From the NCBI GenBank assembly GCA_905235565.1, contig CAJOLR010000003.1, positions 1 through 64,000 of the forward strand: 64,000 bases of DNA, read 5' to 3'. Below the pieces are notes generated by a model. It saw only the letters and a list, made by a program, of their open reading frames with translations, was not told the origin of the DNA and ran no database searches. Source of the DNA: an uncultured Bacteroidaceae bacterium. Its GTDB lineage: Bacteria > Bacteroidota > Bacteroidia > Bacteroidales > Bacteroidaceae. Below, piece by piece: positions 1-64,000 of this stretch (position 1 is its first letter; every line of letters begins with the position of its first letter). The position numbers and the translations under genes are program-made.

Positions 1-162
1 GGTGGTTTTTCAACCGGTCTCAGCAGTATATCATGGCCGCAAATGGCCGCATAGGCGAGCCTCCAAAATGAAGCAGGTTATTTTTTAACATTTACTTAAT
101 ATTATTGAGAGACGCATTTTGCGTAAATTGCCGTCCTATTACAGGAAAGGCAAAATAGTGTG

Positions 163-738
163 ATGAGGAGAACCTTTCTTTCGGAGAAAGAGCTTGTGCA
201 GGGGTGCATCCGCAGGGACCGTGATGCGCAACAGGAGCTGTATGCCCGTTATGCAGCCCGGCTCTACACGCTCTGTCTCAGATACGTTGGTGACAGTGAA
301 GAGTCCCGTGACCTTATGCATGACTCCATGATAAAGGCAATGGACAGCATCAAGTCTTTCCGTAATGAAGCCGATGGTTCACTCTATTCATGGCTCCGTA
401 GAATTACCATCAACGTGGTATTTGACCGCTTCAGGCAGAACAGCAGGTTCATGGAGATACCTCTTGAACAGGTGAGCGATGATGAGATACTGGAAGCATC
501 GGATTCCGACGCCGGTCCGGAGCGGGAGATACCGGATGACGTGCTGAAACAGATAATGGCCACACTTTCACCCGTAAGGCGTGCGGTGTTCAATATGTAC
601 TACATAGACGGGTTCAGCCACAAGGAGATAGCACGGGCATTGAACATAACGGAAGGCGGCTCAACATCCATTCTTGCCAAAGCCCGCGCCAGCGTGAGGA
701 AAGCCATTACAGATTATCTTAAAGCAACAGGACAATGA
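163..738 (+). CDS. ECF-family RNA polymerase sigma factor
   Basis: Extracytoplasmic-function sigma factor of about 191 residues, which would direct RNA polymerase to a small regulon. Region 2 lies at about residues 20-90, with the usual RYAARLYTLCLRYVGDSEES core. Region 4 lies at about 125-185, where GFSHKEIARALNITEG is the helix-turn-helix that reads the -35 element. I chose the ATG at 163 over the GTG at 160. The stop codon overlaps the ATG of the next gene (ATGA), so the anti-sigma-like protein is translationally coupled, as is typical of ECF/anti-sigma pairs. The regulon is unknown; the following lipoprotein genes are the natural candidates. Confidence 0.93.
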   Translation: MRRTFLSEKELVQGCIRRDRDAQQELYARYAARLYTLCLRYVGDSEESRDLMHDSMIKAMDSIKSFRNEADGSLYSWLRRITINVVFDRFRQNSRFMEIPLEQVSDDEILEASDSDAGPEREIPDDVLKQIMATLSPVRRAVFNMYYIDGFSHKEIARALNITEGGSTSILAKARASVRKAITDYLKATGQ

Positions 739-1988
739 AGGACTGGAGAGACAAAAGAATGATTGACTATCTGAAGGGCTTTAATGCAGAGCTTCCGCAG
801 TCAGACTGGGATGACTTCCTTTCCGGAAAGGCCGCACATGATGTTGCCGCAAAGCGCCGCCGTCGGTTCCTGACCGCAGCCATATCCATTCCTGCCGCAG
901 CTGCAGTCCTGCTGTTGCTGTTCCTGCTGCCAATAAAAAGGACTCCCGCAGGCCAGACCGCACAAAACAATTCGGAGCCTCCACAAGAGGAACCGCAAGC
1001 ACTCACAGACAGTATATCCAACCCCGCTGACAGCGTGATTCCCGGAGGTATTCCAGCTGAACCGGAACTCGTTGAAAATAAAGTTGCAATGACGTCCGTA
1101 GCAACTCCTGTACGTATGTCCAATGATACCGTTTCTTTTAATCATGACACTTACAGGCACCAGGTTGACACAATGTTAGCCCGGAATAACAAGACCAAAG
1201 AAGAACTGGATAGTATCACGGCCGATATGATGGAGAGAGTCACGGCCTATGAACAGAAAACAGAACCTGCCAATCCTAATATGACATATGGGTCATTAGA
1301 AAAAACAACGGGTGCTACAGGCGAAAAGCCACTTTCTCAATCCCATCTTAGTTTTGGAGGTTCGGGCAGCTTCGGAGGATTCGGTGGTTTTGGTGGTTCC
1401 GGTGGTTTCGGTAGTTCCGGCGGGGTTTTATCAGAATCTCCTCTTAAATTAAGTATTCCGGCTGAACATGAATATGATGGAATAACCTATTGTGAAAGGG
1501 TTGGAACTAAGGTTACAGATTATGAAATTGCTAGAGTAATAGCCAGGGCACATAGGCCTGATGTTGATTTGGATAATCTGGAGAACAATAGGGTTTACAG
1601 GGTTAAGAATTATCCTGATCTGGACAATGTATGGGATGTGTTCCAGGTGGATTTTGATAAAAGGGACAGTACTCTTAAGTCAATTCAGATGGCTTTGTTC
1701 ATTCCCCACAATTTTGATTTTGTACCCTCAAAAGAGGACAGCATAAATATTGTCATGGCCAATCTGAATAAGGTGTTGGTAAAGAACTATGGTGAGTCTA
1801 TAGGAGGTTCAGTATGGCGTACAGCAACTGGTGTAGATATTATTTTATCAGCCGGAGCGGTAAATGTCAATACCCGTGACCGTTATCCCGACTATCTGCT
1901 TGAAGGTCACGGGTCATCAGACGGATATATCATAACCATTCAGTGCATCAAGGCCGATTGCAACGGAATTGCAACGCCTGATCCTTGA
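735..1988 (+). CDS. Anti-sigma-factor-like single-pass membrane protein
   Basis: A 417-residue protein whose start overlaps the stop of the ECF sigma gene. Residues 1-45 are a charged cytoplasmic segment, followed by one strong membrane span at about 46-66 rich in Ala and Leu, then a polar periplasmic region. Around residues 205-235 there is a low-complexity Gly/Ser/Phe tract built from GGFG/GGSG units, followed by a globular C-terminal domain of about 180 residues that I do not recognise. Position and topology suggest a membrane anti-sigma factor that holds the sigma factor by its N-terminal tail. No FecR or zinc anti-sigma motif is visible, so this role is inferred from context. Confidence 0.75.
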   Translation: MKDWRDKRMIDYLKGFNAELPQSDWDDFLSGKAAHDVAAKRRRRFLTAAISIPAAAAVLLLLFLLPIKRTPAGQTAQNNSEPPQEEPQALTDSISNPADSVIPGGIPAEPELVENKVAMTSVATPVRMSNDTVSFNHDTYRHQVDTMLARNNKTKEELDSITADMMERVTAYEQKTEPANPNMTYGSLEKTTGATGEKPLSQSHLSFGGSGSFGGFGGFGGSGGFGSSGGVLSESPLKLSIPAEHEYDGITYCERVGTKVTDYEIARVIARAHRPDVDLDNLENNRVYRVKNYPDLDNVWDVFQVDFDKRDSTLKSIQMALFIPHNFDFVPSKEDSINIVMANLNKVLVKNYGESIGGSVWRTATGVDIILSAGAVNVNTRDRYPDYLLEGHGSSDGYIITIQCIKADCNGIATPDP

Positions 1989-2038
1989 CAATTGTATATT
2001 TGGTAATTATCTTTGCCAACAACCAAGTAGTTTGAGTT

Positions 2039-2329
2039 ATGGTAATAAGAAGGATTAGGATTTGTATCTCCCGCGTCTGGTACCGCGTAGTATATGGCGT
2101 ATCGTTTCTGGTGCTGTCTTTGATTTGCTCCTGTTCTTCATCAAAAGCCGTATCAAAGGGTAAGACTGAAGGCAGCAAAGGGGTGGAGGAATCAAAAGAC
2201 AAGGAACCGGCAGACTCCACAAAAGCCGGTGTGTCAGTAATCAATATGGAGGATTTCCAGGGTCTGGGTATAGAAACACCAGATATCCGTCTTATGTACG
2301 GAGTCCAGACACCTGTTTTAAAGGAATGA
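2039..2329 (+). CDS. Small hypothetical lipoprotein
   Basis: A 96-residue protein with a basic N-terminus, a hydrophobic stretch and a cysteine-containing lipobox-like end (LSLICSCSSS), then a Lys/Glu/Ser-rich linker and a short conserved-looking tail (MYGVQTPVLKE). It should be a small lipid-anchored envelope protein. It sits 50 bp after the anti-sigma gene and is probably in the same transcript. The last 11 codons are duplicated in frame about 93 bp downstream. No domain recognised. Confidence 0.6.
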   Translation: MVIRRIRICISRVWYRVVYGVSFLVLSLICSCSSSKAVSKGKTEGSKGVEESKDKEPADSTKAGVSVINMEDFQGLGIETPDIRLMYGVQTPVLKE

Positions 2330-2422
2330 ATAGAAAAGTGACGCATTGAAAAGTGACGCATTATTAAACGACCCCTTTGCGTCACCATGTACGGAGTCCA
2401 GACACCCCTGTTGAAGGAATGA
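2294..2422 (+). repeat. Duplicated 36-nt gene tail flanking a short intergenic element
   Basis: The last 36 nt of the small lipoprotein gene (2294-2329, encoding MYGVQTPVLKE and stop) recur at 2387-2422, encoding MYGVQTPLLKE and stop. The first 20 nt are identical and the rest diverges mainly at third positions while preserving the reading. Between them lie two tandem copies of a 15-mer (GAAAAGTGACGCATT, 2333-2347 and 2348-2362) and a stem GTGACGC/GCGTCAC (2353-2359 with 2379-2385). The second copy looks like the remnant of a tandem paralogue or a duplication made by the element between. Confidence 0.75.
2366..2384 (+). repeat. Short intergenic repeat, copy 1
   Basis: AAACGACCCCTTTGCGTCA occurs here and again exactly at 5985-6003. 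A close variant lacking one base (AAACGCCCCTTTGC) occurs at 4174-4187. All copies lie between genes of the ECF sigma cluster, preceded by a GCGCATT or GACGCATT motif. Function unknown. Confidence 0.7.
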
Positions 2423-2439
2423 TAAAAAATGATATGATT

Positions 2440-4068
2440 ATGAAAGGTATTATTAGAAGGAACTATCTGAACAGACTGATTATTCTGTCTGCTGGTGTAA
2501 TGGCATTGTTCTGCCTCACGCAGTGTGGTTCAAGCAAACAGGCACAGAACAAGATGGAGGCCAGCTCTGTAAACGGCTATCCTGAGTTTGAGGACGGCAT
2601 GACCTGGATCTTTGAGGACGGGCAAGCCAAAGTAAAGACATTTGACGGTGTGGAGGCCAGTATGAAAGCAAGTGAGGTTCCGGGCTATCTTAAAAAGTAC
2701 AAGAACTTCAAGACCACCCGTATGTCGGTCCGCTACATGTATCCCATCACCCTTGATGATGTCCTGCCGTTTGCCGAAAAGCTTGATGCTGTAGGCATTA
2801 AGACAGAAATTGCCACTAATGATGAGATGCTCAAGACCATGACCATGCCGGAGTACCGCCGCGCCCATATCTATGATGAGGGTAACGGCCAGTATCGTTT
2901 TGAACTCAACTGCAATCCTCAGGATGACAACCTTATGGCTTCCCTGATAAGTGAATATGAACTCCGTTACAAGAACCTGTCCGCCACAGGTAATCTGGAC
3001 CTGATGAAACGCTGGATTACCGTGTTTGACGGTCACGGTATTGCCATCCACCCAGAAACAATGTCTGTAGGTGATGTTGACCAGATGGCCCAGACAGCCC
3101 GTAAACGCGGTATCAACCAGATAGCGCTTATAGTTGAAAATAATATAGTGCCAATACCGGATAATACACGTCTTACGGCCAAATATCCAGGCCTTGATGC
3201 CAAGACTGCAACAGAAAAGATGATTGCCGCCATATCATCGGACTATTTTGATAAAGGGCTGCATATCCATAACCCCCAGAACTTCTATAATCGCAACTCC
3301 AGCTTCTTTTATGTGACTGATGTTATCCGCACCCCCGATGAACTTATCCTGGTGTTCCGTTCGCATCAGTATGCAGACCTTTGGCTCACGCGCATCTATA
3401 ATGATAAGATTGTGGCCGATGGCAAGGAGTATCGTTACACCTATGCCGAAGGTCTTGAAGGCTTTGAGGAACTATATTATTGGAGTCCCGCCAACGGCTA
3501 CTACACTATGACGGAGCATTTTCCTGCCATCCCTGATGATGTCAAGACCGTTGATCTGATAAGCCTTGAGGATAACCAGCCTGTAATCAAAGGCCTTCAG
3601 GTGTCTAATGAGATATCGGACAACGATGTACGCAGCGTACGTATCATCGGCGCCGATAGGCTCAAGACTGTCCATATCCATGATGATATGCCGGATATTA
3701 TAAGCGTGACCCGCGCCGATTTTACCGATAAGGAGACTACGTTCTATTTTGAGATGTCCATCATGGAGCCGCACTCATTCTTGGGTCATGTGGGCAGTGA
3801 CTTCACTCTCACGCTCCCCGGTGGTCAGGTGCTGAAGCCCATCCGCGTAGATGGTGTTCCGCTTGATGAGGATTTTGACCGTCACGGAGACCACGTAGTG
3901 ACCTATTTCCAGATGGTATTTCCTGCCATCAGCAAGGAGGACTGGGATGCCCAGGGTACCCACACAATCAAAGGCACTATTTGCCACGAGCCTCTCACGT
4001 TTGAACTATTCACGCTTAGGGGCAGTCAAGCCCAGTTTCTGGATGAAATCCAGCAAAGATTAGAATAA
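2440..4068 (+). CDS. Hypothetical lipoprotein, 542 residues
   Basis: Large lipid-anchored protein of unknown function. I place the start at the ATG at 2440, because it gives a standard SPII signal (basic MKGIIRRNYLNR, hydrophobic core, lipobox CLTQC). Upstream in-frame ATGs at 2377, 2419 and 2434 would lengthen it. The mature protein has a Ser/Lys linker and then mixed alpha/beta sequence without repeats or catalytic motifs I recognise. It follows the ECF/anti-sigma pair in the same direction and may be a member of that regulon. The start at 2377 would run through the duplicated tail and is unlikely. Confidence 0.75.
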   Translation: MKGIIRRNYLNRLIILSAGVMALFCLTQCGSSKQAQNKMEASSVNGYPEFEDGMTWIFEDGQAKVKTFDGVEASMKASEVPGYLKKYKNFKTTRMSVRYMYPITLDDVLPFAEKLDAVGIKTEIATNDEMLKTMTMPEYRRAHIYDEGNGQYRFELNCNPQDDNLMASLISEYELRYKNLSATGNLDLMKRWITVFDGHGIAIHPETMSVGDVDQMAQTARKRGINQIALIVENNIVPIPDNTRLTAKYPGLDAKTATEKMIAAISSDYFDKGLHIHNPQNFYNRNSSFFYVTDVIRTPDELILVFRSHQYADLWLTRIYNDKIVADGKEYRYTYAEGLEGFEELYYWSPANGYYTMTEHFPAIPDDVKTVDLISLEDNQPVIKGLQVSNEISDNDVRSVRIIGADRLKTVHIHDDMPDIISVTRADFTDKETTFYFEMSIMEPHSFLGHVGSDFTLTLPGGQVLKPIRVDGVPLDEDFDRHGDHVVTYFQMVFPAISKEDWDAQGTHTIKGTICHEPLTFELFTLRGSQAQFLDEIQQRLE

Positions 4069-4075
4069 TCAAAGA

Positions 4076-4187
4076 GAAAAGTGCGCATTATTCGCTCGGC
4101 CCTTAGGGACGCTTTGACTTTCCCCCCTCTGGGGCCGTCGAGCTAAACCTTCACCAAGCGAAGCGACTAAAGGAAACGCCCCTTTGC
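4076..4187. repeat. Split copy of the short intergenic repeat with hairpin insert
   Basis: The left part (GAAAAGTGCGCATTATT, 4076-4092) matches 2348-2365 apart from one missing base. The right part (AAACGCCCCTTTGC, 4174-4187) matches 2366-2380. At 2.35 kb the two parts are adjacent; here 81 nt separate them. The insert folds into an imperfect hairpin (GCTCGGCCC near 4094 with GGGCCGTCGAGC near 4132-4143). This and flanking sequence fill the 138-bp gap between genes. Confidence 0.6.
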
Positions 4188-4206
4188 TTCTCGAATAAAA
4201 GTATAT

Positions 4207-5190
4207 ATGGTGATAAAGACTCAGTCCGGTAATACGGTTGCCCGTACGGGATTGGCGGCGGCGCTTCATTTCTGTGTTGACGGGTTGTGTCTTTGCTGCC
4301 TGTATCTGGCAACTGCAGGGGTATCGGAGCTGCTTAGATACTTTGTTGTCTATAACGTGCTGGCTTTTCTAACCCAACCGCTTACGGGTATGCTGGCCGA
4401 TAGAGCCAAGCGGCGTCACTGGATATTGCTGGCCTCAATTGTAATGTTGATTCTGGCGGTTCTGGAAACCATAGGTGTTGTTTCCTGCAATTCTGAGGCA
4501 TCTGTGTTTCTGCTTGTTGTGCTATCGGTGCTGTTGGGCATAGGCAACTCCCTGTTTCACGTGTGGGGTGGGAAAGAGACTGCCGTCAGGACCGGTAATG
4601 ACATAAGGGCTCTTGGTGTGTTTGTATCTACCGGAGCGTTCGGGCTTGCCGTTGGGTCTGTGTTCCTGTCACGGGCGCTGATGCTCTGCCTGCTGATTGG
4701 TATTTGCATTCTGGCTCTGGCTTATCTGCAGATTGATGCTGCAAAGCCTATTGATACAACAGAGATTGACGGCGAAAGTAAAGCGTATCCCAAATTGCTG
4801 GTCTGGGCGGTCCTGATCCTGATTATGCTTATTGTGGCCGGACGTTCATTCCTGGGCGAGTCCTTTACAGGAGTGATTGACAAGACTCCAATGGTGGTTC
4901 TCCTGGTTGGAGCATTGACCATGATGGGTAAGATGGCTGGCGGATGGCTGGTAAAATGGATGGGGATGGTTACGTCCGTCATTCTTCTGGTTGCTGGTGT
5001 TATAGTCTGCCTTGTGGCCAGAGGTAACCACATAGGCATTGCCCTTGCGGGTCTTTTTATGGTGAACTGTACAATGCCTATCACTCTCTACTGGGCAAAT
5101 GTGATGCTTAAGGGGCGTGAGGGACTTGCTTTCGGGCTGCTGGCGGCATCACTTATACCCGGTTACCTGATAGCAACATTACTTAATTGA
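4207..5190 (+). CDS. MFS-like polytopic membrane protein
   Basis: A 327-residue, very hydrophobic protein with about ten predicted membrane spans. The loop RAKRRHW after about residue 60 resembles the cytoplasmic loop between TM2 and TM3 of major facilitator proteins. It is shorter than standard 12-TM MFS permeases (about 400 residues). No substrate can be named. The next gene, also membrane, starts 7 bp downstream, so the two are co-transcribed. Confidence 0.65.
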   Translation: MVIKTQSGNTVARTGLAAALHFCVDGLCLCCLYLATAGVSELLRYFVVYNVLAFLTQPLTGMLADRAKRRHWILLASIVMLILAVLETIGVVSCNSEASVFLLVVLSVLLGIGNSLFHVWGGKETAVRTGNDIRALGVFVSTGAFGLAVGSVFLSRALMLCLLIGICILALAYLQIDAAKPIDTTEIDGESKAYPKLLVWAVLILIMLIVAGRSFLGESFTGVIDKTPMVVLLVGALTMMGKMAGGWLVKWMGMVTSVILLVAGVIVCLVARGNHIGIALAGLFMVNCTMPITLYWANVMLKGREGLAFGLLAASLIPGYLIATLLN

Positions 5191-5197
5191 TAAGGTT

Positions 5198-5536
5198 ATG
5201 ACAGGACAGTTGCTTATAGCTCTAACACTTACGGTTCTGATTGAACTGGGCGTGCTGTGGCTGCTTATGGAGCGCAGGGGTAAGGTGCTTGCCCTGTCAG
5301 TCGTGATAAACGTGCTTACCAATGTGCCGCTGAACCTGTATGTCATGCACGTGGGTTACAGCACAAAGGTTATTCTGACTGGTGAACTGCTGGTGTTCAT
5401 TGTGGAGGCTCTGTGGTATCTCATTTTCATAAGGGATATAAAGAAAGCGGTGGTTTACAGCTTTCTATGTAATGCGGTGAGTTTCCTTTCAGGTTTACTT
5501 GGAACTACGGTCTGTTCCTATTTGTTGATGAATTAA
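5198..5536 (+). CDS. Small membrane protein, about four spans
   Basis: A 112-residue hydrophobic protein with three to four predicted membrane helices and few charged loops (MERRGK, RDIKK). It begins 7 bp after the MFS-like gene and is probably its partner or in the same operon. No family recognised. Confidence 0.65.
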   Translation: MTGQLLIALTLTVLIELGVLWLLMERRGKVLALSVVINVLTNVPLNLYVMHVGYSTKVILTGELLVFIVEALWYLIFIRDIKKAVVYSFLCNAVSFLSGLLGTTVCSYLLMN

Positions 5537-5558
5537 ACTGATTATAATATAATACATT

Positions 5559-5954
5559 ATGCTACATTTCTTGGATATAATAATGACTCCCAGAGGAGAG
5601 GGATGGAATAATACAAGACGGCCACGCCGTCCATTTCCGGACATGAGTACTCAAGGACTTTTTAATAAAACAGATACTGTTGACTCTGCAAAACACATTA
5701 TTCAGACAGCTCCTGATTCGGCATCGGTCGATACATTGATGAATAATGGGGTTGCCGATACCATATCAAACCGGAACGGCGTAATTGACACTTTGCATGC
5801 ATCGGGCAATTTCCTGAACGGACCGGCTGCAGGCGATGATCAGACAACACTGATCTGGACCGCACTTGCTGTCATTGCAGCGCTAGCGTTATGTTTCAGC
5901 CTTATAAGGCTATACCGCAAGCGTTGCTGTGCCATAGAATCATCAAACGTTTGA
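5559..5954 (+). CDS. Hypothetical C-terminally anchored protein
   Basis: A 131-residue protein with a polar, probably disordered N-terminal 100 residues and a single hydrophobic segment near residues 103-121, followed by a basic tail (RLYRKRCC). The topology suggests a tail-anchored inner-membrane protein. It lies 22 bp after the small membrane protein. No homologous family recognised, and coding status rests on length and spacing only. Confidence 0.5.
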   Translation: MLHFLDIIMTPRGEGWNNTRRPRRPFPDMSTQGLFNKTDTVDSAKHIIQTAPDSASVDTLMNNGVADTISNRNGVIDTLHASGNFLNGPAAGDDQTTLIWTALAVIAALALCFSLIRLYRKRCCAIESSNV

Positions 5955-5984
5955 ATTATTTGAGAGTGTATAGAGCGCATTGAG

Positions 5985-6003
5985 AAACGACCCCTTTGCG
6001 TCA
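5985..6003 (+). repeat. Short intergenic repeat, copy 2
   Basis: Exact 19-nt copy of the sequence at 2366-2384, again preceded by a GCGCATT motif (about 5975-5981) and again just downstream of a gene of the sigma cluster. It is followed at once by the promoter/operator region of the next operon. Confidence 0.7.
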
Positions 6004-6025
6004 TAATTTTTGTTAAAGTGTAAAT

Positions 6026-6083
6026 TTTGCTTGGATAATTGTAAAGCGCGCTTTACTTTTGTTGCGTTAAACTTTACAATTAT
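6026..6083 (+). promoter_or_regulatory. Promoter with nested palindromic operator
   Basis: A -7 box TACTTTTG lies at 6054-6061, with TTTG (6026-6029) or TTGG (6031-6034) as the -33 element. A perfect 16-bp palindrome GTAAAGCGCGCTTTAC (6041-6056) sits between and over the boxes. An outer 12-bp inverted repeat pairs 6035-6046 (ATAATTGTAAAG) with 6072-6083 (CTTTACAATTAT). The half-site GTAAAG therefore occurs three times around the start site, which fits repression by a dimeric regulator, most simply the Xre protein encoded by this operon. Confidence 0.7.
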
Positions 6084-7068
6084 GAGAGATTATAGGAAAC
6101 ATCTTACGCTCTTGCCGCACAAGTGGCAGATTATAGGGTTCATAATGCTGGCCGTTCTGGCAGTCTGTTTTGTGCCGTTCTATTTCCTGCAGCAAAAATA
6201 CAGTAATGAATTGTGGCCTATATATATTTACGTGTCAGGAGATTTCCTGCTGAGTATCACTCTCATCATAATCTGTCTCTCGCAGGAGAAGGTGGAGGAC
6301 GAATACATTGTATCGGTCCGGTATCGCGTATTGACATTGGCAGCCATCATATTCTTTATTGCTAATGTGTTCTCTGAAATGGTATATGGACGTTTGCTGC
6401 AGTTCATGATAAACGGCCGTTTTGAATACCATTGGTCGGATATATACTTTAAAGGCGGGGAAATAGGCAAATGGACAGTATTGGGCTATATCAGCAGATT
6501 CATTAATTATTTCCTGTCGATAAACCTGATACAGTTTATTTATATTCTGCTTCTCAAAGTTATGATACGCCTTGGGAAAGGAGGTGTATTGAAATCATTC
6601 CTGCTTCCGCACAAATACAAGAAGGCCGGGTGGAATCTGCTGATTATTGCAGTATTGCTTATTCCCATATCACTTTTTGTAATGAACAGGATACTGGATT
6701 GGGGTAACGGTAATCCCGATGCACAGTGGAAATATATAGCTGTCTGTCGGTTTGTTGTTATGCTTCTATGCATAGGGGTGTTTCTGGTGTGTATGAGTAA
6801 AGAGAAATATGAAGACGAGTATATACGCAGTATCAGGGTGAGCGTCCTGGCATATTTTGTTATAGGTTATGTGTTTTTGTCCTTTATAGTCCGACATTAT
6901 GGTAACATCACTATTTTTGCTCTTGATTTATCGGAGGTAAAGGCAATCCAATTGTTGTACCAGGCAGGACGGTATCTGGTGTGCGTTCCTTTGGCTGCTA
7001 TTATATATGCGCTGGTGTTGAGAAAGGTGTTGTCAAACAACTTAAAGGAGAGCGGCAATGAAGAATAA
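6082..7068 (+). CDS. Membrane protein with internal tandem duplication (DUF2975-like)
   Basis: A 328-residue integral membrane protein made of two similar halves of about 160 residues. Each half starts with a PHKWQIIG or PHKYKKAG motif and has about four membrane spans, with the second and third joined by a loop (SQEKVEDEYIVSVRYRVL; SKEKYEDEYIRSIRVSVL). I place the start at the ATG at 6082, directly after the promoter; an in-frame ATG at 6010 would lie upstream of the -7 box. The 3' end overlaps the Xre gene by 11 nt. DUF2975-type membrane proteins are commonly paired with small Xre regulators, so this is probably a membrane partner of that regulator. Confidence 0.75.
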   Translation: MRDYRKHLTLLPHKWQIIGFIMLAVLAVCFVPFYFLQQKYSNELWPIYIYVSGDFLLSITLIIICLSQEKVEDEYIVSVRYRVLTLAAIIFFIANVFSEMVYGRLLQFMINGRFEYHWSDIYFKGGEIGKWTVLGYISRFINYFLSINLIQFIYILLLKVMIRLGKGGVLKSFLLPHKYKKAGWNLLIIAVLLIPISLFVMNRILDWGNGNPDAQWKYIAVCRFVVMLLCIGVFLVCMSKEKYEDEYIRSIRVSVLAYFVIGYVFLSFIVRHYGNITIFALDLSEVKAIQLLYQAGRYLVCVPLAAIIYALVLRKVLSNNLKESGNEE

Positions 7069-7249
7069 TATACGTGTGGAGAGGGCAATCCTCCGGATTT
7101 CGCAGCAGGATCTGGCAAATGCCATTGGTGTGTCACGCCAGACGATATTCGCCATTGAGAACGGCAAGTTCATCCCATCCACAGAACTCGCCCTCAAGCT
7201 TTCAGCCTACTTCGGCAAGAGCGTGAACGATCTCTTCCAGCTGGATTGA
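7058..7249 (+). CDS. Xre-family helix-turn-helix regulator
   Basis: A 63-residue single-domain Cro/C1-type regulator. The helix-turn-helix is ISQQDLANAIGVSRQTIFAI, followed by the ENGKFIPSTELALKLSAYF signature and the FQLD end typical of short YozG-like regulators. Its start overlaps the membrane protein gene, so the two are translationally coupled. It probably binds the GTAAAG palindromes in front of the operon (6035-6083), giving autoregulation. Confidence 0.9.
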   Translation: MKNNIRVERAILRISQQDLANAIGVSRQTIFAIENGKFIPSTELALKLSAYFGKSVNDLFQLD

Positions 7250-7288
7250 CAGCAAGGTATCCTTTAGTGCTAAACTTCCAAGGTGCAC

Positions 7289-7554
7289 AGAACTTTTTGG
7301 GGTATCAGTATCTTTCCATTTGCAGTAGCAGAACTATCAGTTTGGAGAGCATTACCGGAAGGCGTTTAGCGGAGAACCCACGGAAGATCCCGTTAAGAAC
7401 GGCACTTGTCCGCGCCCCGTTAGACACCTTTAGGTGGCTAAAAGGGGTAAGTTTGCCGTTTAGGGTCTGGAGGGGTTCGGAGTAGCCTGGAGGTGTTGTC
7501 TCTCCAAACTGATAGTTCTGCGGTGTTTCAGATACTGATATCCCAAAAAGTTCT
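7289..7554. repeat. Nested long inverted-repeat element (type A)
   Basis: This fills the 327-bp gap between two convergent genes. Outer arms of 24 nt (7289-7312 and 7531-7554) pair with one mismatch, and inner 20-nt arms (7330-7349 and 7500-7519) pair perfectly. The 150-nt interior holds further hairpins, for example CCGTT/AACGG (about 7390-7402) and an imperfect stem around a TTTA loop (7415-7447). The outer arms are almost the same as those of the element at 9825-9958, while the interior differs. A short ORF through it looks spurious. Confidence 0.85.
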
Positions 7555-7576
7555 CCCTAATAATGTAAGAATATTT

Positions 7577-9025
7577 TTATTGAGAGTTGCGCTTGAGCGT
7601 CAGAGTGTGGTCGATGGTGGAGGGGAGTTCCTCGGGGTAATGGGTTACTATGATGAGGGTCTTCTGCGGGTTGTCGCAGAAGGCCTTTATTATTTGCATT
7701 ACCAGGGTGCGGCGCCGGCGGTCCAGTCCGTGGAGCGGTTCGTCAAGGATGAGTAGGGATGGGTTCTTTACGAAGGCGCGGGCCAGCAGGATCATTCGCT
7801 GCTCTCCGCTTGAGAGTTCCAGGAAGTCACGCTCCTCCAGATCCGATATCTGGAAAATGTTCATCCAGATGCGGCAGCGTTCACGTTCATCGGCGGTAAT
7901 TTTTTTATACAAACCGATGGTGTCGTGCAGGCCCGATGCCACTATGTCTATGGCGGGGTAGCGGCGGCAGTAGGAGCGGTGCATCTCGGGCGATACATAC
8001 CCGATATGTTTCTTGATTTCCCAGATGCTCTCGCCTGTGCCGCGCGGACGGCCAAAGAGGGCGATATCGCAGGCGTAGGATTGAGGGTTATCGGCATAGA
8101 CCATGCTAAGAAGGGCCGATTTGCCGCTTCCGTTGGGGCCCAGGAGTGCCCAATGCTCACCTTTGCGCACAGTCCAGTCCAGCTCATTCAGGATGCGGCG
8201 GCTTTCATACTGGAGTATAACTTTATTGCAGCGTACTATCTCATCAGAGTCCATGCCGTTCTCGGGTAGGTTGTGCATCATATCAATCATATCCGGCGCC
8301 AGAACGGGCTGGGGGAGCGGTTCAAGCGGCTGTGCCATATATTCAGCAACAGGCATGGCATCGGTACACTTACGGTCATGCACCTCTATTACATGCGTTA
8401 TGAACTGCGGGATATCCTCGCGGCGTGATACCACAAGTATAATCTGCATCTTCCATTCCGTTACAAGGCTCTGGAGCAGGCTGCACAGCATATCGCGGGT
8501 CTGTACGTCAAGGCCTATGAACGGGCTGTCAATGATGACCATGCGGGGCCGTACGGCCAACGAACGGGCCAGCTGGTACTTGCGCATCTCACCGCTGGAG
8601 AGTGTTACAAGCTGCTTGTCCCAGATGAACGGTATGTCAAACAGGGTAAACAGACGCTCCTTCCAGACGGGATCCTTAACCTCAGGGAAAGCGTCATGGA
8701 CTATGGCCGATTCGCCCATCTCGGTCATATTCCAGCGTTGCTGGTAGAAATAGGTGCTGTCGGCGCTGCCGTAGCTGTCGCGGAATGTGATGTTGCGGAT
8801 GTCGGCTCCGCTTATGCCGTTGCCGTACTCAACCTCACGGTGGTCCAATAGCGGATACTGACGCAATAATGTGTTAACCAGCAGGGTCTTACCTGAACCG
8901 TTAGGGCCTACAACGGCAATCTGCTGACCAGTGCCGATACACAGGTTAATGGGGGCAGCGAGCCTGTAACGGGAATCGCAGGCAATACCATCGGTTATCC
9001 TTATCGCAAAATCGTTATTATCCAC
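7577..9025 (-). CDS. Tandem-NBD ABC ATPase, ModF/PhrA-like
   Basis: A 482-residue soluble protein with two ABC nucleotide-binding domains and no membrane span. NBD1 has Walker A VGPNGSGKT at residues 39-47, signature LSSGE at 142-146 and Walker B VIIDSP. NBD2 has Walker A LGPNGSGKS at 295-302, signature LSSGE and Walker B LLILDEP. In NBD1 the catalytic glutamate after the Walker B aspartate is Ser167, so only NBD2 has the full catalytic set. The layout is that of ModF/PhrA-type proteins, whose function is poorly known. The gene stands alone on the minus strand and is divergent from the methyltransferase gene. Confidence 0.8.
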   Translation of the reverse strand: MDNNDFAIRITDGIACDSRYRLAAPINLCIGTGQQIAVVGPNGSGKTLLVNTLLRQYPLLDHREVEYGNGISGADIRNITFRDSYGSADSTYFYQQRWNMTEMGESAIVHDAFPEVKDPVWKERLFTLFDIPFIWDKQLVTLSSGEMRKYQLARSLAVRPRMVIIDSPFIGLDVQTRDMLCSLLQSLVTEWKMQIILVVSRREDIPQFITHVIEVHDRKCTDAMPVAEYMAQPLEPLPQPVLAPDMIDMMHNLPENGMDSDEIVRCNKVILQYESRRILNELDWTVRKGEHWALLGPNGSGKSALLSMVYADNPQSYACDIALFGRPRGTGESIWEIKKHIGYVSPEMHRSYCRRYPAIDIVASGLHDTIGLYKKITADERERCRIWMNIFQISDLEERDFLELSSGEQRMILLARAFVKNPSLLILDEPLHGLDRRRRTLVMQIIKAFCDNPQKTLIIVTHYPEELPSTIDHTLTLKRNSQ

Positions 9026-9044
9026 TTTATACAGTTTATGCCTG

Positions 9045-9052
9045 CAAAGTTA
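9045..9052 (-). promoter_or_regulatory. -7 box for the tandem ABC ATPase
   Basis: On the minus strand this reads TAACTTTG, a perfect Bacteroidota TAnnTTTG box, about 20 nt upstream of the ABC ATPase start codon. I see no clear -33 TTTG at the right distance, so only the -7 box is called. Confidence 0.55.
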
Positions 9053-9065
9053 GTGTAAAAAGCAC

Positions 9066-9073
9066 TACCTTCG
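9066..9073 (+). promoter_or_regulatory. -7 box abutting the start codon of the methyltransferase gene
   Basis: TACCTTCG is a near match to TAnnTTTG and ends 4 nt before the ATG at 9078. If used, the transcript would begin at or next to the start codon, giving a leaderless or near-leaderless mRNA. No good -33 element is seen. Confidence 0.35.
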
Positions 9074-9077
9074 CATC

Positions 9078-9782
9078 ATGAATCCCGCATTATATCTTAT
9101 TCCCAACCTGCTGGGCGATACTCCCGTAGATCAGGTGCTGCCGCCCTACAACCGCGACATTATCCTGGGCATACGCCATTTCATTGTGGAGGACGTACGC
9201 ACCGCCCGCCGTTTCCTGAAACTTGTGGACCGCCGCATAGACATAGACCAACTCACATTCTACACACTTAACAAACACACCAACCCAGATGAGGTGGCAA
9301 GCATGCTGAAACCCTTGGAGGAGGGTAGTCCCATGGGAGTTATCTCCGAGGCCGGTTGCCCAGCCGTAGCCGATCCAGGTGCCGATGTGGTAGCGATAGC
9401 CCAGCGCAAAGGCCTGCAGGTAATCCCCCTGGTAGGCCCCTCCAGCATAATCCTGGCAGTGATGGGCTCCGGATTCAACGGCCAGAGCTTCGCCTTCAAC
9501 GGCTACCTGCCCATAGAGCCCGATGAGCGCATCAAAACCCTAAAGAAGCTGGAGCAGCGCGCCTACACCGAGAATCAGACGCAACTCTTTATAGAGACCC
9601 CCTACAGAAACTCCAAAATGATGGCTGATATCCTGAAAGCCTGCCGTCCCCAGACTCACCTATGCATAGCAGCAGGCCTAACCACCAGCGACGAATACAT
9701 CAAAACACGCACGGTAAAGGAGTGGAACGGCCACCTTCCCCAACTTAAAAAGATACCATGTATCTTTTTAATTTACAGATGA
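9078..9782 (+). CDS. SAM-dependent methyltransferase, RsmI/tetrapyrrole-methylase family
   Basis: A 234-residue class III (tetrapyrrole methylase-fold) methyltransferase. The SAM-site motif GVISEAGCPAVADPGADVV and the later PLVGPSSIILAVMGSGFNGQ and FIETPYRNSKM motifs are those of RsmI, which 2'-O-methylates C1402 of 16S rRNA. It is shorter than E. coli RsmI (286 residues): it lacks the N-terminal GTLYVV strand form and the C-terminal helical domain. This short form is common in Bacteroidota, so activity on C1402 is likely but not proven. It is convergent with the DPP-IV gene. Confidence 0.8.
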   Translation: MNPALYLIPNLLGDTPVDQVLPPYNRDIILGIRHFIVEDVRTARRFLKLVDRRIDIDQLTFYTLNKHTNPDEVASMLKPLEEGSPMGVISEAGCPAVADPGADVVAIAQRKGLQVIPLVGPSSIILAVMGSGFNGQSFAFNGYLPIEPDERIKTLKKLEQRAYTENQTQLFIETPYRNSKMMADILKACRPQTHLCIAAGLTTSDEYIKTRTVKEWNGHLPQLKKIPCIFLIYR

Positions 9783-9824
9783 TTATAGAATGTTTTATTT
9801 GGCTGAAATCTTTCTAATTGAGCG

Positions 9825-9958
9825 GAACTTTTTGGGGTATCTGTATCAGAAACCATCGACACCCATGTCGCTGTGAATGGGAGGGGCCCGCTCCGAAGGA
9901 GTGGGAGGGATAGGGCCGTTAGGCCCGTAGTTTCAGATACTGATACCCCAAAAAGTTC
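9825..9958 (+). repeat. Structured intergenic element, copy B
   Basis: Lies between convergent genes. Outer arms of 23 nt (9825-9847 with 9936-9958, one mismatch) enclose three hairpins: CGACA/TGTCG (9857-9870), CTCC-GAA-GGAG (about 9891-9901) and GGGCC-GTTA-GGCCC (about 9913-9926). The linkers AGAAACC (9848-9854), GGGAGGGGCCCG (9879-9890), GGGAGGGATA (9903-9912) and GTAGTTT (9927-9933) are shared with the copies at 40391-40519 and 43592-43775, while the stems differ in sequence but still pair. Confidence 0.85.
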
Positions 9959-9975
9959 TCTTGGAAGAATCTGTA

Positions 9976-12177
9976 TTATTTCAGGTTGTCGTCAAAGAAG
10001 CGGAGTATGCGGGTAAAGAGGTGCTTGCGGTGGGAGAAGCCGGTTATGCTGTGCTCCTTGCCGGGATAGACCTGCATATCAAAATCCACTCCTGCGTTTA
10101 TCAGAGCCTCGATGTATGATGCGGTATTGCTGAAGAATACGTTGTCATCATCCAGTCCGTGAACTATGAGCAGACGGCCGTGCAAGCGGTTGATGCGGTC
10201 AATGGCCGATGCATCGTGGTAGCCGTCGGCATTCTGCTTGGGCTCCTGCATGAAACGCTCGGTATAGGGAGCGTCATAGTAGCGCCAATCGGTAACAGGG
10301 GCTACCGCAACGCCGCATTTGAATACCGGAGTGCCCTCACTCATGGACATCAGCGTGTTGTAGCCGCCGTAGCTCCAGCCCCAGATGGCTATACGCTCTG
10401 CATCGATGTAGGGAAGTGAGCCTAAATACTTGGCTGCAGCAACCTGGTCCTGGCTTTCCATCACGCCCAGATGCTTGTATGTCTGTTTCTTGAAGTCCGA
10501 TCCGCGACGTCCGGTGCCGCGTCCGTCAACAACAGCTACGGCATATCCCTGATAGGTAAGAAGAGCCTCAAATGCTGCTCCGGGATAGAAGCCGGCGCCC
10601 CATTCATTGAGCACCTCGTTTGATCCGGGACCGCTGTACTGGTAAAGGATGACAGGGCAGGGGTGGGACTCATCGGCGCGAGCCGGTTTTACCATCCAGC
10701 CGTAGAGAGTGGTGCCATCGACAGTCTTGAATGAGAACTGCTCCTTGGCGGGAAAACCGTATTCAAGGGTGGCTTGATATATGTCGGCATTACTTTCAAT
10801 GGTTCTCAATATAGTGCCTTTGGCGTCATTGCATGTTACAACATACGGCGTGGACATATCGGACCACGTGTTGATGAAATATTTGTATCCGGTACTGAAA
10901 CGTGCGTGGCTGGTGCCTTTTTCCTGAGTCAGCCTTGTTTTCTTGCCCTTGCCGTCAATCTTCCATACGGCGCAGTCATAAATGCCTGATTCATTGCTCT
11001 CATAATAGACGGTGCCCGATTTCGGGTCATATCCATGGAGGGCAAGAACATCAAAATCACCTTTGGTTATCTGGCGCTTAAGTTGGCCGTTCAACTCATA
11101 GAGATACAGGTGACGGTGGCCGTCACGCTCACTCTGCATGATGAACTGAGTGCCGTAGAATCTGGTGTCCATGTAGCAGAATTCGTCAAAGTAACGATCA
11201 TCCTGCTCACGTAGGGTAAGCTTGCATACGGTGGAGCGGGGATTGGCAGAGTAGATCTCCAGCTTGTTCTGAAGGCGGTTCAGAGTAAAAATGAAAAGGG
11301 TATTATCCTCATTCTCAATGAACTTGATGCGAGGAATGTATGTGGTGCTGTCCAACTTGAGGTCCATGTCGCGGATGACAGAACTCTTGATGTCGAATGA
11401 GTGGACCGATACTTTTGAGTTGGTGTCGCCTGCTGTGGGATACTGCTGGGGGCGATATGATACCAGTTCCTGGGAATAAGCGTTGCGGTCAGGACTTGAC
11501 AGGAAGAACGGAAGTTCATAGCTGCCCACCTGTGACTCGTCAAAACGGATCCAGGCCAGCATGCGGCTGTCGGCGCTGAACTCATATGCACGAACAAGTC
11601 CGAACTCCTCCTCGTATGCCCAGTCGGGGATGCCGTTACGTATCTTTCCCAACTCTCCATCCTTGGTTACCTGTACTTCAGCATTATCGAATAACATCTT
11701 GACTAAGAATATGTTATTATCACGGACAAATGCTATGTTATGACCATCAGGTGAGAATGAAGGAACCTGTACGGGACCTCCGTTGGTAAGCTTTTCGGCC
11801 CTGTTGTTACGTATGGTGAATATGAAATAGTTTGCTGTATATGACCTGCGGAAAATCTTGCTGACATACTCTTCAAGCAGGATTACATCCTCGGTGGGAG
11901 ACAGTATGAAACGGCCTAATGCAAAAGGCTTGTCCCCCTTGACGGTTCTAAGGTTGAGTATGGTATCCGTCACAGCTCCTGTCTTGAAAGAGTACTTCAA
12001 AATGCAGTCTCCGTCGGCTGCCAGATAACTCTCTCCGTCAGCCATAGGCGTTATGCTTGGAGCACTGTTTCCGTAGAATGAACCTCCGATCACGTCATCC
12101 AGGGTAAGCTTCCTGTTCTGGGCGGCTACCGGAATAATAGCTGCAAATGCTGCAACAAGTATGATAATTCTCTTCAT
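9976..12177 (-). CDS. Dipeptidyl peptidase IV, S9 family
   Basis: A 733-residue exported serine peptidase that removes X-Pro or X-Ala dipeptides from peptide N-termini in the periplasm. It has a signal peptide (MKRIIILVAAFAAIIPVAAQ), an N-terminal eight-bladed propeller to about residue 480 and a C-terminal alpha/beta hydrolase domain. Visible active-site features are GWSYGG (nucleophile Ser near 603), Asp in LDDDNVFF (near 680), His in GKEHSITG (near 711) and the substrate-binding glutamate pair in WAYEEEFG. Length and motifs are typical of Bacteroidales DPP-IV. It follows tsaC by 32 bp and may share its transcript. Confidence 0.93.
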   Translation of the reverse strand: MKRIIILVAAFAAIIPVAAQNRKLTLDDVIGGSFYGNSAPSITPMADGESYLAADGDCILKYSFKTGAVTDTILNLRTVKGDKPFALGRFILSPTEDVILLEEYVSKIFRRSYTANYFIFTIRNNRAEKLTNGGPVQVPSFSPDGHNIAFVRDNNIFLVKMLFDNAEVQVTKDGELGKIRNGIPDWAYEEEFGLVRAYEFSADSRMLAWIRFDESQVGSYELPFFLSSPDRNAYSQELVSYRPQQYPTAGDTNSKVSVHSFDIKSSVIRDMDLKLDSTTYIPRIKFIENEDNTLFIFTLNRLQNKLEIYSANPRSTVCKLTLREQDDRYFDEFCYMDTRFYGTQFIMQSERDGHRHLYLYELNGQLKRQITKGDFDVLALHGYDPKSGTVYYESNESGIYDCAVWKIDGKGKKTRLTQEKGTSHARFSTGYKYFINTWSDMSTPYVVTCNDAKGTILRTIESNADIYQATLEYGFPAKEQFSFKTVDGTTLYGWMVKPARADESHPCPVILYQYSGPGSNEVLNEWGAGFYPGAAFEALLTYQGYAVAVVDGRGTGRRGSDFKKQTYKHLGVMESQDQVAAAKYLGSLPYIDAERIAIWGWSYGGYNTLMSMSEGTPVFKCGVAVAPVTDWRYYDAPYTERFMQEPKQNADGYHDASAIDRINRLHGRLLIVHGLDDDNVFFSNTASYIEALINAGVDFDMQVYPGKEHSITGFSHRKHLFTRILRFFDDNLK

Positions 12178-12209
12178 ATCTCAATACTTAATTAATTATC
12201 CTAAAAATA

Positions 12210-12821
12210 TCAATTGTCAATTACCCCCTTCCCCTGACGTATTATCTCCTGATCCCCGTCAACGCAATAAACAACTGTGGAGTATTCAAAACCGCCCGCG
12301 CCGCCATTGATTACCAGGTCCACATCATCACCAAGACGCTCATCGATAAGTTCGGGATCGGTCAGGAAACCGATGTCATCGGATTCATCATATGGAACGG
12401 TGGTTGAGAGCAGTGGAGCACCCAACTGGCGGCATATCTCACGTGTGATGTCATTGTCAGGGACGCGAATGCCCACCTCCTTGCGGTTGCTGAATATCTT
12501 GGGCAATCGGCTTCCGGCACGCAGCACGAATGTGAACGGGCCAGGAAGATTGCGTTTCATTGTCTTGAACGTGGTGTTGTCTATCTGCACGTACTGGCTT
12601 ATGTCGCTCAGGTCATAGCAGACTATAGAGAATCGGTGTTTGCGCGGATCCATGCCCTTGATCTTGCAGATACGCTCAATTGGGCGCTCCTTGAGTGCAT
12701 GGCATCCCAGGGCATAAGCAGTATCTGTGGGGAAGACAATCACTCCTCCACCGTTCAGAATATCCAGGACGCGGTCTATGTCGCGCTGGCTGGGGTTTTT
12801 CTCATAAAGCCTAATCAGCAT
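12210..12821 (-). CDS. tsaC: Threonylcarbamoyl-AMP synthase
   Basis: A 203-residue YrdC/Sua5-type enzyme that makes L-threonylcarbamoyl-AMP from threonine, bicarbonate and ATP, the first step of t6A37 synthesis in tRNAs that read ANN codons. The motif [19 protein letters not shown] and the following [16 protein letters not shown] match the family core. It has no Sua5 C-terminal domain. The start overlaps the end of miaA by 7 nt; both genes modify position 37 of tRNA. Confidence 0.9.
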
Positions 12822-13735
12822 GCCTTCAACTTTATATAATCTATTATAGAATCAACATCGTCGGGGTTAAACCAACGTGTATTCTCATCGCGTTTGAACC
12901 AGGTCATCTGCTTGCGGGAGTAGATGCGGGTATTCTGCTTTATCTTCTCTATCGCAAAATCCAGCGTCCAAGGCTTGCCGTCAGGTGTGAGCGCTCCGTC
13001 CATCCAACTGAACAGTTCTTTCATGCCCACCGTATTGAGTGAGTTGAGTCCGCAGTGAGGATACATACGGCGGGCCTCGTCAATAAGACCGTTCTCTATC
13101 ATCTTGTCAACGCGCCGGTTGATGCGGTCATACAGTTCCTCGCGCGGACGGGTAAGACCGATGCGGATGATGTTGAACGTACGCTTGGCTTTTTGTCCCT
13201 TGCGGAGGTCGGAGTAGGGGTGCCCGGTCATGTAGCAGACCTCAAGAGCGTGCAATACACGCTTGGGATTCTTGCGGTCAACCTGTTTATAGTACTCCGG
13301 ATCCAACAGTTTGAGTTCCTGTACCAGATTGTCCAGTCCCTCTTTCTGATAACGCTCCAAAAGGGGTAGGCGGATGTCGTCCGGAATGGTGGGAATCTGG
13401 TCAATACCATAGCACAGGGCATCTATGTACATCATTGAGCCTCCAGTAACGAGTAATATGTCATGTTCTGCGAATAGTCTGTTTGTTAGTCTCAAAACAT
13501 CCTCTTCGTATTTGGCGGCACTGTAATAATCCTCAAGTCCGAGGTTACCTACCAGATAGTGTTCGGCACGTGCTCTTTCATCCGGGGTAGGTGCAGCTGT
13601 GCATATCGGGATGTCCGCATACATCTGTCTGGAATCGGCCGATATGACAGGCGTATGAAACAAATCGGCGAGGGTCAGGCATAATTCCGTCTTTCCCACG
13701 CCGGTAGGTCCTAATATCACAACCAGGTTCTTCAC
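12815..13735 (-). CDS. miaA: tRNA dimethylallyltransferase
   Basis: A 306-residue MiaA, which adds a dimethylallyl group to N6 of A37 in tRNAs reading UNN codons. The P-loop is [10 protein letters not shown] near the N-terminus, followed by ISADSRQMY and [15 protein letters not shown], then [17 protein letters not shown] and the [20 protein letters not shown] core. The start is directly adjacent to the end of the pRiA4b-like gene and the end overlaps tsaC, so it is inside the lpx-miaA-tsaC transcript. Confidence 0.95.
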
Positions 13736-14305
13736 TCAATAAAGGTCGTCAATGGAATCAAGGCTGACATTGCCTGCACCTTCACCGCCTTCCATGCCGA
13801 ATCCTTCCTCATCAAGCTCATCGGAATCAAATCCTTCATCTCCGTAGAAGTTCTCATCAACGTCCAGAATGGGGTTGGTCTTGGCAAACTCATCAAAGTC
13901 AACGGTCTGTTTGGGCGGATTGCCCTGACTTGCCGTGCAGACTGCTTCGGAAAGTGTCTTACCAGTGATAATCTCCTTTAACTCAATGAAAAAACATCTT
14001 TCTGTTAAAGGATCGAAGATGTAGATCAGACGCTGCTTTTCATCTTCAATCAGTTCATCCAGCGGGGTGTCAGCCATCACCCAGTTGTCAACTTCTGAAC
14101 TGGTGTTCATCTCCTCGCGGGTTATCTCCTCACGTTTTTCCCAATTGTCCTCACAGATGAAGAAAGAAGTCATCTGGTCATCGGGATAACCTACGGATTT
14201 CAGGATTGCATTGCTGAAGTCCAGGAATGAAGCTGATGAATTGATCTGAATCTCCCTGTAAAAGTCATTGACTTCGTCAGAAATAAAAATGAATCTGAAA
14301 ATCAT
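13736..14305 (-). CDS. pRiA4b ORF-3-like protein
   Basis: A 189-residue protein of the pRiA4b ORF-3/'IS1096 passenger TnpR' fold: an N-terminal domain with FREIQINSSASFLDFSNAIL and TSFFICEDNW motifs, and LIYIFDPLTERCFFIELKEI at about residues 90-115. The C-terminal 50 residues are very acidic and Gly-rich. Despite the family name there is no resolvase motif and nothing mobile nearby. The gene sits between lpxA and miaA with 0-12 bp spacing, so it behaves as a resident housekeeping gene of unknown function. Confidence 0.8.
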   Translation of the reverse strand: MIFRFIFISDEVNDFYREIQINSSASFLDFSNAILKSVGYPDDQMTSFFICEDNWEKREEITREEMNTSSEVDNWVMADTPLDELIEDEKQRLIYIFDPLTERCFFIELKEIITGKTLSEAVCTASQGNPPKQTVDFDEFAKTNPILDVDENFYGDEGFDSDELDEEGFGMEGGEGAGNVSLDSIDDLY

Positions 14306-14317
14306 ATTGTGATGTTT

Positions 14318-15094
14318 TTATCTGTCACGGATAATACCTCTCTCGGAACGTGAGATGAAGTCTATTATGTATTTGACTTGAGGATCTTTTGATATCTCAT
14401 TCTCCTTGATTGCCGCTATGGCCTGAGATACGTTCAGTCCCTGCTGATAAATGATGCGGTATGCGTTGTGGATGGCCTCGATGGTCTCGGCGCTGAATTT
14501 CTCGCGGCGCAGACGCACCAGATTTATACCCATATAAGTGAGTGGGTTGCGACCGGACATGGTGAATGGTGGTACATCCTGGCTTACACCACTTCCGCCC
14601 TGTATCATTACATACCCTCCTATATGTGTAAACTGGTGGATAAGCACACCGGCACTGATGGTGGCGTGGTCCTCGACTTCCACCTCACCGCCCAGTTTCG
14701 TGCTGTTGCCGATTATGCAGTAGCTGCCAACGATGCAGTCATGAGCTATATGCATGCTTTCCATAAGCAGGTTATTGCTGCCAACCACGGTCTTGCCCCT
14801 TGAGGCGGTACCACGGTTGATGGTTACGTTCTCACGTATGCGGTTATTGTCACCTATTTCGGCTGTAGTCTCCTCGCCGATAAACTTGAGGTCCTGCGGA
14901 ATACCTCCGATGACTGCGCCCGGATGTATGGTATTTCCGTTTCCGATACGTGAGCCGTACATGATGCTTACATGCGGCATCAGTATATTGTTATCGCCTA
15001 TCACAACGTTCTTGTCGATGAAACAGAACGGACCTATCTCAACGTTCTTGCCTATCTGGGCAGAAGGGTCGACGTATGCCAGGGGACTAATCAT
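14318..15094 (-). CDS. lpxA: UDP-GlcNAc O-acyltransferase
   Basis: A 258-residue left-handed beta-helix acyltransferase that puts a 3-hydroxyacyl chain from ACP on UDP-GlcNAc, the first step of lipid A synthesis. It starts ISPLAYVDPSAQIGKNVEIG and has many hexapeptide repeats. The catalytic His is in MHIAHDCIVG, and the C-terminal helical domain follows IRLRREKFSAE-type sequence. The start overlaps the stop of lpxC-fabZ by 4 nt (ATGA). Confidence 0.96.
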   Translation of the reverse strand: MISPLAYVDPSAQIGKNVEIGPFCFIDKNVVIGDNNILMPHVSIMYGSRIGNGNTIHPGAVIGGIPQDLKFIGEETTAEIGDNNRIRENVTINRGTASRGKTVVGSNNLLMESMHIAHDCIVGSYCIIGNSTKLGGEVEVEDHATISAGVLIHQFTHIGGYVMIQGGSGVSQDVPPFTMSGRNPLTYMGINLVRLRREKFSAETIEAIHNAYRIIYQQGLNVSQAIAAIKENEISKDPQVKYIIDFISRSERGIIRDR

Positions 15095-16482
15095 CTGTTT
15101 TCTCTTTTTACTATTTGAACCATAAATTCAGACTCTGCAACCAATTTGTCGGCCACAAAAGCATATCCCTTGATTGATAATATATTATGACGAATTGGGG
15201 CAGTCCTTACAACACGCATCAGAAGGGTGTCGCCAGGTACTACGGCCTGACGGAAACGGGTGTTGTCAATCTTGATGAACATTGCCTCAAAATCCTTCGG
15301 CTCGCCAGTGGTCTGAAGAGCCAGAGTGCCTCCCAACTGTGCCATTGCCTCGATTATGAGCACACCAGGCATGATGGGATGCTCGGGGAAGTGCCCGGTA
15401 AAATAGAACTCGTTGTTGGTGACGTTCTTTACTCCCTCGGCATATAGGTCAGTCAGCGTGATTACCTTATCCAACAGTTGCATAGGGAAGCGGTGCGGCA
15501 TAACGGCCTGGATCTGCTGCAGGTTCATTACCGGCGGTACAGACGGATCATATGCGGGAGCCTGGACGTCGTTAAGGATTATGTTCTTGCGCAATATGCG
15601 TGCGAACTTGTTGTTAATGGTGTGGCCGGGGCGGGTTGCGATGATGCGTCCCTTGATGGGCTTTCCTACAAGTGCCAGGTCACCTATGATATCCAGCAGC
15701 TTATGGCGTGCCGGCTCATTGTCCCACTGTAGCTGTTTATGCATGATATAGCCCAGTTTTGTGGCATCCATCTTTGGTACACCCATAACCTCACATATCT
15801 TGTCATAGCGTTCCTGAGGCATTTCCCTCTCATAAATCACTATGGCATTATCCAGGTCACCTCCCTTGATGAGACCGGCACCGAGCAGGGGCTCAATCTC
15901 ACGAACGAATACGAAAGTGCGGCTGCGGGCTATCTCAAAGGGGAAATCCCGCATATCATCCAATGATGCGTACTGGTTGTACAGTATCTTGGAGTCATAT
16001 GATATGAGTACGTTTACACTGAACTCATTGTCTGGCAGAAGTATTATGGACGAGCCAGTAGTCTCATCCTTGACCTCTATCTTGTTCTTGACCACATAGT
16101 AGTCTTTCAGTGCGTCCAGCTCCTTTATTCCCACCTTCTGGATGTTCTCAACATACTCAATGGCACTGCCGTCCAGGATGGGGAATTCAGGCCCGTTAAC
16201 CTCTATGTGGCAATTGTCTATTCCGGCTGCGTAGAGTGCTGCCAGGGCATGCTCAACGGTACTTACCTTTACGTTGCCCTTGAAAAGTACGGTACCACGC
16301 TGGGTCTCACGGACGTTTTCTGCAAAAGCCTCGATTACCGGCTGGCTCTCCAGGTCGATTCGCTGTATCTTGTAACCGTAGTCAGCGGGGGCCGGATTAA
16401 ATGTGACGGTCAGTTCAAGACCGGTGTGGAGGCCCTTTCCGCTAAGAGAGAAACTACTCTTTAAAGTCTTCTGTTTGTACAT
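15091..16482 (-). CDS. lpxC-fabZ: Bifunctional LpxC deacetylase / FabZ dehydratase
   Basis: A 463-residue fusion typical of Bacteroidota. Residues 1 to about 300 are LpxC, the zinc deacetylase that commits UDP-acyl-GlcNAc to lipid A; zinc ligands are in VEHALAALYAAGID and in RHKLLDIIGDLA. From about residue 315 is FabZ, the 3-hydroxyacyl-ACP dehydratase, with HRFPMQLLDKV and the active-site motif HFPEHPIMPGVLIIEAMAQ. It lies 6 bp after lpxD and overlaps lpxA, so the pathway's enzymes are made from one transcript. Confidence 0.96.
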   Translation of the reverse strand: MYKQKTLKSSFSLSGKGLHTGLELTVTFNPAPADYGYKIQRIDLESQPVIEAFAENVRETQRGTVLFKGNVKVSTVEHALAALYAAGIDNCHIEVNGPEFPILDGSAIEYVENIQKVGIKELDALKDYYVVKNKIEVKDETTGSSIILLPDNEFSVNVLISYDSKILYNQYASLDDMRDFPFEIARSRTFVFVREIEPLLGAGLIKGGDLDNAIVIYEREMPQERYDKICEVMGVPKMDATKLGYIMHKQLQWDNEPARHKLLDIIGDLALVGKPIKGRIIATRPGHTINNKFARILRKNIILNDVQAPAYDPSVPPVMNLQQIQAVMPHRFPMQLLDKVITLTDLYAEGVKNVTNNEFYFTGHFPEHPIMPGVLIIEAMAQLGGTLALQTTGEPKDFEAMFIKIDNTRFRQAVVPGDTLLMRVVRTAPIRHNILSIKGYAFVADKLVAESEFMVQIVKRENR

Positions 16483-16488
16483 GTTAAG

Positions 16489-17532
16489 TTACTTATCTTC
16501 AAGTTTAGATTTCAGTTCTTCTATCTCTTTCTGAAGCTTTTGGATAGTTTTATTCATCTCAGGAAGATCCCTGAAAATGAGTGATGAACGCAGGAAGTTC
16601 CGGTAACTGATGGATGGATATCCCATTATTGTATCCCCGTCATTGATGCAGCTTAATACACCTGTCTTGGCTGCTATGTTTACTTTGTTGCCCACTGTGA
16701 TGTGTCCAGAGATTCCGCTTTGGCCTCCTATCATACACCAGGAGCCTATCTTGCTTGATCCGGCTATTCCTGTCTGGGCCGATATGACAGTGTGCTCACC
16801 GACTTCTACATTATGTGCCACCTGAACCAGATTGTCCAGCTTGACACCTTTATGGACAACGGTGCGGCCCATGGTGGACCGGTCGATGCAGGTGTTGGCA
16901 CCTATCTCGACATCATCCTCAAGTTCCACTATACCTATCTGGGGAATCTTGTCGTAACCGTTGGGGGTTGGCGCGAATCCGAATCCGTCTGCACCTACAA
17001 CGCTGCCTGCATGCAGTATGCACCGGTTGCCGACCTTACAGCCGTAATAGACCGTAACTTGCGGATAGATTATGCAATCTGAACCTACCGAAGCACCTTC
17101 GCCTATGGTTACATGAGGATAGATCCTGGTATTGTCGCCTATTACAGCACCTTCTTCGATAACAGCAAATGGACCGATATAGACGTTGTTGCCGATACTG
17201 GCTTTCTCTGATACTGATGCCAATGAGCTGATTCCGGTCCTGGCCGGTTTCATTGATGCATAGAGCGACATGAGTCTGGCCAGGCTCTCATATGCATTGT
17301 CAACTCTGACAAGTGTGGCGCTTACCGGCTGTTCAGGCTTGAAATCCCTGTTGACCAGAACGACGCTTGATTGGGTTGAATAAAGATAATGGGTGTATTT
17401 TACGTTCGAAAGAAAAGAGAGTGCACCCGGAACTCCCTCTTCTATCTTGGCGAAAGTATGGACTGTAGCATCTGCGTTCCCGTCAACGGTGCCGCCAAGA
17501 AATTCGGCTATCTGTTTAGCTGTAAATTCCAT
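16489..17532 (-). CDS. lpxD: UDP-3-O-acylglucosamine N-acyltransferase
   Basis: A 347-residue enzyme that adds the second acyl chain, at the 2-amino position, in lipid A synthesis. The N-terminal uridine-binding domain (1 to about 105) is followed by a left-handed beta-helix of hexapeptide repeats. The catalytic His is in [13 protein letters not shown], and a C-terminal coiled helix ([20 protein letters not shown]) completes the trimer. It is the first gene of the lpx block, with a TATATTTG -7 box just upstream. Confidence 0.96.
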
Positions 17533-17551
17533 TTGATCTTATGTAAGTCTG

Positions 17552-17559
17552 CAAATATA
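17552..17559 (-). promoter_or_regulatory. -7 box upstream of lpxD
   Basis: On the minus strand this reads TATATTTG, matching TAnnTTTG, 20 nt upstream of the lpxD start codon in the only gap (34 bp) between pyrF and lpxD. No clear -33 box is seen. It suggests lpxD can be transcribed separately from pyrF. Confidence 0.5.
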
Positions 17560-17566
17560 AGATTTT

Positions 17567-18385
17567 TTATTTAATAAATAGCGCCATTTCTTCCTGCACC
17601 TCTTTGGCTTTCATACGGGCCACTTGTGCAAACTGCTCTGTATTGTCTGCGTAAATGATTGCACGGCTACTGTTTACAATAAGGCCGCATTTGCTGTTCA
17701 TGCCGTATTTGCATACATCTGTCAACGAACCGCCTTGTGCTCCTATACCCGGAACAAGCAGGAAACTGTCGGGGACGGTCTTGCGGATATCGGTAAGCAT
17801 CTCTGCCCTGGTGGCACCAGCAACGTACATCATGTTGTCGGCATTGCCGCCCCACTCAAGTGACTTGCGCAGAACGTTCTGATACAGTGGAGTGCCATCG
17901 GGATCATTGATGTACTGGAAATCATCGGCACCCTTGTTGCTGGTAAGGGCAAGGAGTATCACCCAGCGACCTTCATGTCCCAGGAACGGGGTTACGCTGT
18001 CCTGTCCCATATACGGTGCAACAGTTACTGAATCAACTTTCATCTCTTCAAAGAAACTCTCGGCATACATCTTCGAGGTGTTTCCGATGTCGCCGCGTTT
18101 GGCGTCGGCAATGATGAACTGGTCCGGATAGTTGGTGCGGATGTAGTCAATGGTCTTGTAGAGGGACTGCATTCCCTTCAGACCGGTGCTCTCATAGAAT
18201 GCCAGATTGGGCTTGTATGCTATGCAGTAGTCTGCTGTCGCGTCTATGATGGCTTTGTTGAAAGCAAATATGGGATCCTCGTCAGACAACAGATGCTGAG
18301 GGATCTTTTTGATGTCAGTGTCAAGACCTACGCACAGAAACGACTTCTTGCGCATTATGTTCTGGAACAACTCTTCTCTTGTCAT
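17567..18385 (-). CDS. pyrF: Orotidine-5'-phosphate decarboxylase
   Basis: A 272-residue type-2 OMP decarboxylase, the last step of UMP synthesis. The catalytic motif [10 protein letters not shown] lies near residue 95, and the N-terminal [17 protein letters not shown] and later [11 protein letters not shown] phosphate-binding motif are typical. It follows prfA by 24 bp. Confidence 0.95.
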
Positions 18386-18409
18386 ATCTGTTAATTGTTA
18401 GAAATTCCC

Positions 18410-19522
18410 TTACATTTCGGCTTCTTTCATCCGCTCTGCGTTTTCGGCTATTGTCAGTTGGTCTATGCACTCCTGGATCTCACCGTTCATGAATGCGGGT
18501 AGATTGTAAATGGTGTAGTTTATCCGATGGTCGGTTATTCGGCCTTGCGGATAATTGTAAGTGCGTATCTTGGCGGATCGGTCACCTGTGGATACCATAG
18601 TCTTGCGGCGGGCAGCTATGTCATCCATGTATTTCTGATGCTCGCGGTCATAAATCATTGTGCGGAGACGTGACAGGGCACGTTCCTTGTTTTTGGGCTG
18701 GTCACGGGTCTCGGTGCATTCTATGAGAATCTCCTCTATCACTCCGGTGTTGGGATTTTTCCAATTGTAACGGAGCCTTACGCCAGACTCGACCTTGTTC
18801 ACGTTCTGGCCGCCGGCGCCTCCGCTGCGGAATGTATCCCATTTGATCTCACCCTCATTGATCTCCACTTCAAAGGCATCGGCCTCCGGAAGGACAGCTA
18901 CGGTGGCAGCCGATGTGTGTATACGGCCCTGGGTCTCGGTTACAGGAACGCGCTGTACACGATGTACACCGGATTCATATTTTAGGGTTCCGTAGACCTT
19001 CTGTCCGGTAACCGTGAATATAATCTCCTTGAATCCGCCCGACGCACCTTCTGAACATGAAGATACGGCATACTTCCAGCCTTTGGTCTCAAAGTATTTG
19101 CAATACATGCGGAAGAGGTCTCCTGCAAATATGGCTGCCTCATCACCTCCTGTTCCGCCGCGAATCTCCATTATGACATCCTTGTCATCCTGAGGGTCTG
19201 CAGGTATGAGCATCTGTTTTATCTCATCTTCCAGCAGTGGCAGCCGTTCATTTGCCGCATCAAGTTCCTCGCGTGCCATCTGGCGCATCTCAGGGTCACT
19301 CTCGGTTGCCATCAGTTCCCGGGCCCCGGATATGTTATCCTGAAGCCTTATGTATTCCTTGCGTGCGGCAACTACAGGCTCAAGGTCCCGGTATTCACGG
19401 TTCAGTTTGACGAACCGTTTCATATCGGCTATTACCGAAGGGTCGGTTATGAGCAGGCTGACCTCCTGGAATCTCGCCTCCAGACCGTCAAGTTTGTCGA
19501 GCAGACTCTCTGTTGAAGCCAT
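18410..19522 (-). CDS. prfA: Peptide chain release factor 1
   Basis: A 370-residue RF1 that ends translation at UAA and UAG. The GGQ motif that drives peptidyl-tRNA hydrolysis is in SGGAGGQNVNK, and the codon-recognition tripeptide PVT is in QRVPVTETQGRIHT, marking RF1 rather than RF2. The C-terminal region TGDRSAKIRTYNYPQGRITDHR is canonical. The start shares one base with the stop of the upstream dehydrogenase gene. Confidence 0.96.
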   Translation of the reverse strand: MASTESLLDKLDGLEARFQEVSLLITDPSVIADMKRFVKLNREYRDLEPVVAARKEYIRLQDNISGARELMATESDPEMRQMAREELDAANERLPLLEDEIKQMLIPADPQDDKDVIMEIRGGTGGDEAAIFAGDLFRMYCKYFETKGWKYAVSSCSEGASGGFKEIIFTVTGQKVYGTLKYESGVHRVQRVPVTETQGRIHTSAATVAVLPEADAFEVEINEGEIKWDTFRSGGAGGQNVNKVESGVRLRYNWKNPNTGVIEEILIECTETRDQPKNKERALSRLRTMIYDREHQKYMDDIAARRKTMVSTGDRSAKIRTYNYPQGRITDHRINYTIYNLPAFMNGEIQECIDQLTIAENAERMKEAEM

Positions 19523-20499
19523 TATTTTCTTGTTACATTATTTACGAATGCAACCGGACCACCTTCAAAGAAGTTGATGATGTTGCGTGATACGAATTCC
19601 GCCATCTCGTTACGTACATCATAGGTCTGAGTGCCTATGTGAGGGGTGATGACCGCATTCTCACAAGCCAGGATTTCCGGACTGACCTTGTCTCCGAACT
19701 CGAATACGTCAAGTCCGGCACCCCAGATCCGCCTGTTCTTGAGAGCCTCGGCCAATGCAAGCTCATCGACTATCGGACCGCGGGCGGTATTGACAAGTAT
19801 GGCGGTCGGTTTCATGAGTTCAATCTGTTCCTTGCCAATCAGGTGCCAGGTCTCCTTTGAGTAAGGAACGTTGACCGATATGAAATCTGAAGTGCGGAGC
19901 AGTTCGTCAAACTCAACGTATGTGGCATCATACTCCTTTTCGGTTTCAGGACTTACACGATGACGGTTGTAATAGATCACTTTCATGCAACTGGCTTTGG
20001 CACGTCTGGCAAGAGCCTGTCCGATCCGCCCCATGCCCAATATTCCGAGAGTCTTGCCGCCAAGGGAGTAACCAAGGTTGGCCAGAAGTGTCCACTCCAA
20101 AGCTCCGGGTATGCGCAAACGACGGTCAACGTCGGTTATCCGGCGTGCTGTGGCCAGCATAAGCCCGAATGCCAGGTCGGCGGTAGGTTCTGTTACCGGT
20201 CCGGGAGTATTGGTTACGGCAATTCCAAGTTCTGTAGCCGTAGGGATATCTATGTTGTCAAATCCGACTGCATAGTTGCTAACCAGTTCCAGACGGGGCA
20301 GGCCGCGTTCCATGAGCTTGCGGTCGACGGGGAAGTTGAACATTGACTGTAGGACGTCATATTCAGGGAGCATATCGTATACTTCATCGTATGTGAAAGA
20401 CTCTCGTCCTTCAGAAGGAAATGTAACATCGTACTTTCTGATCAGTTCCGCATACCCTGTGCGGAACATGTTGTATGTCACTAGAACACGTTTTTTCAT
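19522..20499 (-). CDS. D-2-hydroxyacid dehydrogenase, NAD-dependent
   Basis: A 325-residue D-isomer-specific 2-hydroxyacid dehydrogenase of the glyoxylate/hydroxypyruvate reductase type. The Rossmann motif is GKTLGILGMGRIGQALARRA. Catalytic residues are Arg in NTARGPIVDE, Glu in GLDVFEFGDK and His in ITPHIGTQT. The physiological substrate cannot be read from sequence. It is the promoter-proximal gene ahead of prfA and pyrF and divergent from the GH9 gene. Confidence 0.88.
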   Translation of the reverse strand: MKKRVLVTYNMFRTGYAELIRKYDVTFPSEGRESFTYDEVYDMLPEYDVLQSMFNFPVDRKLMERGLPRLELVSNYAVGFDNIDIPTATELGIAVTNTPGPVTEPTADLAFGLMLATARRITDVDRRLRIPGALEWTLLANLGYSLGGKTLGILGMGRIGQALARRAKASCMKVIYYNRHRVSPETEKEYDATYVEFDELLRTSDFISVNVPYSKETWHLIGKEQIELMKPTAILVNTARGPIVDELALAEALKNRRIWGAGLDVFEFGDKVSPEILACENAVITPHIGTQTYDVRNEMAEFVSRNIINFFEGGPVAFVNNVTRK

Positions 20500-20517
20500 G
20501 TCGCTTTATTTTGAGTG

Positions 20518-20525
20518 CAAAGATA
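20518..20525 (-). promoter_or_regulatory. -7 box for the dehydrogenase-prfA-pyrF transcript
   Basis: On the minus strand this reads TATCTTTG, matching TAnnTTTG, 18 nt upstream of the dehydrogenase start. The -33 element is weak. Confidence 0.5.
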
Positions 20526-20611
20526 AGCATTACGTAATGTGTATATCTCATAGCAAAGCTTAAATATACTCAAAAAAAGTCCCCAAAGGGTTTTTTATAA
20601 AAACCATTTGC

Positions 20612-20619
20612 TACTTTTG
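20612..20619 (+). promoter_or_regulatory. -7 box for the GH9 gene
   Basis: TACTTTTG matches TAnnTTTG, 20 nt upstream of the ATG at 20640. The T-rich run at 20591-20597 lies roughly where the -33 element would be, but TTTG is absent there. Confidence 0.5.
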
Positions 20620-20639
20620 TAAATCAGCATTGAAAACTT

Positions 20640-23276
20640 ATGAAAAAATTACTGCCAATTGTTGCCGCATTGATTTGTGGATTCATTTCCTGTGCTACAG
20701 ACAATAAGGATGCGGGAAAGTTAGTGATCAACGAAAGGGGTTATTTCGAGACCCGTGGTGTAAATGTGTTGGTTTACTCCAACAACTATCAGGGAGTATT
20801 CTGTGACGAAAAGACTGCAGGCGTGGAAATCGTGCAGCGCGGAGTACGTATCGCGACAGGCGGCGCAGTACGTCTGATGAACACTCCGGAGCAGTGGGAT
20901 ATCTATGCAAGTCTCACGGAACGCACCATCGATACCTTGGGCGGCGTGATAAGCTGCAGGTTCAACTACCCTGACTACAATTTCCGTTACGGGATAACCG
21001 TAAAGCAGGAGGGCAAGGGACTCCGGATGTCGGTTGAACTGGATGATCCGCTTCCTGCCGAGCTGGCAGGTAAGGCAGGACTCAATATGGAGTTCTTCCC
21101 GGCAACCTATTACGGAAAGACCTATCTTGTTGACGGGCAGTCCGAGATATTCCCGCGGTATCCGTCAAGTGACACCGAGATGCGGCCCAAATCAGAGAAG
21201 ATCAATCAGTTCTGGGGACTTTCCACATTCGATGACCGCGGACGCGACGAATTCATCGTACCCAAACCGATCTCCAAAGGACACACCATTGTAATGGCTC
21301 CAGAGGATGAGTCATTGCGTGTACTCTTCCAGTCTGATACTGAGTTGAACCTGTTTGACGGACGCAATCTGTCACAGAACGGAACCTTCGTGGTACGTTC
21401 CATGCTTCCTTCCGGTAAGAAAGGTACCGTGCTTGAGTGGTACGTGGAGCCTACGCCCGATGCCGGCTGGATACGTGAGCCTAACATAGGATTCTCTCAG
21501 ATAGGTTATACTCCCGCCCAGAAAAAGATGGCTGTGATAGAACTGGACCGCAATGACAAGGTGCTGTCCAAAGCCAAGGTGTTCCGTGTGAATGCCGACG
21601 GCAGCCATACCCTTGTCCTGGAGCCGGCAGTAAAGGAGTGGGGGGTATTCTATAACCGCTACAATTATGCCCAGTGCGATTTCAGCGCAGTAACCGATCC
21701 GGGTACTTATTATATAGAATACGGTGGTTTCAAGACAAATCCGTTCCCTATCAACAAGAACGTGTACGATGGCAAGTGGCATAATACGATGGATGTATGG
21801 CTTCCGGTTCAGATGGACCACATGCTTGTGAACGAGGCTTACCGTGTATGGCATGGCCGCTCACACATGGATGATGCTGTTCAGGCTCCAACCAACTATC
21901 AGCAGCATGACGGTTACCGTATGGGCAACAGCACCAACACCAAGTACAAGCCTTACGAGCATATTCCGGGTCTGGCAGTCGGTGCATGGTATGACGCGGG
22001 TGACTTTGATATCCAGTCCGGTACCGTAATCGGTATGACCAATCAGCTGGCCGAGGTCTGGGATGTGTTGCGTCCTGAGCGTGACGAGACATTCATAGAC
22101 CAGAAGACCCAGTTTGTCGACATACATCGTCCTGACGGTCTGCCCGATATGATCCAGCAGGTGGAGCATGGCGCCCTTAACCTTTGCGCCCAGATAGAGA
22201 ACATCGGCTTTATAGCAGGCGGTATTGTACAGGGTAATATGCATCAGTATCATCATCTGGGCGATGCAGTAACCATTACCGACGGTTACATATATGATCC
22301 CAGCCTTAAGCCCTATGAGGTACGCGGCAACCGTTCAGGTACGCTTGATGACCGTTTCGTATTTACCAACAACGCAGGCAATCCTATGAGTAACGTGAAC
22401 GTTTGCGCTGCTTTGGCACATGCGGCTCGTGTTCTTGCCCCGTATATACCGGAAACAGCAGAGCGCTGCAAGAAGAATGCTCTGAAGCTTTGGAAGGAAA
22501 TGGATGACTATCAGGCCAGAATGGCCAACCTGCCTCAGCAGCAACAGGGTAACGGACAGCGTGGCAACCGCGGTCTCGGCGGTGACCGCTCAAGTGCTGC
22601 CATCCAGTTGTGGCTCCTGACAGGCGAGCAGAAGTACAAGGACATGTTCCTGCCTGGCGTTATGCGTCAGATTGAGGCAGCCCGTACTGCACCGCAGGGG
22701 GCCGAGGATAACCGCACCGGTGGCGGAAGCGCCATGCGTGCCCCGCGTGTAAACATCACCACAGCTCTCTCGCTTCTGCCTTACATGGACGATGATTTCA
22801 AGGCTCAACTCCGTGAGGTCATTCCGGTATTCGTTGAGGATGCCAAGCGTACTGCGGAGTCAACTCCTTACGGCGTTCCCGTGGCAGGAGGATCTTGGGG
22901 TGGCAGCGAGCGGGTTATCAGTTGGGCCCAGAACAACTATATGGTATGGCGTTATTATCCTGATTTGATTGATCCTGAGCTGGTTCTTTCAGGACTTAAT
23001 TTCATATACGGCAATCATCCCTATTCGAATGTATCGTTCGTGACAGCTGTCGGTGTCAATACCAAAAAAGTGGCTTACGGCAACAACCGTGCGGACTATA
23101 CCTTCATTCCTGGCGGAATAGCTCCCGGTCTGGTATTGCTGCAGCCCGATCTCCTGGAACACAAGGATGACTATCCGTTCCTGTGGGGCGAGAATGAGTG
23201 CTGCACCAGGACTGTTCCTTCGTACGTGACATTGTCTATAGGTGCCGAGGAGATAGCTGCCGCAATTAACAAATGA
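20640..23276 (+). CDS. Glycoside hydrolase family 9 lipoprotein
   Basis: An 878-residue surface or periplasmic lipoprotein (signal MKKLLPIVAALICGFISC, lipobox FISC). An N-terminal region of about 280 residues I do not recognise is followed by an Ig-like CelD-N domain (about 280-380, starting IGFSQIGYTPAQKK) and a GH9 (alpha/alpha)6 catalytic domain. Visible GH9 features are WYDAGDFDIQSG (the DAGD catalytic base motif), the GNHPYSNVSFVTAVG histidine motif and a C-terminal acid in WGENE. Such enzymes act on beta-1,4-glucans or related oligosaccharides. A low-complexity QQQQGNGQRGNRGLGG insert near 640 is unusual. No SusC/SusD pair is adjacent. The transporter locus begins 23 bp downstream. Confidence 0.85.
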   Translation: MKKLLPIVAALICGFISCATDNKDAGKLVINERGYFETRGVNVLVYSNNYQGVFCDEKTAGVEIVQRGVRIATGGAVRLMNTPEQWDIYASLTERTIDTLGGVISCRFNYPDYNFRYGITVKQEGKGLRMSVELDDPLPAELAGKAGLNMEFFPATYYGKTYLVDGQSEIFPRYPSSDTEMRPKSEKINQFWGLSTFDDRGRDEFIVPKPISKGHTIVMAPEDESLRVLFQSDTELNLFDGRNLSQNGTFVVRSMLPSGKKGTVLEWYVEPTPDAGWIREPNIGFSQIGYTPAQKKMAVIELDRNDKVLSKAKVFRVNADGSHTLVLEPAVKEWGVFYNRYNYAQCDFSAVTDPGTYYIEYGGFKTNPFPINKNVYDGKWHNTMDVWLPVQMDHMLVNEAYRVWHGRSHMDDAVQAPTNYQQHDGYRMGNSTNTKYKPYEHIPGLAVGAWYDAGDFDIQSGTVIGMTNQLAEVWDVLRPERDETFIDQKTQFVDIHRPDGLPDMIQQVEHGALNLCAQIENIGFIAGGIVQGNMHQYHHLGDAVTITDGYIYDPSLKPYEVRGNRSGTLDDRFVFTNNAGNPMSNVNVCAALAHAARVLAPYIPETAERCKKNALKLWKEMDDYQARMANLPQQQQGNGQRGNRGLGGDRSSAAIQLWLLTGEQKYKDMFLPGVMRQIEAARTAPQGAEDNRTGGGSAMRAPRVNITTALSLLPYMDDDFKAQLREVIPVFVEDAKRTAESTPYGVPVAGGSWGGSERVISWAQNNYMVWRYYPDLIDPELVLSGLNFIYGNHPYSNVSFVTAVGVNTKKVAYGNNRADYTFIPGGIAPGLVLLQPDLLEHKDDYPFLWGENECCTRTVPSYVTLSIGAEEIAAAINK

Positions 23277-23299
23277 TGTATTAACGTACTTATAGTGAC

Positions 23300-24178
23300 G
23301 TGTCGATAACAATAAAAGGCTTAAGCCATTATTACCCAAACGGTAAGAGAGCTCTTACCGATATAAACCTGGAGATACCTTCCGGAATGTTCGGACTTTT
23401 AGGGCCTAACGGCGCCGGCAAGTCCACCCTTATGCGAATACTTGTAACCCTGATGGAACCTACAGAAGGGCAGATAGATGTGTGCGGTTATGATATACGT
23501 ACACAGCGCAAGGAAGTAAGGCGCATTTTGGGTTATCTGCCGCAGGATTTCAGGTTTTTCGCCAAGTATAAGGTCCGTGAATTCCTGGAGTACGCAGCGG
23601 CGCTGACAGGTATGACCAACTCAGCGGAGCGCGGCAAGGCTGTTGACGCCATGCTGGAGCAGGTGGGCCTGTACGAAGCGCGTGACCGTTATGCGCAGAA
23701 TCTTTCGGGTGGTATGAAACGCCGTCTCGGTATTGCCCAGGCTCTGATTCATAAGCCTTTGGTCCTGGTGGTTGACGAACCTACCACCGGACTTGACCCC
23801 GAGGAACGCATCAGGTTCCGTAACCTGCTTAGTGAGGCCAGTTCAAAGGACACCACAATTATACTTTCAACCCATATTGTCGGCGACATATCAAGTTCAT
23901 GTACTGAAATGGCTATGCTCAACCAGGGCCAGGTCATGTTCAGGGGATCGCCTGCAGGAATGCTCAGGGAGACCGAAGGCAAGGTCTGGCGTATGCAGGT
24001 TACCAATGAGCAGTACGCTGAGATAAATCAGAAATACGCAGTGATATCCACTATACCACACGGTCTGGGATGGGATTTGCAGGTTGTGGCAAAGGAGTGT
24101 CCCGGATATGGAGCCGTGAGTTATCCTCCAAACCTGGAGCATGCATACGTTTATTTTACTGAGATTAAGGATAAGTAG
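23300..24178 (+). CDS. ABC transporter ATP-binding protein
   Basis: A 292-residue ATPase subunit for an ABC-2-type exporter. Walker A is GLLGPNGAGKST near residue 35, Q-loop GYLPQDFRFF, signature LSGGMKRRLG, Walker B LVVDEPTTGLDP and H-loop ILSTHIV. It starts with GTG. The stop shares one base with the GTG in front of the permease gene. Its C-terminal tail (GKVWRMQV and PPNLEHAYVYF) resembles the tail of the fused ATPase at the end of the RND-ABC protein, so the two ATPases of the locus are paralogues. Substrate unknown. Confidence 0.92.
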   Translation: MSITIKGLSHYYPNGKRALTDINLEIPSGMFGLLGPNGAGKSTLMRILVTLMEPTEGQIDVCGYDIRTQRKEVRRILGYLPQDFRFFAKYKVREFLEYAAALTGMTNSAERGKAVDAMLEQVGLYEARDRYAQNLSGGMKRRLGIAQALIHKPLVLVVDEPTTGLDPEERIRFRNLLSEASSKDTTIILSTHIVGDISSSCTEMAMLNQGQVMFRGSPAGMLRETEGKVWRMQVTNEQYAEINQKYAVISTIPHGLGWDLQVVAKECPGYGAVSYPPNLEHAYVYFTEIKDK

Positions 24179-27100
24179 TGATGATGCTTGGATTGTATAA
24201 CATACGCATAGTATCCAAATACGAGACAAAACTGCTTGTCCGTGGCTGGTTCTTCAAGATATTTGCATTTCTGGCGCTGTCTGCCTCAGTGATTATAGGA
24301 TCCATCTATATACTGTCACCCAACCAGCAGCCACAGATGGTCAACAGGTCAGTCATTCCCTATCTGTTCATGCTGGTCATGAACCTGGGGCAGGCTGTAG
24401 TGTCGGTATTCCTGGCATCGGAGTACCTTAAGCGCGACAAGCAGCTGGACACGTCGGAGGTGTTCTACACCCGGCCGCTCAGCAACGCCGAGTATCTGAT
24501 AGGCAAGATGTGGGCTACGCTCAAGGTGTTCTTCATTCTTGATGTGCTGGTGGCTCTGATAGCATTGGTCATGAGCCTTATCAAATACGGCTTTGCCCTG
24601 GATTATCTGAGCTATATATGGTATTTCCTGCTGCTGTGCGTTCCCACGCTGGTGTTCATAGTGGGTCTGTCAACCACCCTTATGCTGATACTGAACAACC
24701 AGGCTATCACCATGGTGATACTGCTGGCTTACATAGGCGTGACTCTATTTTATATTGACAGCCTTTATTATTACCTGTTTGACTATATCGGGTTCAATCT
24801 GCCTATGCTCAAGTCGGTGGTTACCGGTTTCAGCGGATTGCCCAGGCTGATAAACCACAGGATGTGCTATCTGCTGCTTGGCATAGGGCTTATCCTTACG
24901 GACGTGTCGCTGTTCCATCGTCTTGCCAACTCCAGATACAGCCTGCTTCCGTGGCGTATTGCCGCGGCGCTGTTCATAGCCGCTGGCCTTTTTGCCGGTT
25001 ACAGGCACGTGCATCTATATAAGGTGGACGAGAGATACAGGGCCGATATGGTGAAACTGGACAACGATTATGTCCATATTGGCGGTGCCGTGGCCCAGTC
25101 CTGCGAACTTACCGTTACACAGACGGCCGATTCACTCAGCGTGAGAGCCGATATGACGGTAAGCCCCAGGGAGAGCTCCGCTAAACTGGTATTCACGCTC
25201 AATCCGGGATTCCGGGTTAACGGCATAAGTGTCCCTGGCCACCGTATTGAATATGAGCGTCTGAAGCACCTTGTAGTGCTGTCATTTGACCGGACGTTGC
25301 CCGAAGACCAGCCTGTCAACATAATAATGGATTACAGCGGTAAGGCCGATGACCGTATCTGCTATCTGGATATTACGTCCGAAAAGATGCTTGCGAACGT
25401 CAAGGTCCTCTCCATGCTCAATGTGGGCAAGCGTTATCTTTTTCAGGACAAGGACTATACGATGCTTACCCCCGAGAGCTACTGGTATCCGCGTCCCGGT
25501 GTTGCGTACAGTGACCAGAGTCCAGAGTGGCAGATGTCATATTTCACGGATTTTGTTGTCAACGTAACTCCCAATCCGGGACTTACACCCATATCACAGG
25601 GCTTGTGCACCGCAAATGATGACTCAACCATGTTCACTTTCAGGCCGGAGTCATCACTTCCGTCGGTATCACTTATGATTGGCGACTACTCTCCCAAGTC
25701 TATAACCGTTGACTCAACCGAATATACGGTGTGGAAACTGGGCCGTTGGGACGATCAGTTTGAGGTATTTGACTCAATTCGTGATACAGTCCCGTATATA
25801 ATCAGGACCAGACGCAGGAATATGGAGTATCAGGCCGATATGGCCTATCCGTTCAAACGCTTCCAGATAGTGGAGGTTCCGGCGCAGTTCGCGTCATACA
25901 AGCGTGTATGGACATCGGCATACGAACAGCTGCAGCCCGAGATGGCGCTGGTTCACGAGAGGGGCTTTGACATGAACGTATTCCAGTTCCGCAATATGAA
26001 ACGGATGTGGAGCGGCAGCAGGAACCGCCGCAATAACAACATGACCGAAAAGGAGATACTTGTGAATATCCTGAACAATTCAGTCTCTTTCATGATGCAG
26101 TCAGGAAATATGAGCGGCAGCAACAGGAACGGTCAGTGGACTATGACCCAGGTGGACAATCCATACTTTTACCGTCCTCTGTTCTATAATTTCAGGTACA
26201 ATGTCTATTCATCTGACTGGCCTATGGCAAACAGGATGGTGGAGACCATGACTGCCACAAGCCAGAATAACGGAAATGCATGGATGAGGCGGATGAACGG
26301 CCTGTCCGAGGATGAGAAGGCACTTATCCTGATGGGAAAATACAGTTTTGACCGTATCATGTCAGATCCGGAATGGGAGGACCTGGCCGACAATGCCCTG
26401 GCTTTGAAGACAAAGGACTTCTTTGCTCCCGTATCGGTGGCAGTGGGATATGAGTCATTGATAGACTCCATATCGGCCAAGACAAGGGAGAAAGAGTTTG
26501 CCAACGTATCATTCGATTCAATCCTTGACTGGATACAGAGTTATTCGGGAATAAGCCTGCAGGACAAGATAGAGGCCTGGAGTGAACAGGCGCAGCTGGC
26601 CTGCTACAAGGTGGGTACTCCGCAGGTTACTACGGTCACCACCGATACGGCCGACATTTACCAGGCCGAGGTTGCGTTTGAGAACATATCGGACAATCCC
26701 GGTTATGTGAATGTTGAATTCATATTCAATGAGATTGAGAATGCAGGTGATGAGGATAAGCCCAAGAGCATGGTGGTAAGCGTAGGTGCACATGAGACTC
26801 GTAGGATTGTTACGCATTGGTTCAATATCCCCAGCAGCATAAGGGTCAACACAATGCTTTCATCGAACCTTCCCCATGATGTCAATCTGAATAATTCGGA
26901 CTGGAGTACATACGAAGATACTGACCTGGAGCCAGAGGGAGTATATACATTGAACAGCGGTGTAGACAATACGCTTCCAGGGGAGATTATCGTGGATAAT
27001 GAGGATGCGGGATTGTTCACACTCTCAAGACCGCTCAGAACAGGTTATCTGTACAAATGGATAGACAAGGCGAAGGAGAACAACAACGAATTCATATATG

Positions 27101-27564
27101 AGGGATTCTCAGATTGGCGCACTTACAGCCAATGGACCCTTGTGACAGACCAGAACCTTTACGGTGATTACATACGTTCAGGTTATATAATTTCTCCGGG
27201 TGACGGTTCTCAGTATGCCCGCTGGAGCATACCATTGTCAGTTGCAGGTGTTTACGATGTCTATTTTTACGTATCACCAACCTTGTACAGCAACAATAAC
27301 CGTAACCGCAGATGGAACAACAATAACAACAATAATAACAATAATAACAACGGCCGGAGAGTTACCAGTGACTACAACTTTGAGATTGAGCAGTTCAATA
27401 TGAAGGACCACGTTTCAATGAACATGTGGCGTGCCGATGAAGGCTGGAATCTGCTTGGTTCGTTCAGATTTGAGGCTGACACCGTCAGGGTGACTCTGAA
27501 CAACCGGTCCAGCATAAGGGTGATAATAGCCGATGCTGTCAGGATGGTTAAAAGGGAAAGATAA
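24178..27564 (+). CDS. ABC-2 permease fused to a degenerate M1-peptidase-like domain
   Basis: An 1128-residue protein. The first 290 residues carry about seven membrane spans of ABC-2 permease type; the remaining 830 form a periplasmic region like that of 'ABC permease/M1 aminopeptidase' proteins. Around residue 590 the sequence VHERGFD sits where an M1 zinc HEXXH would be expected, but the motif is absent, so the domain is probably non-catalytic. Near residues 1047-1058 is a run of 12 Asn encoded by AAC/AAT codons (27316-27351). The likely start is the GTG at 24178 or the ATG at 24181. It should form the membrane channel for the preceding ATPase. Confidence 0.8.
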   Translation: MMMLGLYNIRIVSKYETKLLVRGWFFKIFAFLALSASVIIGSIYILSPNQQPQMVNRSVIPYLFMLVMNLGQAVVSVFLASEYLKRDKQLDTSEVFYTRPLSNAEYLIGKMWATLKVFFILDVLVALIALVMSLIKYGFALDYLSYIWYFLLLCVPTLVFIVGLSTTLMLILNNQAITMVILLAYIGVTLFYIDSLYYYLFDYIGFNLPMLKSVVTGFSGLPRLINHRMCYLLLGIGLILTDVSLFHRLANSRYSLLPWRIAAALFIAAGLFAGYRHVHLYKVDERYRADMVKLDNDYVHIGGAVAQSCELTVTQTADSLSVRADMTVSPRESSAKLVFTLNPGFRVNGISVPGHRIEYERLKHLVVLSFDRTLPEDQPVNIIMDYSGKADDRICYLDITSEKMLANVKVLSMLNVGKRYLFQDKDYTMLTPESYWYPRPGVAYSDQSPEWQMSYFTDFVVNVTPNPGLTPISQGLCTANDDSTMFTFRPESSLPSVSLMIGDYSPKSITVDSTEYTVWKLGRWDDQFEVFDSIRDTVPYIIRTRRRNMEYQADMAYPFKRFQIVEVPAQFASYKRVWTSAYEQLQPEMALVHERGFDMNVFQFRNMKRMWSGSRNRRNNNMTEKEILVNILNNSVSFMMQSGNMSGSNRNGQWTMTQVDNPYFYRPLFYNFRYNVYSSDWPMANRMVETMTATSQNNGNAWMRRMNGLSEDEKALILMGKYSFDRIMSDPEWEDLADNALALKTKDFFAPVSVAVGYESLIDSISAKTREKEFANVSFDSILDWIQSYSGISLQDKIEAWSEQAQLACYKVGTPQVTTVTTDTADIYQAEVAFENISDNPGYVNVEFIFNEIENAGDEDKPKSMVVSVGAHETRRIVTHWFNIPSSIRVNTMLSSNLPHDVNLNNSDWSTYEDTDLEPEGVYTLNSGVDNTLPGEIIVDNEDAGLFTLSRPLRTGYLYKWIDKAKENNNEFIYEGFSDWRTYSQWTLVTDQNLYGDYIRSGYIISPGDGSQYARWSIPLSVAGVYDVYFYVSPTLYSNNNRNRRWNNNNNNNNNNNNGRRVTSDYNFEIEQFNMKDHVSMNMWRADEGWNLLGSFRFEADTVRVTLNNRSSIRVIIADAVRMVKRER
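27316..27351 (+). repeat. AAC/AAT trinucleotide tract (poly-Asn)
   Basis: Twelve consecutive Asn codons mixing AAC and AAT, inside the permease/M1-like gene, preceded by an Asn/Arg-rich stretch. It is in frame, so length changes by whole codons would be tolerated. Confidence 0.9.
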
Positions 27565-27579
27565 AAACAACAACAGAAT

Positions 27580-29088
27580 ATGATAAAAAAACAATCTTTG
27601 ATTACTGCAATTGCTGTGTTTGGATTGGCCACGGCCTTCGGAACCGGAGCCAAGGCACAGATTGTACTTACCATGGAGCAGGCTCTGGAGTATAGTGCCG
27701 AGCATAATCCGGATCTTAAAAACTCCCGCATGAGCATGGAGCGTTACGAGCAGAACCTGATTGCCCAGAGGGCATCACTCAAGTCAAGGTTCTCACTTAA
27801 CCTGCAGCCACTATCATACTCCCAGTCGCGTCAGTTTGACAGCCGTTACTCGGACTGGTATACTAACCGTTCATTCTCATCTTCAGGCACATTCAGCATT
27901 TCACAGCCAATTATATGGACTGATGCCACGCTGTCACTGAACAACAGCCTGTCATGGCAGAACAACGAATCTACCGTAGGCGGTAAAACCAACACCAACC
28001 GCGCTTTCAGCAACAGTCTTTATCTGAGTCTGAACCAGCCCCTGTTTACTTATAACAGGACCAGGATGAACATGCGTCAGATAGAGATGGACTATGAGAA
28101 TGCCCGCATAAACTACGCACTGCAGAGACTTAACGTGGAGCGTAACATAACAAGCCAGTTCTACAGCCTGTTCATGTCACAGCAGAACCTTGCCATCAGC
28201 GAATCGGAACTTGAGAACGCCGAGAGGAACTTCAACATAATAAAGGACAAGGTTGAGGCCGACCTGACTACAAAGGATGAATACTATCAGGCAGAGCTTA
28301 ACCTCGCCCAGTCACGTTCCAGCCTGGAGAACCAGAGGGTGAGTCTGGAGAACGCCAAGGATAATTTCAAGCAGGTTCTGGGAATACCCCTGGAGGAGGA
28401 TATAATTGTGGTGTGCGACATTGAGGCCGAACCGGTATATGTGGATTTTGACAAGGCACTTGAGAGTGCAATGACAACAAGACTTGAGTTGAGACAGCGT
28501 CAGATTTCAAGGGAACAGCAGGAGATGTCTATGATTCAGGTCAAGGACAATGACAGTTTCAACGGCAGCATATCGCTTTCGCTCGGTATCATGGGCGATA
28601 ATCCGGAATTTAACCATGTGTATGACAATCCTACCAACAATCCCCGCGTGTCTGTTTCATTCAGCGTTCCGCTCTATGACTGGGGTGCACGCAAGGCACG
28701 CATCAAGGCCGCGGAGATAGGAAGGCAGATCTTTGAGCTGAGCGCCGAGGAGGAACTCAAGAGCATTGAGATGAACGTACGCAGTACCTGCCGCAGTCTG
28801 GATAATCTGGTAGGACAGATCTCGATAGCCGAGCAGAGCCAGCGTAACGCCCAGCTTACATACGACCTCAACGAGGAGCGTTACCGCAACGGTGAGCTGA
28901 CCGGACTGCAGATGAACCAGTTCCAGAATCAGCTGTCAAACAGCAAGATGTCATACACACAGGCCATCATAAACTATAAGGTCCAGCTTCTTAATATCAA
29001 GGTCCTGACCCTATTTGACTTTGAGAAGAATGAGCCGGTTGTACCTATTACGTATGAGCAGAGCACTGAAAAGAATAAGAAGAAATAA
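27580..29088 (+). CDS. TolC-family outer-membrane efflux protein
   Basis: A 502-residue outer-membrane channel subunit with a signal peptide (MIKKQSLITAIAVFGLATAFG followed by AKAQ) and two outer-membrane-efflux repeats of long coiled helices (for example LNVERNITSQFYSLFMSQQN and LSAEEELKSIEMNVRSTC). As a trimer it would give the exit duct for the adaptor and pumps encoded next. It starts 15 bp after the permease gene. Confidence 0.9.
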   Translation: MIKKQSLITAIAVFGLATAFGTGAKAQIVLTMEQALEYSAEHNPDLKNSRMSMERYEQNLIAQRASLKSRFSLNLQPLSYSQSRQFDSRYSDWYTNRSFSSSGTFSISQPIIWTDATLSLNNSLSWQNNESTVGGKTNTNRAFSNSLYLSLNQPLFTYNRTRMNMRQIEMDYENARINYALQRLNVERNITSQFYSLFMSQQNLAISESELENAERNFNIIKDKVEADLTTKDEYYQAELNLAQSRSSLENQRVSLENAKDNFKQVLGIPLEEDIIVVCDIEAEPVYVDFDKALESAMTTRLELRQRQISREQQEMSMIQVKDNDSFNGSISLSLGIMGDNPEFNHVYDNPTNNPRVSVSFSVPLYDWGARKARIKAAEIGRQIFELSAEEELKSIEMNVRSTCRSLDNLVGQISIAEQSQRNAQLTYDLNEERYRNGELTGLQMNQFQNQLSNSKMSYTQAIINYKVQLLNIKVLTLFDFEKNEPVVPITYEQSTEKNKKK

Positions 29089-29104
29089 TAAAAAAACAAC
29101 AGAT

Positions 29105-30166
29105 ATGAAATCAGGAATCATCGTACTTTCGCTAACAGCGCTTTCTGTCCTTCTGATGACAGGGTGCAGACAAGAGAACACTATGAATCGTAATGAGATA
29201 CCCACACCGGTATCCGTCTCTGACATTTCCTATGGCTCTGTGAGCAGGATATTCACCACAAACAATACCGCCATATCAAATGCTGAGGCCGAGCTGTCGA
29301 CAGAGATGGCCGGAAAGTATCATCTTCAGAAGAATCCGGCTACCGGCAAGCCTTATAAACTGGGTGACAGGGTTAAGAAAGGAGCTCTCATTGTCCGTAT
29401 TGAGGACAAATCTTATGAGAACGGTATCTCAATCGAGTCCAAGCGTCTTAACCTGGAGCTTGCCGAGCAGGAACAGGCCAAGACAAAGTCACTCTACGAG
29501 AAGGGCGGTGCCACATTGACTGAGGTAAAGAACTCCGATATCAAGATCATGAACTCCCGTCTGGACTATGAGAACGCCCAGATGAATCTGGAGAAGATGA
29601 ACATAAGGGCTCCGTTCGACGGTGTGATAGTCAATCTTCCGCATTTCTCGTCCGAGGCCAAGGTAAACAGCGGTACATCTGTGGTCACCATTATGGATTA
29701 CAGTTCGATGCTGCTTGAGATAAATCTGCCTGAGAGTGCGATCAATGAGGTAAAGGTAGGACAGAAGGCTTACATTACCCATTATACTTTGCCCAAGGAC
29801 ACCATTATCGGCGAAATTACAGAACTTTCTCCGGCCATCAGTTCCGAGACCCGTACATTCAAGGGCAAACTTGTGATTGACAACAAGGATTTGCTTATCA
29901 GGCCGGGTATGTTCGTAAAGGCCGATATCGTAACGGAGAGCCACAGCTCGACAATAGTTATACCTAAGAATATTGTCCGCAACGAGCGCAACAGACGTAT
30001 CGTGTTCGTGGTAGACCAGGGCATAGCCAGGGCAAAGCAGATCAGATTGGGGCTTGAGGAGAAGAACAGCGTTGAGGTACTGAGCGGTCTGGATAAGGAC
30101 GATCAGCTGATCATACGAGGTTTTGAGACCCTGAGAGACGGTTCAAAGGTTAAGATTCAGAGATAA
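29105..30166 (+). CDS. RND/HlyD-family periplasmic adaptor lipoprotein
   Basis: A 353-residue membrane-fusion lipoprotein. The start is the ATG at 29105, which gives an SPII signal (MKSGIIVLSLTALSVLLMTG then Cys); the in-frame ATG at 29015 lies inside the TolC gene. A biotinyl-lipoyl half (KLGDRVKKGALIVRIED), a coiled-coil hairpin and the second lipoyl half (MNIRAPFDGVIVNL) are followed by beta-barrel and membrane-proximal domains. It should link the RND pumps to TolC. Confidence 0.92.
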   Translation: MKSGIIVLSLTALSVLLMTGCRQENTMNRNEIPTPVSVSDISYGSVSRIFTTNNTAISNAEAELSTEMAGKYHLQKNPATGKPYKLGDRVKKGALIVRIEDKSYENGISIESKRLNLELAEQEQAKTKSLYEKGGATLTEVKNSDIKIMNSRLDYENAQMNLEKMNIRAPFDGVIVNLPHFSSEAKVNSGTSVVTIMDYSSMLLEINLPESAINEVKVGQKAYITHYTLPKDTIIGEITELSPAISSETRTFKGKLVIDNKDLLIRPGMFVKADIVTESHSSTIVIPKNIVRNERNRRIVFVVDQGIARAKQIRLGLEEKNSVEVLSGLDKDDQLIIRGFETLRDGSKVKIQR

Positions 30167-30181
30167 ACTACACTTTAAGGG

Positions 30182-33100
30182 ATGAAAAGACTGGTAAGTT
30201 GGGCGGTCAGGAATCCGGTCACTGTCACCATGGCGGTGCTGGCCATACTGCTGCTCGGAAAGATATCATATGACAGGTTGAGCGTGGAGCTGTTACCAAG
30301 CATGAACAGCCCCCGCCTGTTTGTTGAGATAGACGCCGGTGAGCGTCCGCCCGAAGAGATAGAGAAACAGTTCGTGCGCAGCATGGAGTCTCAGATTGCC
30401 CGTCAGAGCGACGTGCGCAATGTCTCATCGGTTGTAAAGGTTGGTACCGCCAGGATAACGGTTGAGTACGCATGGAGAAAGAACATGGATGAGGCGTTCC
30501 TGGACCTGGAGAAGGCCATGAGCAGTTTCTCTCAGGACAGTCGTGTGACAGACCTCAGGATATCACAGAAGGACCCCACCACTGCACCTATAATGATAAT
30601 AGGATTCTCCAATCCGGATATAGCCGATATGGCCGAACTCCGTAAGGTGGCCGACTCCTATGTGTGCAACGAGCTGATGAGGGTTGAGGGTGTGGCCGAT
30701 GTGTCATTGGCCGGTGACGAGTTTACCAATCTGGTGATCGAGGCCGATCCGTACAAGCTGAAGGCTTTTGGCATCACAGTTGACAACATATCGTCACGTA
30801 TCCAGGAGAGCAACCAGAGAGTATCGGGCGGAAGGATCTCGGAGCAGGGATTCCAGTATCTGGTAACCGGATCCAACACTCTGACAGATGAGGTCGCGTT
30901 CGGCAATATCATAGTGGGATACAAGAACACTGAGGCCCAGCAGGGCCAGGTGGGCGAATTTGCATCGGCCAGCATGGCTCCCATTTACCTGCGCGATGTG
31001 GCTACCATCCACTTTGAGAACCGCGCCCCTGAGAATATCGTAAGGGTTAACGGCAACCGCAGCATAGGCATCTCCGTATTCAAGGAGATGGATTTCAACA
31101 CGGTCAAGGCTGTTGAAGGCATAAAGACCAGCATGAGCAAGATACGTAAGTCTCTGCCGGGTTATGAATTCATAGTAATCAGTGACCAGGCCACATTCAT
31201 CAACAACTCCATAGGAGAGGTCAAGAACAGTGCACTTCTGGGTATACTCCTGGCGGTAATTGTTTTGTTTGTATTCCTGCGCAGGGTAGGAACAACCCTT
31301 ATAGTGGCCATTTCAATACCGGTTTCCATAATAGCTACCTTCAACCTGATGTTCTTCAGCGGGCTGACCATAAACATACTGACGTTGGGAGGACTGGCAT
31401 TGGGTGCGGGTATGCTTGTGGATAATGCCATAGTGGTCATAGAGAGCATATTCAGGAATCAGGAACGTGGGCTTTCGGTGCGTGACGCATCCATTACCGG
31501 AACCTCCGAAGTGGCCGGTGCCGTATCGGCCTCAACCCTTACCACAATCGTGGTGTTCCTGCCTATTGTCTATCTGCATGGAGCTACAGGAGAGCTGTTC
31601 AAGGATGAGGCATGGACGGTAACATTCTCACTGCTTTCATCTCTGTTTGTGGCCATCCTGGTGATACCTACATTGTACGATAAGATATTCGGACGTAAGA
31701 AGGCTGTTCCTCTTAAGAACTTCAGTTCTGTAAACATCAAGGGTTACAGTTCTTTCCTGAAGAAGCTTGTCCAAAAACGCTGGTGGGTGATAACGGCATC
31801 CGTGATACTGGTGGCCGGGACAATATTCCTGCTGCCGTATGTTGGAACCGAATTCATGCCAAAGACTGAGGACAATACCATAAACGTTAAGGTCCGCATG
31901 GCCGAGGGTACCAGTCTTGAACGTACCTCATCTACATTGGAGAGTATCGAGAATCTGGTATTTGACCTGTCTCAGGACAGTGCTTGCATAATCTATACGC
32001 ATGTGGGTCCCGGTGCTTCATCACAGAATCTGGATTTTGAGGGTGAGAATACCGCCTCAATGAAGATACAGCTTTCAAAAGCATCGGCTGTTACACCGGA
32101 CCAGCTTGCCGCTATACTGTCGTCATATATAGAAGGCGTAGAGGGTATGGAACTGACATTCGCTCAGGATGACAACTCCCTTAGTTCCATGATGGGTTCC
32201 GAGGACGCTCCGCTGGTAGTGGAGATAAAGGGTGAGGACCTGGATTTGCTCTCGGTGCTTACCAATCAGGTTAAGGCAGCAGTTGATTCTATCGACTGTC
32301 TTTATAATGTAGAGAGTTCACTGGCCGGCGGTGCACCGGAGATCATCATTACTGTTGACCGCGCCCTGGCTGGTATGAACAATATAAACGTATCCACAAT
32401 AATCACTCAGATACAGCAGCATCTTGACGGCCGTTCCGCCGGACAGATGGATTACAAGGGTGATATGAGGGATATCAATATCAAGGTTCCGGGAGTATCG
32501 CTGGCTGACCTTAACAGCATGGTCATCTCATCGGGCCAGAAGGACTACCGCCTTGCCGAATTGGCCAGGATAAGTGAGAGTACTGCCCCCAAGGAGATAT
32601 ACCGACTCAATCAGAACCGTGTGACCCGCGTCACTGCCGATATTGATGAGTCCGTATCCCTTGACAAGGCTGCACAGCGTACTCGCGAGGCTGTGTCTGG
32701 AATAGAACTGCCGCAGAACTACTCCATAACCGTGACAGGTGAGGAGGAGCGCCGTGCAGAATCAATGAACAGCCTTATGCTGGCTCTGGTGTTGTCCATA
32801 GTACTTGTGTACATGGTAATGGCATCCCAGTTCGAATCACTTCTGCATCCGTTTACCATCCTGCTGACCATTCCATTGGCTTTGGTTGGTGCAGTGCTGA
32901 TGTTCCTGGCAACAGGTATTACGGTCAATATCATGGGTATCATAGGTATGGTGATGCTGGCCGGTATAGCGGTTAACAACTCCATCATTCTGGTGGACCG
33001 CATAGGACAGCTCAAGGATAGTGGCCTTAGCCTGACCGATGCAATAGCAGAGGCAGGACAACAGCGTATCCGACCCATTCTGATGACCAGTCTTACCACT

Positions 33101-33274
33101 ATCCTGGCACTTGTGCCTATGGCATTGGGATTGGGCGACGGAGCGTCCCTGAGTTCTCCCATGGCCATTGCCGTGATAGGCGGTCTGTTCACCTCGACTC
33201 TGCTGAGTCTTGTGGTGATACCTTGTGTGTATTATGTATTTGAGAGCGCCAAAATAAGGATTACCGGAAGATGA
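30182..33274 (+). CDS. RND efflux pump, HAE1 (AcrB-like) family
   Basis: A 1030-residue inner-membrane proton-driven exporter of normal RND length, with 12 spans in a 1+5+1+5 layout and two large periplasmic loops. The TM4 proton-relay region reads GAGMLVDNAIVVIES, with Asp-Asn where AcrB has Asp-Asp. Other family motifs include the TM segment AILVIPTLYD and the second-half FESLLHPFTILLTIPLALVG. It starts 15 bp after the adaptor gene. Substrate unknown. Confidence 0.93.
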   Translation: MKRLVSWAVRNPVTVTMAVLAILLLGKISYDRLSVELLPSMNSPRLFVEIDAGERPPEEIEKQFVRSMESQIARQSDVRNVSSVVKVGTARITVEYAWRKNMDEAFLDLEKAMSSFSQDSRVTDLRISQKDPTTAPIMIIGFSNPDIADMAELRKVADSYVCNELMRVEGVADVSLAGDEFTNLVIEADPYKLKAFGITVDNISSRIQESNQRVSGGRISEQGFQYLVTGSNTLTDEVAFGNIIVGYKNTEAQQGQVGEFASASMAPIYLRDVATIHFENRAPENIVRVNGNRSIGISVFKEMDFNTVKAVEGIKTSMSKIRKSLPGYEFIVISDQATFINNSIGEVKNSALLGILLAVIVLFVFLRRVGTTLIVAISIPVSIIATFNLMFFSGLTINILTLGGLALGAGMLVDNAIVVIESIFRNQERGLSVRDASITGTSEVAGAVSASTLTTIVVFLPIVYLHGATGELFKDEAWTVTFSLLSSLFVAILVIPTLYDKIFGRKKAVPLKNFSSVNIKGYSSFLKKLVQKRWWVITASVILVAGTIFLLPYVGTEFMPKTEDNTINVKVRMAEGTSLERTSSTLESIENLVFDLSQDSACIIYTHVGPGASSQNLDFEGENTASMKIQLSKASAVTPDQLAAILSSYIEGVEGMELTFAQDDNSLSSMMGSEDAPLVVEIKGEDLDLLSVLTNQVKAAVDSIDCLYNVESSLAGGAPEIIITVDRALAGMNNINVSTIITQIQQHLDGRSAGQMDYKGDMRDINIKVPGVSLADLNSMVISSGQKDYRLAELARISESTAPKEIYRLNQNRVTRVTADIDESVSLDKAAQRTREAVSGIELPQNYSITVTGEEERRAESMNSLMLALVLSIVLVYMVMASQFESLLHPFTILLTIPLALVGAVLMFLATGITVNIMGIIGMVMLAGIAVNNSIILVDRIGQLKDSGLSLTDAIAEAGQQRIRPILMTSLTTILALVPMALGLGDGASLSSPMAIAVIGGLFTSTLLSLVVIPCVYYVFESAKIRITGR

Positions 33275-33338
33275 ACGTTTTAAAAAGCCAGACGAACAGA
33301 GGGAGTTTACTCACTCAGTCGTGGCGGGAAAAGGTCGT

Positions 33339-36300
33339 ATGAAATACAAGTCATTTATAGACAGAAGGGTAACTATCTGCATGCTTCTGGTAGCGATGAC
33401 GCTGCTGGGCTATTTCTCGTACAAGCAGTTGCCGGTTGAACTGCTGCCCAATACCGAGTTGCCCCAGCTCTATATTTCAGCATCATCGCGCAGCGACCTG
33501 AGTCCGGCATACATGGAGCAGCAGGTCATTATCCCGCTTGAGGGTGCCGTCAGTGCCGTTGGCGGTGTCGAGAATATGGAATCGACAGTATCTGGCAGGC
33601 AGGGCTCCATCAGGGTTGATTTTAAGAGAGGTACCAATCTTAAGATGACCACAGTAAAACTTCAGGAGAAGATCGCATCCATAAGGTCCGATTTTCCGTC
33701 CGATGTTTCGGTTAATGTCCAACAGGCCAATGTCAACGGCATAAGCAACCAGTTTATGTCAATTCAGGTGCGTGGGGCTGGAGGAGTGGACCGTTTGAGG
33801 GCCATTGTCGATAAGGATGTTGTACCCCGTCTGGAAAGCATAGACGGCATTGCAGGCGTGACGGTTTACGGAGGTAGGGTAAAATCCATTGAGATTCGCT
33901 CCAATCCTGAGGCCATGAGTGCATTGCACATATCCAACTCGCAGATAAGCCAGGCGCTAAGCCAGTATAACCAGGAACGTACATTCCTGGGGTATATCAG
34001 TGAGCCGGACAAGAAATACTATGTCCAGCTGGATGCCAACTATGACGACGTGTCGCAGGTTGAGAATCTGGTGGTGGCACAGGGCCCTGTATACCTAAAG
34101 AATGTAGCCACGGTATTCTTTGACTATAAGGAGGAGACTACCATAAGCAGAGTGAACGGAATGGATGCCATCTCCGTATCCCTGGTCAACGGAGCAGGTG
34201 AGAATCTGATGGACCTGTCCAAGAGGACGCTTAAGCGTATTGACGAGGTTAACCGTGAGGTGGCCGGTCAGGACCTTCAGCTTGTGGTTCAGTCCAACTC
34301 TGCCGACCAGATAAGCAACAATATATCCCAGATAGTAAAACTTGCTTTGATTGGCGGATTACTGGCAATTCTGGTTCTGTGGTTCTTCCTGCGCAACCTG
34401 AGCCTGGTGTTTTTCATAGCATTGTCAATTCCGGTTTCGGTATTGTCGGCATTCAACATATTCTATGCAGCCGGCATATCCATCAATACACTTACTCTGT
34501 TGGGTATCGCATTGGCCATAGGTATGTTGTTGGACAGCAGTATAGTGGTGCTGGAGAACATATACCGTCTGGCCTCCATGGGAATGCCGCCGCGACTGGC
34601 GGCATTGCAGGGAGTCAAGGAGGTACGTAAAGCCCTCATAGCGTCCACGCTGACTACAATAACGGTTTTCCTGCCGTTTGTGTTCTCCGATGAACCGATG
34701 ATTAAACTGCTGGGTCGGAATATAGGCTTTTCAATTATCTCTACGCTGATATTCTCACTTCTGGTGGCTGTTACTTTCATTCCAATGGCAACAGCTGCCA
34801 TGATGGAGCGCGGGGGTGGCGGAAACAGTGTCTTCTTCAAGAAGATGTCCATACACGACCGCCCGCTTCAGATGTATTCCACACTACTCAAGACATGTTT
34901 GCGTAAGCCAGGTCCTACAGTGGGTACAGCAGTGGCTATCCTGGTTATAGCATTCATATTCGCCCTGTCCCGCAATACCGGCCAGAACCGACAGGTGGAC
35001 AGTGACCGGATCAATGTAAGCATTACCATGCCCAGCGGAAGCACTCTGGATGACACAGACCAGGCGACTGCCATGCTTGAGGCACGTCTGGACAGCTTCC
35101 CTCAAAAGAAGGATGTAATGAGCCGTATCCAGGAGGAGCAGGCCTCTATCACAGTTACTCTAAAGGAGGGCTACAACAAGAAGGGTGGTATGACCATTAA
35201 CCAACTTGTTGAAGAGATGAGTGATGTGCTTGCCCTTGAGAATGAGATTGACGTCAGGGTTACTCCAGGTTATGCCAGAGGTAATCAGAATGCATCAGGA
35301 CTCAGTTCCATTACAAGGTTCATGAGCGTGCTTGGCGTGGGCGACAACACGGAGAGAATAGTGGTCAAAGGTTCCGATACCGAGACAATGCGTATCGTCT
35401 CGAATAACCTGAGATACTATCTGGAACAGTTGGAGTTTGTCCGTAATGTCAGAGTAGACAATCCCGGTGGCCGTCGTGAGGTCCAGCTTACGTTCGATCC
35501 TGTGGCAATGGCATCGTACAATATCACCAATCAGGCTGTCACATCTGCATTGGGTTCACTAAACCGTTCCACCAGTACCGGAGCCAGCTTCAAGGTTGGT
35601 ACCGACGAATATGACATAGTCATAATGGATGACCTCACCGAAGAAGAGGAGGAGGCCGGACGTTGGGAGAAGACCATGGATGACCTTCGTCGTGTCATAG
35701 TCACTGATGCAAATGGCGGCACCCATGAGTTGCAGCAGATTGCCAACATCCGTCTTAGCCGCGGACCGTCGGAGGTGCGTCGTGTCAACCGTGACCGCAG
35801 GGTAAATGTTACCTATTCAATATCCCAGAGCGAAGAACTTCCCAAGGATGTTCTGGACGGCTATCACGACCAGATAGATGACCTGATAGCAACTTACAAC
35901 CTACCGTCAGGTCTGGCACTTGAGGTTCAGCGCGGCGATGACTCCACAAGTGAGTTCAAGTTTCTGATACTGGCATCCATCATACTGATATTCATGATAC
36001 TGGCATCGGCATTCGAGTCACTTACCACACCTGTGGTACTGCTGTTCTCAATACCGCTGGCAGCCATCGGCTCACTCCTGGCCCTGTTGCTGTCGGGCAA
36101 CAACCTGATGAATGCCAATACCCTGACCGGATTCCTTATCCTGCTGGGTATTGTGGTCAATAACGGCATAATACTGATTGACTACTCATCAACCTTGCGC
36201 CGTAGGGGGTACAGCCGCATGAGAGCCATCATGACCAGCGGATACTCGCGCCTGAGACCTATCTGCATAACCACTATCACCACTATAGTCACGCTTATTC

Positions 36301-38042
36301 CGATGGCCATGGGTGACAATGAGTATGCTGGTGCGATAGGTGCTCCGTTTGCGCTGACTGTAATAGGAGGTCTTACATTCTCGGCTATACTTACCCTGCT
36401 GCTTATTCCTACGCTCTACATCTCATTCGAGAACATGAGAGCCTGGTATAAGGGATTGGGCCGGTACACCCATATTCTGCACATAATCATATTTGCAGTA
36501 GGTGTGCTTGCAATCATATCCGGTGTCAGGGGTATATTCAAGATACTGCTTTACATAATTCTGTTGGCCCTGCTAATTCCGGGTGTGACATATTTTGTAA
36601 AGAGCTCCGTAAGGATTGCCCGTAAGGATGTCGTCAAGCCCGATGAACCTATCGTGATAGAGGTGCGTAACCTGGTTAAGGTGTATGACTGGTACAGCCT
36701 GTTCCTGCGCCAGTGGCGTAGCGGACTCAACATACGCCGGCGTCTGGGACTGTCACGCAGTTTCCGTCACGCAAAGGATTTCGTGAGCCTGATATGGCAG
36801 GTTGTCGTGTTTGCATACACCGGCTATCTGGCAGGATGGTATTTTGAGAAACAGGGTTGGATACTGCTAATGACAATCATAACACTGGCAGGTCTGAACA
36901 ATATCATCAGGGCTATCCTGGAGTATATCGCTTTCAATTTCAGGAAAGGTGCCGTGGTGACTAAAGTAATCAGGAAGATACTCTACTGGGTATTACCTAT
37001 ATGTGCCATACTGTTCCTGAACACCCGTCTTGAGAGCAGGGGATTCGTAGTATTCATAGCTGCAGTCTGGTTGCTGGGGCTGCTCATCCGCAAGACATCG
37101 GATTATCTCTATGATAACAACATCAATGTAGAGCGTCTTGATGGTGAAACCGCCAGAATGCGGCGTGCCTGGTTCCTGTTCGTCAAGAGCATACCTATCA
37201 TCGGTAAACGCAAGAAACCGTTCAAGGCCCTGCGTGGAGTATCGTTTGAGATTCACAGCGGTATGTTCGGCCTGCTGGGTCCTAACGGAGCCGGTAAGTC
37301 AACATTCATGCGAATCGTAACGGGTATCCTTAAGCAGAGCTACGGAACGGTGTTCATCAACGGTATGGATACCCTCAAATACAGGGAGGAGCTCCAGAGC
37401 CTTATCGGATTCCTGCCTCAGGAATTCGGCATGTACGAGGCCATGAGCGCATGGGATTTCCTCAATTACCAGGCCATTCTCAAGGGTATAACTGATGAGA
37501 AGGTGCGTAATGAGAGACTGGAGTATGTGCTTACATCGGTACACATGTATGAGCAGAGGAATTCTGCCATCGGATCTTTCTCGGGCGGTATGAAACAGCG
37601 TATAGGTATTGCACTCATACTGCTCAACCTGCCGCGTATCCTTGTGGTCGATGAGCCTACTGCAGGTCTTGACCCCAGGGAGCGTATCCGTTTCCGTAAC
37701 CTGCTGGTTGAGCTGAGCCGTGACCGCATCGTGATATTCTCAACCCATATCATCGAGGATATAGCCAGTTCATGTAATCAGGTTGTGGTTATTGAGAAGG
37801 GTTCGCTCAAGTACTTTGGGGAGCCCAACGATATGGTCAAACTTGCCAAGGACAAGGTATGGCTGTTTGACATAGAGGCTTCCCGTCTGGGTGAACTTGA
37901 CGAGAAACTCATTGCCAACCATATCCAGGACGGCAGCATGATTAAGGTACGCTACATTTCGCCCACATGTCCGTGGCCGGGTGCCGGGCTGGCTGAACCC
38001 AACCTGGAGGATGCATACCTGTGCCTATTGAAAAACTTATAA
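33339..38042 (+). CDS. RND pump fused to a split ABC ATPase domain
   Basis: A 1567-residue fusion (ATG at 33339; an in-frame GTG at 33321 adds 6 residues). Residues 1 to about 1045 are a complete RND pump with TM4 motif AIGMLLDSSIVVLEN. About 1045-1100 adds two spans. At about 1104 an ABC domain begins (IVIEVRNLVKVYDWY), but about 200 residues with four or so membrane spans intervene before it resumes at KPFKALRGVSFEIHSG. Then come Walker A GLLGPNGAGKST (about 1313), Q-loop GFLPQEFGMY, signature FSGGMKQRIG (about 1414), Walker B LVVDEPTAGLDP and H-loop FSTHIIED. All ATPase motifs are intact. An ABC-2 permease gene follows 12 bp downstream. Confidence 0.88.
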   Translation: MKYKSFIDRRVTICMLLVAMTLLGYFSYKQLPVELLPNTELPQLYISASSRSDLSPAYMEQQVIIPLEGAVSAVGGVENMESTVSGRQGSIRVDFKRGTNLKMTTVKLQEKIASIRSDFPSDVSVNVQQANVNGISNQFMSIQVRGAGGVDRLRAIVDKDVVPRLESIDGIAGVTVYGGRVKSIEIRSNPEAMSALHISNSQISQALSQYNQERTFLGYISEPDKKYYVQLDANYDDVSQVENLVVAQGPVYLKNVATVFFDYKEETTISRVNGMDAISVSLVNGAGENLMDLSKRTLKRIDEVNREVAGQDLQLVVQSNSADQISNNISQIVKLALIGGLLAILVLWFFLRNLSLVFFIALSIPVSVLSAFNIFYAAGISINTLTLLGIALAIGMLLDSSIVVLENIYRLASMGMPPRLAALQGVKEVRKALIASTLTTITVFLPFVFSDEPMIKLLGRNIGFSIISTLIFSLLVAVTFIPMATAAMMERGGGGNSVFFKKMSIHDRPLQMYSTLLKTCLRKPGPTVGTAVAILVIAFIFALSRNTGQNRQVDSDRINVSITMPSGSTLDDTDQATAMLEARLDSFPQKKDVMSRIQEEQASITVTLKEGYNKKGGMTINQLVEEMSDVLALENEIDVRVTPGYARGNQNASGLSSITRFMSVLGVGDNTERIVVKGSDTETMRIVSNNLRYYLEQLEFVRNVRVDNPGGRREVQLTFDPVAMASYNITNQAVTSALGSLNRSTSTGASFKVGTDEYDIVIMDDLTEEEEEAGRWEKTMDDLRRVIVTDANGGTHELQQIANIRLSRGPSEVRRVNRDRRVNVTYSISQSEELPKDVLDGYHDQIDDLIATYNLPSGLALEVQRGDDSTSEFKFLILASIILIFMILASAFESLTTPVVLLFSIPLAAIGSLLALLLSGNNLMNANTLTGFLILLGIVVNNGIILIDYSSTLRRRGYSRMRAIMTSGYSRLRPICITTITTIVTLIPMAMGDNEYAGAIGAPFALTVIGGLTFSAILTLLLIPTLYISFENMRAWYKGLGRYTHILHIIIFAVGVLAIISGVRGIFKILLYIILLALLIPGVTYFVKSSVRIARKDVVKPDEPIVIEVRNLVKVYDWYSLFLRQWRSGLNIRRRLGLSRSFRHAKDFVSLIWQVVVFAYTGYLAGWYFEKQGWILLMTIITLAGLNNIIRAILEYIAFNFRKGAVVTKVIRKILYWVLPICAILFLNTRLESRGFVVFIAAVWLLGLLIRKTSDYLYDNNINVERLDGETARMRRAWFLFVKSIPIIGKRKKPFKALRGVSFEIHSGMFGLLGPNGAGKSTFMRIVTGILKQSYGTVFINGMDTLKYREELQSLIGFLPQEFGMYEAMSAWDFLNYQAILKGITDEKVRNERLEYVLTSVHMYEQRNSAIGSFSGGMKQRIGIALILLNLPRILVVDEPTAGLDPRERIRFRNLLVELSRDRIVIFSTHIIEDIASSCNQVVVIEKGSLKYFGEPNDMVKLAKDKVWLFDIEASRLGELDEKLIANHIQDGSMIKVRYISPTCPWPGAGLAEPNLEDAYLCLLKNL

Positions 38043-38054
38043 ACAGTTGACATT

Positions 38055-38771
38055 ATGTCAGTAGTCAATACAGTGAAATCTTACGCCCGTCTGTGCGTAT
38101 ACAATATGAGGATCATATTCTCAGGCAAGTTCATCTGGTTCATGCTGGTGGGTTTGGCTCTGTTTTTCTTCCTTATGTATACAGCTGCAGCCAGGGGAAC
38201 TACCTTGAGTCATGGTATGGTTTACAACCAATTGCTCATACCGGGATTGCTGTTGGTATTCTATCCGGCATGTTTCGGCATTCAGAACGATGCCGATCAC
38301 CGCATTCTGGAACTGCTTTTCGGTATTCCCAACTATATGTACAAGGTATGGCTGTTCCGCCTGTTCATGATATATGTAGAGGTATATCTGATTCTGGTGG
38401 TATATGCCTTCCTGGCCAGGATACTGCTCTATCCGGTGGCTCCGTTCACCATGGCGGCCCAGCTTATGCTGCCCGTTATGTTGTTCGGTAACCTGGCATT
38501 CCTGTACTCCACACTTATCCGTAACGGTAACGCAGCGGCAGTACTCTCTGTACTGACGGTGATACTTGCACTGGTACTGGGAAACGTTCAGCTTGTAGAG
38601 AACAAGGTCTGGGATGTAACCATCAACCCATATGATGAGCCGGAGAACATCAACGCCGCCATATGGAGCATGATCCTGCTCAAGAACCGCATCATGATGG
38701 CTGTGGCCGCCATAGTATTTTTGATGTCCGGGCTGCTTGGTTTGCAGAACCGCGGCAAGTTCCTGGGGTAA
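38055..38771 (+). CDS. ABC-2-type permease subunit
   Basis: A 238-residue membrane protein with six predicted spans of ABC-2 permease type, starting with a short cytoplasmic amphipathic region (SYARLCVYNMRIIFSGKF). It lacks the peptidase-like domain of the larger permease. Its position 12 bp after the RND-ABC gene suggests it is the membrane partner of that protein's ATPase domain. It is the last gene of the transporter locus. Confidence 0.82.
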   Translation: MSVVNTVKSYARLCVYNMRIIFSGKFIWFMLVGLALFFFLMYTAAARGTTLSHGMVYNQLLIPGLLLVFYPACFGIQNDADHRILELLFGIPNYMYKVWLFRLFMIYVEVYLILVVYAFLARILLYPVAPFTMAAQLMLPVMLFGNLAFLYSTLIRNGNAAAVLSVLTVILALVLGNVQLVENKVWDVTINPYDEPENINAAIWSMILLKNRIMMAVAAIVFLMSGLLGLQNRGKFLG

Positions 38772-38779
38772 AATATTTA

Positions 38780-38811
38780 TTTGGATAATATTCCAGTAAA
38801 TATTAACTTTG
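38780..38811 (+). promoter_or_regulatory. Promoter of pepD (TTTG-N20-TAACTTTG)
   Basis: The -33 element TTTG (38780-38783) and the -7 box TAACTTTG (38804-38811) are separated by exactly 20 bp, a full Bacteroidota consensus promoter. Confidence 0.85.
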
Positions 38812-38841
38812 GCATATCAGTCACAATTGTGGCTGATATGC
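38812..38841 (+). promoter_or_regulatory. Hairpin at the 5' end of the pepD transcript
   Basis: GCATATCAGTCAC (38812-38824) pairs with GTGGCTGATATGC (38829-38841) around an AATT loop, with one internal mismatch. It begins right after the -7 box, so the start of the mRNA would be in the stem. This could stabilise the mRNA or serve as a DNA operator. Confidence 0.65.
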
Positions 38842-38875
38842 TTCTTACTGTATAACCAATTAAAGATTTGAGAAT

Positions 38876-40357
38876 ATGACAATCAAGGATTTACAGCCCA
38901 AGACCGTTTGGGACAACTTTTATGGTATAACACGTCAGCCTCGTCCTTCAAAGCACGAGGAGAAAATCCGTGCATGGCTTCTGGACTGGGCAAAACAGCG
39001 TAACATTGAGGCTTTTGCCGATGAGACCGGTAACGTAATCATGCGCAAGCCTGCCACTCCTGGTATGGATAACCTCAAGGGTGTAATCATGCAAGGGCAC
39101 ATGGATATGGTGCCCCAGAAGAATGCCGATGTCAAGCATGATTTCGAGAATGACCCCATTGAGACCTGGGTGGACGGTGAATGGCTCAAGGCAAAAGGTA
39201 CCACACTGGGTGCCGATAACGGTCTGGGAGTGGCTCTGGCTCTGTCTGTGCTGGAGTCAAATGATATCAAGCACGGTCCGCTGGAACTGCTGGTAACCTA
39301 TGATGAGGAGACCGGAATGACTGGTGCCCAGGCTCTCAAGCCCGGTGTACTCAAGGGAGAGATTCTGCTCAACCTGGACTCGGAGACCGAGGGTGAGATA
39401 TATGTAGGATGTGCAGGCGGTCTGGACGCATCAATCATGGGCACTTATGAGCGCAAGCAGGAGCCTAAGGACTGGCTCTGTTACAGTCTTGCCGTCAAGG
39501 GATTCCAGGGAGGTCACTCAGGTATGGATATCATACTGTGCCGTGCCAATGCCAACAAGATGGGAGCCAGAGTGCTCTATGCTCTGCTTACTAAGGCCGA
39601 TGTCAAGCTGATTGATATGGAGGGTGGCACATTGCGTAACGCCATCCCGCGTGAGTGCTTTGCAACAGTTTATGTAGCTCCCGATAAGGTGGAGACAGCC
39701 AAGAAGGTCGTAGCCGATGTATTTGCAGAAATCAAGGCCGAGTATGCCGCAACTGATCCCGGCTGCAACTATGTATTCGAACCTTATCAGTGTGCTCCGG
39801 GTGAGACCTGTGATCCCGATGAGTGCCTCTATGTGGAGGAGGGTACTGCACTGCGTTATATTCAGGCTATCCTGGCTTGCCCGGACGGCGTGGAGCGCAT
39901 GAGCGACCAGATGCCGGGCCTGGTTGAGACATCCAACAACATGGCTATGGTCAAGATATATAAAGGTGAGTTCTTTATCGGCAACCTGCTGCGCAGCTCG
40001 GTTGACTCGGCCAAGGAACAGCTGGCCCTGCGCGTCCGCAGCGTAGCTGAACTGGCCGGTTGCAGGATTGAGCTGACAGGAGGCTATTCAGGCTGGGCTC
40101 CAAACGCCGCATCACCCATACTGCATGTGATGAAGGAGGAGTATAAGAAGATGTTTGGCACCGAGCCCAAGGTAATGGCTATCCATGCCGGCCTGGAGTG
40201 CGGTATCCTGAGCGGTGCATACCCCAACTGGGATATGGTATCCTTCGGCCCCACACTCATGAGCCCCCATTCACCCGATGAGCGCTGCTACATCCCCTCA
40301 GTCCAGAAAGTCTGGGACTACCTGAAAGCAGTTCTCGCTGCCATACCTGCCAAATAA
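38876..40357 (+). CDS. pepD: Cytosolic aminoacyl-histidine dipeptidase (M20)
   Basis: A 493-residue zinc dipeptidase that hydrolyses carnosine-type and broad dipeptides in the cytoplasm. Metal ligands and catalytic residues are in GHMDMVPQ, GADNGLGVALAL and DEETGMTGA; the later AGLECGILSG and final HSPDE segments are typical of PepD. No signal peptide. It has its own consensus promoter and a strong terminator. Confidence 0.94.
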   Translation: MTIKDLQPKTVWDNFYGITRQPRPSKHEEKIRAWLLDWAKQRNIEAFADETGNVIMRKPATPGMDNLKGVIMQGHMDMVPQKNADVKHDFENDPIETWVDGEWLKAKGTTLGADNGLGVALALSVLESNDIKHGPLELLVTYDEETGMTGAQALKPGVLKGEILLNLDSETEGEIYVGCAGGLDASIMGTYERKQEPKDWLCYSLAVKGFQGGHSGMDIILCRANANKMGARVLYALLTKADVKLIDMEGGTLRNAIPRECFATVYVAPDKVETAKKVVADVFAEIKAEYAATDPGCNYVFEPYQCAPGETCDPDECLYVEEGTALRYIQAILACPDGVERMSDQMPGLVETSNNMAMVKIYKGEFFIGNLLRSSVDSAKEQLALRVRSVAELAGCRIELTGGYSGWAPNAASPILHVMKEEYKKMFGTEPKVMAIHAGLECGILSGAYPNWDMVSFGPTLMSPHSPDERCYIPSVQKVWDYLKAVLAAIPAK

Positions 40358-40360
40358 AAA

Positions 40361-40390
40361 AACTCGGACCGAAAGGCCCGAGTTTTTTTT
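40361..40390 (+). terminator. Rho-independent terminator of pepD
   Basis: Stem AACTCGGACC/GGCCCGAGTT with a GAAA loop and one mismatch, followed by a run of T. It lies 3 bp after the pepD stop. Confidence 0.92.
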
Positions 40391-40519
40391 CGGAAATTGG
40401 GGTTGTTGGCAGTAGAAACCGTCGCCACCCTCGGCGCGTTAGAGGGAGGGGCCCGCCGCGAAGCGGTGGGAGGGATATCGCGAAGCGCGTAGTTTTGACG
40501 TCAACAACCCAAATTTCCG
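40391..40519 (+). repeat. Structured intergenic element, copy C
   Basis: Sits directly after the pepD terminator and before the convergent Lrp gene. Outer arms 40391-40408 and 40502-40519 pair over 17 of 18 positions. Inside are hairpins CGCC/GGCG (40423-40436), CCGC-GAA-GCGG (about 40456-40466) and CGC-GAA-GCG (about 40479-40487). The linkers AGAAACC (40414-40420), GGGAGGGGCCCG (40444-40455), GGGAGGGATA (40468-40477) and GTAGTTT (40489-40495) match copies B and D, although the outer arms have a different sequence. Confidence 0.85.
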
Positions 40520-40524
40520 CTGAG

Positions 40525-41025
40525 TTAGATCGAGAGGCCGAAGGTTTTCTTGATGGGACTCATAACAAACATGGACTGGATGGAGCCTACGGTATCGGTG
40601 GTGCCCAGCACGTTCATGATGAACTCCTTGTAGGAGCGCATGTCGGGGCAGTAGACCTTGAGCAGATAATCGAACTCGCCGGATATGTTGTAGCATTCCG
40701 CCACCTCTTTCATATTACGCGCAGCCTCCTCAAAACTGTGGGCGGTCTCGCGGGTCATCTCACGCAGCTTTACGCAGCAGAACACCACAAAGCCTAAGTT
40801 GAGTTTCTCAGGATCCAGTACAGCTATATACTTCTTTATATAGCCCTCACGCTCCAGGCGTTTCTGACGCTCGAATACGGGGGTGGTGGAAAGGTGTACC
40901 TTTGCGGCCAGTTCCTTGGTGGTGAGGCGTGAATTGTCTTGCAGGCAGGTCAGGATTTTGATGTCTGTGGCATCCAGTTCACCGGCTTTTGGTTCAATCA
41001 GAGTTGAAATATTCTCCTTTTCCAT
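40525..41025 (-). CDS. Lrp/AsnC-family transcriptional regulator
   Basis: A 166-residue regulator. The helix-turn-helix (LDATDIKILTCLQDNSRLTT then KELAAKVHLSTTPVFERQKR) is followed by the RAM ligand-binding domain (FDYLLKVYCPDMRSYKEFIM). An extra N-terminal 18 residues precede the usual start. Lrp-type proteins sense amino acids. Its divergence from metY, with both promoters in the 239-bp gap, makes metY a plausible target. Confidence 0.92.
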   Translation of the reverse strand: MEKENISTLIEPKAGELDATDIKILTCLQDNSRLTTKELAAKVHLSTTPVFERQKRLEREGYIKKYIAVLDPEKLNLGFVVFCCVKLREMTRETAHSFEEAARNMKEVAECYNISGEFDYLLKVYCPDMRSYKEFIMNVLGTTDTVGSIQSMFVMSPIKKTFGLSI

Positions 41026-41068
41026 AGTTTGTACGGTTTTTAATGTTGGTTCTTTCTGTGATTTTGTG

Positions 41069-41076
41069 CAAAGGTA
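41069..41076 (-). promoter_or_regulatory. -7 box of the Lrp-family gene
   Basis: On the minus strand this reads TACCTTTG, a perfect TAnnTTTG match 43 nt upstream of the start codon. The -33 position reads TTATG, so the match there is partial. Confidence 0.55.
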
Positions 41077-41104
41077 GGGTGTTTTTCTTTAATAACATAA
41101 TGCG

Positions 41105-41136
41105 TTTGGTGGAATTTTCTATTGGCCGTAACTTTG
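41105..41136 (+). promoter_or_regulatory. Promoter of metY (TTTG-N20-TAACTTTG)
   Basis: TTTG (41105-41108) and TAACTTTG (41129-41136) with a 20-bp spacer, full consensus. The predicted transcript has a 5' leader of about 120 nt. Confidence 0.85.
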
Positions 41137-41147
41137 CGTCAGAAATC

Positions 41148-41219
41148 GCGAAGAAAGGCTACGCTCGGTATAAACAAACAAGCTTGTTTCTACTCTCGCT
41201 TGCACTTTCTTTGCATCGC
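41148..41219 (+). promoter_or_regulatory. Imperfect palindromic leader of metY
   Basis: The metY leader contains two roughly 35-nt arms that match as an imperfect inverted repeat, centred on a perfect 14-bp palindrome AAACAAGCTTGTTT (41176-41189). The arms share GCGA..AGAAAG..CTCG-type blocks. It begins about 12 nt after the -7 box. It could be a regulatory RNA leader or an inserted palindromic repeat; I do not recognise a known riboswitch. Confidence 0.5.
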
Positions 41220-41264
41220 AAATCGAAAGATATTTTAAAATTTAAAATTTAAAAACATACAACT

Positions 41265-42551
41265 ATGGCAAACAACAAACTTCATCTTGAGACTCTGGCA
41301 CTTCATGTAGGCCAGGAGCAGCCCGATCCCGCGTCAGATTCACGCGCAGTACCTATTTATCAGACCACTTCTTATGTGTTCCGTAACTCACAGCATGCAG
41401 CTGACCGTTTTGGTCTGCGCGATGCAGGTAACATATACGGCCGTCTGACCAACTCTACGCAGGATGTACTGGAGAAGCGCGTTGCCGCTCTCGAGGGTGG
41501 CGTGGCCGGTCTGGCAGTTGCATCGGGTGCAGCAGCAGTAACATACGCCCTGCAGAACATTACCCAGGCTGGCGATCACATCGTGGCAGCCAATAATCTG
41601 TACGGCGGTTCATTCAACCTGATAACACACACACTTTCAACCCAGGGAATCAGCAACACCATTGTCAATGTGAATGACCTGAAAGCTCTTGAGGCAGCCA
41701 TCCGCCCCAATACCAAGGCAATCTATGCCGAGACATTCGGTAACCCCAACAGTGATGTTACCAACCTGGAGGCTGTAGCAGAGATTGCCCACAAGCACGG
41801 CATCGTATTCATCGTGGACAACACTTTTGCACCTATCCTTATCCGTCCGCTGGAGCACGGAGCAGACATCGTTGTGCACTCCGCAACTAAGTTTATCGGC
41901 GGACACGGTTCATCACTTGGTGGCGTTATTGTTGACGGCGGTACATTCAACTGGAAGGCCAACCCCGACAAGTATCCCACACTGGCCAAGCCCGATCCCT
42001 CATACCACGGTGCTGTATTTGCCGATGTGGCCGGTGCAGCCGCATTCGTAACCCGCATCCGCGCCGTCATCCTGCGTGACACCGGTGCTGCCATCAGCCC
42101 CTTCAACGCCTGGATCCTGCTGCAGGGTGTCGAGTCACTGCCTCTGCGCATAGAGCGTCACGTGGAGAACGCACTCAAGGTTGTTGACTATCTGGCCAAG
42201 AACCCCAAGGTGGCCAAGGTCAACCATCCTTCACTGCCCAACCATCCGGATCATGAGCTCTACAAGAAGTATTTCCCCAACGGTGGCGGATCGATCTTTA
42301 CATTCGAGATCAACGGCACTCAGGAGGATACCTGGAAGTTCATTGACAGTCTGCAGATTTTCTCACTGCTGGCCAACGTGGCCGATGTAAAGAGCCTTGT
42401 GATACATCCTTACACCACCACACACTCACAGATGACCTCAAAGGAGCTGGCCGAGCAGCACATCACTCCCACGACAGTACGTCTTTCAATAGGTGTTGAG
42501 CATGTTGACGACATTATTGCTGATCTTGATCAGGCTTTTGCCAAAATATGA
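41265..42551 (+). CDS. metY: O-acetylhomoserine sulfhydrylase
   Basis: A 428-residue PLP enzyme of the Cys/Met metabolism family that makes homocysteine from O-acetylhomoserine and sulfide. The PLP-binding lysine is in [13 protein letters not shown]; other motifs are [20 protein letters not shown] and [11 protein letters not shown]. The length and [11 protein letters not shown] stretch fit MetY rather than MetB. It is followed by metA, whose sequence predicts the acetyl ester, so the two form a direct sulfhydrylation route to methionine. Confidence 0.94.
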
Positions 42552-42580
42552 TAATAAATCCAAGTTGTTTTAAGTTTAAC

Positions 42581-42588
42581 TAACTTTG
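42581..42588 (+). promoter_or_regulatory. -7 box of metA
   Basis: TAACTTTG, a perfect TAnnTTTG match. The nearest TTG (42565-42567) is only 13 bp upstream, so the -33 match is poor. A hairpin (CACAG..CTGTG, 42599-42622) with a C/G-rich stem starts about 10 nt later, at the predicted 5' end of the mRNA. Confidence 0.5.
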
Positions 42589-42654
42589 CCGTTGTATTCA
42601 CAGTCCCTTTCGGGGGGCTGTGGATATTTCGGTTTTATTATAATCAGTCCGGTT

Positions 42655-43572
42655 ATGCCTCTTAAACTACCCGACAAACTGCCTGCCATAGAGATTCTCA
42701 AAGGGGAGAATATCTTTGTTATGGACACCAGCCGCGCCACCAGCCAGGATATACGTCCGCTGCGCATTGTGGTGCTCAACCTTATGCCCATCAAGATTAC
42801 AACAGAGACTGACCTGATCCGTCTGCTCTCCAACACGCCCCTTCAGATTGAACTCAAACTGATGAAGTTGCGCAGTCATACCTCCAAGAACACCCCTGTG
42901 GAGCACATGAAGGTTTTCTATGAGACTTTTGACAGTATGCGTGACCAGAAGTTTGACGGATTTATTGTTACCGGTGCCCCGCTGGAGCAGATGGAGTTTG
43001 AGGAGGTGTCCTATTGGAATGAGCTTACGGAGATATTTGACTGGGCCCGCACTCATGTGACATCGACCTTATATATTTGCTGGGCTGCACAGGCTGCTAT
43101 GTATCATTTCTACGGCGTTCCCAAGTATCCGCTGGCTGAAAAGATGTTCGGCATATTCAAGCATAACACTATTGATGAGCCGCTGCCTATTTTCCGCGGG
43201 TTTGACGATGAGTTCTATGCTCCTCACAGCCGTCACTCGGAGGTTCGCAGGGAGGATATACTTAAGCATCCCGAACTCAAACTGTTGTCGGAGTCCGATG
43301 AGGCGGGGGTGTTTATGGTTTCGGCCCGTGGCGGACGCGAGATTTTCATTACCGGACACATAGAGTACTCTCCGGATACTCTTGACAAGGAGTATAAGCG
43401 TGATTTAGCTAAGGGGTTGTCCATTGCTATGCCTAAACACTATTATCGCAATGATGATCCGGCCAGGAAGCCTTTGGACCGTTGGCGCGCTCACGCCAAC
43501 CTTTTCTATGCCAACTGGCTGAATTACTACGTCTATCAGGAGACTCCTTATAATCTGCAGGAGATCCGATAG
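42655..43572 (+). CDS. metA: Homoserine O-acetyltransferase (MetA family)
   Basis: A 305-residue MetA-family acyltransferase for homoserine. I place the start at the ATG at 42655: the longer ORF from 42586 begins inside the promoter. With this start the catalytic nucleophile is Cys142 (in LYICWAAQAAMYHFYG), as in E. coli MetA. Residue 111 is Glu (in TGAPLEQMEFEEV); Glu111 is known to give acetyl-CoA use in this family, while Gly111 gives succinyl-CoA. GHIEYS holds the catalytic Glu. The product therefore fits the adjacent O-acetylhomoserine sulfhydrylase. Confidence 0.93.
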   Translation: MPLKLPDKLPAIEILKGENIFVMDTSRATSQDIRPLRIVVLNLMPIKITTETDLIRLLSNTPLQIELKLMKLRSHTSKNTPVEHMKVFYETFDSMRDQKFDGFIVTGAPLEQMEFEEVSYWNELTEIFDWARTHVTSTLYICWAAQAAMYHFYGVPKYPLAEKMFGIFKHNTIDEPLPIFRGFDDEFYAPHSRHSEVRREDILKHPELKLLSESDEAGVFMVSARGGREIFITGHIEYSPDTLDKEYKRDLAKGLSIAMPKHYYRNDDPARKPLDRWRAHANLFYANWLNYYVYQETPYNLQEIR

Positions 43573-43591
43573 TTCAGTGCATTTTGGAGGA

Positions 43592-43775
43592 GGAATTTTT
43601 AGGGTATTAGCGTCAAAACTACGCGCCTTCGGCGCTATCCCTCCCATCCCTAATAAGACGCTCTGAAAGACGTGAGTAAACTCCCATCTTCCAGAACATC
43701 TTCTTAGTGACGGGCCCCTCCCGTTCACAGACCAACGCGCGGCTATGGTTTGCCTGCTAATACCCTAAAAATTCC
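43592..43775 (-). repeat. Structured intergenic element, copy D (enlarged)
   Basis: Fills most of the 297-bp gap after metA. Perfect 20-nt outer arms (43592-43611 with 43756-43775) start GGAATTTTTAGGG. Read on the minus strand it has the same linkers as copies B and C: GGGAGGGGCCCG (43711-43722), GGGAGGGATA (43636-43645) and GTAGTTT (43616-43622). Its last hairpin is GCGCC-GAA-GGCGC. The middle hairpin is replaced by a longer sequence of about 65 nt. Confidence 0.82.
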
Positions 43776-43869
43776 TTTCATAAAAAGGAAGTTTTGCAGT
43801 TATTTGTAACAATTTTGTTTGGGCTTCGTCTTTAGGGTGTTTATGATGAATCAATAATACTTTTTTAAT

Positions 43870-44673
43870 ATGAAGAGGTTTTCTTATTTGGCTTTATTTT
43901 TTTGTGCTTTGTTCAATTCTTGCGTATTTTCTGATGCTCAGGTTGTCTGGCTTTCTACCAGGAATATGGATTTTACTGACTGTGACCGCGAGGAGCGTCG
44001 GGTAGCAGGATTTGACGGCATCAGGAATACTTGTCCGTTTGATGTTATTTATGAGCAGTCCGATGAGCAGTACGTTGTTGTTGAGGGTGATGAGGAGTAC
44101 TTCGACCGTCTGCATACGGATGTTCGCAAAGGAGTTCTGGAGATTTCTGTCGAGAAGGGCCGTTACCGTAACGTACGCCTTAGAGTTAAGGTGGGTTGTC
44201 CCGAGATCAGTCAAATCAGTATGTCCGGGAGCGGCAGCATAATCTGCAAGACGGATATAGAGGCTGATGGTGAATTGACTCTTAAGGTTTCGGGCAGCGG
44301 TGATATCTATGCCAATAATATCGGCTGCGACATCCTTGAATCTTCGGTGTTAGGTTCCGGCGAGATAAAGGTGTCATATATTGATGCCGATAAAGTGAAT
44401 GTCAGTGTTACAGGAAGCGGTGATTGGGATGCCGACGAGATTGAATCGGAAAACCTTAATATAGTATTGTCCGGATCAGGAGATGTTGAGATAGCAAAAG
44501 TGGATATTGACGGTAGTCTGAATGCTACCGTGAAAGGTAGCGGTGACATAGATGTGAGCGGTTATGCAAGCAATGTGGTAGCAAGTGTTATCGGATCGGG
44601 CGATATATCAGGCCGCCTCAGATATGATAATATCTCCAGAACCCGCTCTGGAAGCGGTGATATAGATTGGTGA
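43870..44673 (+). CDS. GIN-domain (DUF2807) exported protein
   Basis: A 267-residue exported protein; the N-terminus is a hydrophobic signal with Cys near 18 (LFNSCVFSDA), so it may be a lipoprotein. The mature part is a right-handed beta-helix of the putative auto-transporter adhesin head (GIN) domain, with repeated SGSG(D/S) turns (MSGSGSI, VSGSGDI, VTGSGDW, LSGSGDV). Function unknown; members are common in Bacteroidota envelopes. It ends at a bidirectional terminator shared with purM. Confidence 0.85.
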   Translation: MKRFSYLALFFCALFNSCVFSDAQVVWLSTRNMDFTDCDREERRVAGFDGIRNTCPFDVIYEQSDEQYVVVEGDEEYFDRLHTDVRKGVLEISVEKGRYRNVRLRVKVGCPEISQISMSGSGSIICKTDIEADGELTLKVSGSGDIYANNIGCDILESSVLGSGEIKVSYIDADKVNVSVTGSGDWDADEIESENLNIVLSGSGDVEIAKVDIDGSLNATVKGSGDIDVSGYASNVVASVIGSGDISGRLRYDNISRTRSGSGDIDW

Positions 44674-44689
44674 TGGTTTGACAATAAAC

Positions 44690-44723
44690 AAAAACGGCTG
44701 GCGCATTTCCGTCAGCCGTTTTT
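44690..44723. terminator. Bidirectional terminator between GIN gene and purM
   Basis: AAAAACGGCTG (44690-44700) pairs with CAGCCGTTTTT (44713-44723). A-run and T-run on both sides let it work for both convergent genes. Confidence 0.92.
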
Positions 44724-44729
44724 GTCGTT

Positions 44730-45899
44730 TCAATACTCGAATGTGCCGTAGGGGCTGTGGATGGTAAGGTGTTTATGGTCGGAGGGTTCTATCCGGCCGA
44801 TGATCTGGGCATCTATTCCGAATGACTTGCTGATGTCTATTACCTGCCGGGCGAATTCCTGAGGCAGGTAGACTTCAAAGCGGTGACCGCAGTTGAATAC
44901 CTTGTACATCTCCTTCCACTCTGTCTTGCTCTGCTCCTGGATGGTGCGGAACAGGGGCGGGATAGGGAAGAGGTTGTCTTTAATTACATGAACTCCCTCT
45001 ACAAAGTGCAGTATCTTGGTCTGGGCACCACCTGAGCAGTGCACCATTCCGTGAATCTGCGGGCGCAGCGCATCCAGCAGTTTCTTTACTACGGGCGCAT
45101 AAGTACGGGTGGGAGAAAGTACCAGCTTGCCTGCATCCAGAGGTGAGTCCTGCACCTTATCAGTCAGACTCAGACCGCCTGAATAGACAAGTTCCTCAGG
45201 AACTGCGTGGTCGTATGTCTCGGGATATTTTTCGGCAACAGATTTGCCGAACACGTCGTGACGGGCGCTGGTAAGTCCGTTGCTGCCCATACCGCCGTTG
45301 TACTCCTTCTCATATGTAGCTTTGCCGAACGATGCCAGACCTACAATAACATCGCCCGGACGGATGTTGGCGTTGTTGATAACGTCACTGCGTTTCATGC
45401 GGCAGGTTACTGTGCTGTCCACGATGATGGTGCGCACCAGATCGCCTACATCGGCAGTCTCACCACCGGTGGCGTATGCTCCTACACCCATCTCGCGGAG
45501 TTCGGCAAGAAGCTCATCGGTACCGTTTATGATGGCGCTGATAACGTTGCCCGGAACCAGGTTCTTGTTACGGCCGATGGTTGAGCTGACCAGTATATTA
45601 TCCACAGCACCTACGCAGAGCAGGTCATCGATGTTCATGATAAGGGCATCCTGAGCGATGCCTTTCCATACAGAGAGGTCGCCGGTCTCCTTCCAGTAGG
45701 CGTAGGCCAGTGATGACTTGGTGCCGGCTCCGTCGGCATGCATGATGTTGCAGTAATCAGGGTCACCGCCCAGGATATCGGGGATGATCTTGCAGAATGC
45801 CTTGGGGTAAAGACCTTTGTCTATGTTCTTGATGGCGTTGTGCACATCCTCCTTGGATGCCGATACGCCACGCAGCATATAACGTTCGTTTGATTCCAT
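44730..45899 (-). CDS. purM: Phosphoribosylformylglycinamidine cyclo-ligase
   Basis: A 389-residue AIR synthetase, longer than E. coli PurM (345) but typical for Bacteroidota. It closes the imidazole ring in purine synthesis. Family motifs are YCNIMHADGAGTKSSLAY, AQDALIMNIDDLLCVGA and YATGGETADVGDLVRT; the C-terminal domain holds MVHCSGGAQTKILHF. The stop lies at the shared terminator and the start abuts lemA. Confidence 0.92.
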   Translation of the reverse strand: MESNERYMLRGVSASKEDVHNAIKNIDKGLYPKAFCKIIPDILGGDPDYCNIMHADGAGTKSSLAYAYWKETGDLSVWKGIAQDALIMNIDDLLCVGAVDNILVSSTIGRNKNLVPGNVISAIINGTDELLAELREMGVGAYATGGETADVGDLVRTIIVDSTVTCRMKRSDVINNANIRPGDVIVGLASFGKATYEKEYNGGMGSNGLTSARHDVFGKSVAEKYPETYDHAVPEELVYSGGLSLTDKVQDSPLDAGKLVLSPTRTYAPVVKKLLDALRPQIHGMVHCSGGAQTKILHFVEGVHVIKDNLFPIPPLFRTIQEQSKTEWKEMYKVFNCGHRFEVYLPQEFARQVIDISKSFGIDAQIIGRIEPSDHKHLTIHSPYGTFEY

Positions 45900-46489
45900 C
45901 AGAATTCTACTTTGGGAGCCTTGTTTGCACCTTCCTCAGCCTCAAAATAGGGCTTTTTCTCAAAACCACGCAATCCTGCGATTATGCTCTGCGGGAATTT
46001 GCGGATATAAGTGTTGTAACCGTTGGCCGACTCGTTGAAGTTACGGCGCTCAACTGCTATGCGGTTCTCGGTGCCCTCAAGCTGTGCCTGCAGTTCCTTG
46101 AAGTTCTCATTGGCCTTGAGTTCGGGATAAGACTCGCTTATGGCAATCAGTCGGCCAAGAGCTCCGCCAACTTCGTTCTGGGCTTTCTGGAACTCCTTGA
46201 GCTGATCGGCTGTCATATCCTCGGGATTGAAAGTGATTGATGTGGCCTTGGCGCGTGCATTGACTACGGCCTCAAAGGTAGATGTCTCATGTGCAGCATA
46301 GCCCTTTACAGTGTTTACAAGGTTGGGGATAAGGTCGGCGCGGCGCTGGTAAACGTTCTCCACGTTGCCCCAAGCCTTACTTACGTTCTCCTCCATTGTC
46401 ACCATCTTGTTGTTGATGCCGATGGCCCAGATAACAATCAGAATGATTACTCCAATGATAATCCAAGTACTTTTCTTTTTCATCTTCAA
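45899..46489 (-). CDS. LemA family protein
   Basis: A 196-residue protein with one N-terminal membrane span (IIIGVIILIVIWAIG) and the long-helix LemA domain (ENVSKAWGNVENVYQRRADL and LIPNLVNTVKGYAAHE). Function not settled; these are inner-membrane proteins with a periplasmic domain. It lies 24 bp after a TPM-domain gene, a very common LemA-TPM pairing. Confidence 0.93.
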   Translation of the reverse strand: MKMKKKSTWIIIGVIILIVIWAIGINNKMVTMEENVSKAWGNVENVYQRRADLIPNLVNTVKGYAAHETSTFEAVVNARAKATSITFNPEDMTADQLKEFQKAQNEVGGALGRLIAISESYPELKANENFKELQAQLEGTENRIAVERRNFNESANGYNTYIRKFPQSIIAGLRGFEKKPYFEAEEGANKAPKVEF

Positions 46490-46513
46490 ATATATTAATC
46501 AGTTTACTGTCAA

Positions 46514-47416
46514 TTAAAAACGAGAGCCTGCACCACCTCCACCGAAGTGCCCGCCTCCGTAGCTGCCGCCAAAACTGCCGCCACCTCCGAATCCGCCGCC
46601 GATGTGGCCTCCTCCGATATGAGGTCCACTACCTCCGTGATTCCCGGTAGAGTAGTATGTTGTGCGGTTCCGCGACATTATGTATCCGCAGTGAGAGCAC
46701 TTGAAGGTGATAAGTTCCTTCTTGACGCCATTATGCTTTGATATCGTTGATATGCCTACCTGCTTGAGAGCAATCTGTCCGCATCTGGGACACTTACGGC
46801 TCCTGCGGTCAAACAATATAATTAATCCTGCTATTACAATAAATAACCCGATTATTGTGATGAGTCCTGCTATTACAGCCTTCTTGTCCGTCTCATCATC
46901 ATCGTTCTCATACTCACCTTTGAGCAGGATCTCCTTAAGCGCCTCGGCGCCTGCAACCATACCTTCATCCCACCTGCCATCAGCAAAATGATCGTTCATA
47001 TATCTCACCTGAACGCGCTTGCATAAGGCGTCAGGAAGTATTCCCTCTATGCCGTAACCGGTTGCAAACTGTACGCAGCGCTCACCGGTACTGAGCAGAA
47101 TGACCAGACCGTTGTCAGAACTTGAGCGGCCTACACCTACGGTCTCACCAATCTGGTAGGCAAACTCAAAGCAGTCATCCGGGTCGATATCTGTAACTAC
47201 AGCTACAAGAGTCTGGATTCCGGTGCTGTCCTCAATGGTGCGGAATACTGCATCAATTCGGTCTACTGCCGATTGTGACAGTATACCGTCAGGATTGCAT
47301 ACGTAACGGTTCCTGTCCTCAAGATGGACAGGCCTGATATCGGACGGCTTATAGACCCTGGCTGTAGCCAATATGGGGCCCAGTATCAGAAGTAGTACGA
47401 ATGCTATTCTTTTCAT
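46514..47416 (-). CDS. TPM-domain (YgcG-like) membrane protein with zinc ribbon
   Basis: A 300-residue exported protein: signal peptide (MKRIAFVLLLILGPILATA), TPM domain at about residues 30-160 (YVCNPDGILSQSAVDRIDAV; GYGIEGILPDALCKRV), one membrane span near 185-205, then a cytoplasmic C4 zinc ribbon (CPRCGQ and CSHCGY) and a Gly-rich tail (GGGFGGG repeats). Partner of the LemA protein next door; a membrane-quality or stress role is suspected for such pairs. Confidence 0.88.
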   Translation of the reverse strand: MKRIAFVLLLILGPILATARVYKPSDIRPVHLEDRNRYVCNPDGILSQSAVDRIDAVFRTIEDSTGIQTLVAVVTDIDPDDCFEFAYQIGETVGVGRSSSDNGLVILLSTGERCVQFATGYGIEGILPDALCKRVQVRYMNDHFADGRWDEGMVAGAEALKEILLKGEYENDDDETDKKAVIAGLITIIGLFIVIAGLIILFDRRSRKCPRCGQIALKQVGISTISKHNGVKKELITFKCSHCGYIMSRNRTTYYSTGNHGGSGPHIGGGHIGGGFGGGGSFGGSYGGGHFGGGGAGSRF

Positions 47417-47422
47417 TTTATG

Positions 47423-48409
47423 TTATTCCCCAATCCTGTCCCAGATTTCCCAGGCGGCTACAGCCTGCTGTTCAAGCATATCCTTGCCGCCCTTGGCTGT
47501 GGCTCCATGTTCGCGTCCCTTCTTCATGAAGAGCGTTTCATCCGGATTGGCTATGACATCCAGAAGCAGATGCTTGTCTGAAAGGAATCCGTATGGTATG
47601 TCGGGACACTGACCTGTTTCCGGCCACATTCCCATGGGCGTGCAGTTTACTATCACGTCATACTCTTCCATTACCGAAGGTGAGAGTTCATAATAACCCA
47701 TAATCTCAAAGTTAGAGTTGCGTGATACGAACTTGTGCTCAATTCCCATCTTGTCAAGGGCAAACTTTACAGCCTTTGAGACGCCTCCTGTACCAAGAAT
47801 GAGCGCCTTGGAGTGACCTTCCAGCAGATTGCCGAATGATTTGGTGAATCCGGTCCAGTCTGTATTGTATCCCACCAGTTCAACTCCTCCGTCCCGGTGC
47901 AGTACCTTGACGGTGTTGACTGCGCCGATAGCCTTTGCCGTCTCGTCCAGACGGTTCAAGTAGGGGATAATATCCTGCTTGTAGGGTATTGTGACGTTGA
48001 ATCCACATAGGTTGGGGTACTTCGCCACCAGTTTGGTTACATCCTCAACACTCTCAAGTTCATAATTGTTGTAGTGGGCGTTTATATGCTGCTCACGGAA
48101 GAACTTGTTGAAGCGGACCATGGATGTGGAGTGGGCAAGAGGCTTGCCTATCAGTCCGAAAAGCCTGTCGTAAGACTTCTGGGGCTGTGATGGTGCCGGT
48201 TCAGCCGGTTCAGGCTGAGGCTCTGCGGTTTTTGTAAATACAGGTTCCGGCTGAGGTTCTGTTTCCGGTTCTTTATGTTCATCGACTGTCGGACTGGACG
48301 AGACGGTATCACTCCCGATTGAATCATCAGGATCATTGAGCTTGGAATTGACATTCTTGACCAGGATGACAAATATCATGGCAAGAACAAACAGGAAAGG
48401 AAGAGCCAT
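47423..48409 (-). CDS. aroE: Shikimate dehydrogenase with N-terminal membrane anchor
   Basis: A 328-residue protein. Residues 79-328 are a full shikimate dehydrogenase (YDRLFGLIGKPLAHS; catalytic Lys in VTIPYKQDI and Asp in GYNTDWTGF; NADP loop LGTGGVSKAVKFAL). It reduces 3-dehydroshikimate in aromatic amino acid synthesis. Unusually, residues 1-18 are a membrane span (ALPFLFVLAMIFVILVKN) followed by a 55-residue Pro/Glu linker (EPETEPQPEPVF). No ATG or GTG lies between the linker and the enzyme, so the anchor is part of the gene. The start is 4 bp after the purC stop. Confidence 0.88.
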   Translation of the reverse strand: MALPFLFVLAMIFVILVKNVNSKLNDPDDSIGSDTVSSSPTVDEHKEPETEPQPEPVFTKTAEPQPEPAEPAPSQPQKSYDRLFGLIGKPLAHSTSMVRFNKFFREQHINAHYNNYELESVEDVTKLVAKYPNLCGFNVTIPYKQDIIPYLNRLDETAKAIGAVNTVKVLHRDGGVELVGYNTDWTGFTKSFGNLLEGHSKALILGTGGVSKAVKFALDKMGIEHKFVSRNSNFEIMGYYELSPSVMEEYDVIVNCTPMGMWPETGQCPDIPYGFLSDKHLLLDVIANPDETLFMKKGREHGATAKGGKDMLEQQAVAAWEIWDRIGE

Positions 48410-48413
48410 GTTA

Positions 48414-49361
48414 TTACTTGTTTGCTAACCAGTCGGTTACGTTTTTCTCAATTCGTGCAGCAAGGTCTGCTCCACTTTCCTTGACAAATTTTTCACCTAC
48501 TATGTTCTCGTACAGTTCAATGTAACGCTCCGACACCGTATCGGCATAAGCGTCTGTAATCTCGGGCATTACCTGGCCAGGCTGGTTCATGAAATTGTGC
48601 TCGATGAGCCACTGGCGTACAAACTCCTTGGACAGCTGTTTCTGGGGTTCACCCTTCTCAAACTTCTCCTGATAGCCGTCAGCGTAGAAATAGCGTGAAC
48701 TGTCGGGAGTATGTATCTCATCAATAAGATATACCTTGCCGTCACGTTTGCCGAACTCATACTTGGTATCTACCAGGATAAGACCCTTCTGAGCTGCAAT
48801 CTCCGTACCGCGCTTGAATAGGGCGCGTGTGTACTGCTCCATGATCTCATAATCCTCTTTGCTTACCAGACCCTGCCTGATGATCTCCTCCTTTGAGATG
48901 TTCTCATCGTGACCCTCCTCGGCCTTTGTGGTGGGGGTTATAAGAGGCTCGGCGAACTTCTGGTTCTCTTTCATTCCCTCAGGCAGGATATTTCCGCAAA
49001 GGTTACGGCATCCGGCCTTGTAGTCGCGCCATGCAGATCCTGTCAGGTAGCCGCGGATAATCATCTCAACGCGGAATCCCTCACACTTCAGGCCTACGGT
49101 AACCATAGGATCGGGAGTGGCCAGTTTCCAGTTGGGGCAGATATCGGCGGTGGCATCCAGGAACTTTGCGGCTATCTGGTTGAGCACTTGCCCTTTAAAC
49201 GGTATTCCCTTGGGCAGGATAACGTCAAAGGCCGATATACGGTCTGTAGCAACCATGACCATCAGGTCATCATCAATGTTATACACGTCACGTACCTTGC
49301 CGTGATATACACTCTTCTGTCCTTTGAACTGGAAATCAGTTCTTGTCAACGCTTTGCTCAT
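48414..49361 (-). CDS. purC: SAICAR synthase
   Basis: A 315-residue phosphoribosylaminoimidazole-succinocarboxamide synthase, purine pathway. I place the start at 49361 ([20 protein letters not shown]); the longer ORF from 49433 lies inside phoH. Motifs include [35 protein letters not shown] and LVDTKYEFG. It overlaps the end of phoH by 26 nt, so coupling is likely. Confidence 0.94.
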
Positions 49362-50334
49362 TGTTATCTTTTTTAGAAATTCTTTTGTCTGTCTTATGTG
49401 CCTGCTCGTATCGGTCATAGGCATCAACCACACGGGTTACCAGCTTATGACGTACTATGTCTTTTTTTGTCATACGGATGATGCTTAGGCCCTCAATCCC
49501 TTCCAGTACATCGAGCGCCTGGACAAGGCCTGATATCTGGGTGGGGGGCAGGTCTATCTGCGTCAGGTCTCCAGTCACTATCATCTTGGTGTTCCAGCCC
49601 ATGCGGGTAAGGAACATCTTGATCTGTTGCGGGGTAGTGTTCTGTGCCTCATCCAGTATGACTACGGCATCATTGAGAGTGCGTCCGCGCATGAATGCCA
49701 AAGGTGCAATCTGAATGATGTTGAGCTCCATGTACTCCTTGAGCTTGGCAGTGGGAATCATATCCTGAAGTGCATCATAGAGTGGCTGCAGGAAAGGATC
49801 AATCTTTTCGCGCATATCACCGGGCAGGAATCCCAGTTTCTCACCGGCCTCGACCGCAGGGCGACACAATACGATGCGCTTGACCTCCTTGTTCTTGAGT
49901 GCCCTGACAGCCAGTGCAATTGCCGTGTATGTCTTGCCCGAACCGGCTGGACCGATGGCAAAGAGCATATCATGGGTTCCGTAATCGGTAACAAGTTTCT
50001 TCTGGTTTATACTGCGGGGCAGGATAGGGCGTCCTGTAACTCCGAACAGTATTACGTCCGAACTCTTCTCTCCACCGGGATCCTGACCGTTCACTATGTC
50101 AACGATGACCTCCTCCTTGAGTGAATTGTACTTGGCGCAATACATCTCAAGCTGTCGCATGGCCTGTTCAAAACGGGCTGTCTCGTCCTCATCACCCATT
50201 ATGCGCATGACGTTGCCCCGGGCTACAATACGCAGCTTGGGAAACAGGGCTTTGATCAGTTGCAGATTGGTGTTGTTGACCCCGTAAAATACTGCAGGAT
50301 CAGCTTCGTTAAGGACAAGATGCTTCTCTATCAT
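49336..50334 (-). CDS. phoH: PhoH-family ATPase
   Basis: A 332-residue PhoH-like protein with an N-terminal KH-like region and a P-loop ATPase core: Walker [16 protein letters not shown], then [20 protein letters not shown] and Walker [15 protein letters not shown] role in RNA metabolism is proposed for the family. The 3' end overlaps purC by 26 nt. Confidence 0.93.
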
Positions 50335-50367
50335 GCGGATTCCGTATAGTTCCGCAAAGTTACCAAA

Positions 50368-50952
50368 TTATCCTATAAGATGACCAATATTTGAGGTAAA
50401 GAGTTTGACTGCAATAGCAAGCAGGATTATTCCGAAGAACTTACGCAGAACATATATCAGACCAGGTCCGAGAATCTTCTCAATACGGTCTATCGACCTC
50501 AGTACCACGAATATGAAAACCATATTCAGGAATAGGGCAATCATGATGTTCATGGCGGCATATTCGGCCTTAAGTGAGAGCAGTGTAGTGAATGAACCGG
50601 CACCTACTATGAGCGGAAACACAAGAGGCACGAATGATGACACCTCTTTAGGCCCGGCATCATATTTGAAGATGGTAATGTCAAAAGTCATTTCAAAGCC
50701 GATGGCCAGGATTATTATTGAACCGGCAACGGCGAATGACTCGATATCCACGCCAAACAGGGAAAGCACTCCATCTCCAAGAAAATAGATAATAGTGAGC
50801 ATGATCCATGAAGTCAATGTAACCTTGAGCGCCGGAACCTTGCCGGTCTTGTGCTGCAGGTCAATTATGATAGGAATGGATCCTGTGATATCCAGAATAG
50901 CGAACAGGACAACGAACGCTCCGGCTATCTCCTTAATATCTATTGCCATCAT
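50368..50952 (-). CDS. MarC-family membrane protein
   Basis: A 194-residue protein with six predicted spans of the MarC/UPF0056 family (FVVLFAILDITGSIPIIIDL near the N-terminus and the VPLVFPLIVGAGSFTTLLSL motif in the middle). Despite the name it is not shown to give multidrug resistance. It starts MM; either Met could be used. Confidence 0.9.
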   Translation of the reverse strand: MMAIDIKEIAGAFVVLFAILDITGSIPIIIDLQHKTGKVPALKVTLTSWIMLTIIYFLGDGVLSLFGVDIESFAVAGSIIILAIGFEMTFDITIFKYDAGPKEVSSFVPLVFPLIVGAGSFTTLLSLKAEYAAMNIMIALFLNMVFIFVVLRSIDRIEKILGPGLIYVLRKFFGIILLAIAVKLFTSNIGHLIG

Positions 50953-50971
50953 TCTCCTTTTAAAAAACTTG

Positions 50972-51766
50972 TTACGGTATGTATACAGGACGTATCGGCA
51001 GACCCAGATATCTGGTCCTTGAGTCTATTACGCGATTGTCGACATCCAGGTGCTCCAGACAGAGTGTGCTGGCTTCCAGGGTTACGACAGAGGTTACGAA
51101 TTCCTTCTTCTTGTCATCGTATTTCCTGTCTTCGAACAAAGAGTTGCACCAGTAATAGCTGCGTTCATCGGGAAAACGAAGGCGGTCAACGTCCTTATAT
51201 CCAACGATGGGAATGAATATGCTGCGCCCCTCATATCCTTCAACGACGCTGGTGAACAGGTAACCTCCGGTGCCGTTCAGCTTGCACCATTTGGATTGGC
51301 AGTACTGTGAGTTCATCAACTCCCTGAATTGACGGACTGTGGGCATATGCCAGCCCTGACCCATGATGACATTTGCGGCATCATCGGCCTGATCAAGTTC
51401 CTTCAGGTTATCGCGGAAATCACTATCGGCATCGACATTGTATTTGGTTATCATATGCATGATTCCGTCCTTGCACCACTTGTAGTTGTTAGTGGTGAAA
51501 ACATCCTTTGTCTGAGTCTCTCCCCATGCAAAGAAACTGCCCGGTTTTTCAGGACTGGTAGCCCCAATATTGCATTTCGCCCAGAGCGTTCCTGAAGGTA
51601 ACCCCAAGTCAATGACTTCATAATCAGTGCCTTCTATTATCTCCACTCCTTCGTTTACCTGACTCATGGAAATGGAATTCTTGTCATCGTCTTTATTACA
51701 CCCGGTAAGGAAAAAGACTGAAAAAGCTGCGCAGATGGCAGTTACAGGCAACAGATAATTCTTCAT
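50972..51766 (-). CDS. Lipoprotein with Fibrobacter-type major paralogous domain
   Basis: A 264-residue lipoprotein (MKNYLLPVTAICAAFSVFFL then TGC lipobox). The mature part contains EVIDLGLPSGTLWAKCNIGA and FFAWGETQTKDVFT, the hallmark of the fib_succ_major/DUF1566-like domain common in Bacteroidales surface lipoproteins, with WHMPTVRQFRELMN further on. Function unknown. It follows menG and precedes marC on the minus strand. Confidence 0.82.
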   Translation of the reverse strand: MKNYLLPVTAICAAFSVFFLTGCNKDDDKNSISMSQVNEGVEIIEGTDYEVIDLGLPSGTLWAKCNIGATSPEKPGSFFAWGETQTKDVFTTNNYKWCKDGIMHMITKYNVDADSDFRDNLKELDQADDAANVIMGQGWHMPTVRQFRELMNSQYCQSKWCKLNGTGGYLFTSVVEGYEGRSIFIPIVGYKDVDRLRFPDERSYYWCNSLFEDRKYDDKKKEFVTSVVTLEASTLCLEHLDVDNRVIDSRTRYLGLPIRPVYIP

Positions 51767-51824
51767 ATTGGTTCTTGTTATTAAGGTTTTGGATGCGAAT
51801 TTAAGAAAAAATCACATTCGTTAT

Positions 51825-52514
51825 TCATTTGATTGCGCAATACATTCTGCAGACTCCGAACATGAACTGGCGTGCGTTGACCGTAGCGTAACCGGCCTCC
51901 TTGAGCATCGGTATGAATTTTTCGGGCAGCGGAAACTTGAGTATCGAATCAGGCAGATAGGTGAAAGCGCCTTTGTTGCCCGTCATGCTTGCGCCTATCT
52001 TGGGAAGTATTTTCAATGAATAGAACTTGTACAGGCTGAATATGAACCTGTTCTTGGGGTAGGACAGCTCCAGGATGACCAACTTGCCTCCAGGTTTAAG
52101 CACTCGCTGCATCTCCTCCAGTCCTTTCATGAGGTTTTCAAAATTCCTGACTCCGAAAGCAACGCACACGCGATCGAACGTTCCATCCTTATACGGCAGG
52201 TTCTCGGCATCTCCTGTCTCCAGTCTGATAGGAAGCCCCTGGCATTTGGCGCGTCCCACCTCCAGCATACCTTCGGAGAGGTCAATGCCTGTTATGTGTG
52301 ATCCTTTGGCGGCTTTTCGGCTGACGGCGATGGCAAAATCGGCTGTACCGGTTGCCACGTCAAGAACATTGATGGGCCGGTCTGTATCGGTGATAGCCCT
52401 TACTGCCTTTCTGCGCCACGAACGGTCGGCACCAAATGATGATATATGGTTGAAACGGTCATATTTGGCCGCGATGTCATCAAACAGATCACGTATTCCT
52501 TCTTTCTTTGGCAT
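51825..52514 (-). CDS. ubiE: Demethylmenaquinone methyltransferase
   Basis: A 229-residue class I SAM methyltransferase (MenG/UbiE) that methylates demethylmenaquinone in the last step of menaquinone synthesis. SAM motifs are VLDVATGTADFAIAVSR and TGIDLSEGMLEVGRAK; family motifs FDDIAAKYDRFNHISSFG and VCVAFGVRNFENLMKGLEEM. I prefer the start at 52514 (MPKKEGIRD), just after the menA stop; an upstream ATG at 52544 would overlap menA by 29 nt. Confidence 0.93.
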   Translation of the reverse strand: MPKKEGIRDLFDDIAAKYDRFNHISSFGADRSWRRKAVRAITDTDRPINVLDVATGTADFAIAVSRKAAKGSHITGIDLSEGMLEVGRAKCQGLPIRLETGDAENLPYKDGTFDRVCVAFGVRNFENLMKGLEEMQRVLKPGGKLVILELSYPKNRFIFSLYKFYSLKILPKIGASMTGNKGAFTYLPDSILKFPLPEKFIPMLKEAGYATVNARQFMFGVCRMYCAIK

Positions 52515-52515
52515 A

Positions 52516-53412
52516 TTACTGGAGTATATAGCCTGCTCCTGCAAGCAGGGAGAATATGAATGTGGATATTACAAGCATCGGGAGCATCGGGTCCAGACCA
52601 CGTCCGGATAAATTCCATACTCCTGACAGATGCTTTATGTAGAGTGGCAGGGTAATGATATACAGGTATGGCAGCCAACCCTGAGTGAAGATGACTGTGT
52701 ATAGCAGCATCAGTGTCCATCCGCCTGCAATAAGTACAGTATGATATATCTTTGCCTTGTGTTCACCCAGTTTGAGCGGAACGGTTATACGGGTACCGGC
52801 ATCCGATTTCATATCCCGAATGTTGTTCACGTTCAGCACTCCGACACTGAATAGTCCGATGGCCGCACCCGGAATCAGGGTTCTGAAATCAATAATGTGG
52901 GAACATACGAAATGCCCTCCGGCAACAGGTACAAGACCGAAGAAGATGAATACGGATATATCGCCCAGACCACGATATCCGTAAGGATTGTTTCCCAGCG
53001 TATAGTGCATTGCAGCCCAGATTGCAGCTGCTCCAAGCACAACCAGGATCTCGGATTCCATACGCAGTATGGTGCCGAAAGAACTCCTTATCATGGCGAG
53101 CCCCAGGATGCAGCATGCCAGTACCATTATCCTGATACATGAACGCATCTCATCCTCGGTAAGACCACCGCCCTCAATACCGTACTTGGGCCCTTCACGT
53201 CCCGTTCCGTCCACACCGCTCAGCCAGTCGCCCAACTCATTTGACATATTGGAGAGAATCTGCAGAGAAATTGTTGTCAGTATAGTCAGAAGAATTACCA
53301 GCCAGGAAACCTGATGTTCCTTACAAGCCAAAAGGATTCCAAGAACAATCCCCGCAGTGGAAAGGGGGAGAGTTCTAAGCCTCATTGAACGTATAACCGC
53401 TTTTAAAGTCAT
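52516..53412 (-). CDS. menA: 1,4-dihydroxy-2-naphthoate polyprenyltransferase
   Basis: A 298-residue UbiA-family enzyme with eight to nine membrane spans that prenylates 1,4-dihydroxy-2-naphthoate in menaquinone synthesis. The first prenyl-phosphate motif is in LSNMSNELGDWLSGVDGTGR and the second around NNIRDMKSDAGTRITVPLKL. It is directly upstream of menG, giving the last two steps in one transcript. Confidence 0.94.
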   Translation of the reverse strand: MTLKAVIRSMRLRTLPLSTAGIVLGILLACKEHQVSWLVILLTILTTISLQILSNMSNELGDWLSGVDGTGREGPKYGIEGGGLTEDEMRSCIRIMVLACCILGLAMIRSSFGTILRMESEILVVLGAAAIWAAMHYTLGNNPYGYRGLGDISVFIFFGLVPVAGGHFVCSHIIDFRTLIPGAAIGLFSVGVLNVNNIRDMKSDAGTRITVPLKLGEHKAKIYHTVLIAGGWTLMLLYTVIFTQGWLPYLYIITLPLYIKHLSGVWNLSGRGLDPMLPMLVISTFIFSLLAGAGYILQ

Positions 53413-53429
53413 AAAGTTATAATATGCAG

Positions 53430-53437
53430 CAAAGTTA
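53430..53437 (-). promoter_or_regulatory. -7 box of the menA-menG transcript
   Basis: On the minus strand this reads TAACTTTG, 18 nt upstream of the menA start. No clear -33 element. Confidence 0.5.
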
Positions 53438-53439
53438 CA

Positions 53440-53587
53440 AAAAATACCTGCGCACTTGCGTAACGCAGGTTAGTTAGTATTGGGGCGAACCCGGAGGGTG
53501 AGAGCGGCCGGGTGGGCCGCCAAGCGAATGAAATGAGCGCGTTTGCTGTGGCAAACTGAAAAAAGGTCTAATAGGTGCCTCTAAAAG
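53440..53587. other. Non-coding stretch with two GC hairpins
   Basis: Between the menA promoter and the tRNA terminator. It holds a perfect hairpin GCGGCC/GGCCGC (53504-53520) and a second GTTTGC/GCAAAC with a TGTG loop (53541-53556) followed by an A-rich run. No ORF, and no match to the other repeats in this window. Purpose unknown. Confidence 0.4.
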
Positions 53588-53613
53588 AAAAATCCGACCG
53601 ACGGTCGGATTTT
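53588..53613 (-). terminator. Terminator after tRNA-Cys
   Basis: A stem of TCCGACC with GGTCGGA flanked by A and T runs; on the minus strand it ends in a T-rich tail. It lies 13 bp past the tRNA 3' end. Confidence 0.85.
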
Positions 53614-53625
53614 CATCTTACTTAG

Positions 53626-53696
53626 AGGTACCTGGCGGACTCGAACCGCCGTACTCGGTTTTGCAGACCGATACCTAGCCGCTCGGTCAAGGTACC
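53626..53696 (-). tRNA. tRNA-Cys (GCA anticodon)
   Basis: A 71-nt cloverleaf on the minus strand: acceptor stem GGTACCT/AGGTACC, anticodon arm CGGTCTGCAAAACCG with anticodon GCA, and T-arm GGCGGTTCGAGTCCGCC. The CCA end is not encoded. It stands alone upstream of the menA-menG promoter and downstream of clpB. Confidence 0.95.
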
Positions 53697-53772
53697 ATTT
53701 GCCTTTGCGGTTGCAAAGGTAATGGATTTTTTGATACCTCCTTATAATAACGCTGTTTTTATTTCTAAAAAC

Positions 53773-55929
53773 TTAACTGAAAACAATCTCTCCGTTCCGT
53801 GCCGTGGCTATGACAGGCTTGTTGCGGTCAACATTTGCTGACAGTATCATGGTAGAGAGCCTGTTAAGCAGCAGAGTCTGCAATGCGCGCTTGACCGGAC
53901 GGGCACCGAACTCCGGATCATAACCGGCATCTGATATCAGGTCTATTGCAGAATCATCGATACTGAGGCTGATCCCGCTCTCGGAAAGCATGCGGCATAC
54001 GCCATGAGCCTGGAGCTTTACAATCTGGCGTATCTCTGATTCACGCAAAGGCATAAATACCACGGTCTCGTCAATACGGTTAAGGAACTCCGGACGTATG
54101 GTCTGCTTAAGCATGTCAAGCAGATGCTTTCTGGCCTCTTCAAGCCACTCCTGGCGTTGAGCGTCTGTTGATCCTATCTGAGAGGATTTTTCACGTATAT
54201 AATCACTGCCCAGATTGCTGGTCATTATTATAATGGTGTTCTTGAAGTTTACCGTACGTCCCTTGTTGTCGGTCAGTCGGCCGTCATCAAGTACCTGCAG
54301 CAATATGTTGAACACATCGGGGTGAGCCTTCTCGATCTCATCGAAAAGAATTACGGAGTAGGGCTTGCGGCGTACGGCCTCGGTAAGCTGACCGCCCTCA
54401 TCATAACCCACGTATCCGGGAGGCGCACCGATAAGACGTGTCACTGAGAACTTTTCCTGATACTCGCTCATGTCGATGCGGGTCATCAGTTTCTCATCGT
54501 TGAACAGATACTCGGCCAGAGCCTTGGCAAGCTCGGTCTTACCTACACCGGTGGTACCTAAGAAAATGAAACTGCCTATGGGGCGTTTGGGGTCCTGCAG
54601 GCCGGCACGGCTGCGGCGCACTGCATTGGCCACTGCACTTATAGCCTCCTCCTGGCCAACCACACGTTTGTGCAGTTCCTCCTCCAGGTGCAGCAGCTTT
54701 TCGCGCTCGCTCTCCAGCATACGGTTTACAGGTATGCCGGTCCAGCGGGAAACAACTTCGGCTATGTCATCGGCGGTAACCTCCTCCTTTACAAGGGCGC
54801 TGTCACCCTGTTTGGAGTGGAGTTCCTCCTGAATCCTGACAATATCGGCCTCCAGTTCCTTCAGCTTGCCGTAACGTATCTCGGCCACACGACCGTAGTT
54901 GCCGTCACGTTCGGCGTTGTCGGCCTCTATCTTGAGCTGCTCTATATGCTGCTTGTCCTGCTGGATACGTGAAACCAGGTTCTTCTCGGATTCCCATTTC
55001 TCGCGTATGGCCTTTTCCTGTTTCTGCAGGTCATCAATTTCGGCATTGAGCTGCTTGAGTTTTACAGTGTCATTCTCACGTTTTATGGCGGCACGCTCTA
55101 TCTCCAGCTGCTTCAGGCGGCGGGTTATCTCATCCAGTTCCTCAGGTACGGAGTTACGCTCCATACGCAGTTTGGCGGCCGCCTCATCCATCAGGTCAAT
55201 GGCCTTATCGGGCAGGAAACGCTCGGTAATGTAACGGTTGGAGAGCTCCACGGCAGCTATCACGGCCTCATCCATGATACGCACCTTGTGGTGGTTCTCA
55301 TAGCGCTCCTTCAAGCCACGCAGTATGGAGATGGAGCTCTGGACATCGGGCTCATCAACCATTACGGTCTGGAAACGGCGCTCCAGAGCCTTGTCCTTCT
55401 CAAAGTATTTCTGATACTCGTTCAGGGTGGTGGCACCTATGGCACGCAGGTCGCCACGGGCCAGGGCAGGCTTAAGGATATTTGCGGCATCCATTGCGCC
55501 CTCGCCGGCTCCGGCTCCAACCAGAGTGTGTATCTCATCTATAAAGAGGATGAAACTGCCATCGGACTGTATAACCTCGTTTATTACGCCTTTGAGACGC
55601 TCCTCAAATTCACCCTTGTACTTGGCACCTGCTACAAGTGCACCCATATCAAGTGAATATACGGTCTTGGATTTAAGGTTTTCGGGCACATCACCGCGCA
55701 CGATACGCTGTGCCAGCCCCTCAATTATAGCGGTCTTGCCGGTTCCGGGCTCACCTATCAGGATAGGGTTGTTCTTGGTGCGCCGGCTCAGTATCTGCAG
55801 GACACGCCTTATTTCCTCGTCACGGCCTATTACCGGATCGAGTTTACCCTGGCGTGCCCGCTCGTTAAGGTTGATGGCGAACTGCTCCAGGTTCTGCGGC
55901 CTGTTCTGATTATTCTGACTGTATTCCAT
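53773..55929 (-). CDS. clpB: ClpB disaggregase lacking the N-terminal domain
   Basis: A 718-residue Hsp100 AAA+ disaggregase. AAA-1: Walker [11 protein letters not shown] and Walker [14 protein letters not shown]-type. A coiled-coil M domain with [17 protein letters not shown] follows. AAA-2: Walker [15 protein letters not shown], pore loop GYVGYDEGG and sensor region [14 protein letters not shown]. ClpB is normally about 860 residues; here translation from 55929 (MEYSQNNQ) starts at the linker before AAA-1, so the whole N-domain of about 145 residues is missing. A longer start at 55995 does not restore it. No ClpP-binding loop, so not ClpA. Confidence 0.88.
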
Positions 55930-56068
55930 AGTTTTTTGTTTCTTGTTTCTGTTTGTCGGTCCGCAAGAAATGCACCATATATCATTCCATGACAAGTTGT
56001 CATATAGAAATGGTTGTTAACAGACATATTGACAGCCAGGGATTTAAACATATTATAAGGAGTATTCT

Positions 56069-57682
56069 TCAATACTCATAAAGCCTGATGTGCAGGATTT
56101 TCCAGTCATCAGTGCCTATCCGTGCGTGCCGTCCCTGATGGCTCTGGTCACCGTTGTCGCGACGCAGATATACCAGCCGGCCATCCGGTGCTATCTCCAC
56201 CTCATCAACTGACAGCAGCCCCAGGCGCTTACCCATGAACTTCCCGGTATGTGCATCGGAATCAGTTCCGGATTGGGCAAATCCGTCCTCGCCCAGCGTC
56301 TTTTGCTGCTCTTGCTCTTTTTCTGTGCGGGTCTTGAAATCAACCACAACTCCGCAACCAGCCAGCAGATAGTCATATCGACCCAGTTTTATCAGCATGG
56401 CACCACCCTCAGGCCATTGCGTCCCGTCGGTGGCACGGGGGTCCCAGGGCAGAGTGTAATAGTGACGGCAGGTCATCACAGTGCCTTCATCATCGATAAT
56501 ACGCTCTGTATCCTCCTGGTCAAAAAGCAGTCCCCATGAGTTCTTCCTTTGGGCCGGATTAAGATTTGATATCTGCCTTAAGAGATTGTAGGCTTTTGTG
56601 AGGTTAACGGTCTCATCGGCAGATGACTGGTCTATGGCAAACGGTGAAAAACCAAGAGCATCATGTTCGCCAAAAGCATACATCGCCCTGACTCCGCAAT
56701 CCCTGCCGCATCGGGTCTCCGGTATAAACAGCCTGTTCCTTACATTACCGCCATCCTGCGGGCGGGCGGGAATTGCATATCTCCCGGCCCACATCCTGAA
56801 CCCGGTATCGTAAATATCGGGAGCCAGGAAATCTATGCTGGGAGCACCTGCGTTCCAGAAATCTATCAGATGTGCCAGAGGCCCGGCCGATGGATATTCA
56901 CCCGGTTTGCGGCCTCGGCTGTTCATGGCGGCATTCACATACAGCGGCATGTCATGGATGGAGCGCGCCGCAAGTGCCAGCTGTTCAACATAGCAGGCGT
57001 AATGGTAGGCCATGAATTTTTCATCGGCATACTCATCGGTTCCAAACACCTGTGCCCAGGTGCCACCTTTCTTTATGCCCAGTTTCTTGAGCAGCACCTC
57101 CGGGACCTGGCCAGTGTATGCCTTCTCAGCCGCTCTTGAGTGGTCACGGGCCGATTCAAGCATACCTATCTCATTCTCTATCTGCATCATGGTGACTACC
57201 TGGTGCTGCGCATCTTTAAGGCTGATGCGTTCCATCAGGGCGCTGAATGCCTTGAGATCAGCATTGAGTACGTTTTCACTGAAACAACTGGCAATCTCCA
57301 GCGGTTTCCCTGTGTCTGTCTGTGCCCTTGGAAAACGCTTTGTGTCCTGCTTGAACCATTCAGGAGCATAACAGGACATGGAGTTTTTCCATGCACCGAA
57401 CCAAAGGAACACTATCTTAAGGTCCTGGCTCCTTGCCACATCTATAGTGCGGTCAATAAGCGTGAAGTCAAATTTGCCCTCTATAGGTTCCATCAGCTCC
57501 CAATAAGCTGGCACCAGCACTGTATTCAGCCCTAGTGATTTCATGCGTGGCAGGACCTCATCAATATCATTGACCGATGTGACGGCAGAGTTGCTCAACT
57601 CACCACCAAGAATCATGTTCTGAGACACCGCACTTACAACCGGCCATATCAGCGCGACCAGTACAATCAAGACATTTTTCAT
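56069..57682 (-). CDS. Exported GH35-like beta-galactosidase (DUF5597 type)
   Basis: A 537-residue exported glycosidase (signal MKNVLIVLVALIWPVVSAVS). The N-terminal TIM barrel has VLVPAYWELMEPIEGKFDF and the acid/base Glu in MMQIENEIGML; the nucleophile is probably the Glu in FIPETRCG. The C-terminal 160 residues fit the DUF5597 domain seen after GH35/GH42-like barrels. Probably acts on beta-galactosides in the periplasm; the exact substrate cannot be read from sequence. Confidence 0.8.
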   Translation of the reverse strand: MKNVLIVLVALIWPVVSAVSQNMILGGELSNSAVTSVNDIDEVLPRMKSLGLNTVLVPAYWELMEPIEGKFDFTLIDRTIDVARSQDLKIVFLWFGAWKNSMSCYAPEWFKQDTKRFPRAQTDTGKPLEIASCFSENVLNADLKAFSALMERISLKDAQHQVVTMMQIENEIGMLESARDHSRAAEKAYTGQVPEVLLKKLGIKKGGTWAQVFGTDEYADEKFMAYHYACYVEQLALAARSIHDMPLYVNAAMNSRGRKPGEYPSAGPLAHLIDFWNAGAPSIDFLAPDIYDTGFRMWAGRYAIPARPQDGGNVRNRLFIPETRCGRDCGVRAMYAFGEHDALGFSPFAIDQSSADETVNLTKAYNLLRQISNLNPAQRKNSWGLLFDQEDTERIIDDEGTVMTCRHYYTLPWDPRATDGTQWPEGGAMLIKLGRYDYLLAGCGVVVDFKTRTEKEQEQQKTLGEDGFAQSGTDSDAHTGKFMGKRLGLLSVDEVEIAPDGRLVYLRRDNGDQSHQGRHARIGTDDWKILHIRLYEY

Positions 57683-57730
57683 ACACTAATGTAATTTGTT
57701 TCCTGCAAATTTTCTGGCGGACCAGCATCC

Positions 57731-58486
57731 CTAAGTCCCGCTGGGATGATTTCGTTGCTTAACAATCTCATACATAAGCACTCCGGCTGCTACCGATACG
57801 TTCAGGGACTCTATCTTACCTAAGATGGGGATGCGTGCCCATTCGTCACACAGGGCCAGATGTTCCTGGGGAATGCCTTTGTCCTCGGCCCCCATGATAA
57901 GGCATACGGGACCGGTATAATCTCCTTTGGTGTAATCCTTATCTCCTTTCTCGGTGGCTCCCACAATGCGGATGCCGCTGTTCTTAAGGAACCGGATGGT
58001 CTGGCTTATATTGTTCTCGCGGCACACTGGTAGGGTATGGAGTGCCCCTGCCGATGTCTTGATGGCATCGGCATTGACGCTTACGCTGTTACGGGAGGGA
58101 AGTATGATTGCATCTACTCCGGCACATTCGGCTGTACGTGCTATTGCGCCGAAATTGCGCACATCGGTCACGCCGTCCAGCAGCACAAAGAACGGATCCT
58201 TACCTTCTTCAAAGAGCATGGGAACGAGGTTCTCCACATGCTGGTATGTTATCTGGGTGGTGAAAGCTATCACTCCCTGGTGGTTCTTGCGGGTTATGCG
58301 GTTCAAACGCTCCAGGGGTACTCTCTGAACCGGGATGTCCAATCCCTTGATGGCGGCGAACAGCTCTCTCGAAAGGTCTCCCTGCATATCCTTCTTGATA
58401 AGCAGGCGATCTATTTCCTTTCCGGCCTCTATGGCCTCAATCACGGCACGAATGCCGAATATCATCTCATCTTCCATTGTTGTCAA
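57731..58486 (-). CDS. rlmB: 23S rRNA guanosine-2'-O-methyltransferase
   Basis: A 251-residue SpoU-family knotted methyltransferase of the TrmH/RlmB group, which methylates G2251 in 23S rRNA. The N-terminal substrate-binding domain begins MIFGIRAVIEAIEAGK; the SPOUT motifs are VTDVRNFGAIARTAECAG, LIMGAEDKGIP and SLNVSVAAGVLMYE. The gene overlaps the end of recN by up to 20 nt. Confidence 0.88.
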   Translation of the reverse strand: MTTMEDEMIFGIRAVIEAIEAGKEIDRLLIKKDMQGDLSRELFAAIKGLDIPVQRVPLERLNRITRKNHQGVIAFTTQITYQHVENLVPMLFEEGKDPFFVLLDGVTDVRNFGAIARTAECAGVDAIILPSRNSVSVNADAIKTSAGALHTLPVCRENNISQTIRFLKNSGIRIVGATEKGDKDYTKGDYTGPVCLIMGAEDKGIPQEHLALCDEWARIPILGKIESLNVSVAAGVLMYEIVKQRNHPSGT

Positions 58487-60137
58487 TCAGTGCTTTAGCG
58501 TTGTCAAGAGCTGCTTGGGTTAGGGTAGAGCCACTCATCATGCCTGCTATTTCGCGTATGCGGTCATCGCCTTCAAGCAAGGCAATGCGTGTGTGCGTAG
58601 CGTCCTGGTCATCAGTCTTGAATACTTTGTAATGGGTCTGGCCAAGAGCGGCTATCTGCGGCAGATGGGTGATGGCCAGTACCTGTCGGCCTCCAGCTGA
58701 CATCTGTTTCATGAGCATGGCCATACGCTCGGCTACAGCGCCCGACACTCCGGTGTCAATCTCATCGAATATGATTGTGGGCAGGGCGCATGCTCCGGCC
58801 ATCAGGGACTTGATACATAGCATAACGCGAGCAATCTCACCGCCCGATGCAACAGCCTGCAGTTCCTGCATGGGAACGGACTTGTTGGCCGAGAACATGA
58901 ACTTGAGGTCATCATGTCCCGTACGGTCAAAACCGGTGGCAGGCTGTATGTCAATTCCGAACTGGACATTGGGGATACCCAGTGGAACCAGCAGTTCCTT
59001 TATATCCTTTATTATGGCTTGGGATGCTTTCTTTCGGGTCTCAGTCAGTCGGTCAGCCATTTTATCCATCTCCTGGCGGGCTGTCTCTGTCTGCGCAGTC
59101 AGTTGCTCTATGTCAAACTCATATGATCCTGTGCGGTCAAGATGGGTGCGTATGCTTTCAGCCAGTTCCAGAAGTTGGGTGATATTCTCTTTCTTGTGCT
59201 TTTTGAGAAGCGAATAGATAAGGTCCAGACGTTCGTTAACCTGCTCCAGTCGGGCGGGGTCAAAATTTACGCTTTCCTGGGCGTCATCAGCTGTGGCTGC
59301 TATATCCTTGAGTTCAATCAGGCAACTGTCCAGACGCTCGGCCAGTTCCTGTGCCTGAGGATAGTTCTTCTGTGCCGAACGCAAAGACTGCAGCGCACTG
59401 CGCAGTTTAGGTATACAACCGTCCTCATCGCCAGACAGTATCTGGGCTGCGTTGAAAAGTTCCTGCTTTATCTCTTCGGCATGGTCCAGGATATCGGCTT
59501 CCTGTTCCAGTTCCTCCTGCTCACCGCTAACCAGTCTGGCATTGTCCAGGCCTTCAAACTGGAATTCCAGATATTCGCGGTCCGTGTTATCGGACTCAAA
59601 CTCGGCCTTGAGTCTGGCCAGACGCGTCTTAAGTTCGGACCAATGTTCAAAACTCTGCCCGTAGGCGCTCTTGGCTGCGCTGTTTGCGGCAATGGTATCC
59701 ACAACATCCAGTTGGAACGGTTGTGTGCCCAGAGCCAGGTTCTGATGCTGTGAATGGATGTCTATCAGGCGGCATCCAAGGTCTCGCAGCTGTGTAAGCG
59801 TAACGGGAGTATCATTTATGAATGCCCGGCTCTTGCCTGATGCTGAGAGCTCGCGGCGCATTATTGTCTCGTCGGGGTCAAAATCAAGTTCATTGTCAAC
59901 GAAAAACTGTTCCAGGCCGTAGCCTGAAATAGAGAATGTGCCCTCAATGGTACATTTGTCGGCGCCCTGGCGTATGGTCCTGGAATCGGCACGACCGCCA
60001 AGCAACAGGTTCATGGCACCCAGGATAATGGATTTACCGGCACCTGTCTCACCGGTCATAACAGAGAAACCCTCCCTTAACTGAATGTCCAGACGGTCTA
60101 TCAGGACATAATTACGGATGTGTACTTCCTTTAGCAT
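58467..60137 (-). CDS. recN: DNA repair protein RecN
   Basis: A 556-residue SMC-like ATPase for double-strand-break repair. N-terminal Walker A GETGAGKSIILGAM, then long coiled coils between about 160 and 370, then the signature (VASGGEIARVMLCIKSLMAG), Walker B PTIIFDEIDTGVSG and LAITHLPQIAALG. Length is normal. Four bases separate it from coaBC. Confidence 0.95.
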   Translation of the reverse strand: MLKEVHIRNYVLIDRLDIQLREGFSVMTGETGAGKSIILGAMNLLLGGRADSRTIRQGADKCTIEGTFSISGYGLEQFFVDNELDFDPDETIMRRELSASGKSRAFINDTPVTLTQLRDLGCRLIDIHSQHQNLALGTQPFQLDVVDTIAANSAAKSAYGQSFEHWSELKTRLARLKAEFESDNTDREYLEFQFEGLDNARLVSGEQEELEQEADILDHAEEIKQELFNAAQILSGDEDGCIPKLRSALQSLRSAQKNYPQAQELAERLDSCLIELKDIAATADDAQESVNFDPARLEQVNERLDLIYSLLKKHKKENITQLLELAESIRTHLDRTGSYEFDIEQLTAQTETARQEMDKMADRLTETRKKASQAIIKDIKELLVPLGIPNVQFGIDIQPATGFDRTGHDDLKFMFSANKSVPMQELQAVASGGEIARVMLCIKSLMAGACALPTIIFDEIDTGVSGAVAERMAMLMKQMSAGGRQVLAITHLPQIAALGQTHYKVFKTDDQDATHTRIALLEGDDRIREIAGMMSGSTLTQAALDNAKALIDNNGR

Positions 60138-60141
60138 TTCA

Positions 60142-62220
60142 TTATTGTGTCATTATGGTACTCCAGTCATTTGAGAGTGACGGGTTTATTCGGCTCAACA
60201 GTTCCACAACCTTGCTGCGCTCACTGCTGATACCGGAAGAGTAGATGTTGATCAGTTCGTCCTTCTTGATTTCAGTGAACAGGGTGGGCAGGGCCGATGT
60301 GCTCTTGGCCTGATAAGCCTCTGACAACAGATTGAGGCTCTCGGTTATGGTTGCCCGGCCTCGGTCTGCATTGGATGACATGTCATCCAGACCTTTACGG
60401 TGATAGTCATACTGCAACTGCCGGAATGATGAGAGCGTACCGTTCATATAGTCATTGATGATGGTGTAACGGTTGGCCTTGCTGTCAAAAGAACGCCATC
60501 CGCCACCAAGTGACTGTGAACTGGCTGCGATATTCTCGGCCTGCCTTAGTATGTCCGTACCCCCGTTTGGTGACATCGTATCAAAATCCAGTCCTATTAT
60601 AAGCAGACTGTAATAAGCCAGTATGGCTGTCAGGTTATTGTCTGGTGTAATGCCCGATGTATACTCGATACGGTCCTGCTCAGTATATGTAAAATCCACA
60701 GCGACATCACGGAAATTGAAAACGGTAGTGTTGTAGCCCGATCCGTAAACAGGACGGCTGCTCTGTACCGTAAGTTCACACTCCATCTTGCCGCTCTGTG
60801 CGTCATACTTGTTGACAATCAGGTTGAAATTGCACTGGATGCGTTCCTTTTCCGTAAAATGGTAGTCAGTCCAGGCCTGATTCATGAGCAGTTCCTTTAC
60901 GGCACTTTCAAGTGACGTGAAGACATCCTTGTCGGTTCCCTGGATCTTTGATGTGTTTATGGAAAGGGTGGGATTGAGTTCCTGGGCCTGTGTCTTTAAC
61001 GGCATGAACATGAAAGCAATGCAGAACAGCAGTCCTGACAGTTTGGTGATAATAGCTTTGGCTACATCTTTTTTGGACTGCAGAGGCAGTTCCTCACTGC
61101 CGTTACGGTCTATCAGCGTGACTTTGTTGGTGTCATATCCGAACCCTGCGCCCTCGTCACGCAGTGAGTTCAACACAATGAAGTCCAGATTCTTACGCTC
61201 CAGTTTATCCTGGGCATTGTTCTGCTCGTTGTCAGTCTCAAGCGCAAATCCTACCATCCGTTGGTCAGGGCGCTTGATGGCACCCAGCGATGCCGCAATG
61301 TCGGGATTGGGCTTAAGCGTCAGTGTCATCTCACCTTTGCGCTTTATCTTGGTGTCCGATGTCACCGCGGGAGTGAAATCGGCTACGGCCGCGCACAGTA
61401 TAGCGGCATCGGAGTGTGGAAAATGCTCCATTGCGGCATCATACATCTGTTGGGCGGATTTTACATCAATCCGGTTTATCCCGGGGTGTCTGGTCTGGAG
61501 ATTAACGGGACCTGCTATCAGTGTCACATCGGCACCGCGTAAGGCACACTCCTCGGCCAGGGCGAATCCCATCTTGCCGGTTGAGTAGTTGCCTATAAAA
61601 CGGACGGGGTCTATGGCCTCATAGGTGGGTCCCGCCGTTATCAGGACTTTTTTTTTTGAAAACTGGGCCTGACGCGAGAAATATTCCTCGAGTGCAGATA
61701 CGATGACCTCAGGCTCCTGCATGCGCCCTTTACCAATCAGTTGGCTGGCCAACTCGCCGCTGGCCGGCTCTATGATGATGTTGCCAATGGAGCGCAGAGT
61801 CTCCATGTTACGCTGTGTAACCGGGTGCTGATACATGTCCAGATCCATAGCCGGGGCTATGAATACCGGTGCTTTCATTGAATAATAGGTGGTAATGAGC
61901 ATATTGTCGGCAACGCCGCTGGCCATCTTGCCAAGCGTGGAGGCGGTGCAGGGTGCTATCAGCATGGCATCGGCCCATAGGCCAAGATCCACATGACTGT
62001 TCCAGGAACCGTCGCGGTTTGAAAAGAATTCGCTGATGACGGGATTGCGTGTCAGTGTGGAGAGGGTGAGCGGAGTTATGAATTCCTTTCCCGCGGGAGT
62101 TATTACAACCTGCACTTCGGCGCCTGACTTGATCAACAGACGCGCTATCATGGCTGACTTATAGGCAGCTATGCTTCCGGTTACACCCAGAACAATATGT
62201 TTACCTTTCAGTATGTCCAT
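60142..62220 (-). CDS. coaBC: CoaBC fused in frame to a DUF4835 exported domain
   Basis: A 692-residue ORF. Residues 1 to about 388 are CoaBC: the flavin decarboxylase part (GVTGSIAAYKSAMIARLL; SHVDLG; APAMDLDMYQ) and the CTP-dependent ligase part (LITAGPTYEAIDPVRFIGNY; DFIVLNSL), making 4'-phosphopantetheine from phosphopantothenate. Residues about 391-410 are hydrophobic and end in a signal-peptidase-like TQAQ, and the rest is the DUF4835 domain, normally a separate exported protein. With no stop between, the product would be a type II membrane protein with CoaBC inside and DUF4835 outside. Translation of DUF4835 from an internal start is an alternative. Confidence 0.82.
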   Translation of the reverse strand: MDILKGKHIVLGVTGSIAAYKSAMIARLLIKSGAEVQVVITPAGKEFITPLTLSTLTRNPVISEFFSNRDGSWNSHVDLGLWADAMLIAPCTASTLGKMASGVADNMLITTYYSMKAPVFIAPAMDLDMYQHPVTQRNMETLRSIGNIIIEPASGELASQLIGKGRMQEPEVIVSALEEYFSRQAQFSKKKVLITAGPTYEAIDPVRFIGNYSTGKMGFALAEECALRGADVTLIAGPVNLQTRHPGINRIDVKSAQQMYDAAMEHFPHSDAAILCAAVADFTPAVTSDTKIKRKGEMTLTLKPNPDIAASLGAIKRPDQRMVGFALETDNEQNNAQDKLERKNLDFIVLNSLRDEGAGFGYDTNKVTLIDRNGSEELPLQSKKDVAKAIITKLSGLLFCIAFMFMPLKTQAQELNPTLSINTSKIQGTDKDVFTSLESAVKELLMNQAWTDYHFTEKERIQCNFNLIVNKYDAQSGKMECELTVQSSRPVYGSGYNTTVFNFRDVAVDFTYTEQDRIEYTSGITPDNNLTAILAYYSLLIIGLDFDTMSPNGGTDILRQAENIAASSQSLGGGWRSFDSKANRYTIINDYMNGTLSSFRQLQYDYHRKGLDDMSSNADRGRATITESLNLLSEAYQAKSTSALPTLFTEIKKDELINIYSSGISSERSKVVELLSRINPSLSNDWSTIMTQ

Positions 62221-62984
62221 TATCGGGACTGTAATTTAATTCTTGTAAGTACCTGTTTGGTGTTGAGAGGGAAATCTCCCTGCAGGATCCATGAGTAGTA
62301 TCCCGGATCGCGGTGGAACACCTCTATTACAGGCATATCCTTGTATTTTCCGAAATTGAACACCTCCTGCCCCTGGTCATTCCTTACTATACGGCCTGCA
62401 AAATCGACGTTGCGGGTAAATGACGAGAACTCCGACAGGAACGCCATGTCATTCTTGAGGTCATCAGGGTAGCGGTCCAGCTGGGCCATCAGCACCTCAT
62501 AGGTGGCGCGTGTGTCGCCATCGGCACTGTGTGCATCGGTCAGGTCCTTGCCGCAGTAGAACTTATAGGCGGCTGTAAGGGTCCGCTGTTCCATTTTGTG
62601 GAATATTACCTGAACATCTATAAAACGGTGACGGCTCAGGTCTATGTCAACGCCAGAACGCAGGAATTCTTCGGCCAGCAGCGGAACATCAAAACGGTTT
62701 GAATTGAATCCGGCTATATCACTGCCTTCAAAGTCACGGGCTATCTCCTTGGCTACCTCCTTGAATGTAGGGCAGTCCTTTACGTCCTCATCGAATATTC
62801 CGTGTACGGCCGATGCCTGTTCGGGGATATGCATCTCCGGATTGATCCGACGGGTGTGCATATCCTCATTGCCGTTGGGAGAGACTTTCAGATAAGAAAT
62901 CTCCACAATACGGTCTTGTGCAGTGTTTGTACCTGTGGTTTCCAGGTCAAAGAACACTATCGGTTTGTCAAGCTTGAGCTTCAT
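62220..62984 (-). CDS. DnaQ-like 3'-5' exonuclease
   Basis: A 254-residue DEDD-family exonuclease like the epsilon subunit. Motif I FFDLETTGTN, motif II GFNSNRFDVPLLAEEF and motif III HSADGDTRATYEV (His and Asp of the DEDDh set) are all present. The C-terminal segment (FNFGKYKDMPVIEVF; DPGYYSWILQGDFP) is the extra domain common to Bacteroidales exonucleases. It shares one base with the end of dnaN, so it may serve replication proofreading. Confidence 0.92.
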   Translation of the reverse strand: MKLKLDKPIVFFDLETTGTNTAQDRIVEISYLKVSPNGNEDMHTRRINPEMHIPEQASAVHGIFDEDVKDCPTFKEVAKEIARDFEGSDIAGFNSNRFDVPLLAEEFLRSGVDIDLSRHRFIDVQVIFHKMEQRTLTAAYKFYCGKDLTDAHSADGDTRATYEVLMAQLDRYPDDLKNDMAFLSEFSSFTRNVDFAGRIVRNDQGQEVFNFGKYKDMPVIEVFHRDPGYYSWILQGDFPLNTKQVLTRIKLQSR

Positions 62985-64000
62985 CAGTCATTCAGTACCA
63001 TTGGCATAAGCAACATGAGCAGATTCTCACCTTCTGCCTGCTCGGTGGGAACTATCACACCTGCGCGTGAAGGATCGGCCAGCTGTAGTGTTATCTCCTG
63101 GCTGGGAATATTGTTCAGGATGTCTATAAGGAAACCGGCCTTGAAACCGATGCTCATGAACGTTCCGTCATACTGGCATGCCAGACTCTCCTTGGCGGAT
63201 GTGGAAAAATCAATGTCCTGAGCTGAAATGTCAACCTTATCTTTCTCTATGCGCAGCTTTATAAGACCGCTGCTGGCAGGTGAGAACACGGATACACGGC
63301 GCAATGCAGTAACCAGAGTCTGACGGTCTATGATGAGGTGATGAGGGTTGTTCATCGGGATTACGGAAGCGTAGTTGGGATAGCGTCCGTCAATGAGGCG
63401 GCATACCATACGGAACTCCTCCGGCAATGAGAACCGTGCTATGCGGCTGTCAAACTCAATGGTGATGACCTCTGCCTCCTTGCTGATAAGTGAGCGGAAC
63501 AGTGAAGCCGGCTTCTTGGGAAGTATGAATGAAGACTTGCCGTCTGCATGGACATTGGTGTTGCGGTTGCATACCAACTTGTGTCCGTCGGACGCTACGA
63601 ACGTTGCGCCCTCCTCATTAATATCAAAGAATATACCGTTCATTACAGGACGGAGCTCGTCATCGGCAGTAGCGAAAATGGTGCGGGCCAGGCCGTCAGA
63701 AAGTATCTGGGCCGGAATCTGCAGACTGACAGCATCCTCATTCAGGACAGCCGGAGTCGGGTACTCATCGGGATTCTGGCCAACCATCTTGTACTCACCG
63801 TTCTGGTAGTTAACCACAACCTCATAGTTGCTGTCATTGACTTTGAACGTGATCGGCTGCTCCGGAATCTCCTTGAGGGCATCGAGGAGAGTCTTGGCCG
63901 GCAGGGCAATCTGGCCGTCGGCGCTGGATTCCACAATGTCAATTATCGTTTCCAGTGTTGTATCGTTATCGGCTGCAGTAACAGTCAGTTTGCCGTTTTC
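62984..64000 (-). CDS. dnaN: DNA polymerase III beta clamp (5' part beyond window)
   Basis: The gene runs to the window edge on the minus strand: reading frame continues upstream of the GTG at 63934 (ENGKLTVTAADNDTTLETII), so that codon is internal. 338 residues are present out of about 370-375. All three clamp domains can be followed, with KPASLFRSLISKEAEVITIE and a C-terminal LLMPMVLND that forms the hydrophobic pocket end. It encircles DNA and tethers polymerases. Confidence 0.96.
   Translation of the reverse strand, partial: ENGKLTVTAADNDTTLETIIDIVESSADGQIALPAKTLLDALKEIPEQPITFKVNDSNYEVVVNYQNGEYKMVGQNPDEYPTPAVLNEDAVSLQIPAQILSDGLARTIFATADDELRPVMNGIFFDINEEGATFVASDGHKLVCNRNTNVHADGKSSFILPKKPASLFRSLISKEAEVITIEFDSRIARFSLPEEFRMVCRLIDGRYPNYASVIPMNNPHHLIIDRQTLVTALRRVSVFSPASSGLIKLRIEKDKVDISAQDIDFSTSAKESLACQYDGTFMSIGFKAGFLIDILNNIPSQEITLQLADPSRAGVIVPTEQAEGENLLMLLMPMVLND

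Follow-up and report, generated by a model that had tools for sequence, protein, structure and literature searches.

What kind of molecule, and what kind of genetic element, is represented by intergenic repeats whose stems change in sequence from copy to copy and still pair? The question arises in the window analysed here, a stretch of 64,000 nt (positions 1 to 64,000 of contig CAJOLR010000003.1 of an uncultured Bacteroidaceae bacterium), for which a preliminary description reported three copies of such a family joined by common linkers. Reading the sequence at each place recovered all three copies with their linkers, and the pattern GGGAGGGATA-N8-30-GTAGTTT occurs three times within the window versus zero times expected from shuffles. 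The genes neighboring the copies are housekeeping genes. Copy 3, on the minus strand (43592-43775), differs in having a long second hairpin (43714-43643) and is the same element, not another one. The parts of the three copies are as follows.

9825..9853, plus strand: copy 1, 5' arm of outer stem P1 (GAACTTTTTGGGGTATCTGTATCAGAAAC), pairing with 9930-9958
9857..9870, plus strand: copy 1, P2 hairpin CGAC/GTCG with loop CCCAT at 9862-9866, a covarying helix
9877..9881, plus strand: copy 1, pseudoknot 3' strand ATGGG, partner of the loop at 9862-9866 (covariation in 163 copies and in the alignment of 39)
9887..9905, plus strand: copy 1, P3 hairpin CCCGCTCC-GAA-GGAGTGGG, including an invariant G-T pair (covariation)
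9913..9926, plus strand: copy 1, P4 hairpin GGGCC-GTTA-GGCCC (pairing and alignment)
9927..9929, plus strand: copy 1, conserved linker GTA (alignment of 39 copies)
9930..9958, plus strand: copy 1, 3' arm of P1, pairing with 9825..9853
40391..40419, plus strand: copy 2, 5' arm of P1
40423..40436, plus strand: copy 2, P2 hairpin CGCC/GGCG with loop CCCTC at 40428-40432
40442..40446, plus strand: copy 2, pseudoknot 3' strand GAGGG
40452..40470, plus strand: copy 2, P3 hairpin CCCGCCGC-GAA-GCGGTGGG
40478..40488, plus strand: copy 2, P4 hairpin (T)CGC-GAA-GCG(C)
40492..40519, plus strand: copy 2, 3' arm of P1
43748..43775, minus strand: copy 3, 5' arm of P1
43731..43744, minus strand: copy 3, P2 hairpin region with loop CGCGT and one pseudoknot mismatch
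43643..43714, minus strand: copy 3, P3 in a long version, with a similar long module in L008, L010, L013 and L014
43623..43635, minus strand: copy 3, P4 hairpin GCGCC-GAA-GGCGC
43592..43619, minus strand: copy 3, 3' arm of P1

Elements of the family measure about 110-190 nt and are laid out in the order P1, CRT, P2/pseudoknot, AGGGG, P3, AGGGATA, P4, GTA, P1', with CRT, GTGA, AGGGG, AGGGATA and GTA as conserved single-stranded linkers. The outer stem has a median of 29 Watson-Crick pairs; as had been claimed for the outer arms, its sequence is different in every copy and pairs inside each. Its inner end is AAAC/GTTT in the host genus and elsewhere any complementary set (GGACGG/CCGGCC, AAGAC/GTCTT), and in many copies the arms extend outward through a bulge (GCTAAGTGAGCGGAAC ... 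GTTCCCCTT). P2 comprises 4 bp, and a 5-nt segment of its loop pairs with the 5 nt directly before AGGGG, forming an H-type pseudoknot (S1 4 bp, L1 1 nt, S2 5 bp, L2 0, L3 about 6 nt). The three-hairpin junction originally proposed therefore keeps its long closing stem, but its core is a pseudoknot plus two hairpins: the first hairpin exists as part of the pseudoknot, which had gone undescribed. The G of GTAGTTT is an outer-stem base, leaving GTA alone as the single-stranded linker, a boundary evidenced by L087, L122 and L111, where GTAC faces a matching G.

Stems pair within copies and differ between them. Among the 13 strong copies of the host genome, 22 of 37 pairs show two-sided changes, a number reached by 0 of 500 shuffles (mean 11.1). 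When 39 diverse copies from other loci were aligned with MAFFT, 95.1% of cells were paired, versus 68.7% when shuffled and 35-45% in slid versions; two-sided cells numbered 356 versus 107.9 and the covariation score was 0.661 versus 0.166 in shuffles, although these cells are not independent events because of relatedness and gene conversion among copies. Every cell of the pseudoknot and of P4 was paired in this alignment. Further pair types were not above shuffles on the same 39 copies (356/500), because shuffled columns also yield many types. Across 163 distinct copies the pseudoknot strands were CCCGT/ACGGG (74), CCCTC/GAGGG (27), CCCAT/ATGGG (16), CCCAC/GTGGG (16) and CCCGC/GCGGG (5). Every helix covaries, the pseudoknot included. 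Paired share, two-sided changes and covariation score each exceeded their shuffles, so a lack of covariation, one of the outcomes that the preliminary description had named as refuting it, did not occur, and a conserved fold of the family is strongly supported.

The family was searched for in the host genome and in other Bacteroidales. The host genome (a 2.2-Mb assembly) holds 13 strong and three degenerate copies, and 33 of 37 congeneric genomes carry copies (0-32 per genome). None were present in 24 genomes of other families, and broader sampling of 393 Bacteroidales genomes gave sporadic copies in four further families, three to six each. Some of these distant-family copies have no P4 at all (L340). 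A named scan matched more than 100 contigs; among the matches listed, all were from uncultured Bacteroidales or Bacteroidia, mostly ruminant gut MAGs. Searches of plasmid, phage and viral collections gave no real match, three viral pattern matches being judged chance, and a Pfam scan beside the distant copies found no mobilization genes.

Several side observations were made at these loci. Head-to-head element pairs, spaced by about 27-94 nt and reminiscent of REPIN dimers, occur in different species (L063, L095, L131, L343, G021:C12:839-1258). A second, related type without P4 (L095:1802-1950, L063:4132-4267, L224:1304-1450, L136:3379-3474) combines the pseudoknot hairpin with AGGGGCCC...GGGAGGG, frequently adds a long P3, and has a GCTAAGTGAGCGGAAC-like 5' flank partly in common. 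In long-P3 copies such as the L010 core, an open frame (NGRGPSLRRCSGRWEFTHVFQSVLLGMGGIAPQGA) terminates at the GTAG linker; the L010 frame has no match in plasmids or phages, and such frames are likely annotated as spurious small proteins. About 0.8 kb from one copy lies a cobalamin riboswitch (108 bits; L009:527-726, minus strand).

The preliminary description left open whether the folded single strand under selection is RNA or single-stranded DNA. Selection on such a strand has strong support, and loops and pair types lean toward DNA. Mismatches within the arms are more often G-T than A-C (129 versus 47), which identifies the plus strand as the folded one. C(GNA)G loops cap 84 of 124 short P3 and 111 of 144 P4 hairpins (195 of about 268), with some GNNA loops among the rest, versus 0 of 41 terminator-like hairpins (a small set) and 9 of 1320 other hairpins at the same loci. 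GNA and GNNA loops on G-C stems are described as exceptionally stable DNA mini-hairpins in the passage of PMC4686876 citing Hirao and Yoshizawa. The DNA energy set of ViennaRNA, as loaded, assigned an identical energy to all triloops and so does not separate DNA from RNA loops. P3 and P4 consist almost exclusively of Watson-Crick pairs, and G-U was seen in 0 of 778 inner-helix cells (excluding the invariant P3 G-T), with two-sided changes in 177 cells; the corresponding G-U count for tRNA stems from these data is 31 of 420 cells. Drifting RNA helices normally pass through G-U. We take the zero to mean that it is as DNA that the pairing is assessed, although recombination that swaps entire hairpins may have played a part. 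From these sequence patterns we favor, short of proof, single-stranded DNA over RNA as the folded molecule.

The main rival to DNA is a structured non-coding RNA family, in which copies would be transcribed and the pseudoknotted RNA would act in trans or serve as a mobile intermediate. In an H-type pseudoknot, a first loop of 1 nt is a geometry typical of RNA. Such RNA-like loop lengths and the fixed G-T (G-U) pair of P3 would suit RNA, as would a multi-hairpin junction with conserved linkers, and covariation is expected equally for RNA. Nonetheless, we regard this explanation as rather unlikely: the inner helices otherwise lack G-U, compared to 7% in tRNAs, the triloops are of DNA type, no common promoter was noticed by eye, orientation relative to co-directional neighbors is balanced, copy 2 lies directly behind a strong terminator, and the family has no Rfam relative.

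Comparison of equivalent sites between species indicates that the element inserts. No alignable congener has the 167-nt copy of the L007 site; in most of them the genes that border it lie 2-72 nt apart. The site of copy 2 (40391-40519) is occupied in G021, G027, G002 and G006 between the same gene pair, the element lying directly behind an intrinsic terminator, whereas G012, G008 and G018 have the terminator only. Flanks at occupied and empty sites are too diverged to show target duplication, and none was seen. Occupied copy-2 sites have similar arms with compensating changes (GTTGTTGGC/GTCAACAAC versus GTTATTGGC/GTCAATAAC) but differ inside, in P2 sequence, short or long P3 and the letters of P4; G006 carries an extra 75-nt domain, like that of G021 at the L001 site. 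Modules therefore change while the site stays, likely by exchange between copies. The earlier statement that the pattern is not simple duplication holds for the stems; nevertheless, the element also spreads in MITE-like fashion, as occupied and empty sites and exchanged modules attest. In other species, the intergenic sites of L001 and copy 1 also hold other, unrelated dispersed palindromes, namely AATTGAGAATTGAGAATT arrays and AGTGTCCCAC...GTGGGACACTTTGGCGG (L222, L236 and L239 at the L001 site; L312, L314 and L318 at the copy-1 site).

Placement relative to genes is strongly biased. Of 71 element-bearing spacers, 42 are co-directional, 28 convergent and one divergent, versus 73, 25 and 45 of 143 background spacers (divergent, p = 2.6e-8), and copies lie a median of 20 nt from gene 3' ends and 46.5 nt from start codons. 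Such strong clustering at gene 3' ends and such scarcity in divergent spacers are what a cis-acting host element at gene ends would show, whether a terminator, a boundary of transcription or supercoiling, or an mRNA 3' stabilizer comparable to REP/BIME roles; copies common to several species also remain well folded. However, sites are often empty in close relatives, both orientations are equally frequent, no U-run follows the arm in the three window copies, and selection against harmful insertions also predicts promoter avoidance, all of which make a cis-acting role improbable. Least credible of all is that folding is under no present selection, with template switching keeping the palindromes perfect and gene conversion among copies preserving the modules: the nearly all Watson-Crick pairs of P3 and P4, module exchange at fixed sites and a remnant at L030, whose new palindrome resembles the product of template switching from GTGAACGG to the left arm, would fit, but invariant single-stranded linkers amid very different stems, the preference for GNA loops, a pseudoknot crossing P2 and conservation between distant families are left unexplained. 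The remnant itself (L030:1501-1605) is a truncated copy in which internal GTGAACGG runs on as a perfect complement of the left REP arm, and looks like a template-switch event.

No match to a described element or MITE emerged from the searches made. Rfam, including twister and HEARO, gave no match at gathering score or up to E = 5, and no description was found in the literature searched, a body that excluded supplementary tables of structured-RNA screens; the family is new by every database tried. It most resembles REP/REPIN sequences in being short, non-coding, intergenic, dispersed, non-autonomous, folded as a single strand and located beyond gene 3' ends, and in living in a host with a RAYT that has its own REP pairs, in which some element copies are nested. 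Unlike REPs, it has no GTAG/GGAG foot 5' of a hairpin, its GTA lying 3' of P4 and the next base being part of P1. It is also three to five times larger, has a pseudoknotted core with P3 and P4, was not found beside the RAYT genes looked at, and is abundant in some genomes where no Y1 was found.

The host genome encodes one RAYT-like Y1 protein (P0001, 266 aa; L015:1300-2350, G000 C6) with NHVH...YIHQNP motifs and a C-terminal HTH. The gene is flanked on both sides by inverted GGGGACGGTTC REP palindromes, making it a Bacteroidales REPtron, and about 12 of 109 element copies lie inside an inverted pair of this RAYT-type REP. No element copy adjoined any of 21 sampled Y1 loci, the host's own RAYT being flanked by other palindromes. 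Y1 genes were detected in 13 of 18 congeners with at least eight copies versus 10 of 19 with fewer, and were not found in several copy-rich genomes, mostly incomplete ones. GC skew revealed no replication-strand bias, unlike the expectation for lagging-strand transposition. Without copies beside Y1 loci, clear co-occurrence or a strand preference by GC skew, we did not assign RAYT as the mobilizer; the resident RAYT transposase is not clearly the mobilizing enzyme.

The nearest published lead is a survey of Y1 proteins reporting "atypical secondary structures" beside TnpA-REP subclass 2.6 genes of Bacteroidetes (PMC6006769). Those structures share with the element their Bacteroidetes hosts, the lack of a GT[AG]G foot and copies elsewhere in the genome, and the NHVH and YIHQNP motifs of the host RAYT are like subclass 2.6. 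By description they are set apart as weaker and located beside the gene, whereas the palindromes on either side of the host RAYT are GGGGACGGTTC. ERIC/IRU and YPAL, the latter targeting sites at or near dyad symmetry, are MITE-like repeats (PMC2229807) that are likewise 100-200 nt, intergenic, built on a long stem-loop and found at occupied and empty sites; however, they are defined by common sequence, whereas arms and stems of the element are unrelated between copies and its core is pseudoknotted. In the broad sense the element is MITE-like, being non-coding, dispersed and polymorphic between occupied and empty sites, but, unlike the terminal inverted repeats of classical MITEs of DDE transposons, its terminal arms are not conserved in sequence between copies and pair only inside each copy. 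Integron attC sites, too, are folded single strands: their self-complementary arms vary and few of their bases are conserved. Folded attC is noted in PMC8266576. The element differs in having, by eye, no R'/R'' boxes (GTTRRRY/RYYYAAC), and in lacking a gene-cassette array. In the twister ribozyme, a hairpin-loop CCC pairs with a downstream GGGAGGGG-like strand, a likeness that serves as a lead only; the element has no Rfam match even up to E = 5. A G-quadruplex was rejected as an explanation: the four uninterrupted G3 tracts are kept within the genus, but the distant members of G214 have an interrupted first tract (GGA, GGT). We class the family among dispersed palindromic mobile repeats.

The explanation we prefer, at a probability of about one half, is a REPIN-like mobile element, itself non-autonomous, with an enzyme supplied in trans recognizing its plus strand folded as single-stranded DNA. 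Replication, repair or a transposition intermediate would expose the fold, and the enzyme would recognize the linkers and knotted core, as RAYT/Y1 does REP hairpins and IntI does attC. P1, P3 and P4 would be recognized by shape, so their sequence would be free to drift if both arms change together, perhaps aided by template switching across the hairpin. More tentatively, this may be a new kind of mobile element, a pseudoknotted single-stranded DNA recognition unit kept by shape, with interchangeable hairpin modules and an undescribed trans enzyme.

When covariation is this strong, a functional RNA is usually considered proven; here, the type of loop and the absence of G-U point toward DNA. The case is a warning that RNA-discovery screens can catch mobile DNA folds. 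If the molecule is DNA, the family would be a clear example from nature of a pseudoknotted single DNA strand whose fold is under selection. The element points to a putative single-stranded DNA-processing enzyme in common gut Bacteroidales, and the family is itself a natural data set from which the rules of single-stranded DNA folding in vivo could be measured.
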